Positions 1-64,000 of a stretch of DNA of 64,000 nucleotides are shown here, one piece after another. The DNA lies in assembly GCA_025463605.1 (NCBI GenBank), contig JAODAV010000004.1:1-64000 (forward strand). Direction: 5' to 3'. The stretch comes from Rhodoglobus sp. (GTDB lineage Bacteria; Actinomycetota; Actinomycetes; Actinomycetales; Microbacteriaceae). The notes under the pieces were generated by a model. It was not told the DNA's origin, did not search any database, and saw only the letters and a program-made list of their open reading frames with translations. How positions within the stretch are numbered: position 1 is the stretch's first letter; each line of letters opens with the position of its first letter. Made by a program: the position numbers and the translations under genes.

Positions 1-209
1 AACTCATCAACGACGAGACCGGCATCGCGACGGACACCGTCGAGCTGGACAAGTCGTTCACCGACGACCTGGACATCGACTCCATCTCGATGATGACCAT
101 CGTCGTCAACGCTGAAGAGAAGTTCGATGTGAAGATCCCCGACGAAGAGGTAAAGAACCTCAAGACCGTCGGCGACGCCGTCAGCTTCATCACCAGCGCC
201 CAGGGCTAG
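1..209 (+). CDS. acpP: acyl carrier protein, C-terminal part
   Basis: The 5' end is cut off by the window. The last 68 codons are visible, starting in frame at base 3. They contain the 4'-phosphopantetheine site as DIDSIS, with the modified Ser at codon 81-83; most ACPs have DSL here, so the residue after Ser is Ile. The acidic helix that follows (EEKFDVKIPDEE) is typical of ACP. AcpP carries growing acyl chains as thioesters for type II fatty acid synthesis in the cytoplasm. fabF follows on the same strand after 129 nt, matching the usual actinobacterial fabD-fabH-acpP-fabF order. Confidence 0.95.
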   Translation, partial: LINDETGIATDTVELDKSFTDDLDIDSISMMTIVVNAEEKFDVKIPDEEVKNLKTVGDAVSFITSAQG

Positions 210-245
210 TCGACGCAGGGCTTATCGATTCAGGGCTAGGACCGC
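201..245. repeat. 15-bp tandem repeat, three units, at the acpP stop codon
   Basis: Three 15-bp units begin at 201, 216 and 231, each with CAGGGCT at its start. Unit 1 holds the last two codons and the TAG stop of acpP; unit 3 repeats CAGGGCTAG exactly and unit 2 has CAGGGCTTA. It looks like tandem duplication of the gene terminus. No function is evident. Confidence 0.8.
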
Positions 246-338
246 ACGCCGCGGCTGGCCAGCCCCGCACTTGCTCGGCTGGCCATCCCGCAGGAACCTC
301 AGTGGGCTCACTACTGAAAGCTCAAACAGGAACGTGAA

Positions 339-1574
339 ATGACCAAGAAGATCGTTGTTACCGGCATCGGCGCCACCTCACCGCTCGCTGGCACCGCACC
401 CGAATCCTGGGCTGCGCTCCTCGCGGGCGAGTCCGGCGCTCGCACCCTCGAGCACGAGTGGGTGGCGCAGTACGACCTCCCCGTTACGTTCGCAGCGGAG
501 GCGAAGGTTCGCCCCGAGGAGGTGCTCGAGCGCGTCGAGTCGAAGCGCCTCGACCCCTCCAGCCAGTTCGCCCTCATCTCCGCTCGCGAGGCCTGGGCCG
601 ACGCGGGATCCCCCGACGTCGACCCCACCCGCGTGGGCGTGGACTACTCCACCGGCATCGGCGGACTGTGGACGCTTCTCGACGCGTGGGACACGCTGCG
701 CGAGAAAGGTCCTCGGCGCGTGCTGCCGATGACGATCCCCATGCTGATGCCGAACGCCGCGGCCGCCGCGATCAGCATGTCGATTCCGTCGCGCGCCTAC
801 GCGCGCACCGACGTTTCGGCGTGCGCGTCGAGCACCGAAGCCATCGCGAACGCCTACGCCCACCTGCAGGCCGGCCTCGCCGATGTCGTCATCGCGGGCG
901 GCACTGAGGCTGTAGTGCATCCGCTTCCCATCGCGGCGTTCGCGTCCATGCAGGCGCTCTCGAAGCGCAACGACGACCCGGCCACGGCATCCCGGCCCTA
1001 CGACGTGTCGCGCGACGGATTCGTGCTCGGCGAGGGTGCCGGAACCGTCGTGCTCGAGACCGAAGAGCACGCCCTGGCCCGCGGCGCCCGCATCTACGCG
1101 GAACTGGCCGGCGGATCGGTTACGAGCGACTCGTACCACATCACCGCTCCCGACCCCGAAGGGTCGGCGGCCGCGCGGGCCATGATCGCGGCGATCGAAC
1201 AGGCCGGCGCAACCCGTGAAGACGTTCGCCACATCAACGCGCACGCGACGAGCACTCCGGTCGGTGACATCGCCGAGTACAACGCCATGCTGCGCGTCTT
1301 CGGCGACCACCTCCCCAACATCGCGGTCTCGGCGACGAAAGCGGCGACCGGTCACCTACTCGGAGGCACCGGCGCCCTCGAGGCGATCTTCACGATCCTC
1401 GCGCTGCACCACCGCACGGCTCCCCCGACGATCAACCTCACCGAGCAGGATCCGGAGATCAAACTCGACGTCGTCACGACGCCGCGCCCGCTCGGGGACG
1501 GTCCGCTGCTCGCGCTGAGCAACTCGTTCGGCTTCGGTGGGCACAACTCGGTTGCGGCGTTCAGGAGCTACTAG
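339..1574 (+). CDS. fabF: beta-ketoacyl-ACP synthase II
   Basis: This condensing enzyme extends acyl-ACP with malonyl-ACP in type II fatty acid synthesis. The protein has 411 residues, a normal length. The thiolase-fold catalytic triad is visible: Cys162 in DVSACASS, His302 in INAHATSTP and His339 in ATGHLLGG, with the conserved Lys at 334 in SATKAATGH. The C-terminal NSFGFGGHN signature is present. An AGGAA ribosome site lies six bases before the ATG. It follows acpP and is probably in the same operon. Its stop overlaps the stop of the convergent SRPBCC gene by 4 nt. Confidence 0.97.
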   Translation: MTKKIVVTGIGATSPLAGTAPESWAALLAGESGARTLEHEWVAQYDLPVTFAAEAKVRPEEVLERVESKRLDPSSQFALISAREAWADAGSPDVDPTRVGVDYSTGIGGLWTLLDAWDTLREKGPRRVLPMTIPMLMPNAAAAAISMSIPSRAYARTDVSACASSTEAIANAYAHLQAGLADVVIAGGTEAVVHPLPIAAFASMQALSKRNDDPATASRPYDVSRDGFVLGEGAGTVVLETEEHALARGARIYAELAGGSVTSDSYHITAPDPEGSAAARAMIAAIEQAGATREDVRHINAHATSTPVGDIAEYNAMLRVFGDHLPNIAVSATKAATGHLLGGTGALEAIFTILALHHRTAPPTINLTEQDPEIKLDVVTTPRPLGDGPLLALSNSFGFGGHNSVAAFRSY

Positions 1575-1975
1575 GCGAGGTACGGGTCCAGTCGGTCCAG
1601 GCAGTCGTTCCACCCCTGCAGGTGGTTGTCGCGATCGTCGTCGGTGCGGAAGCGCTCGTGAACGATCGTTAGTGCGGTGCCTGTTCCTGACGGCGCGAGC
1701 GTGACGCTGACAAGCGTCTCCTCGTCGTCGCCGTCCCAGCGCCAGGTCTGCACGAGGCGATCCGGCTCGTCGATGCTCACGAACTCTCCCGAGACTCCCA
1801 TGCCGCTGACCTCGGAGGCGATGCGGTACCGCCCGCCGACCCTCAGGTCGACCTCTGCGGTCGTGTTCCACGCCCCCGGCCACATCCATCCGGCCAGTCC
1901 TTCCGCGGTCGTGAACGCGCTCCAGACGCGCTCTGGGGACGCCGTGAGCTCCCGCTCGACTCGCAACTCGGTCAC
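1571..1975 (-). CDS. SRPBCC (AHSA1-like) domain protein
   Basis: A 134-residue single-domain START/AHSA1-like protein. It starts with the family pattern of short beta strand then ASPERVWSAFTTAEGLAGWM, and continues with GGRYRI and the C-terminal GWNDCLDRLDPYL helix. These helix-grip proteins bind hydrophobic ligands or act as small-molecule responsive partners; the ligand is unknown. The ATG overlaps the stop of the upstream ArsR gene (ATGA), so the two are translationally coupled. ArsR-SRPBCC pairs are a common actinobacterial arrangement. The gene is convergent with fabF. Confidence 0.85.
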   Translation of the reverse strand: MTELRVERELTASPERVWSAFTTAEGLAGWMWPGAWNTTAEVDLRVGGRYRIASEVSGMGVSGEFVSIDEPDRLVQTWRWDGDDEETLVSVTLAPSGTGTALTIVHERFRTDDDRDNHLQGWNDCLDRLDPYLA

Positions 1976-2304
1976 TGATTCTCCTCCAGGTACGTTTCGA
2001 GCGCATCGACGCGCGTGTTCCAGAACGCCTCCTGCTCAGCGAGCCAATTGCTCGCGGGGCCGAGGGCCCGAGGAACGATCGCGCAACTGCGCACGCGCCC
2101 CTGCTTGGTGGTGCGGATGATTCCTGCCGCTTCGAGCACGGCGACGTGCTTGCCCACGGCCGCGAGCGTCATCGTGAGGGGTTCACCGAGCTCGCTCACC
2201 GTGAGGCGCCCAGCGCGCAGCCGCTCCACCATCCGCCGCCTGGTGGGGTCAGCAAGTGCCGAGTAGACCGCGTCGAGACCATTTACCACAAAATTGTTTA
2301 CCAC
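1972..2304 (-). CDS. ArsR-family winged-helix regulator
   Basis: A 110-residue ArsR/SmtB-type DNA-binding protein. ALADPTRRRMVERL and the recognition-helix region LTMTLAAVGKHVAVLEAAG are typical. No CxC metal-binding motif is present in the DNA-binding helix, so it belongs to the metal-independent subgroup often paired with SRPBCC proteins. The start taken is GTG at 2304; an in-frame GTG at 2289 is an alternative. Both lie inside a cluster of TTTACC/GGTAAA half-sites, which suggests autoregulation of this gene and the coupled SRPBCC gene. Confidence 0.88.
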   Translation of the reverse strand: MVNNFVVNGLDAVYSALADPTRRRMVERLRAGRLTVSELGEPLTMTLAAVGKHVAVLEAAGIIRTTKQGRVRSCAIVPRALGPASNWLAEQEAFWNTRVDALETYLEENQ

Positions 2305-2312
2305 ACGGTAAA
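2282..2312. promoter_or_regulatory. candidate ArsR operator, three half-sites
   Basis: TTTACC occurs at 2282-2287 and again in the inverted repeat TTTACC-ACAC-GGTAAA at 2297-2312. The repeat covers both candidate GTG starts of the arsR gene. Location and symmetry suggest an autorepressor site; this is inferred, not demonstrated. Confidence 0.55.
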
Positions 2313-2359
2313 GTATTGCGGGAGCCGCAGCATCCCGTCAAGCAGTCCGTTCTGGCGCG

Positions 2360-2530
2360 TCAGGCGATGCGCCTGGCGTGAACCGGAATGCACCCGTCGT
2401 GAACGGTGCACTCGTCGTCGAAGATCCTGAGCTCGTCTTCGGTGACGAGACGCTCGAGCTGTTCGAGGTCGATGAGCGGCGGTGCCACCTCATCGACGAG
2501 GTGTTCCAGCTCCCGATGCAACGTATCCAT
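2360..2530 (-). CDS. small hypothetical protein, 56 aa
   Basis: A 56-residue acidic protein starting MDTLHRELEHLVDEVAPPL. It has a strong AGGGGAGGAAG ribosome site just before the ATG. The gene starts 11 nt after the stop of the DUF3145 gene, so the two are very likely cotranscribed. Near the C-terminus two Cys and two His are closely spaced (ECTVHDGCIPVH), which could bind a metal, but no known family is recognised. The larger reading frame running through upstream DUF3145 sequence in this frame is not the real start. Confidence 0.65.
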   Translation of the reverse strand: MDTLHRELEHLVDEVAPPLIDLEQLERLVTEDELRIFDDECTVHDGCIPVHARRIA

Positions 2531-2541
2531 GACTTCCTCCC

Positions 2542-3045
2542 CTAGCCGACCTTGTGCAACCACACGACTGCCGAATCCTGCCCGGCATGCCTGAAAGCCT
2601 CGAGCTCGTCGTCCCAGGCCTGCCCGAGGGCGAGTCGCAGCTCGCGGTGCAAGTCGATCGCGCTCGCGCCTGCGACCTCCATCGCGTACCGGATGCGGTC
2701 CTCCGGGATGACGACGTTGCCGACCGTGTCGGTCTGCGCGAAGAAGATTCCCAGATCGGGAGTGTGCATCCAGCGGCCGCCGTCGGTGCCGAGCCCCGCG
2801 TCTTCGGTGACCTCGTAACGCAAGTGCTCCCAGCCGCGCAGAGCTGACGCGAGAATGGCGCCGGTGCCGCGGGGGCCCTCCCAGTAGAACTCCGTGCGCT
2901 GGGCACCCTTGAGCACGGGCTGGGTATCCCAATCGAAGTTCACGGCGCGCTCGAGTGCGCGACCCGCGGCCCACTCGATGTGCGGGCACAGAGCACGAGG
3001 AGCGGAGTGCACGTACAGCACTCCGCGAGCATTCGATGCAGTCAC
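2542..3045 (-). CDS. DUF3145 family protein
   Basis: The core GVLYVHSAPRALCPHIEWAA followed by FDWDTQPVL is characteristic of DUF3145, a family of about 165 residues confined to Actinomycetota and of unknown function. The start is set at GTG 3045: GGAG lies five bases upstream, and this gives 167 residues, the normal length; an ATG further upstream at 3120 would add 25 residues not typical of the family. A 56-aa gene follows closely. A 210-nt spacer with two palindromes separates it from the divergent glycosyltransferase. Confidence 0.88.
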   Translation of the reverse strand: MTASNARGVLYVHSAPRALCPHIEWAAGRALERAVNFDWDTQPVLKGAQRTEFYWEGPRGTGAILASALRGWEHLRYEVTEDAGLGTDGGRWMHTPDLGIFFAQTDTVGNVVIPEDRIRYAMEVAGASAIDLHRELRLALGQAWDDELEAFRHAGQDSAVVWLHKVG

Positions 3046-3139
3046 GATAACTCCGTTCCGGTTGGGTGCGACTTCCCCATCGACCCGTGGAACGGATTCA
3101 CATGCATGACGTTTGTTCAATTGTGCGGCGAACCGCTGG

Positions 3140-3188
3140 GGCCATTATGGCCGATGCATGCGCCGAATGACAAGACTGTCATTCGGCG
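3140..3188. promoter_or_regulatory. two perfect palindromes in a divergent spacer
   Basis: GGCCATTATGGCC at 3140-3152 is a perfect odd palindrome. CGCCGAATGACA at 3161-3172 pairs perfectly with TGTCATTCGGCG at 3177-3188 across the 4-nt loop AGAC. Both flanking genes are transcribed away from the site, so it is not a terminator. It may be an operator pair or a 5'-leader hairpin of the glycosyltransferase mRNA. No T-run follows. Confidence 0.5.
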
Positions 3189-3255
3189 GGTCCTGACGAC
3201 GCTTCCTGCCAGTTGCGGTGCATACACTCGAAGGGATGGTCGAGACAGGGGCGAA

Positions 3256-4461
3256 ATGAGTACGACGATGCGCGTGGCCATCGTGAGCGACTTCTACCTC
3301 GACTACGTGGGCGGACTCCAGAGCTCCCTTCTGGAGCAGAAGGCCGCGCTCGAAGGCGCGGGGCACACGGTGCGGCTCGTTTCTCTCGCGCGCGAACCGC
3401 TCGGCGAGGTGCCGGGCGTGGGCCTCCAGATCCGTCCGGCGTACACCGTGCCCGGCGTCATCCTGCCGGTCGTGGCAGCCCGCCCCAGGCTTGTGGCGCG
3501 GCTGCGGGACTACCTGGAGCGCGAACGCATCGACGTCGTGCACACGCAGACCGAATTCGGGCTGGCCCACGCGGCCGCGACGGCCGCCGAGCAGCTGGCC
3601 ATCCCCGTGGTGCACACCGTGCACACGTTCTACTGGCAGAGCGTGGGCATCGGCCCCACTCTCGCGACCCCGATCATGCGGTTCGGCCTGGAAGACGCCA
3701 TCCAGCGCCCCATCCCGCGAGTGCGATTCGGCGACAGGGCATCAGACAACCTGCTGCGCAACCTCACCCTTGCGATGGCGATGCGCGCCGATTCTGTCGT
3801 ATCCCCCTCGGCGCACCAAGCGGATGACCTGCTCGCGGCCGGCGTCGGACGACCCGTCGTCGTCATCCCCAATCCCATCACGCGGTCTCGGAGCATGCCC
3901 CGGCTGCTCACGCGCGAACAGGCCGAGCACCCGCGGATCGTATGGGTTGCTCGCTGCGAGCCTGAGAAACGGCCCCTCGTCTTCGCGGAAGCGGTGCTCG
4001 AGGCGCTGGAGCGCAACGGTCGGCGATTCGGGGTGGACTTCGTCGGCGACGGCAGCGAGCTCGCGGCGCTGCGCAAGCTCGCGGAGGGGCATCCGGAGAT
4101 TCGCGTGCACGGCGGGCTCGACCACGACACCGTCATCGACCTCATGGATGCCGCATGCCTCGTGGCCCTCACATCCGTCGGGTTCGACAACCAGCCCATG
4201 ACCATCGCGGAAGCCTCGAGCCGGTACCGAGGCGTGCTGTATTGCGATCCGAAGCTGCGGGAGGGTCTCAGTCACTCCGGACACCGTGCCGCCTCCCCGG
4301 ATGCCTCGGCCCTCGCCGACGCGATCGTCGAACTCACCTCATCCCCCGATCTCCTACTCGAGCTATCGCTTGGCGCGCGGCTCGACAGTTCGACGTTCTC
4401 GGCGGCGGCCTATGTGGATCGCATCTCGAGCGTTTACACGGGCGCGAGCGCTCGAGCGTGA
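3256..4461 (+). CDS. GT4-family glycosyltransferase
   Basis: A 401-residue GT-B-fold retaining glycosyltransferase. The N-terminal Rossmann half starts MRVAIVSDFYLDYVGGLQSS; HTVHTFYW is the usual acceptor-side His motif; WVARCEPEKRP and FDNQPMTIAEA are the donor-site segments, where the second acidic residue of the E-x7-E motif is retained and the first is Asp. The ATG at 3256 is preceded by AGGGG. It probably transfers a nucleotide-activated sugar to a lipid or glycan at the inner face of the membrane; donor and acceptor are unknown. It resembles the second GT4 protein near 19.5 kb only at fold level. Confidence 0.85.
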   Translation: MSTTMRVAIVSDFYLDYVGGLQSSLLEQKAALEGAGHTVRLVSLAREPLGEVPGVGLQIRPAYTVPGVILPVVAARPRLVARLRDYLERERIDVVHTQTEFGLAHAAATAAEQLAIPVVHTVHTFYWQSVGIGPTLATPIMRFGLEDAIQRPIPRVRFGDRASDNLLRNLTLAMAMRADSVVSPSAHQADDLLAAGVGRPVVVIPNPITRSRSMPRLLTREQAEHPRIVWVARCEPEKRPLVFAEAVLEALERNGRRFGVDFVGDGSELAALRKLAEGHPEIRVHGGLDHDTVIDLMDAACLVALTSVGFDNQPMTIAEASSRYRGVLYCDPKLREGLSHSGHRAASPDASALADAIVELTSSPDLLLELSLGARLDSSTFSAAAYVDRISSVYTGASARA

Positions 4462-4477
4462 TTGGCACCGAGGTGGG

Positions 4478-5026
4478 CTATGCCCGCGTGACCTGCGCCG
4501 GACGTCCGCGCTTCGGCGGCTCGGTCGCGAGGCCGTAGGGATGCTCGCTCGCGAGTTGCTCGTCACAGCGGTCCAGCCACCTCACCTCCGCCTCCGCCGC
4601 GAGCACGAGTGATTCGACGATGAGCCTGCGCTCGGAGGATTCGGCGGAATCCTGCCGAGCGATCGTGCCGCGCGCGAACGTGCGCTCCAGCTCGATCACG
4701 GCCGCCGCATCCACACCGGGAAGCGTCATCGCGAGAACCACCTTCATCGCGAGATCGGCGCGCGCCGTCTCGCTCGTCGGCGTCGAGAACCACCTGCGCA
4801 CTTCGGCGGCGCCCGCAGGAGTGATCCTGAAGTACGTGTATCCCGCGCCGTCCGGCTGGATGCGTGCCGCAAGACGGTCCCGTTCGAGGCGCTCGAGGGT
4901 CTGGTAGACCTGCCCGACGTTGACCGCGCGCATCCCGCCCGTGCGTCGCTCGAACTCGAGACGCAACTGGTTGCCGTAACACTGACCCTGGTCGAGGATC
5001 GCAAGCAGACTCAGCCGGATCGACAT
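4478..5026 (-). CDS. PadR-family transcriptional regulator
   Basis: A 182-residue regulator with an N-terminal PadR winged helix (SLLAILDQGQCYGNQLRLEFERRTGG, then VYQTLERLERDRL) and a C-terminal vir-like helical dimerisation domain. PadR proteins are repressors that respond to small phenolic or cationic compounds. It starts 15 nt after the stop of the polymerase gene on the same strand and converges on the glycosyltransferase. A short imperfect palindrome covers the bases just upstream of its ATG. The effector and targets are unknown. Confidence 0.88.
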   Translation of the reverse strand: MSIRLSLLAILDQGQCYGNQLRLEFERRTGGMRAVNVGQVYQTLERLERDRLAARIQPDGAGYTYFRITPAGAAEVRRWFSTPTSETARADLAMKVVLAMTLPGVDAAAVIELERTFARGTIARQDSAESSERRLIVESLVLAAEAEVRWLDRCDEQLASEHPYGLATEPPKRGRPAQVTRA

Positions 5027-5027
5027 T

Positions 5028-5042
5028 GCTACACGGTATAGC
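5028..5042. promoter_or_regulatory. imperfect palindrome upstream of padR
   Basis: GCTACAC-G-GTATAGC matches at six of seven positions and ends one base before the padR start codon. It could be the autoregulatory PadR site. The short length and single occurrence make this tentative. Confidence 0.35.
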
Positions 5043-6718
5043 TATTTCGCCTGGCCGTAGTCGTCGACGATCGCGACCGTCAACGGGAAGGTCACGGGCA
5101 GGTTGCCGAACAGCAAGCGCCCCGCCTCGCCCGCCGCCTCGGAGAGTTCGACGGCGACTCGCTCGGCGAACTCGACCGGAGTGTGCACGACGACCTCGTC
5201 GTGCAGGAAGAACACGAGGTGCGGCGATTCGGTGAGCGGCCGGCCGACATCCAGTTCGTGCAAGCGGCGCCGGATGCTCGCCATCCAGCACAGCGCCCAC
5301 TCGGCGGCCGTGCCCTGCACGATGAAGTTGCGTGTGAACCGTCCCCACGCGCGGGAGCGCTCACGGGAGCGGGCCACCTCCGCGGGTGACACCGACTCGT
5401 CGTATCCGCCGCTCTCGCGACCGGGTGGCGAGCTGCGGCCCAGGCGAGTGGTGACGATCTCGCCGCGTTCGCCCGCGCGTGCGGCATCCTCGACCATTCC
5501 GATCGCCCTCGGGTAGGCCTTCGCGAGCCGGGGCATGAGGCGACCGCTCTCGCCCGTCGTCGCGCCGTACATGGCGCCGAGCATGGCGACCTTCGCCTGG
5601 TCCCTGGTCTCGACGGCGCCGCTCGCGACGATTCCCGCGTAGAGGTCCCCCGCTGCACCGGCCTCCGCCATGCCGCGGTCGGCGGACATGGCCGCGAGGA
5701 TGCGCGGCTCGAGCTGCGACGCGTCGGCGACCACCAGTTTCCATCCCTCGTCGGCGACGACGGCCCCGCGGATCTGGCGCGGAAGCTGCAGCGCTCCCCC
5801 GCCACTCGTCGCCCAACGGCCCGTGACGACCCCGCCCGGCACGTAGTCCGGCCGGAAGCGCCCATCCTCGACCCACGTGTCGAGCCAGTGCCATCCGTTC
5901 GCAGCGAGCAGGCGCGCGAGCTTCTTGTATTCGAGCAGTGGGGCGATCGCCGGATGCTTGAGCTGCTTGAGCTCCCACGACCGCGTCGACGAGACCATGA
6001 GTCCGGCGTTGCCGAGGGCCTTCAACACATCTGCGGGAGAATCCGGGTTGAGGTCGGGAGATTCGAGCAGTTCGCGCAATTCGCGCAATGTCTCCTGCAA
6101 TTTCGCCGGACGGTCACCCTCAGCGGGGCGCGGGCCGAGGATGCGCTCGAGGATGTTGTCGTGCACGTCCGCGCGCCACGGCAGCCCGGCGAATCGCATT
6201 TCCGCCGCGATGAGGGCGCCGGCCGATTCCGCGGCGAGCAGACGACTGATGCGCCCCGGCTCGGCGCATCCCGCGACCGCGGCTCGCTGGAGCGTGAACT
6301 CGGCGAGCGGGTCGGCATCGGATTCCGCCTCGTGCTCGGGCTCGAGGTCGAACAGGCCGGCCTCGATCAGGCCGCCGCCGGCCTCGCGGCGCTGGAGAGC
6401 TGCGGGTGGTGCGTCCCACGAGCTCTTCGCCGCCCGCGCGAGCGCGGAGTCTGCCGTGAGGGTCGAATACCGCAGGATCATGTGGCACAACCGCAGGTCG
6501 AAGCACCGGTCGACTCTCACTCCGGCGGCAAGAAGCTCCGGATACCAGCGGGACGTGTCATCCCACACCCACCGCGGGTGCGCCACCTCGTGCTTGACAA
6601 CGTACGCGGCAAGATCGTCGACGTACTCGATGCCGAGCGACCCGCCGTCGTCGCGCAGGCGCGCCGCCATTACCCGTGCGGCGGCTCCCGCGCCAACGCG
6701 AGCGAGAACGATGTGCAC
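5042..6718 (-). CDS. family A DNA polymerase (Pol I-like, short)
   Basis: A 558-residue protein of the class usually named bifunctional 3'-5' exonuclease/DNA polymerase in actinobacteria. Polymerase motif A is DASQLEPR with Asp332, motif B has Lys376 and Tyr384 in the RDQAKVAMLGAMYG segment, and motif C is LHDEVVV with Asp507 and Glu508. There is no 5'-3' exonuclease domain. The N-terminal 180 residues fill the place of the proofreading domain, but I see no DxE exonuclease motif there, so proofreading activity is doubtful. It is shorter than canonical PolA (about 880 residues) and must be a second Pol I homologue with an auxiliary, perhaps repair, role. Confidence 0.9.
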   Translation of the reverse strand: MHIVLARVGAGAAARVMAARLRDDGGSLGIEYVDDLAAYVVKHEVAHPRWVWDDTSRWYPELLAAGVRVDRCFDLRLCHMILRYSTLTADSALARAAKSSWDAPPAALQRREAGGGLIEAGLFDLEPEHEAESDADPLAEFTLQRAAVAGCAEPGRISRLLAAESAGALIAAEMRFAGLPWRADVHDNILERILGPRPAEGDRPAKLQETLRELRELLESPDLNPDSPADVLKALGNAGLMVSSTRSWELKQLKHPAIAPLLEYKKLARLLAANGWHWLDTWVEDGRFRPDYVPGGVVTGRWATSGGGALQLPRQIRGAVVADEGWKLVVADASQLEPRILAAMSADRGMAEAGAAGDLYAGIVASGAVETRDQAKVAMLGAMYGATTGESGRLMPRLAKAYPRAIGMVEDAARAGERGEIVTTRLGRSSPPGRESGGYDESVSPAEVARSRERSRAWGRFTRNFIVQGTAAEWALCWMASIRRRLHELDVGRPLTESPHLVFFLHDEVVVHTPVEFAERVAVELSEAAGEAGRLLFGNLPVTFPLTVAIVDDYGQAK

Positions 6719-6780
6719 GCTTCCATACTGCCGCTAACGGCAGACGGGTGCTCTGCATGCGCCCCGACCACCGCGCAGCG

Positions 6781-7611
6781 TCAAGCGTGAAGCAGTGACC
6801 CGTCTTTCCGGAGCACGTTCTTCTCGCCGGCCTCGATGGCGACAGCGAAGCGGTTCTGCTTCGGCGGGAGCGGGCAGTTGAAGTTGTAGCTGAAGGCGCA
6901 GGGCGGCAGCACGGCCCGGTTGAAGTCGAGCGTGATCGTGCCGTCGGGATTGGGGGCGAGGTACAGAAACCGGCCAACGCTGTAGGTGTCGACGCCGTTG
7001 GTGGCATCGGCGAACACGAGTTGCAGTGCGCGGCCCGCCTTGAACGCCGCGAGGTTGTAGTCGATGCCGTCGAGGGTGAACCTGATCTCGCCGGGGATGA
7101 CCTCTTCCCGTGTCGCGCCGTCGTCTTTGAGGTGTTCGAACCCCATCGTCGTGCCCGCGGGGTTCTCCGTGAAAGTCGCCGTGATGACCCAGTCGGGATT
7201 GTAGGGGTAGGCGTCGATCGACCCGAAGTCCCGGATGCCCTCCGACTGTGAATCCCACACGCGCAGGGCGTAGCCGCCCTCGGAGTTGGCGATCACGAAT
7301 CCGCTCACGGTGTCGCTGAACGCGATCTCGCTCGGCTCAGGGTCGTTCTTGCTGCGCACTACCGCGCTGCCATCGACGAGCACGCCGTCGACGACGATGC
7401 CCTCTGTTGCCTCTGCCGTCACCGTGAGCCCGTTCTCCGCGGGTGCCCAGCGACCGGGAACTCCCCAGATCGTCTGCTCGGCGTCCACCCACTGCGTGTT
7501 CACCAGGGCGAGGCTGCCCTTGGGCTGTACGACCGACTCCTCCCGGCGAGAGCGGTAGGTGGCGAGAAGGTCTTCCGGGGTCTGCGTCGCAACGTCGGTC
7601 ATGGCATCCAT
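6781..7611 (-). CDS. DUF1684 family protein
   Basis: A protein of up to 276 residues with the DUF1684 C-terminal core: DFNRAVLPPCAFSYNFNCPLPP is almost the family signature (N-P-P-C-A followed by CPLPP). The function of the family is unknown; members are cytoplasmic and common in actinobacteria. The first Met and the fourth Met are both possible starts; AGGGACC lies at a suitable distance before the first. The gene runs in the same direction as the flanking polymerase and CoA-transferase genes, but gaps of about 60 nt leave operon membership open. Confidence 0.85.
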   Translation of the reverse strand: MDAMTDVATQTPEDLLATYRSRREESVVQPKGSLALVNTQWVDAEQTIWGVPGRWAPAENGLTVTAEATEGIVVDGVLVDGSAVVRSKNDPEPSEIAFSDTVSGFVIANSEGGYALRVWDSQSEGIRDFGSIDAYPYNPDWVITATFTENPAGTTMGFEHLKDDGATREEVIPGEIRFTLDGIDYNLAAFKAGRALQLVFADATNGVDTYSVGRFLYLAPNPDGTITLDFNRAVLPPCAFSYNFNCPLPPKQNRFAVAIEAGEKNVLRKDGSLLHA

Positions 7612-7679
7612 TCTTGTTGGTCCCTCACACCAACAGCGTTCGACACGGAGTTATTTCACGCCGCTACCCCGCGGAGGGG

Positions 7680-9038
7680 CTACTGCCATGCCGGTTCGCT
7701 ACTGCCCCACTCGACCGCGGGATCGACCCAGTCCTCGGGGCCCCCGTCGTAGTGTGCCGCCGCCGCGGTGCTCGTCACGTCCCCGCGCGTGACGACCGTC
7801 GGCAGCCATGCCGGATGCGCCTGCCGCGGCACCCTCTCCGCCGAGAGCAGCTCGTGGGCGACTCGTACCAAGCTCGTCTCGACGAGCCAGGACCCGCCTT
7901 CGTCGAGCCTGCGGCGCAACGCAGACGTCACGGCCGCCGCGAGCAAGTAGCCCGCCGAGTGGTCGAGAGCCTGCGCGGGCATCGCGCCCGGCTTGTCGTC
8001 GTCGATGCTCTCGACCCACGCGATTCCGGTCGCGGCCTGCACGATGCTGTCGAACCCTCGCCGGTCTGCGAGCGGGCCCTCCGTTCCCCAAGCGGTGAGC
8101 CGCGCCACGATGATGCCGGGCCTGCGTTCGGCGAGGGCCGCTGGGCTGAGCCCGAAGCGATCGAGCGCACCGGCGCGGTATGCCGTCACCACGACATCCG
8201 CCTTTTCGAGCAGGGAGTCGAGCACGTCCCGCTCGGTCTCGAAGTCGATGGTCGTCGACCGTTTGCCCGCGCCCGTGTCGAGGTGCTGCCACGGGATCTC
8301 GGGGTTGAGCGGTGAATCGACCCTGAGCACCTCCGCGCCCCACAGGGCCAGGGTTCGGGTCGCGACGGGCCCGGCGATGACACGCGTGAGATCGAGCACA
8401 CGGAGTCCCCGTGCGGGGGCATCCGGCTCGGTCTCGCCCGTCTCGGCGGCCGGTGCCTCGCCGACGCGCGTGACGCTCACGAGGGGCTGCGCATCAACGA
8501 ATGCCGCGTGTGGATGCTCCCGCCATTGCTGCTCGGTGCGCACAGCGGCCGCGACCCCGCCCGCTTCGGCGACCAGATCTTCGACGTGCTGCGCGGTGCG
8601 GGCGTGGAGGTTGACGAGAAGCTCGTCGGCGGTGGTGCGTCCGGGTAGGCCAAGCGCGTCGAGGAGGCGCGCGCGGTGATGCGCGTAGTTGGCGTGGGTG
8701 CGCACCCAGCCGGGCTCGCCCTCCACCCGTGCGGTGGGCCAGAATCCGGAGAGTTCCGCCCAAGCGCTCATCGGGTCACCCGCGAGGCGGAAGTGGCGTT
8801 CGCTCGTGACTGCGGTAGCCACGTGCACGGGGTCGAGTTCGACCATGGGTGCGGCCGAACCGGAGCGCCGAGCCGCCAGGAGTGCGGCCGAGAGCGACGC
8901 CGCAGCGATCGCATCGTGCACGAATCGCCCCACCGGCAGCGCGGACTCGAGTGGCACGGCGTCCCCGCGATCCCGCACGAGCGAGAGGGCGGACGCGTCC
9001 TCGCCGAGGGCGCTCCACGCGGCGTGAAGCATACTCAT
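7680..9038 (-). CDS. CaiB/BaiF-type CoA-transferase
   Basis: A 452-residue class III CoA-transferase. The N-terminal 200 residues are a divergent half; the second half carries LRVLDLTRVIAGPVATRTLA and GAEVLRVDSP, the CoA-binding start of the family. GFDSIVQAATG holds the Asp expected to form the acyl-aspartyl intermediate. Members move CoA between carboxylic acids such as formate, oxalate, carnitine or steroid acids. The acid used here cannot be told from sequence and no dehydrogenase or hydratase partner is adjacent. Confidence 0.85.
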   Translation of the reverse strand: MSMLHAAWSALGEDASALSLVRDRGDAVPLESALPVGRFVHDAIAAASLSAALLAARRSGSAAPMVELDPVHVATAVTSERHFRLAGDPMSAWAELSGFWPTARVEGEPGWVRTHANYAHHRARLLDALGLPGRTTADELLVNLHARTAQHVEDLVAEAGGVAAAVRTEQQWREHPHAAFVDAQPLVSVTRVGEAPAAETGETEPDAPARGLRVLDLTRVIAGPVATRTLALWGAEVLRVDSPLNPEIPWQHLDTGAGKRSTTIDFETERDVLDSLLEKADVVVTAYRAGALDRFGLSPAALAERRPGIIVARLTAWGTEGPLADRRGFDSIVQAATGIAWVESIDDDKPGAMPAQALDHSAGYLLAAAVTSALRRRLDEGGSWLVETSLVRVAHELLSAERVPRQAHPAWLPTVVTRGDVTSTAAAAHYDGGPEDWVDPAVEWGSSEPAWQ

Positions 9039-9117
9039 GCTTCGATGCTACGTCGCCGCGCGCGCTCTCGCGCTAGGGGCACCACCCCCGTGACTCTAGT
9101 TCCACCCCCGCTGCCGC

Positions 9118-9167
9118 TCTCGGCGGCTAGCACTCTTTGTGGCTAGCGATCCCGGCGGCTAGCACTC
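9118..9167. repeat. about 16-bp tandem repeat with GGCTAGC core
   Basis: CGGCGGCTAGCACTC occurs at 9121-9135 and 9153-9167, with a diverged middle unit containing GTGGCTAGCGAT between them. The period is 16 bp. It lies between the divergent CoA-transferase and dps genes, where nothing else is coded. No function is evident. Confidence 0.7.
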
Positions 9168-9224
9168 CCGGGAACGCGATGCGAGCCCTGTTGCGCCCGG
9201 AAGGCGCGACGTAGCCTGAATCAC

Positions 9225-9779
9225 ATGGCACAAACAACGGCACAAGCAACCGCACACACAACCAAAGCTCCCCCAGACGGCGGAGCGCGCAGAACCAGAC
9301 GCCAGAACGCCGAGCACGGGTTCACTGCATCCAAAGAACTGACCGACAACCTGCAGAAGGTGCTCGTCGACCTGCTTGAACTGCAGATGCAGGGCAAGCA
9401 GGCTCACTGGAATGTGATCGGAAAGAACTTCCGCGACACGCACCGCGTGCTCGACGAGATCATCGAAGACGTGCGCGCCTTCAGCGACACCATTGCCGAG
9501 AGGATGCGGGCGCTGCACGGTATTCCGGACGGCCGCAGCGACACCGTCGCGGCAACGACCACGCTGCCGGAGTACCCGAACGGAGAGGTTGACACATCCG
9601 ACACGGTCGACCTCGTCACGATGCGCCTCGAGTCCGCCGTGGCCACGATGCGCGAGGTCCACGACGCGGTAGACGAGGAGGACCCGACGAGTTCGGACAT
9701 CCTGCACGCCGCGATCGAGCGGCTCGAGCAGTTCGCGTGGATGGTGTCGGCCGAGAACCGCACGCCCGCGAAGGGCTAG
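9225..9779 (+). CDS. dps: Dps-family DNA-binding ferritin
   Basis: A 184-residue Dps protein. The dodecamer-interface ferroxidase residues are all present with the E. coli spacing: His61 (AHWNV), His73, Asp77, Asp88 and Glu92. Dps oxidises Fe(II) with peroxide, stores Fe(III) and coats DNA under starvation or oxidative stress. The N-terminal 35-residue tail is basic (ARRTRRQ), fitting DNA binding. No ribosome site precedes the ATG; TAGCCT eight bases upstream could be a -10 box of a leaderless transcript. The stop overlaps that of the convergent methyltransferase by 4 nt. Confidence 0.95.
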   Translation: MAQTTAQATAHTTKAPPDGGARRTRRQNAEHGFTASKELTDNLQKVLVDLLELQMQGKQAHWNVIGKNFRDTHRVLDEIIEDVRAFSDTIAERMRALHGIPDGRSDTVAATTTLPEYPNGEVDTSDTVDLVTMRLESAVATMREVHDAVDEEDPTSSDILHAAIERLEQFAWMVSAENRTPAKG

Positions 9780-10546
9780 TGCGCCGCCCGACCCACGACG
9801 ACGGTCTCGTCGAGTTCTTCGACGCGCTCGATTGACGGGATGAGCCCGCTGACGGTCATGGCCGCGACGAGCACGGGCGCCTGGCGTTCGCTCGACTCCA
9901 CGAGCAGGTTGCCGCCGGGCACCAGCCAGGCGGGAGCCTCGGCGACCATTCGACGGAGCACGTCGAGCCCGTCGTCGCCGCCGTCCAGCGCCAGCGCGGG
10001 CTCGTACAGTCGGGCTTCGCGCGGCAACAGGTCGATCGCCGTCGTCGGCACGTAGGGCGCAACCGCGACGATCACATCGACACGGCCGCGCAGGGTCGCC
10101 GGGAGCGGGTCGAACAGGTCGCCTTCGTACACCCGGCCGCCCATCGGCTCCACGTTGCGCCGCGCGCAGCGAACTGCCGCGGGGTCGAGGTCTGCGGCGT
10201 GGAGTTCGATGGGCGTGATTGACGCCATCGCAACGCCGATGGCTCCCGAGCCGCAACACACATCGACGACGATCGCGCCGGGCCGCGTGACCGCGAGCGC
10301 TCGTTGCACGAGGTACTCGCTGCGGGGGCGGGGCACGAACACCCCCTCATCCAGATGGATGCGGACGCCAGAGAAGTCCGCCCAGCCGAGCACGTGTTCG
10401 AGCGGCAGGCCGCCGACACGGCGTTCCACGAGCTCGTCGAGCGCGTCGGGCGTCGTCGCCGCCGAGAGCAGCAGGCGCGCTTCATCCTCAGCGAACACGC
10501 AACCCGCAGCGCGCAGTGTCGTAACGATCTCGGACTCGCTCAGCAT
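9776..10546 (-). CDS. PrmC-like protein N5-glutamine methyltransferase
   Basis: A 256-residue class I SAM-dependent methyltransferase of the HemK/PrmC fold. It has the PrmC-type N-terminal helices, the VPRPRSEYLV segment, the SAM motif VVDVCCGSGAIGVA and the acidic motif ADLDP. The substrate motif NPPY, which positions the glutamine amide in true PrmC, reads VAPY here. It is therefore probably a paralogue with an altered or lost substrate, the group often named putative protein N5-glutamine methyltransferase. The start is placed at ATG 10546; a long reading frame continues upstream but enters another gene. A perfect LexA box lies 44 bp upstream. Confidence 0.85.
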   Translation of the reverse strand: MLSESEIVTTLRAAGCVFAEDEARLLLSAATTPDALDELVERRVGGLPLEHVLGWADFSGVRIHLDEGVFVPRPRSEYLVQRALAVTRPGAIVVDVCCGSGAIGVAMASITPIELHAADLDPAAVRCARRNVEPMGGRVYEGDLFDPLPATLRGRVDVIVAVAPYVPTTAIDLLPREARLYEPALALDGGDDGLDVLRRMVAEAPAWLVPGGNLLVESSERQAPVLVAAMTVSGLIPSIERVEELDETVVVGRAAH

Positions 10547-10589
10547 GGCCTGCTCACGATACCCGGTCGCCCCTTGACGGCACGCACAT

Positions 10590-10605
10590 TCGAACGTATG
10601 TTCGA
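10590..10605. promoter_or_regulatory. perfect LexA/SOS box
   Basis: TCGAAC-GTAT-GTTCGA is a perfect 16-bp palindrome equal to the actinobacterial LexA consensus TCGAAC-N4-GTTCGA known from mycobacteria. It lies 46 bp before the ATG of the hypothetical gene at 10652 and 44 bp before the start of the PrmC-like gene on the other strand. Either or both could be DNA-damage inducible. Confidence 0.8.
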
Positions 10606-10651
10606 TATTCCAAGACACACCCTGACCGCATGACACGCCAGGTGGAGAGAG

Positions 10652-11164
10652 ATGGCGCACCACTGGAGGCCCAGCGACAACCTCGAGCCGGGCTACCAGT
10701 CGAGCGAGTGGATACTGTCCGACCGCGCGAACCGCGTCGGCACGATCCAGTTCGGCAACGTGCGACGCCGACCTGCTTTTCGGGCCGTGGCACGGAACGG
10801 GTCGCTCGTGGGTTACGCCTGGACCCTCGAGGCCGCATGCGACCGGCTGTGGGGGTGGTGGATCCGGAGCAAGAAAGGAGCGCAGTTGTCGGCCTGGCCG
10901 TGGTCCCCCATCCAGATCAGCGAGTTCGAGTGGGTGATCATGCGCAACAGCCCCACGCAGCCGAAAGGGCTCGTGAGGCGCTTCGACGCGGACTCGCAGC
11001 ATCCGACTTTCTTTCGCGCGGTCACGTGGGCGCCCACTTCGGAGGGTCGCCAGCTCATCGGATACTTCCCCACGCTCGAGGCGGCCGATGAGGCCGTGCT
11101 TGAGGACCCGTACCGCGACATCAGGGACGGGCCGGACAAGGACCGGTTGGGCGCCAGCGGTTAG
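10652..11164 (+). CDS. hypothetical protein with two internal repeats, near SOS box
   Basis: A 170-residue protein of no family I recognise. It is rich in Trp and basic residues and has no signal or membrane segment. Two similar halves are visible: FRAVARNGSLVGYAWTLEAA at about residues 48-67 and FRAVTWAPTSEGRQLIGYF-PTLEAA at about 121-146, so the protein is an internal duplication of a small alpha/beta unit. GGAG lies just before the ATG. The perfect LexA box upstream suggests SOS control. The stop overlaps the stop of the convergent cation transporter by 4 nt. Confidence 0.75.
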   Translation: MAHHWRPSDNLEPGYQSSEWILSDRANRVGTIQFGNVRRRPAFRAVARNGSLVGYAWTLEAACDRLWGWWIRSKKGAQLSAWPWSPIQISEFEWVIMRNSPTQPKGLVRRFDADSQHPTFFRAVTWAPTSEGRQLIGYFPTLEAADEAVLEDPYRDIRDGPDKDRLGASG

Positions 11165-11757
11165 GGCACAGCCGTTTCGGGAGCAAGTCGCTCGGCTCGC
11201 GCCGCCCGCCACACCGCTCTCGCTGCGTCGGCGTTGAGGATCGCGATGCCCAGACCGACTGCGATGTCGATCCAGCCGGTCGATATCCACAGCGTCGCGA
11301 GTGCCGCGGCGATGATGGCGACGTTCGCGAGGGCATCGTTGCGAGCAGACAGCCACGCCGCTTTCGCCATGCTGCCTCCCGAATGGCGGTGCCGAACCAG
11401 CAGGAGCGCGCAGGACAGGTTGACGATCAGAGCGCCAAACGCCGCGAGGGACAGCGGAAAGGGGTCGGGCGTCGCCGGATTGAGGATCTTGAGCACCGCG
11501 GTCCATGCGGTCGCCAGGCCCGGGATCAGGATGACGAACGCGAGGATGCTCCCCACCCGCGACCTGCGTGCCAGCGACCAGCCCGCCGCGACGAAGATCA
11601 GCAGGTTGATGCTCGCGTCTTCGAGGAAGTCGACACTGTCGGCGAACAGGGAGACGGAGCCGATCTGGAGCGCGACGGTGAACTCGACGCCGAAATAGGC
11701 GAGGTTGAGCAGCGCAACGATCAACACGACCCGGCGGAACCCGGCTGGATGGGGCAT
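11161..11757 (-). CDS. cation diffusion facilitator-like membrane protein
   Basis: A 198-residue protein with about six membrane helices and no C-terminal cytoplasmic domain. The second helix has FADSVDFLEDAS, giving the paired Asp residues of CDF metal sites; the fifth helix has SARNDALANV, where Asn-Asp replaces the more usual His-x3-Asp. It likely exchanges a divalent cation or related substrate for protons at the cytoplasmic membrane. The short form and the altered helix-five site make the substrate uncertain. Confidence 0.75.
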   Translation of the reverse strand: MPHPAGFRRVVLIVALLNLAYFGVEFTVALQIGSVSLFADSVDFLEDASINLLIFVAAGWSLARRSRVGSILAFVILIPGLATAWTAVLKILNPATPDPFPLSLAAFGALIVNLSCALLLVRHRHSGGSMAKAAWLSARNDALANVAIIAAALATLWISTGWIDIAVGLGIAILNADAARAVWRAARAERLAPETAVP

Positions 11758-11907
11758 TCTTCTCCCTCGCTTGGTGTGCGCTTCTCACTTTGGGGTGTTG
11801 CCAGCTGCTCGAGGCGACGCCATCGAGCAGTTCTGGAGAAGCAACTGCCACGATAGGGCCCTAGCGTTGAAGAACGGTCCCATTCGATCGTGCTGAAAGG
11901 ACTCACC

Positions 11908-12378
11908 ATGAACGACACTCAGAAGTCTGCCAAGAGCAAGACCGGCGGCTCGAAGTCATACGAGGGATTCACGGAAGAGGAACGCGACGCGATGAAGGAG
12001 CGCGCCAAGGAGCTGAAGGCGGAGGGGCGCCGCACCGCCGAAAAGGCTGACGGGGAAAGCGAAGTGCTCGCGAAGATCGCCGAGCTGCCCGAACCGGACC
12101 GCGCCATGGCCGAGCGGATCCACGCAATCGTCACAGCCAGCGCGCCCGAGCTTTCACCGAAAACCTGGTACGGGATGCCTGCATATGCCAAGGACGGCAA
12201 GATCATCTGCTTCTTCCAGAGCGCGGCGAAGTTCAAGTCCAGGTACGCGACGTTGGGGTTCAACGACGCGGCGAACCTCGACGAGGGCGCGATGTGGCCG
12301 ACCTCCTTTGCGCTGATGGAGTTGACCTCGGCCGACGAGGCGCGGATCGGCGCGCTCGTGAAGAAGGCGGTGCAGTAG
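11908..12378 (+). CDS. DUF1801 (YdhG-like) protein
   Basis: A 156-residue protein whose C-terminal 100 residues match the DUF1801 pattern: [28 protein letters not shown], then [22 protein letters not shown]. The N-terminal 50 residues are charged and low in complexity. Family members are sometimes called iron chaperones because of a frataxin-like fold, but no function is settled. The ATG at 11908 is chosen over an upstream GTG because AAAGGA sits seven bases before it. Confidence 0.82.
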
Positions 12379-12478
12379 GCACATTCGGGGGCTTCCCGCC
12401 GGTCCCCCGCGGAGCGGATCGGCATGGAGCGGCGCGGCAGGAGTGTTTTCGGGGTGCTTGTGGTCGTAGGTTCGAGCT

Positions 12479-12796
12479 ATGGAAGATGGACCCGAGTCGG
12501 CGGAGGGTAACTACCCGTACCGCGACAAGACATACCGACTCGTGGAAGCCGACAGCGAGCGTTGGGACGTGTTCGACGGCGACATCTACCTCGGCGTGCT
12601 GGTGGCCGTGCCTGGAGAGGGCAAGGGCGAGGTTCGCTCGGGGCCGCTCTACACTCTCGATTTCGCTGGGGAAGAGAACAAGTACGACGAGCCGGCCACT
12701 GATGACTGGCGGCTTGTCTTGGAGTACCTCATCGATCACGCGGACGAGTCGGACCCGGACCGACCCGGCCACAACGAGCCCGCGGGAACGCCCTAG
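12479..12796 (+). CDS. hypothetical protein, 105 aa
   Basis: An acidic soluble protein of 105 residues. It has a likely small beta-sheet core (YRLVEADSERWDVFDGDIYLG) followed by an acidic C-terminal helix and a disordered tail. No family recognised. It stands alone after a 100-nt spacer, and its stop overlaps the stop of the convergent reductase by 4 nt. Confidence 0.6.
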   Translation: MEDGPESAEGNYPYRDKTYRLVEADSERWDVFDGDIYLGVLVAVPGEGKGEVRSGPLYTLDFAGEENKYDEPATDDWRLVLEYLIDHADESDPDRPGHNEPAGTP

Positions 12797-13356
12797 CGTC
12801 TGGTTTCGTACCTATTCAGGACCACGCCTCCGGGGAAGGTCCGCGTCTCGATGAGATTCAGCTTCACCCAACTGTCGAGCGCGGTGAAGAACGGCGTGCC
12901 ACCGCCGACGATGACTGGATGAGTAATGATCGTGTATTCGTCGACCAGTCCGGCCCGCATAGCCGCGGCGGCGAGCGTCGCGCCGCCGACTCTCATCGGC
13001 TCGCCCTCCTCGGCCTTGAGGCGGGTGATTTCCTCCACGGCGTCACCGTTGAAGAGGCGCGCGTTCCAGTCGACGCTGTCGAGCGTTGAGGAGAACACGA
13101 CCTTGGGTGTGTCCCGCCAGTTGCGTGCGAACTCGATCTGCGCCGGGGTCGCGTTGGGCTGCTGGTCGCCGGTTGGCCAGTGGGAGCTCATGCCGTCCCA
13201 TAGCTTGCGGCCGTAGAGCAGCAGGCCGATGGGGAGTTCCTCGTCGAGCCAGAACTGAAACAGCTCGTCGCTGGGTTCGCTCCACCCGAGGTCGCCGCCG
13301 GGTGCTGCGATGTAGCCGTCCAAGCTGAGATTCATCCCGTAGATCAGTTTGCGCAT
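12793..13356 (-). CDS. RibD C-terminal/DHFR-family reductase
   Basis: A 187-residue protein of the dihydrofolate reductase-like RibD C-terminal family. MRKLIYGMNLSLDGYIA, LLLYGRKLWDG and the NADPH-loop MRVGGATLAAAAMRAGLVDEYTI are typical. The physiological substrate of this stand-alone group is unknown; it is not FolA. The ATG at 13356 follows AAAGGA. A 17-bp palindrome 27 bp upstream recurs at the second reductase gene at 15259, so the two genes may share a regulator. Confidence 0.85.
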   Translation of the reverse strand: MRKLIYGMNLSLDGYIAAPGGDLGWSEPSDELFQFWLDEELPIGLLLYGRKLWDGMSSHWPTGDQQPNATPAQIEFARNWRDTPKVVFSSTLDSVDWNARLFNGDAVEEITRLKAEEGEPMRVGGATLAAAAMRAGLVDEYTIITHPVIVGGGTPFFTALDSWVKLNLIETRTFPGGVVLNRYETRR

Positions 13357-13382
13357 CGCGCCGTCCTTTCGTCCCTCCTTTA

Positions 13383-13399
13383 TGTAAACACTGTACACA
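13383..13399. promoter_or_regulatory. 17-bp palindrome, candidate operator copy 1
   Basis: TGTAAACA-C-TGTACACA lies 27 bp upstream of the reductase start. The same TGTNNACA-C-TGTNNACA form is found at the related gene at 15259. A shared TetR- or MarR-type repressor is plausible; none is encoded beside either gene. Confidence 0.55.
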
Positions 13400-13492
13400 T
13401 AGGAGCGGGACCGCGAATGTGGCTGCACGCTTTGGAGTGCTTTCGATGTCCGGCCTCACGGACCGACACCAAAACTTCCGCGTAAACATTGG

Positions 13493-13566
13493 TAGGGCGG
13501 ACGGGACTTGAACCCGTGACCGACGGATTATGAGTCCGCTGCTCTAACCAGCTGAGCTACCGCCCC
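13493..13566 (-). tRNA. tRNA-Met (CAU anticodon)
   Basis: The complement folds as a cloverleaf with 7-bp acceptor stem, D arm GCTC/GAGC, anticodon loop CTCATAA with anticodon CAU, variable loop CGGTC and T arm ACGGG-TTCAAGT-CCCGT. CCA is encoded after the discriminator A at 13490-13492. The first acceptor pair is G1-U72, not a Watson-Crick pair. CAU is read by elongator Met, initiator fMet or lysidine-modified Ile2; the G-C-poor anticodon stem and normal pairing at 2-71 argue against initiator. Elongator Met is the default call. Confidence 0.9.
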
Positions 13567-13642
13567 GAGATGGCTTGCGCCACCGGATCAATACGATACA
13601 GCCGCTGGGCACGCGAGTGCGGCAGCCGAGCAACCGCTGGGC

Positions 13643-14860
13643 CTAGAAGGGAGGCGGATCGGGCGCCGTGACGAGGCCGGTGGGACTCGTCCACCGCAAA
13701 CCGTCGCCAGTCTGCTCGACTTTCCAGCGGGTGTTGTGCTTGATGCGATGGTGATGTCGGCACAGGTGCGCAAGATTGCCGGCGCTCGTCGTACCGCCCT
13801 TTGCCCAATCCGTTGTGTGGTCGATGTCGCAATTACGTGTGCTTCGGCCGCAACCGGGGAACGTGCATCCACCGTCCCGCACACCCAGCCAGCGTTTGAG
13901 GTCGGCGGGCACGCGGTAGGTCGAACGGTCGACATCGAGCACCGTACCCGTCACAGGGTCAGTGAGGATGCGCGCGAACGAGGGCGCATGCGCCGCGAGT
14001 TCCCGAGCGGTCGCGGCGTCGATCGGACCATACCCCTCGAGGATGCCCGGCTCCTCGCTGCGGCCGAGCAGCGTCATCACGGGCACGGTGACGGCGACAG
14101 AGACACTCGCACCACGCCTGGAGCCGGGCACACCGGCAAGTAGGTCGGCAGCGACATCCGCCTGCACCTGCGCGAGCGTGCGGGTTTCGTCGGGGTGCGC
14201 GGCGAGTGAACGCGCCACGGCATCGACGTGAGCCATCGCTCGCTGGGCCGCCTCCGCGGGGAGGTACGCGCCGAACCAGGCCATACCGTCGCGGTCGGGG
14301 TCGGCCCAGACGCGGCGCTCCTGCGTGCTCAGTCGATGGCGTTCGGCGGCCGGCCGGGACTGGGCGCGCTCAGCCGCGGCACGTGCGCGGAGCCGGAAGC
14401 GGGCCGGGGCGAGCGCGACCAACTCGAGCAGAGAGCTCTCGAAGGCGGGCCAGGCCTGCGGCTCGAGCGTCGTGACGAGTTCCGCCACGACGCGGGCATT
14501 TGGCACTGAGATATCACCTTCGCGAAAGGCCGCCCAGACTCGCGGAGTTCGGGTACGCAGCATATGAGCCTCGTGCGCCTGCGAGCGCACGGTCTGCTCG
14601 GCCAGACCAAGCCTCACGGCGAGGTCGGCGATCGCCGCGCGCTCGGCGAAGGCGGGTGCATCCGGATCGACTGCAAGCAGGGAGTGGTCGAGGAAGACCT
14701 CCGGATACGCGCGCGCGTCACGCAGGGTCAGCTCGATTGCGGCGAGCTGCTCCGCGTGCGCGATCGTGACGGAGCGCATGGCGACCTCGGCTCGCGCCAT
14801 CCCCCATTCGACGCGCACCTCAGCGCGACGGGGATCGATGTGGGGCTGCGGGTGGGTCAT
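13643..14860 (-). CDS. DUF222 and HNH endonuclease-motif protein
   Basis: A 405-residue protein with an N-terminal DUF222 helical domain and a C-terminal HNH nuclease motif: CTFPGCGRSTRNCDIDH, then NLAHLCRHHHRIKH, with four Cys for a structural zinc and the catalytic His of DIDH. This family (13E12-repeat type) is highly multiplied in actinobacterial genomes and suspected to be part of mobile or selfish elements, but its action is not established. It sits 76 bp from tRNA-Met. No clear ribosome site precedes the ATG; Met at 14800 is an alternative. Confidence 0.88.
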   Translation of the reverse strand: MTHPQPHIDPRRAEVRVEWGMARAEVAMRSVTIAHAEQLAAIELTLRDARAYPEVFLDHSLLAVDPDAPAFAERAAIADLAVRLGLAEQTVRSQAHEAHMLRTRTPRVWAAFREGDISVPNARVVAELVTTLEPQAWPAFESSLLELVALAPARFRLRARAAAERAQSRPAAERHRLSTQERRVWADPDRDGMAWFGAYLPAEAAQRAMAHVDAVARSLAAHPDETRTLAQVQADVAADLLAGVPGSRRGASVSVAVTVPVMTLLGRSEEPGILEGYGPIDAATARELAAHAPSFARILTDPVTGTVLDVDRSTYRVPADLKRWLGVRDGGCTFPGCGRSTRNCDIDHTTDWAKGGTTSAGNLAHLCRHHHRIKHNTRWKVEQTGDGLRWTSPTGLVTAPDPPPF

Positions 14861-15010
14861 GTATCAATGGAACCAAGAGCCACCGACATGGCAAAAGTGC
14901 TGTTGAAAGTAGCTATCTGTGGAGGAGAGGAGGCCGGTCGCCGGAGAAGAACGAGAAGGAGCGAGCGTCAACACCTTCCCAACCCCACTCCACGGTGCGA
15001 CGCTTGAAGC

Positions 15011-15238
15011 ATGAGCGATGACTCCACTTCCCGTGACCAATCGGCGCCGATCGAGGACGGGTCTGACGACGCGTCCGATAAGGACCGCATCGAAGGCATC
15101 CTCGAGCAGACCCGTGCCGATGTGGCCCAGGGTCATGTCGACAACGTGAGGGATGCACTCGCCCAGCGTCTGGGAGATGCCGGCATGGAGGTGTCCCGCG
15201 ACGAGTTCGAGGAATTACTCGCCCGCGTCACCGCCTGA
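15011..15238 (+). CDS. small acidic hypothetical protein, 75 aa
   Basis: A 75-residue acidic protein with a disordered N-terminal 25 residues (SDDSTSRDQSAPIEDGSDDA) and two amphipathic helices, the second ending DEFEELLARVTA. The gene has the local codon bias and a clean ATG, but only a weak ribosome site. No family recognised. The 150 nt before it, back to the HNH gene, shows no other feature. Confidence 0.6.
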   Translation: MSDDSTSRDQSAPIEDGSDDASDKDRIEGILEQTRADVAQGHVDNVRDALAQRLGDAGMEVSRDEFEELLARVTA

Positions 15239-15242
15239 CCAG

Positions 15243-15259
15243 TGTGTACACTGTCCACA
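15243..15259. promoter_or_regulatory. 17-bp palindrome, candidate operator copy 2
   Basis: TGTGTACA-C-TGTCCACA has arms matching at seven of eight positions. Its last base is the A of the ATG of the downstream reductase gene. It is the second copy of the palindrome at 13383. Binding here would block initiation of a leaderless transcript. Confidence 0.55.
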
Positions 15260-15828
15260 TGGGACGAATCATCGTGGAACAGATCGTGAGCGCCGACGGC
15301 TACACGGCCGATCGCACCGGCGGCATCGACTTCTTCGAAGCCGCCGGCGACTTCAGCGAGACGCAGGACGAGCAGATGGAGATGATGGCGGGAGTCGATG
15401 CCATCGTGTTCGGCGCCAACACCTACCGCATGTTCGCCGACTATTGGCCAAAGGCCGACTCTGCGATCGAGCACGTCGCTGTCCCGATCAACAGCCTGCC
15501 GAAGCACGTCTTCTCCTCCACCCTCGACGAGGCCCCCTGGGGTGATCTGCCTCCCGCCATCATCGAGCGCGGCGACGGCGTCGACGGGGTCAAGCGCCTG
15601 CGCGACGAGTACGACGGTGACCTGATCATCTGGGGCAGCCTCACCCTCGTCGACTCATTGCTGCAAGCGGGGGTAGTCGACGTGCTGCGGCTGCGCATCG
15701 TGCCCGTGCTCATTGGTCAAGGCCGTGCCATCGCACCGCCCACCGTCGAGCACCGCGTACTCACGCTCACGGGCTCGCAAGCGTTCCCACGCGGGCATCT
15801 GTCGCTCACCTACGAGCTGAACGACTGA
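15259..15828 (+). CDS. RibD C-terminal/DHFR-family reductase, second copy
   Basis: A 189-residue relative of the reductase at 12793. MGRIIVEQIVSADGYTAD, VFGANTYRMFADYW and DLIIWGSLTLVDSLLQAG match the family; the NADPH-binding GG pair is GS here. The two proteins are clearly diverged, so this is not a recent duplication. The ATG at 15259 is chosen from homology of the N-terminus and has no ribosome site, since it touches the operator-like palindrome; the transcript may be leaderless. Substrate unknown. Confidence 0.85.
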   Translation: MGRIIVEQIVSADGYTADRTGGIDFFEAAGDFSETQDEQMEMMAGVDAIVFGANTYRMFADYWPKADSAIEHVAVPINSLPKHVFSSTLDEAPWGDLPPAIIERGDGVDGVKRLRDEYDGDLIIWGSLTLVDSLLQAGVVDVLRLRIVPVLIGQGRAIAPPTVEHRVLTLTGSQAFPRGHLSLTYELND

Positions 15829-15904
15829 CGGCACCTGCGCTGCCTCATCGTGGAAGTGAGGTGTACTCAGGTGATCGGCCAATCGCTCCCCTAGGATGAC
15901 GGCC

Positions 15905-18900
15905 ATGGCGACGACCTGGAGCGACTACGCGGCAGCCTACGTTCTCAGCACGACAACCTGCCCACGCTGCGGCTGCAGGCTGGTGGACGATGGCCAGTGC
16001 CGCGATTGCGGCGCATCCATCGACGCCGAGCTCGGTTCCGAACTGTGGGATGCGTCGACGCAAGTCGCCGACGCGATCAAGGCGCGGCAGGAGATCATCG
16101 ACCGCATCCCCACTCGAGTGCATCCCGCATCCGCGCCCGCACTGTCGGTCGCGCCGCCCCCGGCGATCCTTCCGCCCCCCAGGGTGGACGAGGATGCCTC
16201 AAGCTTCAGCGTGCAGTCGGTTCTCGCCGTTGCCGGCGCCGGGCTGTTAGGCGTCGCGGCGATCGTCTTCACCTTCCTCAACCCTGACCTCACCAACTTC
16301 GGCACTCGCACGGCGATTATCGGCGGCACCACGGCCCTGTTCCTCGCGGGAGCCTGGTTGCTCGCACGCAAGGGACTTCAGTTCTCCGCCGAAGCCATTG
16401 GCGGACTCGGAATGGTCTTCGTCGCGCTCGACGTGTGGGCTTTATCAGAGCTCGCCCCAACGGGCGTGAGCGCGTGGCTTCTTATAGCGATAGCGACGCT
16501 CGCCAGTTCCACGATCGTCATCGCTATCGCGGCCGTCGCACGCGTGCGCAGTTGGCTGTGGACGGGACTCCTGGGAGTGGTGGCGGCACCCGTCTTCTTC
16601 GCGTACGCCATTGCCCAGCCGTGGGTCGACGTAATCGGGTACGTGATGGCTGGTTTCATCGCACTCGGCCTGCACGAAGTCGCCCACCGGCTCGAGTCTC
16701 GGTTCGGCGGTTCACTTCGTGTGGAGCACGTCACGCTCTCGGCGCTGCAAGTGGTGTCTGTAATCTTCGCACTCGGGCTGCTACCGCGCGTGGTGTTCCC
16801 GGATGCCACCGCGAACGCCCCAGGAGCCGCAGCCGTGATCGCGGCTCTCGCGATACTCGCCGCCCTAGCAGCACGAACGGGTCTGCCCCGCTTCTGGAGC
16901 TACTCGGCGGGGGTGCTGTTCGTGTCGGCGGCGGCGGTGTTGTCGGTCGCCCTGCGCCCGGAAGGGCCTTGGATACTCGCGATCGTGCCGCTGGCCGGTG
17001 CCCTCGCACTCGTCGCGGTGACCGCCGCACCGTCTCTGCCGGGCGTGAGGCGCGAACTGATCGCGGGCGGCGCCTGGACGGTGTCCCTGTTCGCCGCGGT
17101 ACCGGCGTTCGGCCTCGCACTCATCAGACTCAGTTCCCCCGTCGGCTTCTCCTTCGAGCCGGGATTCGGCCTGGCATCGACCGTGGGCGTCGCCGCAGCG
17201 GCGGGCGGATCGTGGGGGCTCTCGAGGGCCATCCGGCGTTGGCGTGGCAAACCGGCATTGCCGGACGCAGCGCTCGCGACGGCCCTGTGGCTCGGCGTCG
17301 TCGCCCTCCTGACGCTTGCCCTGTGGGCCGGTCTGCCACGAACCACACAGACGGTCATCACACTGGCCGTTGCGGTGGGGTTGAGCGCAGTGGTCGTGTG
17401 GGCGCATCCGATCCGCGCCTGGCGCCCGCTGCTACGCTCGCCCCTCGCCATCGGCGCGCACCTTGCGCTCGTGTATGCCGTAGCAGTCTCGTGGTCCGAC
17501 CCATCCATAACAGTCGTCGCGGGAATGGGAGTCGTTGCGGCGCTCGTTTTGGTCGCCCGAACTGTGCCCGCGGGCGTCAGGCCGCTACACGTCGGCGCGG
17601 CGTACGCGTATGCGCTCATCGTCTTCACGACCTTCCTCGACAGGGCCGGAGTCGAGACAATGGCGATGCTCTGCCTGACCACATCCCTCGCAGCACTGGG
17701 GGCACTCGCCGCGACCCTTATCCGGCAGGTGAAGGCACCGGCGTGGTACGCCATCCTCACCGTGACCGCCGTGCCGTTCGCCATCGGAGTCATCTCGGTG
17801 ATCATGGTGCGCAGCGGCTGGACGGCGCTCTCCACTGGCGTCACCTTCGCGCTCGCCCTCACGCTCGTGCTCACCAATCGGCCCGGTCTCAACCGCATCG
17901 TGCGGGCCGGTGCCGCAGCGATCCTGGTTCCCGCCCTCGCGGTCGTCGTCATCTGCCTCGGTGCGCAAGTACTGGCGATCAGCGCGTCCCCCATCACCCT
18001 GCCGATCATCGCCGGAATCGTCGCGCTCGCCCTGCCCGTCACCGGTCACCTCGAGCGCGTGCTCGTGCGCCGAGGGATTGCGGATGCGCACGCACGAGCA
18101 TCCCGGATCTGGATCGAGATATCGTGCCTCATCACGGCGGCGATCGCCGTAGTGCTTGCGCTGGTTCGCGTAGCGGCAGGCTTCGAGACGAGCTTTCTCG
18201 TTCTCTCGATCCTGGGCATCGGGTCTGCAGCGGCCGCGCTTGTCACGCGCCGGCGCTACGCGTGGGGCGTCTCGGGTGCGAGCTGGACCGGGGCGCTCTG
18301 GTCGTTCCTCGCGCTCATCGGCGTCGACGTGCTCGAACCGTACGTGTTGCCGCCGGCGCTCGTCGCAGCCCTCCTCGGTGCCGTGCTGGTGTGGCGCGGC
18401 CTGCCCGGTATCGGCTTTTACGCTGCCGGGCTCGCGGCCGCCGTGCTCCCGAGCCTTGGCGTGCTCGCCACGTTCGGGCACCGGGCCGATGGCGCGGGCG
18501 AGTTGCGCACCTGGTTGCTGCTTGCGGGGGCGTTCGTGCTCACCGCCGTGGGCGGGCTTCTGTCCAGCCCGGAAGCGCAGTCAGGATTGGAGAAACTGCG
18601 ACGCCTGCGAAAGCCGACTCTCGTGGTCGCGATGCTCGCGGCGGCCGGCGGAGCCGTGCAGGCCGTGCGGCTCGGGCTGTCTCTCGACCCCGCCGGCGTT
18701 CCGAACCACGACCTCATGTTTCCCGTGCTCGCGTGGAGCGGTATCGCGGCGCTCGTCGCCGTTGCGGCGGGCCGAGCACTCGGTCGCGGGCGTTGGATCT
18801 TCATGCCCGCCGTGGTTTACCTCGTAGCCGGCCCGATCGTCGCGATCCGACCGGGCTGGTTCTCGATTTTCACGCTCCTCGCCCTCACGCTCGCTCTGCT

Positions 18901-19489
18901 TGTCCTGATGGTGGTAACCGCTGCGCGGGCGCGAACCCGCGAGGTCACGCTACCTCCTGTCTGGTTCACATTCGCCCTCGCGCTAGCGACCGCGATCGCG
19001 GGGTGGAGCGAACGCGAACTGCGGGTCGAGGCGTTCTCCCTGCCGCTCGGACTGGCTCTCGTCGCAACGGGAGTGATCGCGATGCGGTCGGTGCATCCGG
19101 CGCCAAACCTCAACTCGTGGCCCATCGGGTTCACCGGATCGTGGCGCCTGCTCGCTCCCGGCATACTCGTGACCCTCGGCCCGTCCATGCTGGCAACTCT
19201 CACCGATCCACGAACGGAACGCGCCATCCTCGTCATCGGGCTCGCACTCGTGGCGATTCTCATCGGATCCCTGCGCCAGCTGGGAGCGCCGTTCATCTTG
19301 GGCATCATCGCGCTGCCGATCGAGAATGTGCTGGTGTTCACCGTTCAACTGGGCCGGTCGATCGGCGCCGCACCGTGGTGGATCACCCTCGCCACAGCGG
19401 GCGCCGTATTACTCGTCATCGCAGTCACCTACGAGCGCAAAAGCGCAGCCTCTCGCGGGGTGGGTGCGCGCCTTCGCGACCTCGCGTAG
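15905..19489 (+). CDS. very large SCO7613-like polytopic membrane protein
   Basis: A 1194-residue protein. The N-terminus has a zinc ribbon with Cys at about 19, 22, 32 and 35 (CPRCGCRL ... CRDCG). A Pro-rich linker leads to an almost continuous array of hydrophobic segments, about 30 membrane helices, to the C-terminus. This matches the SCO7613 C-terminal domain class of actinobacterial membrane proteins, of unknown function. The ATG at 15905 is chosen because AGGATG precedes it at normal spacing; an ATG nine bases upstream overlaps that site. The final residues are basic and face the cytoplasm. The gene is monocistronic, ending 48 nt before the convergent glycosyltransferase. Confidence 0.85.
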   Translation: MATTWSDYAAAYVLSTTTCPRCGCRLVDDGQCRDCGASIDAELGSELWDASTQVADAIKARQEIIDRIPTRVHPASAPALSVAPPPAILPPPRVDEDASSFSVQSVLAVAGAGLLGVAAIVFTFLNPDLTNFGTRTAIIGGTTALFLAGAWLLARKGLQFSAEAIGGLGMVFVALDVWALSELAPTGVSAWLLIAIATLASSTIVIAIAAVARVRSWLWTGLLGVVAAPVFFAYAIAQPWVDVIGYVMAGFIALGLHEVAHRLESRFGGSLRVEHVTLSALQVVSVIFALGLLPRVVFPDATANAPGAAAVIAALAILAALAARTGLPRFWSYSAGVLFVSAAAVLSVALRPEGPWILAIVPLAGALALVAVTAAPSLPGVRRELIAGGAWTVSLFAAVPAFGLALIRLSSPVGFSFEPGFGLASTVGVAAAAGGSWGLSRAIRRWRGKPALPDAALATALWLGVVALLTLALWAGLPRTTQTVITLAVAVGLSAVVVWAHPIRAWRPLLRSPLAIGAHLALVYAVAVSWSDPSITVVAGMGVVAALVLVARTVPAGVRPLHVGAAYAYALIVFTTFLDRAGVETMAMLCLTTSLAALGALAATLIRQVKAPAWYAILTVTAVPFAIGVISVIMVRSGWTALSTGVTFALALTLVLTNRPGLNRIVRAGAAAILVPALAVVVICLGAQVLAISASPITLPIIAGIVALALPVTGHLERVLVRRGIADAHARASRIWIEISCLITAAIAVVLALVRVAAGFETSFLVLSILGIGSAAAALVTRRRYAWGVSGASWTGALWSFLALIGVDVLEPYVLPPALVAALLGAVLVWRGLPGIGFYAAGLAAAVLPSLGVLATFGHRADGAGELRTWLLLAGAFVLTAVGGLLSSPEAQSGLEKLRRLRKPTLVVAMLAAAGGAVQAVRLGLSLDPAGVPNHDLMFPVLAWSGIAALVAVAAGRALGRGRWIFMPAVVYLVAGPIVAIRPGWFSIFTLLALTLALLVLMVVTAARARTREVTLPPVWFTFALALATAIAGWSERELRVEAFSLPLGLALVATGVIAMRSVHPAPNLNSWPIGFTGSWRLLAPGILVTLGPSMLATLTDPRTERAILVIGLALVAILIGSLRQLGAPFILGIIALPIENVLVFTVQLGRSIGAAPWWITLATAGAVLLVIAVTYERKSAASRGVGARLRDLA

Positions 19490-19510
19490 GCCTCAGCTCG
19501 CCGTGACTCA

Positions 19511-19546
19511 GCTAGCCGGTGCTGCAGTCGCGCAGCGCTAGCCGGT
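19511..19546. repeat. duplicated glycosyltransferase gene terminus
   Basis: GCTAGCCGGT occurs at 19511-19520 and 19537-19546, a period of 26 bp. On the minus strand the copy at 19537 encodes the last Thr-Gly codons and TAG stop of the glycosyltransferase; the other copy repeats the same codons and stop downstream. Confidence 0.65.
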
Positions 19547-20779
19547 ATGCGAAGCCGTGCCCATCGCGGCGGAGTCGTCGACGGCCTCGCCGCGGTACAG
19601 GCTCTCGAAGGTGTCCAGAGTGCGCTGGATGTCGTGCGCCTCGACGATGCGAAGACTCTCCATCTTGAACTTCAGCAGCTCATCCTCGGGCATGGTCAGC
19701 ACGCGAGTCAGTTTCGCGGCGAGGTCATCGACGTTGCCGGGTTCGAACAAAAACCCGTTCTCGCCATCATGCACGAGGTGCGGCAGCGCCATCGCGTCGG
19801 CGGCGACGATGGGCAGTCCGGAGGCCATGGCCTCCATCGTCGAGATGCTCTGCAGTTCCGCGATGGAGGGCATGGCGAAGACGGATGCCCGGGTCAGGGC
19901 ATTGCGCAAGTACGCCTCGTCCACGTATCCGGCGAACGTGACGCGGTTCGCGAGGCCGAGGGAGGCCGTGAGCGCCTTGAGCCTGTTCTCGTGGTCGCCG
20001 CCGCCGACGATCTCGAGCTTTGCGTCGAGAGCCGGATCGAGTTTCGCGACAGCGCGGATGAGTTTGTCGATCTGCTTCTCGTCCACGACCCGGCCGAGGA
20101 ACACGATGAGGTTGTCTTTGCGCGGCGTCAGGTCAGGCGTGTAGTTGTGCGCGTCGATGCCGCATGAGATTGCGAGAACTCCCCGTACCGACGTGTTGGC
20201 CTCGAGGTACTCGGCTGCCTTGCGCGTGGGCGTCGTGACCCGCTCCGCGCGGCTGAACGAGCGGCCCGCAGCATCCCACGCCATCTTGATCGCCTTCTGG
20301 CGCAGGAACTGGGGAATGACGAGCGTGTACTCGAGCAGGTTCTCGGGCATGAAATGGTTGGTACCGATGATGCGGATGCCCCGCTTGCGCCCCTCGATCG
20401 TCATGCCGCGCCCGATGATGATGTGCGACTGGAAGTGAATGACATCGGGCTTGACCCTGTCGAGGATCTTCGCGCTGTTCTGCCTGATTCGCCACGGAAG
20501 CGCGAACCGCAGCCACGGATGCGGGTACCAGCGCCAGGAGTAGATGCGGTGCACGGTCATCGGCTGGCCCTCATGCACTTCGGTGAAGGTGCCGTACCCG
20601 CGATAGGTCGGCGCGGGAGCGGCGACGTGCACCTCGTGACCGCGCTCGACGAGGCCAGCGGCGAGGCGCGCGATGAAACTCGCAGCGCCGTTGATCTCCG
20701 GGGCGAACGTGTCGCCTGCGATGAGGATGCGCAGTCGCGGCTTGCCCTCGTGGGGTGAACGTCGCGGGGAGGTTGCCAC
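19538..20779 (-). CDS. GT4-family glycosyltransferase
   Basis: A 413-residue GT-B glycosyltransferase. ILIAGDTFAPEINGAASFIARLA is the N-terminal Gly-rich loop, HFQSHIIIGRGM and IIGTNHFMPENL form the acceptor side, and FLGRVVDEKQIDKLIRAV with AELQSISTMEAMASGLPIVA is the donor site with the E-x7-E motif (residues Glu-Leu ... Met-Glu). It resembles actinobacterial alpha-mannosyl or glucosyl transferases acting on phosphatidylinositol or glycolipids, which is inference. The GTG at 20779 is the likely start, with GGAA six bases upstream; the reading frame is open further but lacks a better site. Confidence 0.87.
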   Translation of the reverse strand: MATSPRRSPHEGKPRLRILIAGDTFAPEINGAASFIARLAAGLVERGHEVHVAAPAPTYRGYGTFTEVHEGQPMTVHRIYSWRWYPHPWLRFALPWRIRQNSAKILDRVKPDVIHFQSHIIIGRGMTIEGRKRGIRIIGTNHFMPENLLEYTLVIPQFLRQKAIKMAWDAAGRSFSRAERVTTPTRKAAEYLEANTSVRGVLAISCGIDAHNYTPDLTPRKDNLIVFLGRVVDEKQIDKLIRAVAKLDPALDAKLEIVGGGDHENRLKALTASLGLANRVTFAGYVDEAYLRNALTRASVFAMPSIAELQSISTMEAMASGLPIVAADAMALPHLVHDGENGFLFEPGNVDDLAAKLTRVLTMPEDELLKFKMESLRIVEAHDIQRTLDTFESLYRGEAVDDSAAMGTASHTG

Positions 20780-20886
20780 TGTTTCCGGTGTTCCTTGTCT
20801 CAGGGAGCGTTGGGGAGCGGTCCGAACGGGAGAGTACAGGGGGCTCGCGCTCAGATGCGTTGCTGGACGCTGGCTATCACCGTATC

Positions 20887-21876
20887 TCACCGACGCTTGA
20901 AGGAGCCGTCCGCCGCGTCTGCAAGCGCCGTATTCGCCAGCGCCTGGGGGTGGTGCCGGGAGAGCGAGACAACGCCCCACACGGCGGCCGCCCCGGCCAG
21001 TGCGAACGCGAAAATGGCCCAGAGCGGGGCATCCGCCGCTTCACCGAGCACGACGATGCCGATCGTGACCGCCACGATCGGGTCGATCACCGTTAGGCCG
21101 GCAACGACGATGTCGGGCGGGTTCGACGAGTGGGCGGTCTGCACGAAGTAGGTGCCGAGGAGGGCTGCCGCGACGAGGCCGACGAGACACAGGATCGTCA
21201 GAACGTCTGCGGCATCGATGCTGAAATCCAGAGCCAGGATCGTCTTGATGCGCCCGATGACGACCTTCGCGAGGGTGACGACGAAACCGAACAGCACACC
21301 CGCCGCGATCACGTAGAAGATCGGGCGGGGCTTGCGGTGACGCATGAGGATGAACAGGGTCACGAAGACCGCGAGCACCACCGAGAGGATGATGAGCACG
21401 ACGCCGAGTTGCGTTCCGGTAACCGGATGCTCCTTCGCAACAATTGCCGCGATCGTGACGAAGGCCGCGACACCCGCCACGCAGATGATGATCGCGCGGA
21501 TGGAGATCTTGTCGAGCGGCACCTTGCTCACGCGAGAGTTCACGATAGCTGTGACGACGAGTGCGATGGCGCCCAGTGGCTGCACGACAGTGATCGGCGC
21601 GAACGTCAGGCTCGACAGTTGGAGCACAATCGCCACACCGAGAAGCACGGTGCCGATGACCCACGACGGCCTCGCGAGCAGGGACGTCAACTGGCCGAAA
21701 CTCAGACCCGTCTTGCCCGCGCCCCCCGTGCGCTCGCCGACGAGCGACACACCACGGTGCTGGAATTGGGTGCCCAGGGCCAGCAGCACGGCCGCGACGA
21801 CAGCGAGGGAGATGCCGATCGCTGAGTTCGAGTCCAGCGTCAGCTGATCGGCGAGTTCCTGCAGGTCTGGCGGCAC
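20887..21876 (-). CDS. DMT-superfamily transporter
   Basis: A 329-residue membrane protein with nine or ten hydrophobic helices in two EamA-like halves. LTFAPITVVQPLGAIALVVTAI and AGLTVIDPIVAVTIGIVVLGE are the paired end-of-bundle helices typical of the family, which contains NIPA-like and metabolite exporters. Substrate unknown. The start at GTG 21876 has no clear ribosome site. The glycosyltransferase lies 107 nt downstream on the same strand. It is divergent from def. Confidence 0.8.
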   Translation of the reverse strand: MPPDLQELADQLTLDSNSAIGISLAVVAAVLLALGTQFQHRGVSLVGERTGGAGKTGLSFGQLTSLLARPSWVIGTVLLGVAIVLQLSSLTFAPITVVQPLGAIALVVTAIVNSRVSKVPLDKISIRAIIICVAGVAAFVTIAAIVAKEHPVTGTQLGVVLIILSVVLAVFVTLFILMRHRKPRPIFYVIAAGVLFGFVVTLAKVVIGRIKTILALDFSIDAADVLTILCLVGLVAAALLGTYFVQTAHSSNPPDIVVAGLTVIDPIVAVTIGIVVLGEAADAPLWAIFAFALAGAAAVWGVVSLSRHHPQALANTALADAADGSFKRR

Positions 21877-21902
21877 CCGTCGAATCTACCCGTTTCGGCA
21901 CC

Positions 21903-21908
21903 GATAAT
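21903..21908 (+). promoter_or_regulatory. -10 box of a possibly leaderless def promoter
   Basis: GATAAT ends nine bases before the def ATG. Transcription would begin about seven bases after the hexamer, at or next to the start codon. There is no ribosome site in the interval. No convincing -35 hexamer is visible. Confidence 0.4.
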
Positions 21909-21916
21909 CTGGGTAA

Positions 21917-22483
21917 ATGGCCGTACTCCCGATCCGAATCACCGGCGATCCGGTGCTCCACTCCCCGGCCCGTGAGGTCACCGAATTCGACGACGAACTG
22001 CGCACACTCGTGGCAGAGATGTTCGACACCATGCGGGAGGCTCCCGGCGTAGGTCTTGCCGCGCCCCAAGTTGGCGTTCCGCTGCGGGTATTCGTCTACA
22101 ACTGGACCGACGACAACGAGACGTTATGGCGAGGCGTGGCCATCAACCCGGAATTGTGGATTACTCCCACACCGATCGGCGAACCCGACGAGGAGAACGA
22201 GTCGGAGGGATGCCTTTCGGTCCCCGGCGAGCGTTTTCCCCTCCGCCGCTCGCCGCTCGCGACCCTTCGCGCAATCGATCTCGAGCAGAAACCGTTCGAA
22301 ATCAAGGCAGAAGGCTGGCTCGCCCGCATCTTCCAGCACGAATTCGATCACCTCGAAGGTGTGCTTTACTCGGATCGTTTGGACTACGATCATGCCAAAG
22401 CGTCACGAAAAACTATCCGCAAGCGGAATTGGGGGGTTCCTGGTCTGAGCTGGCTCCCTGGCGAGGATCACCTAGAAGAGTAG
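21917..22483 (+). CDS. def: peptide deformylase
   Basis: A 188-residue metalloenzyme that removes the N-formyl group from new polypeptides. All three family motifs are present: GVGLAAPQVG at 44-53, EGCLSVP with the metal ligand Cys99, and HEFDH with ligands His141 and His145 and catalytic Glu142. The N-terminus is short and starts MAVLPIRITGDPVLH. The C-terminal tail is basic then acidic. The gene for a large surface-type protein begins 10 nt after its stop and is probably cotranscribed. A GATAAT box lies directly upstream. Confidence 0.97.
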   Translation: MAVLPIRITGDPVLHSPAREVTEFDDELRTLVAEMFDTMREAPGVGLAAPQVGVPLRVFVYNWTDDNETLWRGVAINPELWITPTPIGEPDEENESEGCLSVPGERFPLRRSPLATLRAIDLEQKPFEIKAEGWLARIFQHEFDHLEGVLYSDRLDYDHAKASRKTIRKRNWGVPGLSWLPGEDHLEE

Positions 22484-22493
22484 GACCCCGCCC

Positions 22494-25400
22494 ATGTCCG
22501 CCACGCATGCCCGAACCGTGCGCAAAATCATGGCGTTGCTCGCGGCGGGCACGCTCGCCCTCACGGGCGCCGGCGTTATCGTGCTCTCCACCGCCCAATC
22601 CGCGGCGGCCGCCGATCTGACCATCACCAGCCCCGAAGGCGCGTACCCGGGCATCCAGCTAGCGCCGACGCTGACAGTCGCCGGCACCGCGGACGCGGGC
22701 GAGCTGATCACGGTGACGTCGGGGTTGGCCGGGGCGACCGACTGTCAGGCGACAGCGGATGCCGGTGGCGCGTGGTCGTGCGACATCACGAACATGCCCA
22801 ACACCAACGCTTTCTCGATCTCGGCGGAGCGACCGTACACCGGCGGGGTGGACTTCGCCTCCAAGCCGGTGCGTGGTGTGCTGCTGCCCCCGGTGGTGAC
22901 ATCCGCGAACCCGATGCTCACGAACGCCTCGACGACTACCGTCACGGGGAACTTCGCGATCTCGTCGGGCGAGACCGTGACCGTCGACGTCGACTTCGGC
23001 TCCGGTCTGGTGTGCAGCACCACCTCGAACTACATCACGGGCGACTGGTCGTGCACGATGACTCTCCCGGAAGGCACCTACGTCGGCGTTCCGGTAACCC
23101 AGACGGTGTCGTATGGTGCCGCCACCACGACGTCGAATCCCACGTACATCGACGTGGTCGTCGACTACACCGCACCTCCCACCCCGACGATCCTTTCCCC
23201 GGGCGAGAGCTACCCCGGCACCACCCCGACGTACTACACATCCGATCTCTCGCCGACTGTGAGCGGCACTGGCGAGCCGGGCACGACGACGTGGGTGACT
23301 TACGGGGCGGACTCCTCGCAGCAATTCATGAACGAGTTCTGCGCGACGACCGTTGACCCCGGCGGCTCCTGGTCGTGCCCGTCACCGACCACCTTCGCGG
23401 TCGACGAGCACATCATGCTGGCGGTCTACGGCACTGATTCCGCCGGAAACTCGAGCCTGAACCCGGAAGGCGTTCCAGCGATGGAGCTCGTGTTCCTCCC
23501 TGCGCCCGATGCCCCCGAATTCTCGAGCCCGACCGACGGCTACTCGTCCGCGAACCCCTACGTGTACTTCTCCGGCTTCTTCACGGGACCCAGCTATCCC
23601 GTCACGGTTCTGGTGAATGGGGAGCCGACCTGTGAGCCGACCATGGGCGAAGGCGACTGGAACTGCTCCGGCGGGCCCTACGCGCCCGGCTCGTACACGG
23701 CCACCGTGTTCGTGACCGATGGGGACGGCACGCAGTCTGCGGGCGTGTCGCGCTCCTTCACGATCGAACAGCCTGCTCTTTCCGACCCCTCGATCGACAG
23801 TCCCAGCGGGTCGGAGGGAGGCGTTTTCTCCTCCGTTACGACACCTCTCATCCAGGGCACTGCTGTGCCGAACGCAACCGTGACCGTGCTCTATCACGAG
23901 GGCATCGGCTCCGGCTCGTACGGCACGTACTGCACCACATCGGCGGACGAGTCGGGTTACTACGCCTGCAGTGGTATCCCCCTCGTTCCCGAACAGAGTT
24001 ACACCTTCGGTGCGCAGCAGGTGGGGCCGTTGGGCAACGAATCGCCCGGCACCGCCGAGCTCATGTACTACACCGTTCTCGCACCGCCGAGCACGCCGAC
24101 GGTGGACACCCCGTCGGGCGGGTACAGCGCGGTCAACCCCTACGTCTACTTCTCGGGATTCAGCAACTACCCCGTCAGCGTGCTCGTCAATGGGTCGCAG
24201 ACCTGCGAAGTGAGTAACGGCGAAGGCGATTGGTCATGCACGGGAGGCCCGTACGCCCCAGGCTCGTATACCGCCACGATCGTCGCTACCAACTGGGAGG
24301 GCACGCAGTCCGAGCCCGTGTTCCGCGCGTTCACCATCGAGGCCCCGTTCTCGCTGCCTACCCTGCCCGACCCGGTGCCAGTCACGGTTCCGACCCCGAC
24401 GTTCACTCCCACCCCGACACCGACTCCGTCGGCGACTCCCCCGGCGCTCGAGGTGGTGCTCGCGATCACCGATAAGGCTGGCACCGATCTGACGGGCAAA
24501 CCCATCAAGGCCGGCCAGACGGTCGTCATCACCGGCTCGGGAGCTCCCGCCGGCGCGACCGCGGTCATCGAATTGCACTCAGACCCGATCACGCTGGGCT
24601 CGACCACGGCCAAGCAGGACGGGACGTTCTCGCTCACTGCCCTCATCCCCAAGACCATCGAACCGGGCGAGCACCACTTCGTCGCGATCGTGACACCGGC
24701 GGGCCAGGCGTCAGCCACGTTCGAGACCGTCGCTACGATCGAGCCTCCGGACGAGGATCCCGCGCCGGAGAAAGCCTCTGAGCAGCCCGATAGGGACGAC
24801 GTGATCGCGTTCCTCGCCGGACTCGGCGGCTCGGCGGGCAACGGCTTCGACTCCCCGAGCAGCTTCACCTCCAGCCTCAAGACGGCGACAGAGTTCCGCC
24901 TCACCCCCGCCCTCCTCGGTGCCGCCGGCCTCATCGCGGCCGCGTTCCTCCTTCTTGTCGCGTTCCCCGCCGAACTTCTCGAGTCGACCGTGCGCGCCAA
25001 CTACGACCGGGTGTTCGGGTGGGTCGCGCCCATCAAGCGCCGCCTCGGCAGGATCGGCCACGCCATCAAGCGCATTCCCGTCAACACCTGGGTCGCGACC
25101 GTCGGCATCATCGCCCTGACGGCGCTCATTCTCGGCTTCTCCGACCCCGGATTCGGGTTCAACGGCAGTTCCGTGCGGCTCTGGATCGCGCTCGTCGTGT
25201 CGATCGTGCTGCTCAACGTCGTGCTTTCGACGATCGTGATGTCGGTGGCGAAACGCAAGTTCTCGGCACCGGGCACGCTCGTGCCGATGCCGGCGGCGCT
25301 CATCCTCGTCGTACTCTCGGTGCTCATCTCGCGCATCATCGGAATTCAACCCGGATTCCTGTTCGGAGTGGTACTGGGCGTCGCGTTCGCGATCGAACTG

Positions 25401-25835
25401 AAGAAGCGGCAGGATGCCCTGCTCGTGCTGCTCGGAATCGGCCTGTCGCTCGTCATCGGTGTCGCCGCCTGGCTGGGTTACACCGCCCTCGCGACGAGTG
25501 GTGCCGCCGAGCCCGGGTTCTGGCACCTGCTTGCGCAGGAGACCCTTGCCGCGACCACCGTCGAGGCGCTGGCGACGATGACCGTCGCGCTGCTCCCGCT
25601 CACGTTCCTCGACGGAAAGACGCTCTTCGAGTGGAACAAGTGGGTGTGGGCGGGCACGTACATCGTGGCGATCGTCGCGTTCGTCGTCGTCATCCTGCCG
25701 CTCTCCGACAACTGGGGCCAGATGAGCGCTCCGCTGCTCGGCTGGGGGGCGTTCTTCGCCGGATTCGCCGTGCTCGCCGTGGGAATTTGGGCCGTGTTCC
25801 GTTTCATGCCCATGAAGGTGAAGCCCGCGGCCTGA
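22494..25835 (+). CDS. large Ig-like repeat protein with polytopic C-terminus
   Basis: A 1113-residue protein. Residues 1-40 form a signal peptide (RKIMALLAAGTLALTGAGVIVL, ending AQSAAAAD). About five Ig-like domains follow, to about residue 620, several with a paired Cys...WSC/WNC pattern; two are near duplicates (both contain NPYVYFSGF and GGPYAPGSYTAT). A Pro-Thr linker (TPTFTPTPTPTPSATP) leads to one more beta domain, then a membrane-spanning part of about ten helices from about residue 805. The combination of extracellular Ig-like array and multi-helix membrane domain is not one I can name. An AGGA site precedes the ATG. Confidence 0.8.
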   Translation: MSATHARTVRKIMALLAAGTLALTGAGVIVLSTAQSAAAADLTITSPEGAYPGIQLAPTLTVAGTADAGELITVTSGLAGATDCQATADAGGAWSCDITNMPNTNAFSISAERPYTGGVDFASKPVRGVLLPPVVTSANPMLTNASTTTVTGNFAISSGETVTVDVDFGSGLVCSTTSNYITGDWSCTMTLPEGTYVGVPVTQTVSYGAATTTSNPTYIDVVVDYTAPPTPTILSPGESYPGTTPTYYTSDLSPTVSGTGEPGTTTWVTYGADSSQQFMNEFCATTVDPGGSWSCPSPTTFAVDEHIMLAVYGTDSAGNSSLNPEGVPAMELVFLPAPDAPEFSSPTDGYSSANPYVYFSGFFTGPSYPVTVLVNGEPTCEPTMGEGDWNCSGGPYAPGSYTATVFVTDGDGTQSAGVSRSFTIEQPALSDPSIDSPSGSEGGVFSSVTTPLIQGTAVPNATVTVLYHEGIGSGSYGTYCTTSADESGYYACSGIPLVPEQSYTFGAQQVGPLGNESPGTAELMYYTVLAPPSTPTVDTPSGGYSAVNPYVYFSGFSNYPVSVLVNGSQTCEVSNGEGDWSCTGGPYAPGSYTATIVATNWEGTQSEPVFRAFTIEAPFSLPTLPDPVPVTVPTPTFTPTPTPTPSATPPALEVVLAITDKAGTDLTGKPIKAGQTVVITGSGAPAGATAVIELHSDPITLGSTTAKQDGTFSLTALIPKTIEPGEHHFVAIVTPAGQASATFETVATIEPPDEDPAPEKASEQPDRDDVIAFLAGLGGSAGNGFDSPSSFTSSLKTATEFRLTPALLGAAGLIAAAFLLLVAFPAELLESTVRANYDRVFGWVAPIKRRLGRIGHAIKRIPVNTWVATVGIIALTALILGFSDPGFGFNGSSVRLWIALVVSIVLLNVVLSTIVMSVAKRKFSAPGTLVPMPAALILVVLSVLISRIIGIQPGFLFGVVLGVAFAIELKKRQDALLVLLGIGLSLVIGVAAWLGYTALATSGAAEPGFWHLLAQETLAATTVEALATMTVALLPLTFLDGKTLFEWNKWVWAGTYIVAIVAFVVVILPLSDNWGQMSAPLLGWGAFFAGFAVLAVGIWAVFRFMPMKVKPAA

Positions 25836-25873
25836 ATCAAGCGGCCGCGGCGTACGCCTGTTGCCGCGCTCCG

Positions 25874-26179
25874 CTACCAGATGAAGCGGATGAGCGCCGC
25901 GGTCGCTGCTGCCGCGGCGACGACCACGATGAACGGCACGCGCAGGGCGAAGAGGCCCGCCGCGACGATGATGGCAGGCACGCGCGCGTCGAGCACGACG
26001 CCCTGGCCTGCGCCGAGCGTCTGCACCACGATGAGCGCCGACAGGAGGGCGACAGTCAGAAGGTTGGCGACGCGAGCGGGCGTCGGCCGCTCCACGATCG
26101 ATGGCGGCACGAGATAGCCCACCAGCTTGAGGGCGAGCACCGCGATCGACGCGAGAATGATGATCTGCCAGACGGTCAC
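25874..26179 (-). CDS. azlD: AzlD-type branched-chain amino acid exporter subunit
   Basis: A 101-residue protein of three or four membrane helices, MTVWQIIILASIAVLALKLV at the start and RVANLLTVALLSALIVVQTL in the middle, matching AzlD. With AzlC it forms a branched-chain amino acid export system in the cytoplasmic membrane. The GTG start overlaps the azlC stop (GTGA), which fixes the start and implies translational coupling. A longer in-frame reading through azlC is spurious. Confidence 0.88.
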   Translation of the reverse strand: MTVWQIIILASIAVLALKLVGYLVPPSIVERPTPARVANLLTVALLSALIVVQTLGAGQGVVLDARVPAIIVAAGLFALRVPFIVVVAAAAATAALIRFIW

Positions 26180-26913
26180 TTCTCTCCCATCGGGTCGGGC
26201 TCGGCCTCGAAGCGATCGCTCTCCTTGGTGCCGAACCAGTTCGCCAGTCCGACGATGACCGCGACTGCGGCGGCGACGAGCACGGGGATTCCGGCCGGCA
26301 GCGCGGGCGTGAGCACCGCGGCAACCACGGCCGCGCCGATCGCGACCACCACGGGTTGCAATTGCTTGAGCCGGGGCCACAGGAGGCCGAGGAAAGCCGC
26401 AGCGGCAGCCGCATCCAACCCGTACTGGCTCACATCTCCCAGGAGGTCGCCGATGAGCGCACCCGCGAGGGTGGTGAGGTTCCAGCCGACGTAGATGATG
26501 ACGCCCGTCCACCAGAAGCCCGCGCGCTGGCCCTCGAGCGTGGGCTGCGCCGTCGACACCGCCGTGGTCTCATCGATGGTCCAGTGTGCCGCGAGCACCT
26601 TCTTCGGCCACGGCCCGCCGATGAAGGGTGCGACACGCAGCGCGTAGAGACCGTTGCGCGTGCCCAGAAGGGCCGCACTCGCGATGGCGGCTCCGCCGGC
26701 AGCGACACCGCCCGAGGCGAGCACGCCGACGAGCGCGAACTGCGAACCCCCGGAAAACATGAGCAGGCTCAACACGCACGTCTGCCAGACGTCGAGGCCC
26801 GAAGCGACCGAGAGCGCCCCGAATGAGATTCCGTACGCCGCAACTGCCAGCCCGACCGCGAAGCTCGCGCGGATCGCGTCAGACACCTCTGTGCTGCGGA
26901 CTTGTCGTGCCAA
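26176..26913 (-). CDS. azlC: AzlC-type branched-chain amino acid exporter subunit
   Basis: A 245-residue membrane protein of the AzlC/LIV-E family. It opens with a short basic N-terminus and AIRASFAVGLAVAAYGISFG, then SGGSQFALVGVLASGG and the conserved MDETTAVS-like segment, here IDETTAVSTAQPTLEG, and ends with a helix-rich half and a charged tail. It acts with the coupled AzlD downstream. Which branched-chain or related amino acid is exported is not determinable. Confidence 0.9.
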   Translation of the reverse strand: MARQVRSTEVSDAIRASFAVGLAVAAYGISFGALSVASGLDVWQTCVLSLLMFSGGSQFALVGVLASGGVAAGGAAIASAALLGTRNGLYALRVAPFIGGPWPKKVLAAHWTIDETTAVSTAQPTLEGQRAGFWWTGVIIYVGWNLTTLAGALIGDLLGDVSQYGLDAAAAAAFLGLLWPRLKQLQPVVVAIGAAVVAAVLTPALPAGIPVLVAAAVAVIVGLANWFGTKESDRFEAEPDPMGEK

Positions 26914-26984
26914 ACTGCGAATCTCCCTCCGGGCTTCAGAAGGCCCGAAGGGAGACTCTATCCGGTAGACGCGCGGCGGTCGTG

Positions 26985-27338
26985 CTACTTGGCAGGCGGC
27001 GTGAACGGGTTGTTCGCGCGAAGCACCTCGAGACGAGCGCGGTACTCCTTCTCGTCGATGTCGCCCTGCGCGAATCGCTCGGCAAGCGACGCCTCAGCGC
27101 TGCGCGAGGTTCCGCCCCAGTAGCCGTGGTGCCCGGGGCCGAAGGCTCCGGGTCCGTACGCTCCGGGCCCCCAGCCGCGGCTCCAGCGACGCCGCGCGAG
27201 CGAGATGATGAGCACGATGACGGCGATCCAGAACAACGGGACCAGGAAGAAGAGCCAGCCGAAACCGGCGGCCCAGGGTCCGCCCACGTGGGCGGCGGTA
27301 CCAGCGAGAGCGAGTGTAGATAACACGGTCGATTCCAT
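26985..27338 (-). CDS. SHOCT-domain membrane protein
   Basis: A 117-residue protein. It has one strong membrane helix (WLFFLVPLFWIAVIVLIISLA, about residues 28-48), a Gly-Tyr-Pro-rich stretch (WGPGAYGPGAFGPGHHGYWGG) and a C-terminal SHOCT motif (SLAERFAQGDIDEKEYRARLEVL). SHOCT is a short oligomerisation motif; such small proteins are common in actinobacteria and have no settled role. The gene lies downstream of a two-component system on the same strand, separated by a hairpin. Confidence 0.82.
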   Translation of the reverse strand: MESTVLSTLALAGTAAHVGGPWAAGFGWLFFLVPLFWIAVIVLIISLARRRWSRGWGPGAYGPGAFGPGHHGYWGGTSRSAEASLAERFAQGDIDEKEYRARLEVLRANNPFTPPAK

Positions 27339-27340
27339 TC

Positions 27341-27367
27341 ACTAAGGGCCCCGGTGGGGCCGTTAGT
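27341..27367 (-). terminator. stem-loop between response regulator and SHOCT gene
   Basis: ACTAA at 27341 pairs with TTAGT at 27363, and GGCCCC at 27347 with GGGGCC at 27356, with one G-G mismatch and a 3-nt loop. It ends three bases before the SHOCT start codon. It could end transcripts from the two-component operon or mask the SHOCT ribosome site. No T-run is present. Confidence 0.4.
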
Positions 27368-27471
27368 CCTAGGTTCGTCGCCTCTGCGTCGCGGCGAATC
27401 TGCCCGGCGGTGACACCTCACGTACTCCGCCGGGTGTCACGCGCGGCCCACGACTACTCCCCGCGCGGCGC

Positions 27472-28137
27472 CTACTCCCCGCGACCCGCCTTCACGAGGC
27501 CGGTCTCGTAGGCGATGACGACGAGTTGCACGCGGTCGCGCGCGGCGAGCTTCGACATGATTCGCGAGACGTGGGTCTTCGCCGTGAGCGGGCTCAGGAA
27601 CAGTTGCCGGCCGATCTCCTCGTTCGTGAGGCCCTGGCCCACGAGCGCGAGCACCTCGCGCTCGCGTTCGGTGATGACGGCGAGCTGGGAGGTGTCGGGC
27701 GCCTCCTTGAGCTCGCTCGAGATGCGTTCGAGCAGGCGGCGCGTGACCCCTGGGCTCAGGAGGGCGTCACCGCCCGCGACCACGCGCACAGCACGGATGA
27801 GCTCGACCGGCTCGGTGTCTTTGACAAGAAAGCCGCTCGCACCGGCGCGAATCGCGCGTCCCACGTACTCGTCGAGCTCGAACGTCGTCACGATCACGAT
27901 GTGGGTGTCTTTCAGCTCCGGCTTCTGCACGATCTGCTCGGTCGCCCAGAGGCCGTCGCCGTCGGGCATCCGGATGTCCATGAGCACGACATCGGGGCGC
28001 GTCGCGGCGACGAGCGCGACCGCATCCGCCCCGCTGCCCGCCTCCCCCACGATCTCGATGTCGGGCTCGGCCTCGAGCAGGCTGCGGAACCCGCCGCGAA
28101 TGAGCTGCTGGTCGTCGGCTATGGCCACGCGGATCAT
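27472..28137 (-). CDS. NarL/LuxR-type response regulator
   Basis: A 221-residue two-domain regulator. The receiver has acidic pocket Asp8 and Asp9, phospho-acceptor Asp54 in VVLMDIRMPDGDG, Thr84/85 and Lys106. The LuxR-type helix-turn-helix occupies about residues 152-216 with LTEREREVL-like ITEREREVLALVGQGLTNEE. Phosphorylation by the adjacent kinase should drive DNA binding. The ATG overlaps the kinase stop (ATGA). The controlled genes are unknown; no ABC drug exporter, a frequent partner, is adjacent. Confidence 0.93.
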   Translation of the reverse strand: MIRVAIADDQQLIRGGFRSLLEAEPDIEIVGEAGSGADAVALVAATRPDVVLMDIRMPDGDGLWATEQIVQKPELKDTHIVIVTTFELDEYVGRAIRAGASGFLVKDTEPVELIRAVRVVAGGDALLSPGVTRRLLERISSELKEAPDTSQLAVITEREREVLALVGQGLTNEEIGRQLFLSPLTAKTHVSRIMSKLAARDRVQLVVIAYETGLVKAGRGE

Positions 28138-29381
28138 GCGAGATCTTCTTTCTTCGGTATGCGCGCCGTGATGAGCACCCCGCCCTGCGGCGCGCGTGAG
28201 ACGTCGAGGGTGCCGCCGAGCAGTTCCGCGCGCTCGCGCATCCCCAGCAGTCCGCGGCCGCTGTCGGGGTCGCCCTGGATGCCCGTGCCGTCGTCACCGA
28301 TCGTGACGACGTAGTGGCCAGCCTCCGCCCGCACATCCACAGTCGCCCGTGTCGCGTTCGCGTGCCTCAGCACGTTCGTGAGCGACTCCTGCACGATGCG
28401 ATATACGGCGAGCTGCACAGCCTGGGGAGCGTCATCCACCGAGTTCGAGAGCGCGACATCGACGCCCTGCGAGGTGACCGACGCGGCGAGCCCCGGCAAT
28501 CGAGAGAGATTGGGCTCGGGCACGAGCGGTGCATCGGGGTCGCCGTTCTCCGCGCGCAGCATACCGAGCACAGAACGCACCTCGTCGAGTGCCGTCTTGC
28601 TCGTCTCCTTGATGCTCGCGAGGGCTTCGGCCGCCTTCGCGGGCTGTTTGTCCATGAGATGAAGTCCCACCCCCGCCTGCACGTTGATCTGACTGAGGGA
28701 GTGCGCGAGCACATCGTGCAGCTCGCGCGCGATCCGCACGCGCTCCGCCTGCACCTCCGTGAGCTTGCGCTGGGCGATGGTGCGGCGGTACTCCTCGAAA
28801 TGCTCGCGCCGAGTGCGCACTGCTTCGCCGATGCCGAAGACGATGAGGATGCCGAGGGTCGTGACCGCGATGCGCGCCGGATGCCAATCCAGTCCGATCA
28901 GCAGTCCCCCCACGAGAGTCGCGGTCCAGCACACGCCCACCGAGATCCAGGCCCACACCCGCGCACCTCGCGCGATCGCCCCCACGATCGCGAAGGCGAG
29001 AGCGAGATAGGGCGGGCCTTGGGTCGGGTCGGCGAGCAGGAAGTCGATGCACGCGGCGGCGGACACGAAAACGACAACGGGTCCGGGAAAGCGCCGCGCC
29101 GCGAGAAGGGCGAGAGGGCCGAGCAGCGCGAGCGCGAGCGTGACGTAGCCCGTCGGCGTGCGATTCTCCAGGTGAAACAGCCAGAAGAGAGCCGGTGGCA
29201 GCTGCACGAGCAGCGACAGAACAACGGGCACGATCAGGCGAGCCCGCGCTGAGAGCCGGAAGCCGGGAGGTCGGCTGGAGAAATCCTCGTGCCAGGGGCC
29301 GGCACCACCGGGCGACCAGCCTCCGCGGTAGTGCGCGTTGTCGCGCCACGGTCCACCGTTGGCGCGACCGGGGTATGGCAT
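28134..29381 (-). CDS. NarL-type sensor histidine kinase
   Basis: A 415-residue membrane kinase. A Gly-Pro-Trp-rich cytoplasmic N-terminus (about 40 residues) precedes about five membrane helices at 46-190. The HisKA_3 dimerisation domain has the phospho-acceptor His222 in RIARELHDVLAHSLSQ. The HATPase domain has the N box VQESLTNVLRHANA and G box GDDGTGIQGD with GRGLLGMRER. No extracellular sensing domain is present, so it probably senses a membrane signal. The start is set at ATG 29381 because upstream sequence is unlike coding; overlap with the response regulator indicates one operon. Confidence 0.92.
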   Translation of the reverse strand: MPYPGRANGGPWRDNAHYRGGWSPGGAGPWHEDFSSRPPGFRLSARARLIVPVVLSLLVQLPPALFWLFHLENRTPTGYVTLALALLGPLALLAARRFPGPVVVFVSAAACIDFLLADPTQGPPYLALAFAIVGAIARGARVWAWISVGVCWTATLVGGLLIGLDWHPARIAVTTLGILIVFGIGEAVRTRREHFEEYRRTIAQRKLTEVQAERVRIARELHDVLAHSLSQINVQAGVGLHLMDKQPAKAAEALASIKETSKTALDEVRSVLGMLRAENGDPDAPLVPEPNLSRLPGLAASVTSQGVDVALSNSVDDAPQAVQLAVYRIVQESLTNVLRHANATRATVDVRAEAGHYVVTIGDDGTGIQGDPDSGRGLLGMRERAELLGGTLDVSRAPQGGVLITARIPKKEDLA

Positions 29382-29472
29382 GTGTCGATCGTAGGCCCGA
29401 GGCATCCCGGGAGCGTCGGCTCTGGGGCGTGGTCGGGGTACTCCCTGGGGAGTAGCGCCCCGACAGGACGCA

Positions 29473-29506
29473 AACGAAAAGGCCCGGATCGTGGAGGACC
29501 CGGGCC
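29473..29506 (-). terminator. Rho-independent terminator of tRNA-Asn
   Basis: On the minus strand GGCCCGG (29500-29506) pairs with CCGGGCC (29481-29487) across a 12-nt loop and is followed by TTTTCGTTT. It begins four bases after the tRNA-Asn 3' end. Confidence 0.8.
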
Positions 29507-29510
29507 TCAG

Positions 29511-29583
29511 CTCCCCGACTTGGACTCGAACCAAGAACCTATCGGTTAACAGCCGATTGCTCTGCCAATTGAGCTATCGAGGA
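29511..29583 (-). tRNA. tRNA-Asn (GUU anticodon)
   Basis: The 73-nt complement folds with acceptor TCCTCGA/TCGGGGA (one T-G pair), D arm, anticodon loop CTGTTAA with anticodon GUU, and T arm CTTGG-TTCGAGT-CCAAG. The discriminator is G. CCA is not encoded, so it must be added by the nucleotidyltransferase, unlike the tRNA-Met in this window. A terminator follows and a promoter precedes it. Confidence 0.96.
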
Positions 29584-29619
29584 ATGCTGCCTGTGCCTGG
29601 AGGGGAACAGGGCTTGCCT

Positions 29620-29648
29620 ACTTTACCAAAGGATGCCCGGACTCCAAA
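29620..29648 (-). promoter_or_regulatory. tRNA-Asn promoter candidate
   Basis: On the minus strand TTTGGA (29643-29648) and TAAAGT (29620-29625) are 17 bp apart. Transcription would start about 30 bases before the tRNA. Confidence 0.45.
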
Positions 29649-29665
29649 CCGCGATCGTCTGCTTT

Positions 29666-30517
29666 CTAGTCGACACGGGCCGCCTCCACTTCCTTGAGTT
29701 TTCCCGAGCGCTCGAGGTGATCGAGCGAGCGCGCGAGATTGCCCACGTAGGGATGGCGGGGGTCGCCCAGCACCTCGTCGAGGTCACCGATGCCGACGAT
29801 GATTCCGCGATGCATCACCGCGACGCGCGAGCTCACGCGGCGGACTTCGGCCAGGTCGGCTGTCACGACGAGCGCGGAGAAGCCCCGCTCCCGCTGCAGG
29901 GACACGATGATGTCGAGGATGGCGCTGCGCACGGTCACGTCGATGCCCGCAGTCGGGTCGTCCGCGATGAGCACCTTCGGTTCGAGGATCATGGTGCGCG
30001 CGATCGCCACGCGCTGCCGCTGGCCCTTGCTCAACTCGTGGGGGTACTGGTTCATGGTCGCGAGCGGCAGACGCACGGCGTCGATGAGGGTGGCGACCGC
30101 CTCGCCCGCCTCCTCCTGGTCGAAACGCCGGTCGCGAGAGAAGATCGGCTCGGCCACGTTCTCGCCGATCGTGAGACGCGGCGAGAGCAGGTCGCCCGCC
30201 TCCTGGGGCAGGTAGCCGACGTAGAGGCTCAGCATGTCCCGCCGCCGGGCGGAGATGCCACGAATCTGGGTGCCCAGCACGGTGAGGCCGCCGCCGCTGA
30301 TCTCCGGGGAGCCGTCGGGTGACAGTTCGGCCTGCAGTGCGACCGTCTTCGCGAGCGTGCTCTTGCCCGAACCGGTCTCGCCCACGACGGCGAGCACCTC
30401 GCCGGGGAGAATGTCGAACGTCACGCCATTTACGGCGATCGACCGGGTCTGCGGATTGCGGGAGGGGTAGCGAAGCGAGAGGTCCCGCGCGGAGACCGCG
30501 GGGGCGATGGGTGCCAC
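29666..30517 (-). CDS. ABC transporter ATPase, oligopeptide operon (third nucleotide-binding domain)
   Basis: A 283-residue ATPase. Walker A is GETGSGKST at 46-54, the signature is LSKGQRQR at about 162, and Walker B reads KVLIADDPTAGID, where the catalytic Glu expected after the Asp is Asp187. The oligopeptide-type C-terminus (PRHPYVGNLARSL) is present. It begins 2 nt after the stop of the double ATPase and ends the operon. The complete transporter already has two ATPase domains in that gene, so this is an additional, possibly slow or regulatory, subunit. Confidence 0.88.
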   Translation of the reverse strand: MAPIAPAVSARDLSLRYPSRNPQTRSIAVNGVTFDILPGEVLAVVGETGSGKSTLAKTVALQAELSPDGSPEISGGGLTVLGTQIRGISARRRDMLSLYVGYLPQEAGDLLSPRLTIGENVAEPIFSRDRRFDQEEAGEAVATLIDAVRLPLATMNQYPHELSKGQRQRVAIARTMILEPKVLIADDPTAGIDVTVRSAILDIIVSLQRERGFSALVVTADLAEVRRVSSRVAVMHRGIIVGIGDLDEVLGDPRHPYVGNLARSLDHLERSGKLKEVEAARVD

Positions 30518-30519
30518 GG

Positions 30520-32163
30520 TCAGTCCGCCTCCCTCAGTGCGCGGAGCTCCTCGCGCCGCACAGCCTGCTCCTTCGGGTCGGGCACGGGCAGTGAGGCGAG
30601 CAGCCGCTGAGTGTACGGATGCTGCGGGGCCCCGAGCACCTGGGCGCCCGTGCCCTCCTCCACGAGTCGCCCGTGGTACAGCACCGCGATGCGGTCGGAG
30701 AGCATGTCGACGACGGCGAGGTCGTGGCTGATGAAGAGCGCAGCGAAACCGAACTCCTTCTGCAATTCCGCGAAGAGCTCGAGCACGCGCGCCTGCACCG
30801 ACACGTCGAGCGCACTCGTCGGTTCGTCGGCGATGAGAAGGGTCGGTTCGAGCGCGAGCGACCGGGCGAGGCTCGCGCGCTGGCGCTGGCCGCCACTCAA
30901 CTCGTGCGGGAACCGGTCACCGAATGCGCGAGGTAATTGCACTGCCTCGAGCAACTCGTCGACCCGGGGGCGGGCCGCCGCGGCATCCCCCGCCCTGCCA
31001 TGCACGATGAGCGGCTCGGCGACGGCCTGCGCGACCGTCAGAAGCGGGTTGAAGCTCGATGCCGGGTCTTGGAAGACGAAACCGATCTCGCTGCGCACGG
31101 GCTTGAACGCGCGTTCCTTGATGCCGAGCATCTGATGACCGAGAACCTCCAGCGAACCGCCGGTCACCTTCGTGAGCCCGCCGATCGCGCGACCGATCGT
31201 CGTCTTGCCCGAACCGCTCTCCCCCACGAGACCGAGCACTTCGCCGGGAGAGATCGAGAAGCTCACACCATCGACCGCGCGGAAACTCTTCTGGCCGAGC
31301 CGTCCCGCGAACTCGATCACGAGATCCTTGGCCTCGACCACGGGCGGCGCGGGCTTGATCGGCGGGCGCACTCGCGAGACGTCGATGCGCGGTACGGCCG
31401 CGAGCAGGCGCTGGGTGTACGGATGCTCCGGCGCGCTGAACAGCTTCTGCGCAGTCGCCTGCTCCACGACTTTGCCCTCGAACATGACGACGACGCGATC
31501 CGCGAGGTCTGCCACCACGCCCATGTTGTGGGTGATGAGGATGATCGCGGTGCCGAACTCGTCGCGCACATGCCGCAGCAGATCGAGAATCTCGGCCTGC
31601 ACGGTAACGTCGAGCGCCGTCGTGGGCTCGTCCGCGATGATGAGCTCAGGGTCGAGAGCGAGCGCCATCGCGATGACCACGCGCTGCTTCTGGCCGCCCG
31701 ACATCTGGTGCGGGTAGTAGTCGACGCGCTTCTCCGGGTCGGGAATGCCGACCTTCGTCAGGTACTCGATCGCCTTGGCCCTGGCCTGCCGCTTCGTGTA
31801 CTTGCCGTGGGCGCGAAGCCCCTCGGCAAGTTGCCACCCGACCGTGTAGACGGGGTTGAGCGCCGTCGAGGGCTCCTGGAAGACCATCGCCGCGTCGTGT
31901 CCGCGCGTTGCCCGCAGTTGTTCGCCCGTGAGGCCGATGACGTCGCGGCCGTTGAGCAGGATCGCGCCGCGCGTGACCGCAGTCTCGGGCAGCAGTCCGA
32001 TGATCGTCTTGGCCGTGACGGACTTGCCGCTGCCGCTCTCCCCGACGATCGCCACGACCTCGCCGGCGTTCGCGAAGAGACTCACGTTGTCGACGGCGGA
32101 GACGTCGCCGCCGTCGGTCGCGAAGGTCACCTCGAGGTTCTGGATGTCCACGACCCTGCTCAT
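30520..32163 (-). CDS. fused double ATPase of oligopeptide ABC transporter
   Basis: A 547-residue protein with two complete nucleotide-binding domains, equivalent to DppD and DppF in one chain. Domain 1 has GESGSGKS, MSGGQKQR and LIIADEPTTALD; domain 2, from about residue 275, has GESGSGKTT, LSGGQRQR and LLIADEPTSALD. Both keep the catalytic Glu. Each ends with the peptide-transporter motif EHPYTQRLL or QHPYTQRLL. It powers uptake through the adjacent permeases. The ATG overlaps the permease stop by 4 nt (ATGA). Confidence 0.93.
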   Translation of the reverse strand: MSRVVDIQNLEVTFATDGGDVSAVDNVSLFANAGEVVAIVGESGSGKSVTAKTIIGLLPETAVTRGAILLNGRDVIGLTGEQLRATRGHDAAMVFQEPSTALNPVYTVGWQLAEGLRAHGKYTKRQARAKAIEYLTKVGIPDPEKRVDYYPHQMSGGQKQRVVIAMALALDPELIIADEPTTALDVTVQAEILDLLRHVRDEFGTAIILITHNMGVVADLADRVVVMFEGKVVEQATAQKLFSAPEHPYTQRLLAAVPRIDVSRVRPPIKPAPPVVEAKDLVIEFAGRLGQKSFRAVDGVSFSISPGEVLGLVGESGSGKTTIGRAIGGLTKVTGGSLEVLGHQMLGIKERAFKPVRSEIGFVFQDPASSFNPLLTVAQAVAEPLIVHGRAGDAAAARPRVDELLEAVQLPRAFGDRFPHELSGGQRQRASLARSLALEPTLLIADEPTSALDVSVQARVLELFAELQKEFGFAALFISHDLAVVDMLSDRIAVLYHGRLVEEGTGAQVLGAPQHPYTQRLLASLPVPDPKEQAVRREELRALREAD

Positions 32164-33185
32164 GACCTGGCCTCCAGGGAGTCGAGGTCGACCGCGTCGG
32201 TGAGGCTTCCGCCGGGCACGACCGAGGCCGCGGCTGTCGGCGCGGGAGCGACATCCGCCCGCCGGCGCGTGCGCAACCGGGGATCGGCGAGGTCGTTGAG
32301 GCTCTCCCCCACGAGGGTGATTCCGAGCACCGCGAGAACGATCGCGAGCCCGGGGAACAGGGACGTCCACCAGATGCCGCTCGTCACATCCGACAGGGAC
32401 TTGTTGAGGTCGTAGCCCCACTCGGCCGCCGCAGTGGGCTCGATGCCGAATCCGAGGAAGCCGAGCCCCGCGAGGGTGAGCACCGCCTCAGAGCTGTTGA
32501 GGGTGAAGATGAGCGGGAGGGTGCGAGTCGCATTGCGCAGCACGTGCTGCGTCATGATCCGCGGCGCACTCGATCCGATGACCATCGCGGACTCGACGTA
32601 CGCCTCCGACTTGATGCGCACCGTCTCGGCCCTGATCACCCGGAAGTACTGCGGGATGAAGACGACCGTGATCGAGATCGCGGCGGCCATGATTCCGCCC
32701 CAGAAGCTCGACTGGCCACCGCTGATCGCGATCGCCGCGACGATGGCGAGCAGCAGGGACGGGAAAGCGTAAACGCCGTCGGCGATGACCACGAGCACGC
32801 GGTCGACCCAGCCCCCGATGTAGCCGGAGACGAGACCGAGGAACACGCCCAGGAAGATCGAGAGCACAACAGCCACGATGATCACGATGAGTGCGGTCTG
32901 GGTGCCCCAGATCACGCGTGACAGCACGTCGTAACCGCCGACGGTCGTTCCGAGAAGGTGCTTGCCACCCGGCGGCTGCTGCGCCCCGAACACGCCATCC
33001 TCGTCGCGCAGCGTCGAGTAGCCGTACGGCGCGAGAAGCGGCGCGAGGATCGCGGTGAGCACGAACAGGCCCGTGATCACGAGGCCGGCGATGAGCATGC
33101 CGCGCTGGAGGCCCACGCTCTGCCGCAGCTGGTGCACGATCGGCAGTCGGTTGATGAGCCCGCGAGGGCCGGTGAGGGATGCCAT
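32160..33185 (-). CDS. ABC permease, DppC-like
   Basis: A 341-residue binding-protein-dependent transport permease. An N-terminal cytoplasmic segment and one helix are followed by LGTTVGGYDVLSRVIWGTQTAL, the start of the permease core, and the coupling loop ESAMVIGSSAPRIMTQHVLRNA. The last 40 residues are a cytoplasmic Arg-Ala-Pro tail. With the upstream DppB-like subunit it forms the pore. Stop and start overlaps with both neighbours show one tight operon. Confidence 0.92.
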   Translation of the reverse strand: MASLTGPRGLINRLPIVHQLRQSVGLQRGMLIAGLVITGLFVLTAILAPLLAPYGYSTLRDEDGVFGAQQPPGGKHLLGTTVGGYDVLSRVIWGTQTALIVIIVAVVLSIFLGVFLGLVSGYIGGWVDRVLVVIADGVYAFPSLLLAIVAAIAISGGQSSFWGGIMAAAISITVVFIPQYFRVIRAETVRIKSEAYVESAMVIGSSAPRIMTQHVLRNATRTLPLIFTLNSSEAVLTLAGLGFLGFGIEPTAAAEWGYDLNKSLSDVTSGIWWTSLFPGLAIVLAVLGITLVGESLNDLADPRLRTRRRADVAPAPTAAASVVPGGSLTDAVDLDSLEARS

Positions 33186-34276
33186 TAGTACCTCACTCGC
33201 GGGTCGATGATCGCCGCGATGATGTCGACGATGAAGTTGGTGAGGGCGACGATCACGGCGAGCAGGGCCACGATGCCCTGCACGGCCACGAAGTCACGAG
33301 CGGTGAGGTACTCGGCGAGCGTGAAGCCGAGGCCCTTCCACTCGAACGTGGTCTCCGTGAGCACTGCGCCCCCGAGCAGCACAGCGATCTGCAGGCCGAT
33401 GACGGTGATGATGGGGATCAGGGCAGGCTTCATGGCGTGGTTGGTGACGAGCCGGAACTCGCGCACGCCGCGTGACCTCGCCGAATCGATGTACTCCATC
33501 GAGAGCGTGCCGATCACGTTCGTGCGCACCAACCGGAGGAAAATGCCCGCGGTGAGCAGCCCGAGGGCGACACCCGGCAGCACGGCGTGCTGGAGCAGGT
33601 CCGCGTACACGGCGCCCGGGTTCGGCGTCTTGAGTGCGTCGATGAGGTAGATGCCGGTGGGATTGTCGACGCGCGTGAGGCTCAACTCGGTGCGTACCGA
33701 CGCCCGCCCGGCGACCGGGAGCACGTGCAGGTTGACCGCGAAGATGAGCTTGAGCAAGAGGCCGGCGAAGAAGACGGGTGTCGCGTAGCAGAGGATCGCG
33801 AAGATCCGCAGGATCGCATCCGGCCACTTGTCTCGCAGGTAGCCCGCGAGCATACCGAGCGGTATGCCGACGATGAAGGCCACGATGAGCGCGTAGAACG
33901 CGAGCTCGAGAGTCGCGCCGCCATACCGCACGAGCACGTCCACGACGGGACGGTTGTCGGTGATGGTCGTGCCGAAGTTGCCCGTGAACACCTGGCCGAT
34001 GTACTCGAAGTACTGCACCCAGATGGGCCGGTCGTAGCCCGCCTCATGAATGCGCTCCGCGAGCTGTTCCGCGGGGAGCCTGCCGCCGAGCGCGGCAGTG
34101 ATCGGATCACCGATCGTGCGCATGAGCAGGAACACCATCGTCACGAGGATGAAGATCGTCGGGAAGATGAGCAGGAATCGCACGATGATGAAGCGCACGA
34201 GCTTGTTGCCGCCCGAACGCTGCGCGCGGGCGGGTGCGCCGGCCGGCGCGCTGCCCTCGAGCTGAGTGGTCGTCAT
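33185..34276 (-). CDS. ABC permease, DppB-like
   Basis: A 363-residue permease. A 25-residue cytoplasmic start precedes the first helix (RFLLIFPTIFILVTMVFLLMR); the ABC coupling loop is YIDSARSRGVREFRLVTNHAMK. The large periplasmic loop with TGIYLIDALKTPNPG is longer than in enteric DppB. It overlaps the DppC-like gene by 1 nt. A strong stem-loop separates it from the binding-protein gene upstream. Confidence 0.92.
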   Translation of the reverse strand: MTTTQLEGSAPAGAPARAQRSGGNKLVRFIIVRFLLIFPTIFILVTMVFLLMRTIGDPITAALGGRLPAEQLAERIHEAGYDRPIWVQYFEYIGQVFTGNFGTTITDNRPVVDVLVRYGGATLELAFYALIVAFIVGIPLGMLAGYLRDKWPDAILRIFAILCYATPVFFAGLLLKLIFAVNLHVLPVAGRASVRTELSLTRVDNPTGIYLIDALKTPNPGAVYADLLQHAVLPGVALGLLTAGIFLRLVRTNVIGTLSMEYIDSARSRGVREFRLVTNHAMKPALIPIITVIGLQIAVLLGGAVLTETTFEWKGLGFTLAEYLTARDFVAVQGIVALLAVIVALTNFIVDIIAAIIDPRVRY

Positions 34277-34303
34277 CGTCGCCTCACGTCGTGTAACACT
34301 GCG

Positions 34304-34334
34304 AAAGGGCGGTCCGCGGACTCGCGGACCGCCC
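34304..34334 (-). terminator. 12-bp stem-loop between binding-protein and permease genes
   Basis: GGGCGGTCCGCG at 34307-34318 pairs perfectly with CGCGGACCGCCC at 34323-34334 around the loop GACT. On the minus strand it is followed by TTTCGC. It probably stops or stabilises transcripts after the binding protein, giving more binding protein than permease. Confidence 0.7.
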
Positions 34335-34375
34335 CTCGCTAACTAGCTGGAACGACTCTAGTCGCTGGTGTGCGA

Positions 34376-36004
34376 CTAGCTCTTAATCAGGGTGGCGAAG
34401 CGGAACTTGAAGGATGCGTCGAGCACGAGCCCGTCGACATCCGGTCCCGATACCGCGACCTGGGCACCCTGCAGCAGGGGCACGGTCGAGAGGTCTTCGC
34501 CTACCTTCGCCTGGATCTCCTCGATGAGGGCCTGGCGCTCGGCCGGGTCCGGGGTGACAGCCTGCTGGAGGATCAGGTCGTTGACCTCCGGGTTGTCATA
34601 GTGGTTACCGAGGAAGTTCTCCTTGAGGAAGAACGGCGTGAGGTAGTTGTCGGCGTCCGAGTAGTCCGGGTACCAGCCGAGCTGGTAGGCCGGGTACACG
34701 TCAGCCGTGCGGTCCTCCGAGTACTGCACCCACTCGGTCGACTGGAGGTCGACCGTGAAGAGTCCGTCGGCTTCGAGCTGGCTCTTCACGAGAGCGTACT
34801 CGTCACCCGACGACGGGCCGTAGTGGTCCGGGTTGTACTGCAGGCTGAGCGCGACCGGGGTGGTCACGCCGGCAGCGGCGAGGATGTCGGCGGCCTTGGT
34901 GGCGTCAGGGCCACCGTTGCCGTCGCCGTAGAGGTCCTTGAGCACCTCGGTCGCACCGGTGAACCCGGCGGGAACGAAGGAGTACAGGGGCGTGTACGTG
35001 CCCTTGTAGACCTGGTCGGCGATCTCTTCGCGGTCGACGAGCGACGCGACAGCCTGGCGAACGGCCTGGGCCTTGACGGGGTCCGCCTCGGGGGTCGTGC
35101 TGCCGTACGGCTGCGTGTCGAAGTTGAACACGATGTAGCGGATCTCGCCACCGGGACCGTCGTGCACGACGACGTTGTCATCCCCGCGCAAGTCGGCGAC
35201 GTCGGTAGCCGACAGCGTGCGGAACGCCACGTCGATATTGCCCTCCTGAACGTCGAGCTTCAGGTTCGACGAGTCGGCGTAGTAGCTCAGGATGACCGAT
35301 TCGTTCTCGGCCGGGCCGAGCAGGCCGTCGTAGTTCGGGTTCGGAACGAACTCGATCGTCTGGTTGAAGTCGTAGCTCGAGATCGAGTACTGACCGCTGA
35401 ATGCCTCGGCGGCGACGATGTCCTCGTCGGGCGTGATGGCGTCGGCGGCGAAGACTTCCTCATCGACGATGAAGCCGGGGAAGGTCGACAGGATCTGCGG
35501 GAACACCTGGTCGTCGGCGGCCTTGAGGTGGAATACGACGGTGGTGTCGTCGACCGCCTCGGTGCTGTCGAGGTTGTAGAGCAGGCTGGAAGCGCCATTG
35601 GGGTCGGCGATCGCAATCGTACGGTCGAACGAGAACTTGACGTCCGAGGCCGTGAGGTCATTGCCGTTGGCGAACTTCAGGTCGGGCTTGAGCGTGACCG
35701 TGTAGTCGTTCGGGCCGGTGAACTCGGCGGAGACCGCGAGGTCGGGCTCGACATCCGGGCTGCCCAGGGGCGAGTTCATGAGGAACGCGAAGACCTGGTT
35801 CTGCACGGAGAACGATCCGTTGTCATACGAGCCGGCGGGGTCGAGAGTGGTCACCTTGTCGGTCGTGCCGACGAGGATGGCGCCATCTCCAGTGGTGTCG
35901 CCGCCGCCGCCGTCTGACGGCGCGCAGCCGGCAAGCGCCAGTGCGAACACTGCGGATCCGGCGAGCACGCCGAGAACGCGCTTCTTGTTGGATGCGGATG
36001 TCAT
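34376..36004 (-). CDS. ABC peptide-binding lipoprotein (family 5)
   Basis: A 542-residue extracellular solute-binding protein. The signal peptide ends in the lipobox LAGC with Cys27. The body has the family 5 pattern: DGAILVGTTDKVTTLDPAGSYDN, then TVTLKPDLKFANGNDLTASDVKFS and the late QAVASLVDREEIADQVYKG. Such proteins bind oligopeptides or nickel-type chelates; ligand unknown. It is the first gene of the operon with two permeases and three ATPase domains. Two short palindromes lie upstream, at 36070-36081 and 36090-36103. Confidence 0.93.
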   Translation of the reverse strand: MTSASNKKRVLGVLAGSAVFALALAGCAPSDGGGGDTTGDGAILVGTTDKVTTLDPAGSYDNGSFSVQNQVFAFLMNSPLGSPDVEPDLAVSAEFTGPNDYTVTLKPDLKFANGNDLTASDVKFSFDRTIAIADPNGASSLLYNLDSTEAVDDTTVVFHLKAADDQVFPQILSTFPGFIVDEEVFAADAITPDEDIVAAEAFSGQYSISSYDFNQTIEFVPNPNYDGLLGPAENESVILSYYADSSNLKLDVQEGNIDVAFRTLSATDVADLRGDDNVVVHDGPGGEIRYIVFNFDTQPYGSTTPEADPVKAQAVRQAVASLVDREEIADQVYKGTYTPLYSFVPAGFTGATEVLKDLYGDGNGGPDATKAADILAAAGVTTPVALSLQYNPDHYGPSSGDEYALVKSQLEADGLFTVDLQSTEWVQYSEDRTADVYPAYQLGWYPDYSDADNYLTPFFLKENFLGNHYDNPEVNDLILQQAVTPDPAERQALIEEIQAKVGEDLSTVPLLQGAQVAVSGPDVDGLVLDASFKFRFATLIKS

Positions 36005-36089
36005 ATCCGTCTACCTCTTCCTGTTGATTTCAAGGAACGCAACGGCGCGCTTGTAGCGCCCCGGCGTTGCTGTAAAAACAGTCCTAACA

Positions 36090-36103
36090 CACAAGCACTT
36101 GTG
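36090..36103. promoter_or_regulatory. palindrome upstream of peptide-binding protein gene
   Basis: CACAAG-CA-CTTGTG is a 14-bp perfect inverted repeat about 85 bp before the start codon. A second, CTGT-AAAA-ACAG, lies at 36070-36081. They could be operator or promoter elements of the oligopeptide operon. Confidence 0.35.
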
Positions 36104-36139
36104 CCAGACATCAGGTGAGGAAAATTTACCGGAACGCAA

Positions 36140-36155
36140 CGTTCGGGACCGAACG
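36140..36155 (-). terminator. hairpin after dnaG
   Basis: CGTTCGG and CCGAACG are separated by two bases, just after the dnaG stop. The T-rich part on the minus strand starts only 15 bases later, so termination may be weak. Confidence 0.4.
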
Positions 36156-36166
36156 CTTGTGGCGGG

Positions 36167-38038
36167 TCAGTCGCCGCGAATGGCGCGGCGCTCGGTCTCG
36201 ATGCGCACGAGCTCCCGCTGGATGCTCGAGTACCGTTCCGGCTCGGAGGAGGCGTCAACTCGCTGCATCGAGCCCATCATGGCGACCTTCTGGCGCAGCA
36301 GATCGCGGTCGATGAAGTCGGCGACGATGCGCTTGCAGTACGAGGGGATGCGGTCCTCGCGCTCCGGGATCGGCGCGACCGCGAGCTGGTTGACGAGCGT
36401 CGCGAACCGCGGCGGCACCTCCCTCGTGACTCGAGCGACCCATTCGGCGGACTGCGAGTCCGCCGCACTCACCGCGACCGCATCCCGCACAACGGCGAGC
36501 GTGGGCTCGGTGAACTCGATCAGTGCGGCCTTCGCGAGAAGATCGCCGCCGATGTGCCCCGGATGCTGCAGCATCGCCATGAGCACATCGCGCTCCGTGC
36601 GAGTGGTCGCGTCTGTACCCAACCGGGTCAGCGAAGGTTCGGACTCCGGCATGGGTGGCTCGGCCGATCGATCTCGCTCCGGTGCGCGGTCCACGGGCTC
36701 GTGGGCGCGACTTCGAGCAGATGCCACGGCCCGCTGCACCTCGCGCGGCTCCATGCCGAGCCAGCCCGCCAGGTTGCGCACGTAGCCCACGCCCAAAGCC
36801 TGGTCGCGGATGCCCGCGACCACGGGCGCGGCCTCGCGCAACGCGCCCACGCGGCCCTCCACGGTCTCCAGGTCGAATCTGTCGAGAATGCGCCGGATCA
36901 TGAACTCGAACATCGGCTTGCGCGTCTTGATCAACCGGCGCACGGCGTCGTCGCCCCGATTGAGCCTCAAGTCGCACGGGTCGAGCCCGTCGTCGGCGAC
37001 CGCCACGAACGTCTGCGCCGCGAAGCGCTGCTCCTCCGCGAAGGCCCTGCTCGCAGCCTTCTGGCCGGCCTCGTCGGGGTCGAAAGTGAAGATCACCTCG
37101 CCCGTGCCGGTCGTGTCGGCGTTGTCGACGTCGCCGATCACGCGCCGCACGATCTTGATGTGGTCGACCCCGAAAGCGGTGCCACAGGTGGCGACGGCGG
37201 TCGTGACGCCCGCGAGGTGGCAGGCCATGACATCCGTATAACCCTCCACGACAACGACCTGGCGGCCGCGCGCGATGTCCCGCTTGGCCAGATCCAGCCC
37301 GTAGAGCACCTGGCTCTTGTGGTAGACCGGCGTCTCCGGAGTGTTGAGGTACTTCGGACCGTTGTCGTCGTCGAGCAGTTTGCGTGCGCCGAAGCCGAGG
37401 GTTGAGCCCGTGACATCCCGAATGGGCCACACGAGCCGCCCGCGGAACCGGTCGTACACGTCGCCACGGTCGCCGCGGCCCAGGAGACCAGCAGTGATGA
37501 GCTCCTCCTCGGTGAACCCCAGGGTCTTGAGGTGCTTGCCCACGAGCCCGCCCCGCGGGGCGAACCCCACACCGAACCGCTCGGCGGCGGAGAGGTCGAA
37601 TCCGCGTTCCCCGAGGAACTTGCGGCCGGGCTCCGCCTCGGGACTCCTGAGCTGGGCGGCGAAGAACTCGGCGGCGGCCTGGTTGGCCGAGAGGATGCGC
37701 GCGCGATTGCCGTGGTCGGTGGCGGTACCGCCATCCTCATAGTGAAGCTCGAAGCCGATGCGCGCGGCCATGCGCTCGACCGCCTCCTTGAACGAGACGT
37801 GATCCATTTTCTGCAGGAACGTGAACACGTCCCCACCCTCGCCGCAGCCGAAGCAGTGGTAGAGGCCCACCTGCGGGCGCACGTTGAAGCTCGGGCTGCG
37901 TTCCTCGTGGAACGGGCACAGGCCCTTCATCGAGCCGGCGCCGGCGTTCTTGAGCGAGACGTAGTCGCCGACGATGTCGGCGATGTTGGTGCGCGACCTG
38001 ACCTCTTCGATATCGCTTTGTCGGATCAGGCCTGCCAC
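36167..38038 (-). CDS. dnaG: DNA primase
   Basis: A 623-residue primase, normal length. The N-terminal CHC2 zinc finger has Cys41, His44, Cys62 and Cys65. The TOPRIM catalytic core holds VVVVEGYTDVMACH with the Glu and FTFDPDEAGQKAA with the acidic pair. The C-terminal helicase-binding domain is diverged, as usual. It makes RNA primers for replication. dgt lies 18 nt upstream on the same strand, and dusB before that, so the three are likely one operon. Confidence 0.97.
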   Translation of the reverse strand: MAGLIRQSDIEEVRSRTNIADIVGDYVSLKNAGAGSMKGLCPFHEERSPSFNVRPQVGLYHCFGCGEGGDVFTFLQKMDHVSFKEAVERMAARIGFELHYEDGGTATDHGNRARILSANQAAAEFFAAQLRSPEAEPGRKFLGERGFDLSAAERFGVGFAPRGGLVGKHLKTLGFTEEELITAGLLGRGDRGDVYDRFRGRLVWPIRDVTGSTLGFGARKLLDDDNGPKYLNTPETPVYHKSQVLYGLDLAKRDIARGRQVVVVEGYTDVMACHLAGVTTAVATCGTAFGVDHIKIVRRVIGDVDNADTTGTGEVIFTFDPDEAGQKAASRAFAEEQRFAAQTFVAVADDGLDPCDLRLNRGDDAVRRLIKTRKPMFEFMIRRILDRFDLETVEGRVGALREAAPVVAGIRDQALGVGYVRNLAGWLGMEPREVQRAVASARSRAHEPVDRAPERDRSAEPPMPESEPSLTRLGTDATTRTERDVLMAMLQHPGHIGGDLLAKAALIEFTEPTLAVVRDAVAVSAADSQSAEWVARVTREVPPRFATLVNQLAVAPIPEREDRIPSYCKRIVADFIDRDLLRQKVAMMGSMQRVDASSEPERYSSIQRELVRIETERRAIRGD

Positions 38039-38056
38039 GTGTTGATTGTAGGTGAG

Positions 38057-39325
38057 CTAGCCGACGAGCCGTTGGTGCCAATCCATCGCCGACTGGTCGG
38101 TGAGGGATGCGACCTGGTCGACCACGGCTCGCTTGCGCTGCTCGTCGGTGGTCGCGTCGTTCCAGTCGGCCGTGAACCCGGTGTCGAGGTTGCGCGGAGC
38201 GGTCCACAGGAGCACATCGGCCAACTCCGAGAGGATGTCGCGCTGCTGCGCGTAGATCGGGCGGCGGGCGTTCGTCGACATCACGAAGGCCGCGACGATG
38301 CCCTTGAGCACGGCGATCTCGGCCTGGATCTCGCGCGGAACCACGATGTCGGCGCCGAAGCGCACGAGGCTCGCCTGCGGGAACGCCGCTCGAGTCGCCT
38401 GGGTGGCAGCGCCCGCGAACCGCCCGATGAGCTGGCTCGTGAGGTTCTTGAGGCGCGCATGGGCCTGCCTGCTCCCGTCCCAGCGGTCGATCCACTGGTC
38501 CAGGTTGTCGAGGCGGTCGAACGCGGCGATGAGCTCGTCGTGATTCACCTCGCCGCCGATCCACTCGAACATCGAGTCCACGAGCTCGTCGTGATCGACG
38601 CGAGCGCCGAGCGCCGTGACGTCCACGTAGCCGTTGACGATCGCATCCTCGAAATCGTGCACCGAGTAGCCGATGTCGTCGGAGAGGTCCATGACCTGGG
38701 CTTCGATGCAGCGCTGCCGATCGGGCGCGCCCGCCCGCAACCACTCGAACGCGGCGGTGTCGTCGTCGTAGAACCCGTACTTGCTGCGCCCACTCGGGTC
38801 GGGGATGCCCTGCGACCGCGGCCACGGGTACTTGCAGCTCGCGTCGAGGCTCGCGCGCGTGAGATTGAGCCCGTAGCTGCGGCCGTCGTCGCCATAGACC
38901 TTCGGCTCGATGCGCGTCAGCAGGCGCAGGGTCTGGGCGTTGCCCTCGAAACCGCCGATATCCGCGGACCAGTCGTTGAGCGCGCGCTCGCCGTTGTGCC
39001 CGAACGGCGGATGCCCGAGGTCGTGCGCGAGGCATGCCGTGTCGACGACGTCCGGGTCGAGTCCCAGGCTGGTGCCGAGCTCGCGACCGACTTGCGCGAC
39101 CTCGAGCGAGTGCGTGAGACGGTTGCGCGCGAAGTCGAGGCCCGCGGTGGGGCTCAGCACTTGCGTCTTGGCGGCGAGCCGGCGCAGCGCGCTCGAGTGC
39201 AGCACGCGCGCACGGTCGCGCGCGAAGTCGCTGCGGCGGCTCGAGTGCTGCTCGGCAAGCCAGCGCTCGGCGTCGGCCTGACTGTAGTCAGCCATGCTGT
39301 GCTCAGGCACGCTGTCCTCAGCCAC
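38057..39325 (-). CDS. dgt: deoxyguanosinetriphosphate triphosphohydrolase-like protein
   Basis: A 422-residue HD-domain dNTPase. The metal-binding motif is RLTHSLEV (His72) with ACLAHDLGHPPFGHNGE (His101-Asp102, His105, His110). The late MDLSDDIGYSVHDFEDA provides the last Asp of the HD site. It hydrolyses dNTPs to nucleosides and triphosphate. The first start, GTG 39325, overlaps dusB by 8 nt; ATG 39295 is an alternative. The 15 bp between these starts are duplicated. No strong ribosome site separates the choices. Confidence 0.93.
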   Translation of the reverse strand: MAEDSVPEHSMADYSQADAERWLAEQHSSRRSDFARDRARVLHSSALRRLAAKTQVLSPTAGLDFARNRLTHSLEVAQVGRELGTSLGLDPDVVDTACLAHDLGHPPFGHNGERALNDWSADIGGFEGNAQTLRLLTRIEPKVYGDDGRSYGLNLTRASLDASCKYPWPRSQGIPDPSGRSKYGFYDDDTAAFEWLRAGAPDRQRCIEAQVMDLSDDIGYSVHDFEDAIVNGYVDVTALGARVDHDELVDSMFEWIGGEVNHDELIAAFDRLDNLDQWIDRWDGSRQAHARLKNLTSQLIGRFAGAATQATRAAFPQASLVRFGADIVVPREIQAEIAVLKGIVAAFVMSTNARRPIYAQQRDILSELADVLLWTAPRNLDTGFTADWNDATTDEQRKRAVVDQVASLTDQSAMDWHQRLVG

Positions 39326-40484
39326 CGCTCGTGTTCAGTTCGGCCTCGGTGAGTTCTGCCCGGTGCGTCTCCTGCAGCTCGCGACTGTCGAGCCAGCCGT
39401 GCGGCAGCGAAGGGTTCTTGGGAGTGCCTGCGCGCCCGCGCTGTCCCTCCGCGTCGGCGCCCGGGTAGGGCTGCTCCCAGTCGAGCTGGGCGAGCAGCTC
39501 GTCGAGCTGGGCGAGATCGTGCACGGTGGCCAGGGACGCCCGCAGGTCGCCACCGACCGAGTACCCCTTGAAGTACCAGGCGACGTGCTTGCGGATGTCG
39601 CGGCACGCGCGATCCTCGTCGTCGAAGAACTCGACGAGCAGTTCGGCGTGGCGCTTGAACGCTCTCGCGACCTCCCCGAGTGCGGGCTCGGCCTTGAGCT
39701 TCTCGCCTCGGAAGGCAGCAGCGAGGTCGCCGAACAGCCACGGGCGGCCAAGGCATCCGCGCCCGACGACGACACCGTCGCATCCGGTCTCGTCGACCAT
39801 GCGCAGCGCGTCCTCGGCACTCCAGATGTCCCCGTTGCCGAGCACGGGAGTCGAGGTGATCACGTTCTTGAGCTTCTCGATCGCCGACCAGTCGGCCGTT
39901 CCGGAGTAGAACTCGGCGGCCGTGCGGGCGTGCAGGGCGATGCTCGCGACACCGGCGCCCTCCGCCGCCCTACCCGCTTCGAGGTAGGTGAGGTGGTCGG
40001 AGTCGATTCCCTTGCGCATCTTCACGGTGAGCGGCACATCCCCGGCCGCCTTGACCGCGCGCTCCACGATGTCTCGGAACAGGTCGCGCTTCCACGGGAG
40101 TGCAGCTCCCCCGCCCTTGCGAGTGACCTTCGGCACGGGGCATCCGAAGTTCAAATCGATGTGGTCGGCGCGGTCTTCGGCGACGAGCATCGTGACGGCC
40201 TCGGCTACAGTCTTCGGGTCGACGCCGTAGAGCTGGATGCTGCGCGGAGTCTCCGACTCGTGGTGACGGATGAGGCGCATGCTCTCCGGGGTGCGCTCGA
40301 CGAGGGCGCGGCTCGTGATCATCTCGCTCACGTACAGCCCGGCGCCGTACTCGCGGCACAACCGCCGGAACGCCGTGTTGGTGATTCCCGCCATGGGCGC
40401 GAGCACCACGGGAACATCAAGGGCGATTGGCCCGATGTTCAGCCTGGGTGCAGCCCGGTGGGGCGCGTCCGCGAGAATGGTCAC
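39318..40484 (-). CDS. dusB: tRNA dihydrouridine synthase DusB
   Basis: A 388-residue FMN-dependent enzyme reducing uridines in the tRNA D loop. The TIM-barrel start is VVLAPMAGITNTAFRRLC; the catalytic Cys115 lies in DLNFGCPVPKVTRKGGG; KMRKGIDSDHLTYLE and GNGDIWSAEDA are FMN-binding segments; VVGRGCLGRPWLF is conserved. A C-terminal 50-residue extension is actinobacterial. It heads the dusB-dgt-dnaG cluster and is divergent from the YbaK gene. Confidence 0.95.
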   Translation of the reverse strand: MTILADAPHRAAPRLNIGPIALDVPVVLAPMAGITNTAFRRLCREYGAGLYVSEMITSRALVERTPESMRLIRHHESETPRSIQLYGVDPKTVAEAVTMLVAEDRADHIDLNFGCPVPKVTRKGGGAALPWKRDLFRDIVERAVKAAGDVPLTVKMRKGIDSDHLTYLEAGRAAEGAGVASIALHARTAAEFYSGTADWSAIEKLKNVITSTPVLGNGDIWSAEDALRMVDETGCDGVVVGRGCLGRPWLFGDLAAAFRGEKLKAEPALGEVARAFKRHAELLVEFFDDEDRACRDIRKHVAWYFKGYSVGGDLRASLATVHDLAQLDELLAQLDWEQPYPGADAEGQRGRAGTPKNPSLPHGWLDSRELQETHRAELTEAELNTSGG

Positions 40485-40546
40485 TCGACGATTCTCCCAG
40501 ACTCAATCGATCCGTTCCTCCCAGACCCAGACCCAAGGTGGCATGC

Positions 40547-41008
40547 ATGACTTCAGGCCGAGATCGGGTGGCCCAGGATGCCGCGGCCCGAAGCATCCCC
40601 ATCGACATCGTCGCGCGCCCGCAGGCCGCCTCGCTCGAGGAGGCCGCGGCCATTCTCGGGATCGAACCCGCCCAGATCGTCAAGTCGCTCGTGGTGAAGC
40701 GCCACGACGGCACGTTCCTGTTCGCCCTCGTGCCGGGCGACCGGCAGATCTCGTGGGCCAAGCTGAGGGCTGTCGTCGGAGTCAACAAACTCCAGTTGCC
40801 CGAGGCGTCCCTCGCGCTCGAGGCGACGGGCTACGAGCGCGGCACGATCACCCCGTTCGGCAGCACCACCGCCTGGCCCGTTTACGCCGACGAGCGCATC
40901 GCCGGCCGCATCGCCATGGGCGCGGGCGAACACGGGTTCAGCGCCTGGGTCGACGCCCTCGACCTCATCCGCGGCTTCGTCGCCACGACTGCGGACATCA
41001 GCGACTGA
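40547..41008 (+). CDS. YbaK/ProX-type Cys-tRNA(Pro)/aminoacyl-tRNA deacylase
   Basis: A 153-residue single-domain editing protein. Key features are EAAAILGIEPAQIVKSLVVKRHDG, with the conserved Lys of VKSLV, DRQISWAKLRAVVG and the GXXXP-type loop GYERGTITPFG. It clears misacylated tRNA in trans, most often Cys- or Ala-tRNA(Pro). The start at 40547 is chosen because AAGG lies at the right distance and upstream sequence overlaps the divergent dusB. A small membrane gene follows with a TGATG overlap. Confidence 0.9.
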   Translation: MTSGRDRVAQDAAARSIPIDIVARPQAASLEEAAAILGIEPAQIVKSLVVKRHDGTFLFALVPGDRQISWAKLRAVVGVNKLQLPEASLALEATGYERGTITPFGSTTAWPVYADERIAGRIAMGAGEHGFSAWVDALDLIRGFVATTADISD

Positions 41009-41466
41009 TGGCACTGGACGACCACCCCAACGTGTTCCGATTCGAGGGCCGGCTCTGGGTGAGCGAGGTGCCGCGCGAGGACGCGCTGCGGCAGTTCCAG
41101 GCGCAGCGGGCCTGGGATGACGCGACCGCGAAGGCACAACGCTGGTGGGTTGCGATCGGCGTCGGCGCGACCGTGGGCGTAGGGGCCGTACTCGGCCTCG
41201 GCATCACGACGGGAGCACCGCCCGTGCTCTACCTGTTCGTGCTGCCCATCGCGTTCGCCTTCGGGGCGGTGCTCGGGGCGATGATCAACAAGCGGATGCT
41301 GGGCGCCGGGCGCGCTTCAAGCACCGCTCCCACGACGCCGCGGCCGAGCATCCCGGCGCTCACTCGGGTGCCACCGCGCGTGGCGGCGAAAGCGCCCGCG
41401 GACGCAAGCGCTCGAGACCTGATCGAGTGGTCGAAGCGCGGGGGCGTGCCGCCCGAAGCGAGGTAG
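41008..41466 (+). CDS. small membrane protein, hypothetical
   Basis: A 152-residue protein. A short beta-rich N-terminus (NVFRFEGRLWVSEVPRE) and helix precede two membrane helices (WWVAIGVGATVGVGAVLGLGI and VLYLFVLPIAFAFGAVLGAM). A Pro-Thr-rich tail and a short final helix (ARDLIEWSKRG) follow. The A of its ATG is the last base of the YbaK stop, so it is translationally coupled. No family recognised. Confidence 0.72.
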   Translation: MALDDHPNVFRFEGRLWVSEVPREDALRQFQAQRAWDDATAKAQRWWVAIGVGATVGVGAVLGLGITTGAPPVLYLFVLPIAFAFGAVLGAMINKRMLGAGRASSTAPTTPRPSIPALTRVPPRVAAKAPADASARDLIEWSKRGGVPPEAR

Positions 41467-41469
41467 AAG

Positions 41470-41619
41470 CTAGACGAGGTCTTCGTCGAGCTTGCGATTC
41501 ACCACAGCTTGCGTGTGGTGTTCGGGTATCGCGCAGAAGTCGCCAACGCACGACGCTGCGGTCGGATCGCCCAACTCCTCGAGCGAAATGATCTGCAGTG
41601 GCATGGTCGGAGCATCCAT
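41470..41619 (-). CDS. conserved-looking 49-aa protein coupled to DsbA-like gene
   Basis: A 49-residue protein starting MDAPTMPLQIISLEELGDPT and ending NRKLDEDLV. Its first ATG overlaps the stop of the DsbA-like gene by one base (TGATG), a coupling typical of genuine genes. Two Cys occur in ASCVGDFCAIP. No family recognised, but the compact size, clean boundaries on both sides and position make it credible. It could be a small partner of the thiol oxidoreductase, which is inference. Confidence 0.65.
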   Translation of the reverse strand: MDAPTMPLQIISLEELGDPTAASCVGDFCAIPEHHTQAVVNRKLDEDLV

Positions 41620-42269
41620 CAGACGGCGTCTCTTTCGGTTCGAACCTGTGTGAGCACGTTAGCGAAAGTCTGGGCCTCTTGCGCACCAGACACCCCGTAC
41701 TTGCCGTCGATCACGAAGAATGGCACGCCATTGATGCCGTATTCGCGCGCTTGCGCCATGTCGGCCTTCACGTCGGAGAGGTACCGGTGCGACTCGAGCG
41801 CCTCCGTCACCTCGTCGCGGTCGAAGCCGAGCTCGACCGCGATGTCCACGAGCTCCGGGATGCGACCCACGTGCTCGCCCTTGATGAAGTAGGCCTCGAG
41901 CAGCCGCTCCTTCATCTCCAGCTGGCGGCCCTTGCTCTTCGCGAAGTGCAGCAGTTCGTGGGAGATCACCGTGTTGGTCTGGTGCACGTGGTCGTAGTCG
42001 TAGTCGAGACCGACGTCGGCCGCGATACTCGTCACGCGAGCGAGCATCTGCTCGGCCTGCACGGGCGAAATACCTTTGCGCTGGCTCAAGTAATCCATGG
42101 GAGAGCCCTCAAAGTCGACCGGAGTGTCAGGAGACAGCTCGAACGAGTGGTACTCGACCTCCACGGGGATGCCGGCCGCGGCCGCTCCCGCCTCGAACTT
42201 GCGCTTGCCGATGTAACACCACGGACACTGCACGTCAGACCAGATGTCCACCTTGATGGGTTCACTCAC
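41619..42269 (-). CDS. DsbA-family (FrnE-like) thiol oxidoreductase
   Basis: A 216-residue cytoplasmic protein, no signal peptide. The active-site CPWC is at residues 15-18 in SDVQCPWCYIGKRKFE; the helical insertion and cis-Pro loop INGVPFFVIDGKYGVSGAQ fit the FrnE branch of DsbA-like proteins. It may act as a disulfide isomerase or in small-molecule thiol chemistry; substrate unknown. GTG 42269 preceded by AAGG is the chosen start. A 49-aa gene is coupled downstream. Confidence 0.9.
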   Translation of the reverse strand: MSEPIKVDIWSDVQCPWCYIGKRKFEAGAAAAGIPVEVEYHSFELSPDTPVDFEGSPMDYLSQRKGISPVQAEQMLARVTSIAADVGLDYDYDHVHQTNTVISHELLHFAKSKGRQLEMKERLLEAYFIKGEHVGRIPELVDIAVELGFDRDEVTEALESHRYLSDVKADMAQAREYGINGVPFFVIDGKYGVSGAQEAQTFANVLTQVRTERDAV

Positions 42270-42359
42270 CCTTGACCCAACGCGAGCCGTGCGCCCGTAT
42301 TCCCGGTGTAGCGCGAGCCGCGGCATCCGGGGCTCCTTTCGGTGCGGCTCGAGCCGCGG

Positions 42360-43745
42360 CTAGGCGCCGATCAGCCGCTCGGCGAGGTACGCGCGCAAGC
42401 CCTCGAGCGGGATGCGCTCCTGCTCCATGGTGTCGCGCTCGCGCACGGTCACAGCCTTGTCGTCGAGCGAATCGAAGTCGATCGTGACGCAGAACGGTGT
42501 GCCGATCTCGTCCTGCCGGCGGTAGCGGCGGCCGATCGCGCCGGCGTCGTCGAAGTCCACATTCCACGATCGTCGGAGGTCGGCGGCCACCTCACGCGCG
42601 ACGGGCGACAGCTGCTCGTTGCGCGACAACGGGAGCACGGCCACCTTGACGGGCGCGAGCCGACGGTCGAGCCGCAGAACCGTGCGCTTGTCGACGCCGC
42701 CCTTGGCGTTCGGGGCCTCGTCTTCTGCGTATGCGTCGAGCAAGAAGGCCATGAGGGCGCGCGTGAGGCCGAACGCGGGCTCGATCACGTACGGGATCCA
42801 GCGCTCGTCCTTCGTCTGGTCGAAATACGAGAGGTCGGTTCCGGAGGCCTCGGAATGAGTGCGAAGGTCGAAGTCGGTGCGGTTGGCGACTCCCATGAGC
42901 TCGCCCCACTCACTGCCCTGGAAACGGAAGCGGTACTCGATGTCGACGGTGCGCTTCGAGTAGTGGCTGAGCTTCTCCTTGGGGTGCTCGAAGAGGCGCA
43001 GGTTCTCGGGGTTGATACCGAGGTCGGTGTACCAGCGCAGCGACTCGTCGATCCAGTACTGGTGCCACTCTTCGTCGGTGCCGGGCTCGACGAAGAACTC
43101 CATCTCCATCTGCTCGAATTCACGCGTGCGGAAGATGAAGTTGCCGGGGGTGATCTCGTTGCGGAAGCTCTTGCCCACCTGGCCGATACCGAACGGGGGC
43201 TTCATCCTGCTGGCGCCCATGACGTTCGCGAAATTCACGAAGATGCCCTGCGCGGTCTCGGGCCGCAGGTAGTGCAGGCCCTCCTCGTTGTCGACCGGCC
43301 CGAGGAAGGTCTTGAGCAGCCCGGAGAAGTTCTGCGGCTCGGTCCAGGCGCCGGGCTGGCCGGTGTCCGGGTCTTTGATGTCGGCGAGGCCGTTGGCCGG
43401 CGGATGCCCGTGCTTCTCCTCGTACGCCTCGAGCAGGTGATCGGCGCGATAGCGCTTGTGGGTGTGCAGCGACTCGACGAGTGGGTCGGAGAAGACCTCG
43501 ACGTGGCCGGACACCTCCCACACCCGACGGGGCAGGATGACCGCCGAGTCGATACCGACGACATCGTCACGACCCTGCACGACGGTCTGCCACCACTGCT
43601 TCTTGATGTTCTCCTTGAGCGCAGTGCCGAGCGGCCCGTAGTCCCAGGCGGAGCGTGAACCGCCGTAGATCTCTCCCGACTGGAAGACGAAACCCCGGCG
43701 CTTGGCGAGGTTGATGACGGCGTCGAGATTGCTGGGGGTGGCCAA
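42360..43745 (-). CDS. glyS: glycyl-tRNA synthetase, single-chain type
   Basis: A 461-residue class II synthetase of the alpha2 (eukaryote-like) form. [13 protein letters not shown] starts the core; motif 2 is in [21 protein letters not shown]; motif 3 is [13 protein letters not shown]; the C-terminal anticodon domain starts at [11 protein letters not shown]. It charges tRNA-Gly. The start is a TTG at 43745, because AAGGAG lies seven bases upstream; an upstream ATG at 43790 would add 15 residues not typical of the family. The 156 nt before it hold no clear regulatory RNA. Confidence 0.95.
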
Positions 43746-43901
43746 AGGGGTGCTCCTTAAGCGCGCCATCGTTTCCGCGACGCGCGCCAATAGTCAGCCG
43801 AGCTGGGTGCCCGGTCGGCGGTGAGTCACGAGTCTACTAACGGATCCGGGCACGAGATTGCAGCGCCCGGAGCCCTTGGTGCTTCGGGACCCCCTGCGGG
43901 A

Positions 43902-44930
43902 TCACCGCGCCGAAATCTCGTGAGCGCGTTCCAGAATTGCGAGGCTCGCAACCGCGTCGCGGGGTGCCACAGGCACGGGTGACCCTTCAAGAATCGCTGC
44001 AGCCATCCTCACGTAGAACTCGGGATACCGACCGCGTTCGGTGGGCACGGACGTGACACCCTCGCTGTCGTCGACACCGAGGGTGCCCCACAGTGCGGGC
44101 GGAGTAACGCCATAGTTCGGGTCGTCGGGCCAGATGCCTTCCTTGAGTCCGGCCTCCTGCCCGTCCAGACCATAGGAGGCGTACGCGTTGTTCTCGCCGA
44201 GAACACGGAATCGTGCTCCCGGTTGACCAGACACCCGCGCGACCGTGATGTGTGACCTGACGCCTGACTCGTGATGGAGAGCGAGGAACGACTCGTCGTC
44301 GCTCGCCCTCCCGTCCCGCACGTATCCGACCTCCGCGTACTCGAGCGTCGCGGGGCCGAACAGGTGAAGCGCCTGGTCGACGAGGTGGCTGCCCACGTCG
44401 AAGGTGACCCCGCCGCCCTCATTGACCGGGGTAGCACCCTGCCACTCGGCCCTCAGCTCGACCGACCAGCGCTCGAAACTCGACTCGAAGCGATGGATGC
44501 GCCCGAAGGCACCCTGCTCTACCAGAGCCTTGACGGTGAGGAAGTCGCCATCCCATCGACGACTCTGGAACACCGACAGGGGCACGCCTTGCCGCTCCGA
44601 GATATCAATGAGCGTCTCCGCTTCCGCAGTCGTCACCACGAACGGCTTGTCGACGACGAGCGCGATGCCGGCCTCGAGCACGGCGCGCGCCTGCTCGAAG
44701 TGGGTCGGCGGCGGTGTCGCGATGATGACGAGATCGAGGTCCCGAGACCGGGCGAGAAGCTCCTCGGTGGTAGCGACGACCTCGTACTTCTGGGCCGCCT
44801 TGGCCTGGCGTTCCGGGTTGCTTGTGACCACGAGATCAAGCGAGTACGCGGGATTCGAAGCGACGAGGGGCTCATGGAACACCTGTCCGGCTAGCCCGTA
44901 GCCGATGATTGCGGTGCGGATCGGTGCCAT
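43902..44930 (-). CDS. Gfo/Idh/MocA-family oxidoreductase
   Basis: A 342-residue NAD(P)-dependent oxidoreductase. The Rossmann loop is IIGYGLAG at 8-15 and the conserved VVDKPF has Asp94-Lys95-Pro96; GSHLVDQALHLFG carries the catalytic-site His and Asp of the C-terminal domain. It probably oxidises or reduces a sugar or inositol ring. The ATG overlaps the SDR stop by one base. It is the last gene of the sugar ABC transport operon. A clear paralogue lies at 58388. Confidence 0.9.
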   Translation of the reverse strand: MAPIRTAIIGYGLAGQVFHEPLVASNPAYSLDLVVTSNPERQAKAAQKYEVVATTEELLARSRDLDLVIIATPPPTHFEQARAVLEAGIALVVDKPFVVTTAEAETLIDISERQGVPLSVFQSRRWDGDFLTVKALVEQGAFGRIHRFESSFERWSVELRAEWQGATPVNEGGGVTFDVGSHLVDQALHLFGPATLEYAEVGYVRDGRASDDESFLALHHESGVRSHITVARVSGQPGARFRVLGENNAYASYGLDGQEAGLKEGIWPDDPNYGVTPPALWGTLGVDDSEGVTSVPTERGRYPEFYVRMAAAILEGSPVPVAPRDAVASLAILERAHEISAR

Positions 44931-45688
44931 CACCAGACTGTGTAGCCGCCGTCGACGAGGAGGTCGTGACCGGTCACGAAAGTGCTTGCATCGGAGGCGA
45001 GGAACACCGCTGCCCCTGCGATCTCGTGAGGCTTCGCGAAACGCGCGAGCGGCGTCTTCGAGAGCCAGGCGTCGACCATCTCCGGCTTGGATCGGCTGAG
45101 CGCGGTCATCGCGGTCTCGGTGTATCCCGGTGACAGCGAGTTCACACGAACCCCGCGGTCGCCCCACTCGCCAGCAAGCGACTTGGTGTATTGCACGACC
45201 GCAGCCTTCGACGCGTTGTACGCGGCCTGCCGCTGTGGACGGTTGACGGCGCTGGCCGACATCGACGCGATGTTCACGATTGAGCCGGAGCCCTGTTCCA
45301 GCATGACGCGCCCTTCCGCCCGGCAGGATCGGAAGACGCCGCGGATGTTCGTGGCGAACACCGCATCCCACTCGTCATCCGTCGTGTCTTCAGCCGGCTT
45401 GTTGAGTCGCGCTCCCGCGCCGTTGATCGCAATGTCGAGGCGACCGTTCTCCTTGACGATCTGGGCGATTGCGCTGTCGATCGACGCGGTCTCCGTTACA
45501 TCGAGGGGAATGTAGGTGACCCCCAGCTCAGCGGCGGCCTGGCGGCCTACATCCTCGGTGCGCCCGGCGATGTACACAGTGGCGCCGTACTTGGTGAGCG
45601 CCTCCGCCACCGCGTAGCCGATACCTGTCGCGCCCCCGGTGACGAGAGCGGTCTTTCCTCCAACGGTGTAGTCGAGAGGCGATGTCAT
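44930..45688 (-). CDS. SDR-family oxidoreductase
   Basis: A 252-residue classical short-chain dehydrogenase. TGGATGIGYAVA is the cofactor loop, NGAGA the central strand, and Ser142, Tyr157 and Lys161 (YNASK) the catalytic set. The C-terminus ends FVTGHDLLVDGGY as in gluconate 5-dehydrogenase and related polyol enzymes. The loss of an acidic residue after strand 2 (AGRTED) suggests NADP use. It sits between the transporter permease and the Gfo/Idh gene in one operon. Confidence 0.9.
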   Translation of the reverse strand: MTSPLDYTVGGKTALVTGGATGIGYAVAEALTKYGATVYIAGRTEDVGRQAAAELGVTYIPLDVTETASIDSAIAQIVKENGRLDIAINGAGARLNKPAEDTTDDEWDAVFATNIRGVFRSCRAEGRVMLEQGSGSIVNIASMSASAVNRPQRQAAYNASKAAVVQYTKSLAGEWGDRGVRVNSLSPGYTETAMTALSRSKPEMVDAWLSKTPLARFAKPHEIAGAAVFLASDASTFVTGHDLLVDGGYTVW

Positions 45689-45749
45689 GCAGTTCTCCTA
45701 TTTTGTATCTGTGGATCTGTGATGTCGGGGCTGCCGCGCGAGTGCGCAA

Positions 45750-46625
45750 CTACCCCTTGGTTGCGCCGGCCGTGAGTCCTGAGACCACGTACTTCTGGAA
45801 GAAGACGGCCATGACGATGATGGGGACCGTGATCGCTGTGCTTGCCGCCATGAGGCCTCCCCAGTCGATGCTCGCGTAGCCGATGAAGTTCATGATCGCG
45901 ACGGGCAGCGTCTTGGTCTGCGATCCAGAAAGGATGAGCGAAAACAGGAAGTTGTTCCACGAGAAGATGAACGCCAGAATCGCCGCCGTCGCAATCCCCG
46001 GCGCCGAGAGCGGAAGGCTGATCCGGAAGAACGCACCGATCGGGGTGAGGCCGTCGACTTGGGCCGCTTCTTCGAGATCGACCGGCAGCCCGTCGAAGAA
46101 CGAGATCAGGATCCAGACGATAAGCGGCACCGAGGTGAACATGTGCGCGAGGATCATCGCGCCATAGCCGCCGACCAGGCCGAGGTTGGCGAAGATGAAA
46201 TACCACGGAACAATGAGGCTGATCGCGGGGATGATGCGCGCCAGGAGCACGGTACTGGCCGATCGCCGCATTGTGAACCTGGACATGGCGTACGCCGCCG
46301 GGAGGCCGAGCGCGAGCGCGAGCCCCGTTGACCCCGCGCCGACCACGAAACTGTTCCAGAAGAACGGCAAAAAGCTCTGCTCGCCGAATACCGTCACATA
46401 GTTGTCGAACGTGGGGACGAAAGAGAAGGTCTTCGCTGCGTTGTAAATGTCGATGTTCGACTTCAGGGAAGCCAGGATCATCCACACGATAGGAAACGCG
46501 AGTCCGACGACCACGACGACGAGAGCTACGACCCGGAAGATCGTGTACGCACGGGAATCGCCCGCCCTGCTCCGCCTGCGCTTCCTGGCGACAGGATTCG
46601 CTCGTGTGACAGTTGCAGCGGTCAT
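45750..46625 (-). CDS. carbohydrate ABC transporter permease (MalG-like)
   Basis: A 291-residue CUT1-type inner-membrane permease with six helices. The coupling loop is DLEEAAQVDGLTPIGAFFRISLPLSAPG, close to the MalG EAA motif, and the ending GLTAGATKG is the usual permease terminus. Its start overlaps the previous permease by one base. No ATPase gene is present in the operon, so it must share an MsmK-like ATPase from elsewhere, as is common in actinobacteria. Confidence 0.92.
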   Translation of the reverse strand: MTAATVTRANPVARKRRRSRAGDSRAYTIFRVVALVVVVVGLAFPIVWMILASLKSNIDIYNAAKTFSFVPTFDNYVTVFGEQSFLPFFWNSFVVGAGSTGLALALGLPAAYAMSRFTMRRSASTVLLARIIPAISLIVPWYFIFANLGLVGGYGAMILAHMFTSVPLIVWILISFFDGLPVDLEEAAQVDGLTPIGAFFRISLPLSAPGIATAAILAFIFSWNNFLFSLILSGSQTKTLPVAIMNFIGYASIDWGGLMAASTAITVPIIVMAVFFQKYVVSGLTAGATKG

Positions 46626-47545
46626 CAGTAGTCCTTCTTCCTTCTCAGCAACTGGATCGCCACGAGGATAAGGACCATGGCGAAGAACACGACGAGTACG
46701 GCTGACGCGAGGCCATACCTGCTGTACAGGAAGTTTTCGCCATACGCGTAGATGTTCACCGTCTCGACTTCGTGGAGCGAGCCGCCGCCCGTTCCCTTGG
46801 TGGCGTAGAGAATGTCGAAAGTCTTGAACGCGTCAATCGAGCGCAGCACGACCGCCGCGATCAGGGCGGGCATCAGCAAGGGCAGGGTGACGTATCGGAA
46901 ACGCTGGAACGCTGAGGCTCCGTCGACTCGGGCAGCCTCATCGGGCTCGTCGGGCAACGAGGTGAGGCCCGCCAGCAGAATCAATACCATCATGGGTGTC
47001 CACTGCCAGATGTCGACGAACATAAGGGTAGGCAGCGCCTGGTTGGGGTCGGAGATCCAGCCGTTGTCCGGTAGTCCGAACCAGTTCAGGAGCTGGTTCG
47101 CGAAACCGATACTCGGCTCGAAGATGAGCCTCCACATCATGCCAACGGCGATCGGGGTAGCCACGAGCGGCAGCAGGATGATCCCGCGCACGATCCGTTC
47201 CCCTCGAAACGGCCGCCGCAACAACAGCGCGATTCCCATGCCGAGCGCGAGCTCGACAGCCACGACACCGACCGTGAATGTGACGGTGCGTCCGACGGCC
47301 GGCCAGAAACGCGTCGTGTCGGTGAGAACGGCAACGTAGTTCTCGAAGCCGATGAAGTTGATCTCCGCGCGAAGGGAGTTCGCGGCATCCGTGAAGCTCA
47401 AGTAGATCGTGTAGCTCAGCGGGATGATGATCAGGGCCGCTACGAAGATCACCGCGGGCCCGGCGAAGATCCACTTTCTGTGGCGATTTGCCCAGATCGA
47501 CAGAGACGAGCCGAACTGGCTGCCTCGCAGATTGGTTTGCGTCAT
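46625..47545 (-). CDS. carbohydrate ABC transporter permease (MalF-like)
   Basis: A 306-residue CUT1-type permease. The first helix is WIFAGPAVIFVAALIIIPLSYTIYLSF and the EAA loop is PDEPDEAARVDGASAFQRFRYVTLPLLMP. It pairs with the downstream MalG-like subunit, with a one-base overlap. The binding-protein gene lies 138 nt upstream beyond a strong stem-loop. Confidence 0.92.
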   Translation of the reverse strand: MTQTNLRGSQFGSSLSIWANRHRKWIFAGPAVIFVAALIIIPLSYTIYLSFTDAANSLRAEINFIGFENYVAVLTDTTRFWPAVGRTVTFTVGVVAVELALGMGIALLLRRPFRGERIVRGIILLPLVATPIAVGMMWRLIFEPSIGFANQLLNWFGLPDNGWISDPNQALPTLMFVDIWQWTPMMVLILLAGLTSLPDEPDEAARVDGASAFQRFRYVTLPLLMPALIAAVVLRSIDAFKTFDILYATKGTGGGSLHEVETVNIYAYGENFLYSRYGLASAVLVVFFAMVLILVAIQLLRRKKDY

Positions 47546-47629
47546 TACTGCACCTCACACATGACAAGAACGGTCGGCACACGGCAGTCGCCCAGACTGA
47601 CTGCTCGGCGGGATCCGGCACCGAAGAAT

Positions 47630-47670
47630 GCTCCGTTGTGCCGACCAGGAAGCGACCGGCACAACGGAGC
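47630..47670 (-). terminator. 14-bp stem-loop after sugar-binding protein gene
   Basis: GCTCCGTTGTGCCG at 47630-47643 pairs perfectly with CGGCACAACGGAGC at 47657-47670 across a 13-nt loop. On the minus strand it follows the binding-protein stop by 13 bases and is followed by ATTCTTC. It resembles intra-operon attenuation or mRNA stabilisation signals seen after other binding-protein genes. Confidence 0.7.
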
Positions 47671-47683
47671 GTTGACGAACGTC

Positions 47684-48976
47684 CTACTTCTCCTTGTCCA
47701 GCAGATCCTGGAAGGCGGCGTTCGCGGTCTTCGCAGCGTCCGCCACGTCACCACCCTGGATGGCCGTCACCAGCGGAGTGCCCACAGCCTCGCGCGCCGC
47801 AGCTACCGCGATGAGCACCGGGCGGTCATAGCCGACCCCGATGTCACCGTTCGTCTGGATGACCTTGAGGAGGTCGGCCGGAAGCGCACTCGTGCCCGCC
47901 GGGTCCGCCCACACCGACGTGCGAGGGCCGGGAACGTCCGCCTGCTGGAACTTGAGCACGTTGTCTTTGCTCGTGGCCCACTGAATGAACTTCCAGGCGT
48001 TGTCCTGATTCTTCGACCCGGAGTTGATCCCGATGGCGAAGTTGGTGATGTTGTACGGTCGCGATCCGTCCGATCCAGACGGAATCGGCGCGACACCGAT
48101 CTGGTCGGCGATGTTCGACTTCGAGGGATCGACTGCGTTGTTGTACTGCGAGCTACCCTCCGGGTAGAACGCGACGAGACCCTGCTGCATGAGGCCCATG
48201 ACCTGCGGCCAGTTCATGTCGACGGAGCCGGGAGGGCCATAGTCCTTGATGAGGCCGCCCAGGTACTCGTATGCCTTGATCGCCTCCGGGCTGTCGACGG
48301 CCGCCTTGCCGTTCTTGTCAACCCAGTCTCCCCCGAAGCTGTAGAGGAAACTCGAGAACTGCGTCACAGCAGCTGACTTCTCGCCGCGAGCACCGAACGC
48401 GTAGATGTCCGGGTTGAGCTCGTGGATCTTCTTCACCGCTGCGGTGAGTTCATCCATCGTCTTCGGGACGTCCAGACCGGCGGCCGCGAGAAGATCCTTG
48501 CGGTAGTAGAGCACGGCGGTCTCGGTCGCGATCGGTACGCCGACGACCTCGTCGCCCACGGTCACCGACGACCGCGCGGACTCCTGGAAGTCCTGCCAGT
48601 CCCACCCGGCGTCCTTGGTGACATCGTCGCTGAGGTCGACAAGCCACTTGTTCGTAGACATCTGCAGCGTGTCCTGCAGCGGCTTGAACATCATGACGTC
48701 AAGCTCGTCGCTCGCGGCGTTGAGCTTGACATTGTAGAGCTGCGCGAGCTGCTCGTCGTCGTAGATGTTCAGGTCAACCTTGATCCCGGTCTCCTTCTCG
48801 AAGTCCGGGAGAGCCTTCTTGACGGCGTCACTCCACGGGTGATTCGCAAGGGTCACGTTGAGCGTCCCGGATGAACCCGTTCCAGCGTCCGCGCCTCCGG
48901 CGCATCCCGCAAGCGCCACAACGGCGGAAGCAGCAACGGCAAGGGAGGTAGCCCGCAGAATCGTCGATTTCTTCAC
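47684..48976 (-). CDS. extracellular sugar-binding lipoprotein (family 1)
   Basis: A 430-residue family 1 solute-binding protein. The signal peptide ends in the lipobox LAGC with Cys25. GTLNVTLANHPWSDAVKKALPDFEKETG and YNVKLNAASDELDVMMF are typical. It has an acidic Asp-Glu body and a C-terminal helix. It captures a mono- or oligosaccharide or polyol; ligand unknown. It leads the operon with two permeases, SDR and Gfo/Idh genes. A strong promoter covered by a long palindrome lies 79-125 bp upstream. Confidence 0.93.
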   Translation of the reverse strand: MKKSTILRATSLAVAASAVVALAGCAGGADAGTGSSGTLNVTLANHPWSDAVKKALPDFEKETGIKVDLNIYDDEQLAQLYNVKLNAASDELDVMMFKPLQDTLQMSTNKWLVDLSDDVTKDAGWDWQDFQESARSSVTVGDEVVGVPIATETAVLYYRKDLLAAAGLDVPKTMDELTAAVKKIHELNPDIYAFGARGEKSAAVTQFSSFLYSFGGDWVDKNGKAAVDSPEAIKAYEYLGGLIKDYGPPGSVDMNWPQVMGLMQQGLVAFYPEGSSQYNNAVDPSKSNIADQIGVAPIPSGSDGSRPYNITNFAIGINSGSKNQDNAWKFIQWATSKDNVLKFQQADVPGPRTSVWADPAGTSALPADLLKVIQTNGDIGVGYDRPVLIAVAAAREAVGTPLVTAIQGGDVADAAKTANAAFQDLLDKEK

Positions 48977-49054
48977 TTATTTCCTTCTTCCCTGAGAGTG
49001 GGCGCGAAGTTGCAGGTTCACGCTCGATGCCTCGTTACATCTTCTCAATGATGA

Positions 49055-49084
49055 ATAATATGCGTTTAGATCATACTTAGTCAA
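49055..49084 (-). promoter_or_regulatory. promoter of the sugar ABC operon
   Basis: On the minus strand TTGACT (49079-49084) and TATTAT (49055-49060) are 18 bp apart, a good housekeeping-type promoter in an AT-rich patch. The leader would be about 70 nt. Confidence 0.65.
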
Positions 49085-49101
49085 ACTCTGTCTATGATCT
49101 A
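49067..49101. promoter_or_regulatory. 9+9-bp inverted repeat over the -35 box
   Basis: TAGATCATA at 49067-49075 and TATGATCTA at 49093-49101 are perfect inverted repeats separated by 17 bp and enclose the -35 hexamer. A dimeric regulator bound here would block or control the operon promoter. The core AGATCAT is also present once at 55257-55263, in front of the AGE isomerase gene. Confidence 0.6.
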
Positions 49102-49209
49102 TAGTCGCTTTTCATCAGATTGCTCGCCAAGACGACGATCAAGGCAATCGAGCGCGCGCGAGGGTATTTCAGTCATCCATCCGGCCGCACGCGGCATGGC
49201 AGGGCAGAG

Positions 49210-49935
49210 TCAGGTGCGGGCGGACACTCGCGGAAATGTCGAAGCAACCGCCGCGGCCGGAACGCTCTCGAGGTCCTCGATGGTGGCTGCCATGTGACGC
49301 GCGCTCGCCTCTCGGGCCCCCTCGACATCCCCGGCGCTGATGCGCTCGAAGATGGCGATGTGCTCTTCGAGGGCAGAAGAGGGCGGACGACGGCTTCCGG
49401 TCGTCAGTTCGCGGCTTCGCGCGAGCAGTCCCGCCGCCGGCCGCATCATGCTCACGAGTACGTCATTGCCGGTTGCCACAAGCAGGGCCTCGTGGAAGGC
49501 GACATCTGCATCGACATACCCGGATGGTTCATCGAGGTGCTCGCGCATTCTGGCGATCGCGTTGCCCAGCGCTTCGATGTCTCCAGCCGTCGCCCGTGCT
49601 GCGGCAAGCGCCGCCGCCGAATTCTCGATGATCCACCGCACTTCCATGAGTTGCTTCAGCGAGTTCTCGTCTTTGCGCATAGCGAGACCGAGCGTTTCGC
49701 CGAATGCTCGCTCATACTGCAGCTGTATCGTGGGGCGCCGACCGGGCACCAGAACCAGGAGTCCTTGCATTTCGAGCGCCGTGAGCGCCTCGCGCACAAC
49801 CGTGCGACTCACTCCCAGCGTTGCGGACAGCTCCCGCTCTGGCGGCAGGGTGTCCCCCGGGCCGAGCGAATCGCCCTCGATGATGGCGAGCACTGCGGAA
49901 ATGACCTCGTCCCGCAGTTTGTTCCGCGCGATCAC
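49210..49935 (-). CDS. FadR/FCD-type GntR regulator
   Basis: A 241-residue regulator. The N-terminal winged helix has LGPGDTLPPERELSATLGVSRTVVREALTALEMQGLL; the FCD ligand domain has the metal-type pattern MEVRWIIENSAAALAAARAT ... DVAFHEALLVATGN ... EEHIAIFERISAGD, with a Asp/His set. The GTG at 49935 has a GAGGAGGAG ribosome site. A TGGTATAAC palindrome lies 67 bp upstream and another just before the kinase gene, and are probably its sites. Confidence 0.88.
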   Translation of the reverse strand: MIARNKLRDEVISAVLAIIEGDSLGPGDTLPPERELSATLGVSRTVVREALTALEMQGLLVLVPGRRPTIQLQYERAFGETLGLAMRKDENSLKQLMEVRWIIENSAAALAAARATAGDIEALGNAIARMREHLDEPSGYVDADVAFHEALLVATGNDVLVSMMRPAAGLLARSRELTTGSRRPPSSALEEHIAIFERISAGDVEGAREASARHMAATIEDLESVPAAAVASTFPRVSART

Positions 49936-50001
49936 GTGGCTCCTCCTCGCAGCGTCGTCCGTTCTCGCTGTCGAGCCTACTGCGGTGGCCAACGACCCAG
50001 C

Positions 50002-50020
50002 TGGTATAACAGTCCTACCA
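50002..50020. promoter_or_regulatory. GntR operator copy 1
   Basis: TGGTATAACAGTCCTACCA has TGGTA and TACCA arms and lies between the divergent GntR and isomerase genes. It differs from the copy at 51024 at only two of 19 positions. The TGGT/ACCA arms are typical of FadR-type sites, and TATAAC inside could serve as a -10 box. Confidence 0.65.
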
Positions 50021-50077
50021 AGACGACCCCGCGAGCCAGGACTCGACCCCTGCCGCAATCGCTCGAATCGAGAACAA

Positions 50078-51031
50078 GTGGCACTCACCCGAAATCGTGT
50101 CGGTCTCAATCCCCTTCAGTGGGTCACCGCAGGCGAAATCAGCGTGCGATCACCGGACGGGAGCGCGCGATTCGCGGACCCGTGGTTCATTCCCACCTTC
50201 CGACGGATTCTGGGATTGGTGGCCGAGTCTGGCTTCGGGGCCATGATGCTGAAAGTTCCGCCGACGCAAACGCTGCAGGCCTACAAGTCGATGGTCGACG
50301 ATGCGGGGCTCGACCTTGCACCCGGATACGTTCAGGTCACCCTCCCCGAGGACGAACACCGCTCCTTCACTCGTGGCAGTCAGGAGTGGTTCCGCTGGTT
50401 CGACGATGTTCGCCGGCGTGCCGAGGAGTCGAACTTCTGCGGCTTGGATTCGGTCTTCATCGCGTCGGACATCAGGCGGTCGGGACGCGTTCGGGTCGAC
50501 GAAGCAGTAGCCGTCGGGGCCGCCTTCGACCAGGGTCGGCTGGAACGAGTCACCGAACTGCTCGCCGACGCCGTTGAGGTGCTTGCCCGGGAAGGGCTTC
50601 GCGCCGGCCTGCACAATCACGTCGGAACGTGGATCGAGACCAAGCGGGAGATCGAGTATGTGCTCGACAACGTGGACTCCCTGTGGGCGGGATTCGACAT
50701 CGGTCATCTCAGTTGGGCGGGAATGGACCCGGTCGAGATGGTGCGGAAATACTCCGACCGTCTGCTCGATCTGCACATCAAGGATCTCGACGCGCGGATC
50801 GCCACTGCAAGTCGCGCCGTGCCGACCTCGTACAGAGAAGCATCGGTGCAGCGGTTCTTCCTCGAGCCCGGCTCTGGAGACATAGACCTGGCTGGCGTTC
50901 TTGCCGAGTTGCCCTCGAACTTCCCGGGCTGGGTCGTCGTCGAAGTCGATCGCGCATCCATCGAGCCGACGGCGAGCGCGAAGCAGAGCTGGCGATGGAT
51001 CGAGGACCACGTGCCAGCGCGCGTGGTATAA
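50078..51031 (+). CDS. sugar phosphate isomerase/epimerase-type TIM barrel
   Basis: A 317-residue xylose-isomerase-like barrel. Divalent metal ligands are expected from VVEVDR-like and HNHVGTW (His), FDIGHLSW (Asp, His) and LHIKDLD (His). The family includes ketose 3-epimerases, inosose dehydratase and 2-keto-sugar isomerases; the exact reaction is not clear. The GTG at 50078 is the likely start but has only a weak ribosome site. The gene is divergent from GntR, and its TAA stop falls within the kinase operator. Confidence 0.8.
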   Translation: MALTRNRVGLNPLQWVTAGEISVRSPDGSARFADPWFIPTFRRILGLVAESGFGAMMLKVPPTQTLQAYKSMVDDAGLDLAPGYVQVTLPEDEHRSFTRGSQEWFRWFDDVRRRAEESNFCGLDSVFIASDIRRSGRVRVDEAVAVGAAFDQGRLERVTELLADAVEVLAREGLRAGLHNHVGTWIETKREIEYVLDNVDSLWAGFDIGHLSWAGMDPVEMVRKYSDRLLDLHIKDLDARIATASRAVPTSYREASVQRFFLEPGSGDIDLAGVLAELPSNFPGWVVVEVDRASIEPTASAKQSWRWIEDHVPARVV

Positions 51032-51042
51032 CATTCATACCA
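51024..51042. promoter_or_regulatory. GntR operator copy 2
   Basis: TGGTATAACATTCATACCA is an imperfect 19-bp palindrome with TGGTAT/ATACCA arms, 35 bp before the kinase start. Its TATAAC would act as -10 box. It shares 17 of 19 bases with the site at 50002. Confidence 0.7.
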
Positions 51043-51076
51043 CCCGCATCGAGCGGAGAGAAAGGGCGAGGGGCGC

Positions 51077-52594
51077 GTGAACTCCGAGTCGAAGTCCTAC
51101 GTCATAGGTCTCGACCTCGGCACCTCGTCATGCAAGGCCGCCGTTTTCGACCTCAGCGGCCGCCCACACGCCGTCAGCCGGGTCGCGTACGCGACCGCGA
51201 CGGAGCGGGGCGGCGTGACGCAACGGGCGGATGAGTGGGCAGAGGCCGCCATCGCTGCCCTGTGCGCTATCGCGCCTGCGGTCGGTGATGGCGACTTGCT
51301 CGGCATCGGGCTGAGTGGGCAGATCGGCACTCACGTGCTCCTGGACTCGGCCGGCGGCCCACTCCACGATGCCGTCACCTGGCAGGACGGCCGCTCGGCC
51401 GGAGTTGTGCAGGAGGTCGAGGATGCGATCGATCGCGATTGGCTCAGCACCCAACTCGACACGCGCCTGCCCGCGGGGGCTGCATGGCCACTGGTGCGCA
51501 TGTTGTGGCTCAGCCGGCTCGATCCGCAGCTGTTCCGGCGTGCACGTTGGATAGCCCAGCCCAAGGACTTCCTTCTGCGTCGACTGACGGGCGAGATCGC
51601 GAGCGATCCGTCGAGCTGGCGGGGAATCGCACGCCCCGACGGAAGTATCGTCACTGAAGCGCTCGAGAAGCTCGGCATTGCCAACCTTGTGCCGCCACTG
51701 TTCCGCGAGACCGCAACCGTCGGCGGCCTCCTCCCGGCCATCGCCGCTCGAACAGGACTGCCAACGGGACTTTCCGTCTACATCGGCATGAACGACCTGA
51801 ACTGCAGTCTGCTTGGCATCGGGGCCGTCGAACCGGGTCGGGCATTCGATGTCGCCGGAACGTCTGAGCATCTGGGATACGTCTCGACGCTCGCGAGCGC
51901 CTCAACCTCGGTCAACAGCGTTCCGCTTCATGGAACCGACACGTCGCTGTACTCGGTCTATGGAGTGAGCTCGAACGGTGGGTCGATCGCCCAGTGGGCC
52001 GCTGCGGCGCTTTCCGGCACTCCCGGCTCCGAGTTGGGCGAAGACGCCCTCGCGAGTCTGGTGTCTGCCAGCGCTCCCGGCTCGGACGGCCTGCTCTTCC
52101 TGCCATACCTGCGCGGAGAACGAGCACCCGTTTGGGATGCGGCGGCTACGGGGGCCCTTGTCGGCCTCACCCAGACTCACGGTGCTCCTGAGATCGCTCG
52201 AGCGGCACTGGAGGGCGTCGCGTTCAACCTTCGCCAGATCAAGGAACTCCTGCCCGAATCATCGCCAAGCGAGATCCGCGCAACGGGAGGACCAACACGA
52301 ATGAGCGCCTGGAACCAGATCAAGGCAGACGTGCTGCAGCGACCCATCCGCCTCCTCGCAGAGGCCGACTCAGCGGCGCTTGGCGCAGCAATGGTCGCGG
52401 CCATCGGATGCGGAGCCTTCCCGTCATCGGCCGCCGCGTCCGCAGCGATGGTCCGCACGGTCGGGATCATCGATCCCGACGTGCGAACGGCCGAGCTCTA
52501 CGACGATGCCTACACACGATTCCGCGAGGTGTATCCAGCGCTGTCAGGGCTACGAAACCCCGCTCTAACCCCAAAGAAAGGACACCATGTCTAG
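51077..52594 (+). CDS. FGGY-family carbohydrate kinase
   Basis: A 505-residue sugar or polyol kinase. The first phosphate loop is GLDLGTSSCKAAVFD, the substrate loop has TWQDGR with Asp104, and GMNDLNCSLLGIGAVEPGRAFDVAGTSE holds the catalytic Asp and the adenosine-binding GTSE. Family members phosphorylate xylulose, gluconate, glycerol or free polyols at the terminal carbon. The GTG start follows GAGGGG. Its stop overlaps the start of the dehydrogenase gene by 8 nt, so both are one unit. A FadR-type operator lies upstream. Confidence 0.9.
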   Translation: MNSESKSYVIGLDLGTSSCKAAVFDLSGRPHAVSRVAYATATERGGVTQRADEWAEAAIAALCAIAPAVGDGDLLGIGLSGQIGTHVLLDSAGGPLHDAVTWQDGRSAGVVQEVEDAIDRDWLSTQLDTRLPAGAAWPLVRMLWLSRLDPQLFRRARWIAQPKDFLLRRLTGEIASDPSSWRGIARPDGSIVTEALEKLGIANLVPPLFRETATVGGLLPAIAARTGLPTGLSVYIGMNDLNCSLLGIGAVEPGRAFDVAGTSEHLGYVSTLASASTSVNSVPLHGTDTSLYSVYGVSSNGGSIAQWAAAALSGTPGSELGEDALASLVSASAPGSDGLLFLPYLRGERAPVWDAAATGALVGLTQTHGAPEIARAALEGVAFNLRQIKELLPESSPSEIRATGGPTRMSAWNQIKADVLQRPIRLLAEADSAALGAAMVAAIGCGAFPSSAAASAAMVRTVGIIDPDVRTAELYDDAYTRFREVYPALSGLRNPALTPKKGHHV

Positions 52595-53774
52595 CAAGTC
52601 AGCCGTCGTCTTCGGCGCAGGGAAGATTGCCCGCGGCTTTATCGGCCACATTCTCAATCTCTCGGGATTCTCGATCACTTTTGTGGATGTCAGCCCGGAG
52701 CTGGTCGCGCTTGTCAACGAGCGCAAGCAGTACACGGTTCACATTCTCGGTGCACCCGAGAAGGACACCGTAGTGACCAACGTGTCAGCGCTTGTGTCCG
52801 GCGACCCCGCGATCACGTCAGCAGTCGCACAAGCGGATGTCGTATTCGTGAGCGTCGGGGGTGCGAACCTCGGGCACGTCGCTGCCCCTCTCGCCGCCGC
52901 GCTTGCCGAGCGACTCACCAACCGACTCGGTCCCCTCAATGTGGTCGTGTGCGAGAACTGGCGCGCCGCCGGAGAGACGCTCAAGGCCGCAGTGCTGGAG
53001 AACCTCCCACAAGAGCTTCACGAGCGTTTCGCCACAGAGGTCGGCATCGCCGAATCGACGATCATGCGGTCAGCGATCGCGGCGACCCCGGCCCAGGTGG
53101 CAGCAGACCCGCTCGCAGTGCAGTCGCAGAACTTCTGGCTCCTGCCCATCGACGGCGACGCACTCGTCCCCGGATTTCCGGAGATCGAAACCGTCGACCC
53201 GGTGCACAACTTCGCCAACGCGCTCGAGCGCAAGCTCTACACCTACAACACGGGCAATGCCACGATCTCATTCCTCGGCTGGCTGCGCGGCCACTCCTAT
53301 CTGAGCGAGGCCGCGAACGATCCGGTGATCGAAGAGATCGCCAAGGGCACGTATGAGGAGATGGGCCGAGCCATGGTCGCCAAGTTCGGTTTCGATCCCG
53401 AGGACCAGCGCCAGTATGCAGAACGTTCACTCGTGAAATTTCAGGATCCTGAGATCGTCGACCCCCTAACCCGGCAGATCAACGACCCCTTGCGCAAGCT
53501 CGGCCGCCATGACCGTCTCGTGGGGGCGGCACTCGTTGCCCTTGAGCACGGCGTGCGTCCCGATTCCGTCGCCATCGGCATTGCGGCTGGCTTGCGTCAC
53601 AGAAACCCGAACGACCCGTCGGCAGTGAAGCTTGCCGAGCTCATCGAGCAGTTCGGCGAAGGCGATGCTCTCGCCCAGGTCGCAGGGATCGAGAAGGATC
53701 ACGAACTCATCGCGCTGGTTCTTTCGAAACTGCCGGAGGTCGACGCGATCACGACGGGCACAGCTGCTCCCTAG
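52587..53774 (+). CDS. mannitol-1-phosphate dehydrogenase-like oxidoreductase
   Basis: A 395-residue member of the polyol-specific long-chain dehydrogenase family. The Rossmann loop is AVVFGAGKIARGF; CENWRAAGETLK replaces the usual CEN motif; the active-site lysine is Lys216 and Asn221 is retained, but the segment reads NTGNATISF where MtlD-like enzymes have NTGHA, so the expected His is Asn224. Activity may still be present with another base. AAAGGA precedes the ATG. It is coupled to the FGGY kinase: kinase plus polyol-phosphate dehydrogenase suggests a phosphorylate-first route from a polyol to a ketose phosphate. Confidence 0.88.
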   Translation: MSSKSAVVFGAGKIARGFIGHILNLSGFSITFVDVSPELVALVNERKQYTVHILGAPEKDTVVTNVSALVSGDPAITSAVAQADVVFVSVGGANLGHVAAPLAAALAERLTNRLGPLNVVVCENWRAAGETLKAAVLENLPQELHERFATEVGIAESTIMRSAIAATPAQVAADPLAVQSQNFWLLPIDGDALVPGFPEIETVDPVHNFANALERKLYTYNTGNATISFLGWLRGHSYLSEAANDPVIEEIAKGTYEEMGRAMVAKFGFDPEDQRQYAERSLVKFQDPEIVDPLTRQINDPLRKLGRHDRLVGAALVALEHGVRPDSVAIGIAAGLRHRNPNDPSAVKLAELIEQFGEGDALAQVAGIEKDHELIALVLSKLPEVDAITTGTAAP

Positions 53775-53802
53775 TTGCTCCTCTCTCCCTATAAGCCGAA
53801 GA

Positions 53803-53836
53803 GGCCCCGTTCGCCAAGCGAACGGGGCCCCTTTAT
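53803..53836 (+). terminator. Rho-independent terminator after dehydrogenase gene
   Basis: GGCCCCGTTCGC at 53803-53814 pairs perfectly with GCGAACGGGGCC at 53818-53829 around a 3-nt loop, followed by CCTTTAT. It ends the isomerase-kinase-dehydrogenase operon and lies just past the AGE gene stop on the other strand. Confidence 0.85.
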
Positions 53837-53845
53837 CGTTGCGGT

Positions 53846-55090
53846 TTAGGCCTGCGCTTCGTCCAGCAAGCCCGCAGCTAACGCTGGCGCGAGCGCGAGC
53901 CGGAGGGGAAGGCGTGGGATGACGAGCGCATGCATGAGGTGGTAGAGATCTGGCTTGCCGTCCCACACCTCGCTCGACGGCATGTTGTTGACATCGAGTT
54001 CCTGCCACCAGGAGCCGCCCTCCATGTCCATGAGGTGCTCACGGCACCAGTCCCAGAACGTCTGGTACCACTTCTCGTACTGCGGGTCCCCCGTGGCCGC
54101 GAACAGCGCGTACGCTCCGCCGATCGCCTCGACGATGACCCAGCGGATGCGCTCGCGCACCACCGGTGCGCCCGTCCAGTCCACGGAGTAGACGAAGCCT
54201 GTTCCGCCGTCCACACTCCAGGCGTCGCGCACGGTGGCTGCGAAGAGCCCCTTCGCGTCCTCGAGCAGCCAGTCCGGCGCATCCTCACCTCGTGCTTCGA
54301 GACCGGCGCGGATATGCAGGAGCAATCGCGCCCACTCGGCCCAGTGCCCCGGGGTGGACCCGTACGCACGGAAACGGTGCACCGGGGTGTCGATGTTGTA
54401 ATCCGGCAGCGGATTCCAGTCCTCGTCGAAGTGTTCGTACACACGGTAAGAATTGTTCTTCGCAAAGTGATGGATCATGCGCTCGGCAATCTGCTTCGCC
54501 CGGTCGAACCAGATCCGATCACCCGTCACGTCGGCGGCGGCGAGATACGCCTCGACGGCGTGCATGTTGACATTGCCGCCGCGGTAGCTCTCGGTCTGCG
54601 TGAATGCGCGATCCCACGACTCAAGAGCCATTCCCTGCTCGTCGCTCCAGAAGTACTTGCTCGTGAGGGCGAGCGCCTCGTCGAGCAGTTCGCGAGCACC
54701 CGGTCGACCGGCCGCAGTGGCGCTGGCCGCGCCGAGGATCACGAAGAAGTGCGGGTACCCTGACTTGGTGTCGTCGGCGGCACCCGACGCGTCGATGCTC
54801 GTGAACCATCCACCGTTCTGCTCGTCGCGAAACGGGCCGGTCATCGCTGCCAGTCCGTGATCGACAAGAGCGGCTGCGCCCGGACGGCCCATCAATGTGG
54901 CCAAAGAGTAAACATGGGTCATGCGCGCGGTCACCCAGAGGAAGGTGGGGCGGTCAGCACGCACTACGCCCGAGTTGTCAAGCCAACCGAACCCTCCGGA
55001 CTCGATAGCGGCGGCGCGACCGAACTCGAAAAGTCGATCGGTTTCGGACTCGAGCCACCGAGCGTGGGCGGCGGTGTTCAGCCAAGGCAT
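53846..55090 (-). CDS. AGE-family aldose-ketose isomerase (YihS-like)
   Basis: A 414-residue (alpha/alpha)6-barrel protein of the N-acylglucosamine 2-epimerase/YihS superfamily. Residues expected for the YihS active site are found with the same spacing: Arg56, Tyr112, His177 (NVNMHAVE), His249 and Glu252 ([13 protein letters not shown]) and His384 ([11 protein letters not shown]). Such enzymes interconvert mannose, fructose, glucose or sulfoquinovose and its ketose. No sulfonate or GH31 gene is near, so mannose or a related hexose is the simpler guess. GAAGGAG precedes the ATG at 55090. It is convergent with the kinase operon and shares a regulatory spacer with the second GntR gene. Confidence 0.88.
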
Positions 55091-55428
55091 TGGCTTCTCC
55101 TTCAATTGTTAGTTACTGACGAAGTAGTAGTGGCCGAGGCACCTGCCCGGACCGGGGGCAACCCCGGCTGCGATCTCACAGTTCTCGCCCCCAACTGGTT
55201 TAAAGCATATCTTCTGCCGCGTTCTTGCCGCTACGACATACTAATAGTTACGAATCAGATCATTATTCGATCGCGCGTCTCTTGTAAACGAACGCCGGTG
55301 TGCGTTGCTCGCTGGCAAGTGACAAGTGCCGCTCCGCGCTGGCTGCCTCAGTCAAGCCCCGGATAAGCCGTATAAGTACGCCTCAAAGGTTCTATTAGTG
55401 CCTTTAGGTATTCTGATATAGTCCTCGG
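55091..55428. promoter_or_regulatory. 338-nt divergent regulatory spacer
   Basis: The spacer separates the AGE isomerase and the second GntR gene. It is more AT-rich than its surroundings between about 55195 and 55290. CGAAT-N9-ATTCG forms an inverted repeat at 55251-55269, and AGATCAT at 55257 matches the core of the palindrome at the sugar operon promoter. Nothing coding is seen. Confidence 0.55.
55417..55422 (+). promoter_or_regulatory. -10 box next to second GntR gene
   Basis: TATAGT with an upstream TGA gives an extended -10 (TGATATAGT) that ends six bases before the GntR ATG, so transcription probably starts at or beside the start codon. No ribosome site lies between. Confidence 0.45.
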
Positions 55429-56217
55429 ATGAACGAGTCAGGGGCAAACCCGAGTCAACCTGGGGTCGCGACGCGCTCCCGGGGGCTGCATGGACAACTC
55501 CTCCAGCAGCTGGGCGTCGCGATCTGCGGGCAGGAAGTGCCCCCGGGCAGCATCATCACGATCGAAGAGATCGAAGAACGCTACGGGGTCTCCCGCTCGG
55601 TCGTGCGTGAGGCGGTGCGGGTACTCGAATCCATGGGTCTCGTCGCGTCACGGCGTCGGGTGGGCATCGTCGCCCTCTCCCCCAGCGAGTGGAATCTCTA
55701 CGACCCGCAGATCATCCGGTGGAGGTTGGCCTCGCCAGCGCGAATCGCGCAACTTCGTTCACTGACCGAACTCCGTCTCGCCGTCGAGCCGGAGGCTGCC
55801 CGTCTGGCCGCCATCCGCGCGCCACTCATCAACGCGGGCGATCTCATGGGGATCGCAGGAAAGCTCTGGGTCGCGGGCGAGGGCGACAACAACGAGGAGT
55901 TCCTGAGACTCGACATCATGTTCCATCGACTGGTGCTCTCCAGTTCAGGCAACGAGATGTTTGAACGGCTCAATTCGGTCGTCGCCGAGATGCTGGCTGG
56001 TCAACGACAGTACGGTCTCGCTCCGGCACACACCGATGTCGAGGCTCTGCAACTGCACGTGGATGTCGCCAGTGCCATCCAACGCGGCGTGCCCGCAGAC
56101 GCCCACTCAGCAATGCTTGCCGTCATGCAACGCACGATGCATGAGGTGAACTCGATCGCCGAGCCCGGGGATGAGCACGAAGCCCCTCCTGAGACGACCG
56201 CCGACACTGATCAGTAG
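55429..56217 (+). CDS. FadR/FCD-type GntR regulator
   Basis: A 262-residue regulator. The winged helix has ITIEEIEERYGVSRSVVREAVRVLESMGLVASRRRVG; WNLYDPQIIRWRLASP is the hinge of the DgoR/gluconate branch of the FCD family; the ligand domain has LTELRLAVEPEAARLAA and LDIMFHRLVLSSSGNEMF with the expected Asp and His. The ligand is likely a sugar acid or sugar. It is next to, and divergent from, the AGE isomerase gene and ends 20 nt from the convergent aminotransferase. It differs from the other GntR protein, so two inputs probably act on this locus. Confidence 0.88.
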   Translation: MNESGANPSQPGVATRSRGLHGQLLQQLGVAICGQEVPPGSIITIEEIEERYGVSRSVVREAVRVLESMGLVASRRRVGIVALSPSEWNLYDPQIIRWRLASPARIAQLRSLTELRLAVEPEAARLAAIRAPLINAGDLMGIAGKLWVAGEGDNNEEFLRLDIMFHRLVLSSSGNEMFERLNSVVAEMLAGQRQYGLAPAHTDVEALQLHVDVASAIQRGVPADAHSAMLAVMQRTMHEVNSIAEPGDEHEAPPETTADTDQ

Positions 56218-56237
56218 GCGGCGCTGTTGCGCTGCGT

Positions 56238-57293
56238 TCAGTTGAGGGCGCGAACCACTGCGGCTACGTCACTCTCGTCATTCCAGAGGTGAAAGGATGC
56301 GCGCAGCCGGCCAGCGCGCCCCGACACCCGGATGCCCGCATCGATGAGTTTGCGCAGGTCGCTGCCCGAGGCATCCGGCCAGCTCACGATCGCCTGGTGT
56401 TGCTGCGGGATGCCCAACTCGTCGCACAGCGCGTCGCCGAGGCCGCTCGTGCGCTCCCACACCTCCGCGATGTCGAGTCCCGCGAACAGGGCGATCGACT
56501 GCTCCGCGCCGATCCACGCCTGCCAGGCGGGGGAGACATCGAAGCGGCGCGCGGTGTGCGCGAGGTGCATGTCGGGTCCGTAGCAGCTCTGCCAGACATC
56601 GTCGCCCGCATACCAGCCCGCGTGCAGGGGCGTGAGGAGAGCGTCGAAACGCTCGCTCAGGGTCAGGAATGCGACGCCGCGCGGCGAGCACAACCACTTG
56701 TAGGTATGGCACGCGGTGACGTCGAACAGGGCGGCGTCGACGGGCAACACGCCCGCTGACTGGGTGACGTCGCAGAACGTGTAGGCGTTCGTGCGCGCCG
56801 CCGCCTCGAGGATCGCGGGCACGTCGGCGACGACCCCGCTCGACGACTGCACGTGCGAGAAGACGACGAGCCACGTGGCATCCGTGATCGAGTCGGCGAG
56901 TGCGGAGAGCGCGACCGTGCGCACTGTCACGCCGCGCTGCAGGAACGGGAAGATGATCGACGAGAAGTCGCCGTCGACGCACAGCACTTCGGCACCGTCT
57001 GGCACGGCGGCCGCGAGGAGTGCGGCGAGCACCGAGGTCTGCGAGCCCTGTGCGACGCGGTCCGGATGCACGCCCACGAGCGACGCGTACAAGGCACGGG
57101 TGCGCTCGATCACCGAGTCGTAGCCCTGCGGGTCTCGGTCGGCGGCGGACCACGCGGCGAGGTCGGCCGTGAGCGCCTCGACCGTCTGGCGCGGCGGGAT
57201 GCCGATCGAGGCCACGGCGAGGTACCCGCGGGGGTCACCGAAGCTGTCGATCGCGGCGGCGAGTTGCGGCGATGTGGTGCGCTGCGGTGTCAT
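56238..57293 (-). CDS. class V aminotransferase-fold protein
   Basis: A 351-residue PLP enzyme of the NifS/kynureninase-like fold. VASIGIPPRQTVEAL starts the fold; DGDFSSIIFPFL and SHVQSSSGVVADVP are PLP phosphate or substrate strands; DVTQSAGVLPVD holds the Asp for the pyridine nitrogen and CHTYKWLCSPRGVAFL has the Schiff-base Lys. It might be an aminotransferase, lyase or desulfurase; no catalytic Cys loop like that of NifS is seen. The ATG is divergent from the LysR gene, which probably controls it. Confidence 0.85.
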   Translation of the reverse strand: MTPQRTTSPQLAAAIDSFGDPRGYLAVASIGIPPRQTVEALTADLAAWSAADRDPQGYDSVIERTRALYASLVGVHPDRVAQGSQTSVLAALLAAAVPDGAEVLCVDGDFSSIIFPFLQRGVTVRTVALSALADSITDATWLVVFSHVQSSSGVVADVPAILEAAARTNAYTFCDVTQSAGVLPVDAALFDVTACHTYKWLCSPRGVAFLTLSERFDALLTPLHAGWYAGDDVWQSCYGPDMHLAHTARRFDVSPAWQAWIGAEQSIALFAGLDIAEVWERTSGLGDALCDELGIPQQHQAIVSWPDASGSDLRKLIDAGIRVSGRAGRLRASFHLWNDESDVAAVVRALN

Positions 57294-57344
57294 CCACCCA
57301 GCATCCCCTGCTCGCATCCATGCGACAAGGGCATGTATCGCATG

Positions 57345-57367
57345 GCATGAATAACACCCGGTTATGC
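57345..57367. promoter_or_regulatory. candidate LysR-type site
   Basis: Arms GCAT and ATGC flank ATAA-N7-TTAT in the 81-nt space between the aminotransferase and lysR. It has the interrupted dyad shape of LysR sites and ends seven bases before the lysR start. Confidence 0.35.
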
Positions 57368-57374
57368 TCAGGCG

Positions 57375-58316
57375 ATGGAATCCCAACTCGACCTGCACTC
57401 GATCCGCATCGTCCGGGCCATCTCCGAGCACGGAACCATCAGCGGCGCGGCTCGCGCGCTCGGCTTCAGCCAACCCGCGATCAGCCAGCACCTGCGGCGC
57501 GTCGAGGCGCGCCTCGGCGTACCCCTCGTCGTGCGGGCCGGGCGTGGCGTGCGGCTCACCGAACCGGGGCAGGTGCTCGCGCGGCACGCGATCACGATCA
57601 CGTCGGCGCTCGCCGCCGCTAACGGCGACCTCGCGGAGCTCGTCGGCCTTGCCGCGGGAACCGTGCGCATCGCCGCCTTCCCGACCGCGTCGTCAACGAT
57701 CGTGCCGCGATTGCTGCGTGTGATGCGTCAGCGTCACCCCGGTATCTCGGTCACCTACGTGGAGTCGGAGCCTCCCGAGGCGATCGGGATGCTTCGCGAC
57801 GGCCTCGTCGACGTCGCGATCACGTTCGCCTACCCGGGAGACCGCGCCGACCCGCACCGCGACGGGGACTCATCGCTCGACACCGTGCCGCTCTACACCG
57901 AACCGGTCGTGCTCGCCCTGCCTGACGACCATCCGCTCGCCGCCTCGGACGCCGTCGAACTGGCGGGCCTCGCGGCCGAGGGCTGGATCGCGGGCTGCCC
58001 GCTCTGCCGCGGCCACCTTCTCGCCGCGTGCGAAGCCGTCGGCGTCGCGCCGCGCATCGAACTCGAGACCGACAATGCCGTCGCCGTGCTCAACCTCGTC
58101 GCCGCGGGACTCGGTGTGGCGCTGCTCCCTCAGCTCGCGCTCGCCACGGCACCCGTGCCCGGCGGCGCGACCGTGAGGTCGACGGTTCCCTCGAGCGACC
58201 GCAGCATCCAGCTCGTCGTGCAGGCCGGATCCCGCGGCGTGCCGAGCATCGCCGCCGCGGTCGCGGCGATCTCCTCGCTCGACGGCTCGGGCTGGGGCCT
58301 CAGCCGCGCGCGCTAG
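57375..58316 (+). CDS. LysR-family transcriptional regulator
   Basis: A 313-residue LysR protein. The N-terminal helix-turn-helix is IRAVSEHGTISGAARALGFSQPAISQHLRRVEARLGVPL-like, here with RAISEHGTISGAARALGFSQ; the ligand domain begins VRIAAFPTASSTIVPRLLR. The Cys-x-x-Cys pair CPLCRG in the ligand domain could sense redox or metal. It is divergent from the aminotransferase gene, the usual arrangement with a target. The 3' end and stop are duplicated in tandem just downstream. Confidence 0.9.
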   Translation: MESQLDLHSIRIVRAISEHGTISGAARALGFSQPAISQHLRRVEARLGVPLVVRAGRGVRLTEPGQVLARHAITITSALAAANGDLAELVGLAAGTVRIAAFPTASSTIVPRLLRVMRQRHPGISVTYVESEPPEAIGMLRDGLVDVAITFAYPGDRADPHRDGDSSLDTVPLYTEPVVLALPDDHPLAASDAVELAGLAAEGWIAGCPLCRGHLLAACEAVGVAPRIELETDNAVAVLNLVAAGLGVALLPQLALATAPVPGGATVRSTVPSSDRSIQLVVQAGSRGVPSIAAAVAAISSLDGSGWGLSRAR

Positions 58317-58372
58317 CGGGGGGCTCAGCCGCGCGCGCTAGCGGGGGGCTCTGCCGCGCGCGCTCGGCGGGG
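58299..58372. repeat. 25-bp tandem repeat covering the lysR stop
   Basis: Units 58299-58323 and 58324-58348 are identical and the third, 58349-58372, is diverged. Unit 1 contains the last codons Leu-Ser-Arg-Ala-Arg and TAG of lysR; unit 2 repeats codons and stop. A second small repeat, GCTGCTCTGGGC, occurs twice after it, at the 3' end of the convergent Gfo/Idh gene. Confidence 0.85.
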
Positions 58373-58387
58373 CTGCTCTGGGCAGCG

Positions 58388-59455
58388 CTAGGCGGCGCTG
58401 CTCTGGGCGGCCGCGGACAGCGCGTGCGCGCGCTCGAGGATGCGCACGACCTCGATCGCCTCGCGCGGGTCGACGGGAGACGGTGCACCGTCGAGGATGC
58501 TCGCCGCGACGCCCGCGTAGAACGCCGGGTAGTTCCCGATCTCGGTCGGCACGGGAACGAGCCCCGGCTCGACACCGTCGATGCCGAGAAGACCCCACTC
58601 GGACTCGGGGGTGACTCCGTAGCCATCCGAACCGGGCCAGCGCCGCTGCTTGAGCGCGGGCTCCTGGCCGTCGAGACCGTAGACCGTGTACGCGGCCCGG
58701 GAGCCGAGCGCGCGCAAGCGCGGGCCGCTCTGCGCGGCGGCCCGGCTCATCGTGAGGTGCGACCGCACGCCGCTCGCGTGGAGCAGGGAAATGAAGGCAT
58801 CGTCGTCGCTCACGCCGCCGGGTCGCACGACCTGCAGCTCGGCCTGCTCCACGGTCGCAGGACCGAACAGGTGGAGCGCCTGGTCGACGAGGTGGCTGCC
58901 GAGGTCGTAGGTGATTCCCGCGCCCTGGTCGGCCGTCGTCGTGTCCTGCCAGCGATCGCGAGTGGGTCCGCCCCAGCGTTCGAACGTCGACTCGAAGCGA
59001 TGCACGGAACCGAGCGCGCCCTCGGCGATGAGGCGCTTGAGAGTAAGGAAGTCGCCGTCCCAGCGGCGGTTCTGGAACACCGCGAGCGTCTTTCCGACCT
59101 CCTCCGCCTTCGCGCTGAGCTTCTTGGCGTCGACGACGGTCGGCACGAACGGCTTGTCGATCACGAGGTGGGCGCCGGCCTCGAGGGCCGCGAGCCCCTG
59201 CTCGAGGTGGGTGTGCGCGGGAGACGCGAGCACCACCAGGTCAAGGTCGCCGGCACGCGCGAGGAGTACCTCCGGCGAGGCGACGATCTCCGCGCCGGGG
59301 TGTTGCGCTTTCGCGTCGGCTGCCCGCTCGGGGCTGCTCGTGGAGATGACCTCGAGGCTGAAGGCTGGGTTGGTGGCGAGGAACGGGGCGTGGAATACGC
59401 GGCCGGAAAGTCCGAAGCCGATGATCCCCGCGCGGATAGTCGGCGTGGTGGGCAT
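58388..59455 (-). CDS. Gfo/Idh/MocA-family oxidoreductase, paralogue
   Basis: A 355-residue NAD(P)-dependent oxidoreductase with IIGFGLSGRVF, VIDKPF and GSHLVDQALHLFG. It shares long identical stretches with the protein encoded at 43902 (for example RRWDGDFLT and SHLVDQALHLFGPAT), so they are paralogues. Unlike the other copy it stands outside the sugar cluster, between lysR and a cysteine desulfurase gene. The substrate is unknown. The 3' end lies next to the repeats downstream of lysR. Confidence 0.9.
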   Translation of the reverse strand: MPTTPTIRAGIIGFGLSGRVFHAPFLATNPAFSLEVISTSSPERAADAKAQHPGAEIVASPEVLLARAGDLDLVVLASPAHTHLEQGLAALEAGAHLVIDKPFVPTVVDAKKLSAKAEEVGKTLAVFQNRRWDGDFLTLKRLIAEGALGSVHRFESTFERWGGPTRDRWQDTTTADQGAGITYDLGSHLVDQALHLFGPATVEQAELQVVRPGGVSDDDAFISLLHASGVRSHLTMSRAAAQSGPRLRALGSRAAYTVYGLDGQEPALKQRRWPGSDGYGVTPESEWGLLGIDGVEPGLVPVPTEIGNYPAFYAGVAASILDGAPSPVDPREAIEVVRILERAHALSAAAQSSAA

Positions 59456-59490
59456 CCGACAAGCCTAGCTTCGCGCCGCAGTCGCGCGCG

Positions 59491-60627
59491 TCACGCCTGC
59501 CGCGCCGTCGCCTGCCCCAGTGTGGCGACCGACTCGGATGCCGCGGCCACGTCCAGCGCAACGGCGTGCAGTTGCTCCGCCGTCGCCGTGGCATCCAGGC
59601 TGAAGCGCACGGCCGTCTGTGCGACCTCGGGTGCGATCCCCATCGCGAGCAGCACGTGGGAGGGTTCGTCGCTTCCCGCGGCGCACGCAGAACCGGCGGA
59701 GACGACGATGCCGCGACGGCCCAGTTCGAGCAGGATCGATTCCCCGCTCGTGCCGGGAAAGCAGAAGGAGGCGTTTGACGGCAAGCGGCGATCGCGCGGG
59801 CCCGTCAGCACGGCACCGGGCACGATCGCGAGCACTTCGTCGATGAACGCGTCGCGAAGCGGAGCGATATCGCCTCCCGGCGCCAGCGCCAGGGCCGCGG
59901 CGAGCCCGACGGCGCCCGCGACGTTCTCCGTGCCGGAGCGGCGCCCGCGTTCCTGGCCGCCGCCGTGCAGCACGGGTTCGAGGGGCGTGCCCCCGCGCAC
60001 GTACAGGGCTCCGATTCCCTTCGGTGCGCCCAGCTTGTGCCCGGAGATCGAGATGGCATCGACGTCGAGAGCGGTGAGGTCGAGCCATCCCGCCGCCTGC
60101 ACCGCATCGGTGTGCACGCGGATGCCGAGCGCGCGGGCGGCCGCCGCTAGCTCGGCCACCGGTTGAATGGCCCCCACCTCGTTGTTCGCGTACATGACGC
60201 TCACGAGCGTCGTGTCTGGCCGCAGAGCTGCCGTGAACTCGGCAACATCGACGAGACCCTCGGTGTCGACCCCGACGACCGTCACCTCGAACCCGTGGTG
60301 CCGCTCGAGGTAGGCGCACGACTCGAGCACCGCCTCGTGCTCGATCGCCGTCGTCACGACGTGGCGTCCACGCGGGTCGGCGAGAGCGATTCCCTTGACG
60401 GCGAGATTGTCGGCCTCGGTGCCGCCCGAGGTGAAGACCACCTCGGATGCCCGGCACCCGAACCAGCGGGCGAGGGCTGCACGGGCATCCTGGAGAGCGA
60501 TCGCGGCCGCCTCTCCCAGTTCGTGCCGACTCGACGGGTTGCCGAAGTCGCCCGTCAGGTACGGCCACATGGCCTCGAGAACCTCCCGCCGCACGGCGGT
60601 CGTCGCGGCCGAATCGAGGTAGATCAT
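59491..60627 (-). CDS. cysteine desulfurase, NAD-operon type
   Basis: A 378-residue PLP enzyme of the NifS/IscS class. PLP-Lys198 is in SISGHKLGAPKG, His97 in TTAIEHEAV, Asp174 in HTDAVQAAG, and the persulfide Cys315 is in SAGSACAAGSDEPSH. It supplies sulfur for iron-sulfur clusters. Its ATG overlaps the nadC stop by 4 nt, and nadA upstream makes a [4Fe-4S] enzyme, so it probably matures NadA, as in Bacillus NifS. IscU- or NifU-like partners are not adjacent. Confidence 0.93.
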   Translation of the reverse strand: MIYLDSAATTAVRREVLEAMWPYLTGDFGNPSSRHELGEAAAIALQDARAALARWFGCRASEVVFTSGGTEADNLAVKGIALADPRGRHVVTTAIEHEAVLESCAYLERHHGFEVTVVGVDTEGLVDVAEFTAALRPDTTLVSVMYANNEVGAIQPVAELAAAARALGIRVHTDAVQAAGWLDLTALDVDAISISGHKLGAPKGIGALYVRGGTPLEPVLHGGGQERGRRSGTENVAGAVGLAAALALAPGGDIAPLRDAFIDEVLAIVPGAVLTGPRDRRLPSNASFCFPGTSGESILLELGRRGIVVSAGSACAAGSDEPSHVLLAMGIAPEVAQTAVRFSLDATATAEQLHAVALDVAAASESVATLGQATARQA

Positions 60628-61469
60628 GCGATCTCGATGTCCAGCCCGAGGTCGAGGGCGCGCGCGCTGTGGGTCAGCGCACCGACGGAGATGATGTCGA
60701 CCCCGCAACGCGCGATTTCGGCTACCGTGTCGAGGTTGACCCCGCCGCTGGCCTCGACAAGGGCGCGTCCCGCGACGATCGCGATGCCCTCGCGAAGCTC
60801 GGCAGGGGTGAAGTTGTCGAGCATGATCGTGTCCACACCGGCCGCGACGACCTCCTCGATCTGGTCGAGGCGATCGACCTCGACCTCGATGTGGGTCGTG
60901 TGCCCGAGTCGTTCGCGAGCTGCACGGATGGCGTCGCCGAGAGGGATGCCCGATGCCGTCAGCACGGCAAGGTGGTTGTCTTTCGCGAGCACGGCGTCGG
61001 AGAGCGAGAAGCGGTGGTTGCGCCCGCCCCCATCTCGCACCGCTCGACGTTCCAATGCGCGCAGTCCCGGCGTGGTCTTGCGGGTGTCGACGATGCGCGC
61101 GTGAGTGCCGGTGACCGCCTCGACGTACCGCGCGGTGAGTGTCGCGATTCCGGACATCCGCTGGACGAGATTGAGCGCGATGCGCTCCCCGCGGAGCACA
61201 GCGCGCGCACTGCCCTCCACCGTCGCGAGCACGGCGCCCGGCTCGAAGCGCGTGGCGTCTGCGACGAGCGTGTCGGCCGTCGCGTCGCCGATGAGCTCGA
61301 AAACGCGCGCAAACACCCCGATTCCGCTCAGGATGCCCGGCTCACGTGCGACGAGGCTCGCCTGTGCGCGGGCGTGCTCGGGCAGGAACGCCTCCGAGGT
61401 CACATCGCCCCACGGCGCGTCCTCCGCGAGGGCGCGCAGGATGATGTCGTCTACGGTCTGCGGGTTCAC
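60624..61469 (-). CDS. nadC: nicotinate-nucleotide pyrophosphorylase (carboxylating)
   Basis: A 281-residue quinolinate phosphoribosyltransferase. Substrate-site features are NLVQRMSGIATLTARYV, VDTRKTTPGLRALE and GGGRNHRFSLSDAVLAKDNHL; the late MLDNFTPAEL and EASGGVNLDTV complete the barrel. It turns quinolinate and PRPP into nicotinate mononucleotide. The GTG start overlaps the nadB stop (GTGA). It stands third in nadA-nadB-nadC-desulfurase. Confidence 0.96.
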   Translation of the reverse strand: MNPQTVDDIILRALAEDAPWGDVTSEAFLPEHARAQASLVAREPGILSGIGVFARVFELIGDATADTLVADATRFEPGAVLATVEGSARAVLRGERIALNLVQRMSGIATLTARYVEAVTGTHARIVDTRKTTPGLRALERRAVRDGGGRNHRFSLSDAVLAKDNHLAVLTASGIPLGDAIRAARERLGHTTHIEVEVDRLDQIEEVVAAGVDTIMLDNFTPAELREGIAIVAGRALVEASGGVNLDTVAEIARCGVDIISVGALTHSARALDLGLDIEIA

Positions 61470-63040
61470 AGGGCTGCCTCCAGTGCAGGGGTGCGGACGG
61501 CTGCCGTCCACAGGAACGAGTGCGCGAATTCTGGCCTGGGCTCGGGGAAGTCGACGCGGTAGTGGGCGCCGCGGGACTCCTCGCGGCAAATGGCGGCACG
61601 CACCACGAGCCGGGCGAGGTCGAGCAGGTTGCGGTCCTCGAGCTGTGCAACGGTGTCGCCCGCGGCCGTCCACCTCGCGAGAGTGCTCTTTGCCAGTTGC
61701 AGCCCTGCGGCAGAGCGCTCGAGGCCCGCGTGAGTCCACATGAGGTCTTGCAGCTCGCTGCGGGTGAACGAGGTGGCGCCCTGGGCCGGCTCGGTGTTCT
61801 GGGCCGGCTCGGTACTTTGGGTCGGCTCCGCGCCCTGCGGAATGAACGGGGTTTCGAGCGGCTCGGGGTGGGCGAGCGCATCCGCTGCACGCCATGCGAA
61901 GACGAGCGACTCGAGGAGGGAGTTGGACGCTAGCCGATTCGCTCCGTGCACGCCCGTGCAAGCCACCTCCCCCACGGCGAACAGACCGGGCACTGATGTG
62001 CGTCCCCAGGCATCCGTTCGAATCCCGCCCATCGAGTAGTGCGCGGCCGGCGTTACAGGCACCGGCTCGACGGCCCAATCGAGACCGTGCTGGAGGCACG
62101 AGCGCGTAATGCCGGGAAACCGTTCCGCGAGATACTCGCGCCCGAGCGCTGTCGCGTCGAGCCTGACCGGCGCGCCGCCCTGCTGGGACATCGCCGCCGA
62201 GATACCACGTGCGACGACGTCACGCGGGGCGAGTTCGCCGTGCGGGTGCACGTCGAGCATGAATCGCTCGCCCGCGTCATCGAGCAGTACCGCGCCGTCA
62301 CCTCGCACTGCCTCGGACACCAGGGGGCTGCCCGGAACCGCGAGGGCGGTCGGGTGGAACTGGTAGAACTCGAGGTCGGCGAGCGCCGCTCCCGCACGGT
62401 ACGCGGCCGCGATACCGTCTCCGGTCGCCACCGCTGGGTTTGTCGTGTGGCTGTACAACTGGCCGGCACCGCCGCTCGCGAGCACGACCACGTCACCGGC
62501 AACGACGCGGCCCTCACCGTCTGGGCCGATGACATCCACCCCGACGATCCGGCCGTCGGCAACGACGAGGTCGCGCATGAACGTGTGCTCGTGCACCTCC
62601 ACGGCGATCGCGCGAACGGCTCGCACGAGCGCGACTTCGATCGCGAGTCCCGTGGCGTCACCGCCGGCATGGATGACACGGCGCGCCGAGTGCGCAGCCT
62701 CATGCCCGCGCGCGAGCTCGCCACGGTGCCCAACAGACGCGTCCCGGTCGAACTCGACGCCGAGCGCGATGAGGTCACGCACTCGCTGCGGACCCTCCCC
62801 GCACAGCACCTCCACCATCTCGGTGTCGCACAGGCCGGCACCAGCCCGGACGGTGTCCGCGACGTGCGAGGCGACGCTGTCGTCGGGAAAGAGGGCTGCA
62901 GCGATCCCGCCCTGAGCGTACTTGGTGTTGCTTTCGGCGAGCTCGGCCTTGGTGATGAGGATGACCTCGTGGTGCTTGCTCGCCCGGTATGCCGTGACGA
63001 GCCCCGCGATGCCGGTTCCCACGACGACGACGCGCGCCAT
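61466..63040 (-). CDS. nadB: L-aspartate oxidase
   Basis: A 524-residue FAD enzyme oxidising aspartate to iminoaspartate. The FAD loop is VVVGTGIAGLVTAYRAS, TKYAQGGIAAALFPDDS is the conserved NadB segment, and HGANRLASNSLLESLVF is the FAD/substrate signature. Residues from about 400 to 420 have a six-residue tandem repeat (EPTQST EPAQNT EPAQGA) not usual in NadB, probably a surface loop before the helical C-terminal domain. It ends 2 nt after nadA and overlaps nadC. Confidence 0.96.
   Translation of the reverse strand: MARVVVVGTGIAGLVTAYRASKHHEVILITKAELAESNTKYAQGGIAAALFPDDSVASHVADTVRAGAGLCDTEMVEVLCGEGPQRVRDLIALGVEFDRDASVGHRGELARGHEAAHSARRVIHAGGDATGLAIEVALVRAVRAIAVEVHEHTFMRDLVVADGRIVGVDVIGPDGEGRVVAGDVVVLASGGAGQLYSHTTNPAVATGDGIAAAYRAGAALADLEFYQFHPTALAVPGSPLVSEAVRGDGAVLLDDAGERFMLDVHPHGELAPRDVVARGISAAMSQQGGAPVRLDATALGREYLAERFPGITRSCLQHGLDWAVEPVPVTPAAHYSMGGIRTDAWGRTSVPGLFAVGEVACTGVHGANRLASNSLLESLVFAWRAADALAHPEPLETPFIPQGAEPTQSTEPAQNTEPAQGATSFTRSELQDLMWTHAGLERSAAGLQLAKSTLARWTAAGDTVAQLEDRNLLDLARLVVRAAICREESRGAHYRVDFPEPRPEFAHSFLWTAAVRTPALEAAL
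61781..61834. repeat. 18-bp tandem repeat inside nadB
   Basis: Three units of 18 bp start at 61781, 61799 and 61817, the first two almost identical (CTGGGCCGGCTCGGT). They encode the six-residue repeat of the NadB linker and keep frame. Confidence 0.8.
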
Positions 63041-63042
63041 GA

Positions 63043-64000
63043 TCAGGCCACCCGGGGCTTCGCGGCGAGCATGCGGTCGAGCGCGACACGGGCGTCACCG
63101 GCGACCGCCGCATCCACCGAGATGCGGTTGGTCACCCGGCCCGCAACCAGTTCCTCGAGCACCCACGCGAGGTAACCAGGGTGGATGCGGTACATGGTCG
63201 AGCAGGGGCAGATCACCGGGTCGAGACAGAAGATCTCGTGCTGGGGATACTCTGCCGCCAGCCGATTGACCATGTTGACCTCGGTACCGATCGCGAACGT
63301 GGTCGGCTCGGTCGCGCCCGCAACGGCCCTGCGGATGTAGTCCGTCGAGCCCGCCTCGTCGGCCGCGTCGACGACGGGCATCGGGCACTCCGGGTGCACT
63401 ATCACCCGAACGCCGGGGTACTCCGCGCGGGCCTTTTCGATCTGATCGACGGTGAAACGCTTGTGCACGCTGCAGAAGCCGTGCCAGAGGATGACGCGAG
63501 CGTCGGCGAGAGCATCCGGCTCGTTGCCACCGAGCGGTTTGCGCGGGTTCCACATGGGCATCTGATCGAGCGGGATTCCCATCGCCTTGGCGGTATTGCG
63601 GCCGAGGTGCTGATCGGGAAAGAACAGCACACGCTGGCCGCGCTCGAACGCCCACTCGAGCACCGTGGCGGCATTCGACGACGTGCAGACGATGCCTCCG
63701 TTGCGACCGCAGAATGCCTTGAGGGCGGCCGATGAGTTCATATAGGTGACCGGGATGACCGGAACGCGACCGGACTCATCGGCGTCAGTGCCATAGATGG
63801 CCGTCAGCTGCTCCCAGCACTCCTCGACGGAGTCGATGTCGGCCATGTCGGCCATGGAGCAGCCTGCGGCGAGGTTCGGGAGTATGACGTTCTGCCCGGG
63901 GCGGGCGAGAATGTCCGCTGTCTCAGCCATGAAGTGCACGCCGCAGAACACGATGGCTTCCGCGTCGGGCACCGTCTGGGCGGCGTTGGCCAACTGGAAG
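63043..64000 (-). CDS. nadA: quinolinate synthase, C-terminal part
   Basis: The 5' end lies beyond the window. About 319 residues are visible. The three Cys that hold the [4Fe-4S] cluster are expected in LAAGCSMADM, GIVCTSSNAATV and ICPCSTMYRIHP. YMNSSAALKAFCG and LFFPDQHLGRNTA are conserved substrate-side loops. It condenses iminoaspartate with dihydroxyacetone phosphate. It starts the nadA-nadB-nadC-desulfurase operon. An internal Met at 63993 is not the start. Confidence 0.96.
   Translation of the reverse strand, partial: FQLANAAQTVPDAEAIVFCGVHFMAETADILARPGQNVILPNLAAGCSMADMADIDSVEECWEQLTAIYGTDADESGRVPVIPVTYMNSSAALKAFCGRNGGIVCTSSNAATVLEWAFERGQRVLFFPDQHLGRNTAKAMGIPLDQMPMWNPRKPLGGNEPDALADARVILWHGFCSVHKRFTVDQIEKARAEYPGVRVIVHPECPMPVVDAADEAGSTDYIRRAVAGATEPTTFAIGTEVNMVNRLAAEYPQHEIFCLDPVICPCSTMYRIHPGYLAWVLEELVAGRVTNRISVDAAVAGDARVALDRMLAAKPRVA

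Follow-up and report, generated by a model that had tools for sequence, protein, structure and literature searches.

A putative polyol catabolic island in Rhodoglobus sp. with a paired FGGY kinase and mannitol-1-phosphate-dehydrogenase-like enzyme

A block of about 12.4 kb in the window, the 64,000-nucleotide stretch of Rhodoglobus sp. DNA analysed here, may be an island, acquired by horizontal transfer, for the catabolism of a polyol and a related aldose or ketose, in which a kinase supplies a PTS-free route; we put the probability of this reading at roughly one half. Judged from its sequence, the block is a real gene set and a variant of a kind of polyol locus already known, and its unusual part is the pair formed by the kinase and a dehydrogenase designated MtlD-N. 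The features of the block are as follows, with G675 denoting a genome of another family.

43,840 to 56,235 (approximate), no strand: whole insertion, placed from the adjacency of glyS and an aminotransferase gene in relatives and from GC content
43,902 to 44,930, minus strand: Gfo/Idh/MocA oxidoreductase, gfo (PF01408 and PF22725)
44,930 to 45,688, minus strand: SDR polyol dehydrogenase, sdr (PF13561)
45,750 to 46,625, minus strand: CUT1 permease, MalG type (PF00528; MalG/GlcU-like below NCBIfam cut-offs)
46,625 to 47,545, minus strand: CUT1 permease, MalF/UgpA type (PF00528; GlcT/UgpA-like below NCBIfam cut-offs)
47,684 to 48,976, minus strand: solute-binding protein, sbp (PF01547)
49,055 to 49,101, minus strand: promoter-like site of the importer operon, from a consensus scan; holds a perfect 9-bp inverted repeat
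49,210 to 49,935, minus strand: FadR-type GntR regulator 1, fadR1 (PF07729 and PF00392; G675 counterpart 58% identical)
50,078 to 51,031, plus strand: IolE-like TIM barrel, accessory (PF01261)
51,077 to 52,594, plus strand: FGGY kinase, two of whose substrate-site motifs read QIGT and GMND (PF00370, PF02782)
52,587 to 53,774, plus strand: MtlD-N, mannitol-1-phosphate-dehydrogenase-like enzyme with Asn224 (PF01232, PF08125; residue comparison; tree)
53,803 to 53,829, plus strand: hairpin with a 12-bp stem in the spacer that separates the dehydrogenase gene from the AGE gene, a possible terminator
53,846 to 55,105, minus strand: AGE-family isomerase, YihS/D-mannose isomerase-like (PF07221)
55,429 to 56,217, plus strand: FadR-type GntR regulator 2, fadR2 (NanR-like at 60.9 bits, below cut-off; G675 counterpart 72% identical)

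The limits of the block were placed by eye at the junction sequences. It is flanked by glyS, a tRNA-synthetase gene, and an aminotransferase gene, which directly adjoin in all seven genus relatives examined, with no island gene between them in any of these fetched genomes. A comparison of gene order with related genomes had been proposed in the initial annotation, and in that comparison the limits of the insertion coincide with the block, which is absent from 7/7 genus relatives. The GC content of the block is 63.3%, against 67.5% for the remaining window. We conclude that the block is probably one unit, horizontally acquired in a single insertion; loss of the block from the seven relatives, rather than gain here, is a conceivable but less probable explanation. 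Plasmid carriage was considered and, judged by sequence identity, rejected: the matches in 15 plasmid records were all at 30-35%.

All eleven reading frames are open and ten of the genes carry clear Pfam domains, fadR2 being the exception. Pfam and NCBIfam bear out the original inventory of eleven genes with a CUT1 importer lacking its own ATPase, and the reported 8-nt overlap of kinase and dehydrogenase genes is exact (51,077-52,594/52,587-53,774). The SDR and Gfo/Idh genes overlap by 1 nt, as do the two permease genes. Three transcription units had been claimed, but the changes of strand (AGE minus, fadR2 plus, divergent) indicate at least four. No NCBIfam match of the kinase, MtlD-N, AGE, TIM barrel, binding protein or permeases reaches its curated cut-off.

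In the proposed island pathway, the solute would enter through the CUT1 importer, which a shared MsiK-type ATPase from elsewhere in the genome would drive. The SDR would oxidise the free polyol to a ketose, and the AGE enzyme would isomerise the matching aldose to that same ketose. The FGGY kinase would phosphorylate the ketose and/or the polyol itself, MtlD-N would interconvert polyol phosphate and ketose phosphate with NAD(H), and the ketose phosphate would then pass into glycolysis or the pentose phosphate pathway. Until substrate or an intermediate binds, FadR1 and FadR2 would repress the units, and the Gfo/Idh enzyme and TIM barrel may be side-branch enzymes, perhaps for stereoisomers. 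A polyol phosphorylated first would leave the SDR partly redundant, a point against the kinase-first scheme. Among solved structures, the binding protein best matches 4rya (E 3.3e-33), a chain that carries the name sorbitol-binding. No ATPase gene was detected by Pfam among the eleven block genes; a MalK/MsiK-type ATPase is encoded elsewhere in the source genome, and the genes around it include no match to the window permeases. The nearest solved relatives of the SDR are a "putative polyol dehydrogenase" (3awd), a galactitol dehydrogenase (2wdz) and a sorbitol dehydrogenase (4npc), and the one subfamily model that it passes is the broad "glucose 1-dehydrogenase" model (215.3 against a cut-off of 215). 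Those of the Gfo/Idh enzyme are a "putative oxidoreductase" (3fhl) and YvaA.

MtlD-N carries both Mannitol_dh domains, N-terminal (PF01232, 114 bits) and C-terminal (PF08125, 74.9 bits). Its best NCBIfam models are those of mannitol-1-phosphate dehydrogenase (M1PDH; 274.5 bits, under the equivalog cut-off of 356), while the D-arabinitol dehydrogenase model scores just 37.7 bits. Like the Staphylococcus aureus enzyme SaM1PDH, it retains the catalytic triad (N124, K216 and N221, corresponding to Asn119, Lys200 and Asn205) and two phosphate-site arginines (R303 and R310, corresponding to Arg287 and Arg294). In SaM1PDH, Arg287 and Arg294 are indispensable for substrate recognition, their mutants being significantly less active, and the three phosphate-site arginines of M1PDH are not conserved in mannitol 2-dehydrogenases (PMC6623548). 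Retention of R303 and R310 lends support to the earlier suggestion that phosphorylation may precede the mannitol-type dehydrogenase step. MtlD-N differs from SaM1PDH in having a kinase alongside, in the third phosphate-site arginine (Arg283), whose place is taken by Asn299 in the window and by Ala in G675, and at the substrate-site histidine (His208), which is Asn224 in MtlD-N versus His in 32/32 ordinary MtlD rows aligned. Its identity to 28 ordinary family MtlDs aligned is 32-36%. The source genome also encodes an ordinary MtlD with the substrate-site His, so the island copy is not the sole candidate for acting on mannitol 1-phosphate.

The kinase has both FGGY domains in common with XylB and other FGGY kinases, and XylB is its best NCBIfam model (261 bits against a cut-off of 380). 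A Met-His signature marks XylB-I xylulokinases (PMC3245297). We infer the placement of this signature on the window kinase, where, in comparison with 29 other FGGY loci, QIGT stands in place of Met-His and GMND lies at the conserved Asp. Fructose 6-phosphate, as originally proposed, is at best a candidate product, since at substrate-site positions both the kinase and the dehydrogenase depart from the mannitol and xylulose enzymes. The dehydrogenase Asn and a kinase lacking Met-His recur jointly in two Clostridial loci. A sugar kinase accompanies MtlD-N in all five loci found, of the FGGY family in the window, G675, L042 and L075 and of the PfkB family in G029, which also has a different importer that carries its own ATPase. 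FGGY is therefore not the invariable partner, a point against the proposed pathway. As a control, the window kinase used as query found no FGGY gene near any of eight ordinary MtlD genes with wider flanks (L032-L035 and L043-L046).

M1PDH-type chemistry is usually tied to the PTS. It is possible, though on balance doubtful, that the QxGT/GxND FGGY kinase and MtlD-N form an undescribed module, a PTS-independent, ATP-driven polyol-phosphate route that would occur in two phyla, represented by Actinomycetota and Clostridia, would be horizontally mobile and would serve a substrate without a known catabolic pathway. No description of the pair was found in the literature searched, which comprised open-licence PMC papers. 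If the pair works at the phosphate level, ABC-importing bacteria could still use M1PDH-type enzymes for polyols. The shared residue signatures would make the module easy to find, and would give grounds to doubt the labels "mannitol-1-phosphate dehydrogenase" and "xylulokinase" where these are assigned automatically.

The importer of the smo (sorbitol-mannitol oxidation) locus belongs to the CUT1 class. As described for Sinorhizobium meliloti, this locus holds a sugar ABC importer, the SDR SmoS and the mannitol dehydrogenase MtlK, with a putative carbohydrate kinase nearby (PMC10433430). Like the block, it thus unites an importer, an SDR polyol dehydrogenase, a mannitol-dehydrogenase-family enzyme and a kinase in one region, and the statement that the locus "does not match a standard pathway" was too strong, because the gene set matches this known kind. 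In contrast to the block, smo has its own ATPase, SmoK, the substrates of MtlK are free mannitol and D-arabitol whereas the block enzyme is M1PDH-like, and the regulator is the DeoR-type SmoC rather than GntR/FadR (PMC10433430); the AGE, Gfo/Idh and TIM-barrel genes are extras of the block. The block may be a plain smo/mtl-type locus, in which the SDR and MtlD-N oxidise free polyols and the FGGY kinase then phosphorylates the ketose (D-arabitol to D-xylulose to D-xylulose 5-phosphate). Gene classes the same as those of smo and the XylB model as best kinase match favour this alternative, which we consider rather unlikely given that MtlD-N is of M1PDH type, keeping two of three arginines not conserved in mannitol 2-dehydrogenases, and that the kinase lacks the XylB-I signature. 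The mannitol/sorbitol pathway of Haloarcula hispanica likewise has a CUT1 importer and two dehydrogenases converging on one ketose, but its ketohexokinase follows oxidation to fructose (PMC11519228).

Redox epimerisation of an L-sorbose-like kind, in which a ketose 1-phosphate made by the kinase is reduced by MtlD-N to a hexitol phosphate, which the SDR then re-oxidises at another carbon to fructose 6-phosphate, is improbable. L-sorbose catabolism proceeds by a kinase and then redox epimerisation, and all five MtlD-N loci encode, beside the kinase, two dehydrogenases of different classes, the alcohol-type one being an SDR in three and a Zn-ADH in the two Clostridial loci. However, the nearest solved relatives of the SDR, going by name, act on free polyols.

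Ten of the eleven block genes have counterparts in G675 (48-75% identity), which lie among transposase genes, with the divergent core fadR1-sbp-permA-permB-sdr-gfo/fggy-mtlD intact. Together with gene content and the single insertion, this conservation supports well the initial annotation of a sugar/polyol catabolic locus. Chance joining of unrelated sugar genes in one insertion is very unlikely, as 10/11 genes stay together across two families, even though the two copies differ in whether or where they carry the TIM barrel, AGE and fadR2. The relative positions of AGE and fadR2 in G675 differ from those in the window, which, with the missing third phosphate-site Arg and the absence of the TIM barrel from G675, stands against the proposed island pathway. 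The TIM-barrel gene is the sole block gene without a counterpart in the G675 region, and its search against the whole G675 genome at E 1e-5, run without a positive control of its own, although this query did pick up relatives in other genomes, gave no match. Relatives were found in 4/248 order genomes, the source genome counted, the nearest being in G380 (54%), G406 (53%) and G452 (40%); an aldo/keto reductase lies near those in G380 and G406 and a Gfo/Idh gene near those in G380 and G452. The TIM barrel scores 102 bits against the myo-inosose dehydratase (IolE) model (cut-off 290), and its single-sequence structure prediction was discarded at a mean pLDDT of 37. An inositol pathway built on this protein and Gfo/Idh was rejected, with the IolE cut-off missed and the TIM barrel not found in G675. 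NCBIfam identifies the DeoC/LacD-domain protein encoded near the G675 copy as deoxyribose-phosphate aldolase (223 bits, cut-off 117). A first scan of genome contigs for relatives, by short peptide patterns that can miss relatives, returned none; a second, by two-sequence alignment and with the same shortcoming of such patterns, returned five loci, the best at 43%. A 314-aa gene at L042:5523-6467 was rejected as an antisense ORF, the real opposite-strand gene being UlaG-like by eye alone.

The AGE enzyme matches YihS (2rgk) at 616 bits over almost its full length, and scores 515 bits against the D-mannose isomerase model, below the cut-off of 600. The TARM, NMHA and GHW motifs common to YihS and D-mannose isomerase are present in the window protein, with NGRM for TARM in G675, while the position of YihS Gln379, which we take to be a sulfonate contact, is Pro in both. 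A role in sulfoquinovose breakdown, in which AGE would be the sulfoquinovose isomerase, was considered since AGE is so close to YihS, and draws on matches of AGE to sulfoquinovose isomerase 7ag4 (607 bits) and of the binding protein to the sulfoquinovosyl-glycerol-binding SmoF (85 bits); it is scarcely credible given this Pro, the sorbitol binder as best binding-protein match, and the lack by Pfam of any YihV-type (PfkB) kinase or YihT-type aldolase among the island genes, both of which are carried by the two Arthrobacter sulfo-EMP clusters (PMC8873060).

The GntR-type NCBIfam matches of fadR2 each lie below cut-off. Three terminator-like sites were found in the block, fewer than the shuffle mean of 6.8, so this class of match is not significant. 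Promoter-like sites from the consensus scan number five, versus 1.5 in shuffles. The perfect 9-bp inverted repeat before the importer operon (49,067-49,075 and 49,093-49,101) is a candidate FadR1 operator. TTGACTAAGT is also present upstream of sbp in G675.

The island, a putative sugar-alcohol catabolic locus of eleven genes at about 43,840-56,235, is one block inserted between two genes that we take, from their sequences, to be glyS and an aminotransferase gene. Every gene named in the initial annotation was found in the window, and the 8-nt overlap it described between the kinase and dehydrogenase genes is exact (51077-52594 and 52587-53774).

Genes of the island (window coordinates, strand, product)
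43902-44930, minus, Gfo/Idh
44930-45688, minus, SDR
45750-46625, minus, CUT1 permease
46625-47545, minus, CUT1 permease
47684-48976, minus, binding protein
49210-49935, minus, FadR1
50078-51031, plus, TIM barrel
51077-52594, plus, FGGY kinase
52587-53774, plus, mannitol-dehydrogenase-family enzyme (MtlD-N)
53846-55105, minus, AGE isomerase
55429-56217, plus, FadR2

A genus-wide search found glyS in 11/11 genomes, the window's own included, and its surroundings were compared in 7 of the 10 others. In all seven, glyS and the aminotransferase gene are adjacent, with no island genes between them; weak permease matches in one relative (26-29% identity, L064) lie farther along than this junction and are part of a different transporter. 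Between the window and these relatives the glyS leader is kept to about 43,838 and diverges beyond. GC content is 63.3% in the block versus 67.5% in the remaining window, and third-position GC is 0.74-0.84 in the eleven island genes versus 0.83-0.91 in four neighbours, ranges which touch. About 2 kb beyond the island, at 58388-59455, lies a paralogue of the island Gfo/Idh gene, which also occurs near glyS in four of the seven relatives. The stretch separating the dehydrogenase and AGE genes can form a hairpin whose stem is 12 bp long; this is only suggestive of a terminator, since the block contains three terminator-like sites, below the shuffle mean of 6.8.

A second copy of the island was found in G675, a genome of another family in the same order. 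Searches with the dehydrogenase matched two of 396 order genomes (E up to 1e-70), its own and G675 at 58%, and only its own among 396 phylum genomes (1e-75). The kinase matched 1/299 family genomes (1e-90), again its own, and in the family of G675 the single match among 47 genomes was G675 itself; these searches sampled the order, phylum and families, and further copies may exist. Ten of the eleven window genes surround the G675 dehydrogenase gene at 48-75% identity (fadR2 72, mtlD 58, fggy 48, fadR1 58, sbp 60, permA 67, permB 75, sdr 75, gfo 49 and age 67%), the TIM barrel gene being missing from that block. Both copies share the gene order fadR1-sbp-permA-permB-sdr-gfo and its divergent orientation to fggy-mtlD; age and fadR2 occupy other positions in the G675 block. 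Ten extra ORFs were scanned around and inside the G675 block (L039, L040), and eight carry transposase or integrase domains; these flank the block on both sides and sit between fadR2 and mtlD, which fits a mobile cassette. The transposase genes that surround and interrupt the block are of several families. The other two ORFs were a deoxyribose-phosphate aldolase and one without a match.

Ordinary MtlD-type matches are frequent (194/299 family genomes at 1e-40), and the only solved relatives of the window dehydrogenase at E up to 0.001 are two mannitol-1-phosphate 5-dehydrogenases (M1PDH). It scored 274.5 bits against the M1PDH model (cut-off 356) versus 37.7 bits against D-arabinitol dehydrogenase. 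Residues were compared in 37 aligned rows: the window, the 29 best-scoring other family loci, G675, two from the Clostridial MAG locus L042 and one each from L043-L046. The window enzyme retains three catalytic residues (N124, K216, N221) and two phosphate-site arginines (R303, R310), equivalent to Asn119, Lys200, Asn205, Arg287 and Arg294 of S. aureus M1PDH (SaM1PDH). SaM1PDH mutants are reported to have significantly lower activity in the case of R287S and R294F and moderately lower activity in that of R283S (PMC6623548). The Arg283 equivalent is Asn in the window and Ala in G675; the further locus G029 and the two Clostridial copies have Arg. The substrate-site His (SaM1PDH His208, PfM2DH His303) is present in 32/37 rows; Asn replaces it in four (window, where it is Asn224, G675, G029 and the first Clostridial copy) and Ser in one (the second Clostridial copy, L042). 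The first dehydrogenase of L075, from the same family as L042, likewise has Asn. The mannitol-1-phosphate dehydrogenase label fails a tested feature for the window enzyme. The atypical enzymes, MtlD-N together with the Ser copies, fall into a single group (support 1.000) when 39 sequences are placed in a FastTree tree; the branching order within this group is weak (0.474 and 0.821). The window's own genome encodes a second MtlD on a separate contig (L109:6264-7562) with the His present. This ordinary gene adjoins an ABC transporter with an SBP_bac_11-domain binding protein, and none of seven scanned neighbouring ORFs has a PTS domain.

The xylulokinase label for the window kinase also fails a tested feature. 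At two substrate-site motifs, all four FGGY kinases associated with MtlD-N (window, G675, L042, L075) read GLSxQ[IV]GT and GxND. The comparison set was 29 other FGGY loci, which with the window's own make up 30 taken from a longer list of matches; Q[IV]GT occurs in 0 of 28 readable rows and the ND of GxND in 0 of 28, with one kinase (L098) reading HIGT with an alignment gap. According to PMC3245297, the first two signature positions are Met and His in XylB-I, GntK and AraB-III, and Arg-Glu in glycerol kinase. Because comparison rows with NQRET place these positions directly after Gln, we read the window signature as Ile-Gly. In a tree built without one short background row, these four kinases cluster on a single branch (support 0.891).

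Outside the two islands, MtlD-N was found in 2/150 genomes of the L042 family and in G029. L042 reads consecutively ROK, Zn-ADH, FGGY, MtlD-N and a second MtlD-like gene; in L075 (genome G1209) the last four of these are preceded by binding-protein and two permease genes and, after them, an opposite-strand gene. G029 has genes for a binding protein, an ATPase and two permeases, together with an Iso_dh-family enzyme, an SDR (66% identity to the window SDR), MtlD-N (41-42%), a PfkB kinase and a FadR2 relative. In 5/5 loci found, MtlD-N is thus accompanied by both a kinase and a second dehydrogenase, of the alcohol type, and no PTS gene was seen among the part of their ORFs scanned. With the window kinase as query, FGGY genes were found near ordinary MtlD genes in 0 of the 8 loci that were compared with wider flanks (L032-L035, L043-L046), some of these flanks being short. 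The second MtlD-like genes follow MtlD-N at L042:11172-12263, the copy with Ser at the key position, and L075:8157-9233. A metallo-hydrolase gene, UlaG-like by eye, adjoins the kinase-dehydrogenase pair in both (L042:5544-6428; L075:11909-13678, in part), and a GDPD-family gene follows the pair in L075.

The best solved match of the window binding protein is 4rya, named sorbitol-binding, and those of the SDR are polyol dehydrogenases. At the position of YihS Gln379, presumably a sulfonate contact, the window and G675 AGE proteins (67% identical) have Pro. The window AGE scored 616 bits against YihS, a sulfoquinovose isomerase (PMC9594981). OB_MalK matches in the window's own genome number four, three above cut-off. 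One such ATPase, at the end of contig C39, may be of the shared MsiK type, because the window permeases and binding protein find no match in the 9.8 kb around it. Two ATPases on contigs C59 and C39 (L076, L078), one of them on a 4.7 kb contig, have identical LSGGQ-region sequence and are a duplicate or an assembly strain mixture.

A converging route would accommodate all core enzymes. The SDR would make a ketose from a polyol and AGE the same ketose from an aldose; the FGGY kinase would phosphorylate that ketose or the polyol, and MtlD-N would connect polyol-phosphate and ketose-phosphate. We favour action of MtlD-N at the phosphate level because its phosphate arginines are conserved, and the Asn224 and QIGT changes make a substrate different from mannitol 1-phosphate and xylulose the likelier one. 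In S. meliloti, the smo locus encodes an ABC importer together with the SDR SmoS (sorbitol, galactitol) and, as mannitol dehydrogenase, MtlK (mannitol, D-arabitol), with a putative kinase close by (PMC10433430). The island belongs to this known kind (ABC importer, SDR, mannitol-dehydrogenase-family enzyme and kinase) as a variant, differing in dehydrogenase type, regulators, lack of an ATPase gene and added enzymes. Upstream of the binding-protein gene, at 49055-49101, a perfect 9-bp inverted repeat flanks a consensus-like promoter, and TTGACTAAGT precedes the sbp gene of G675.
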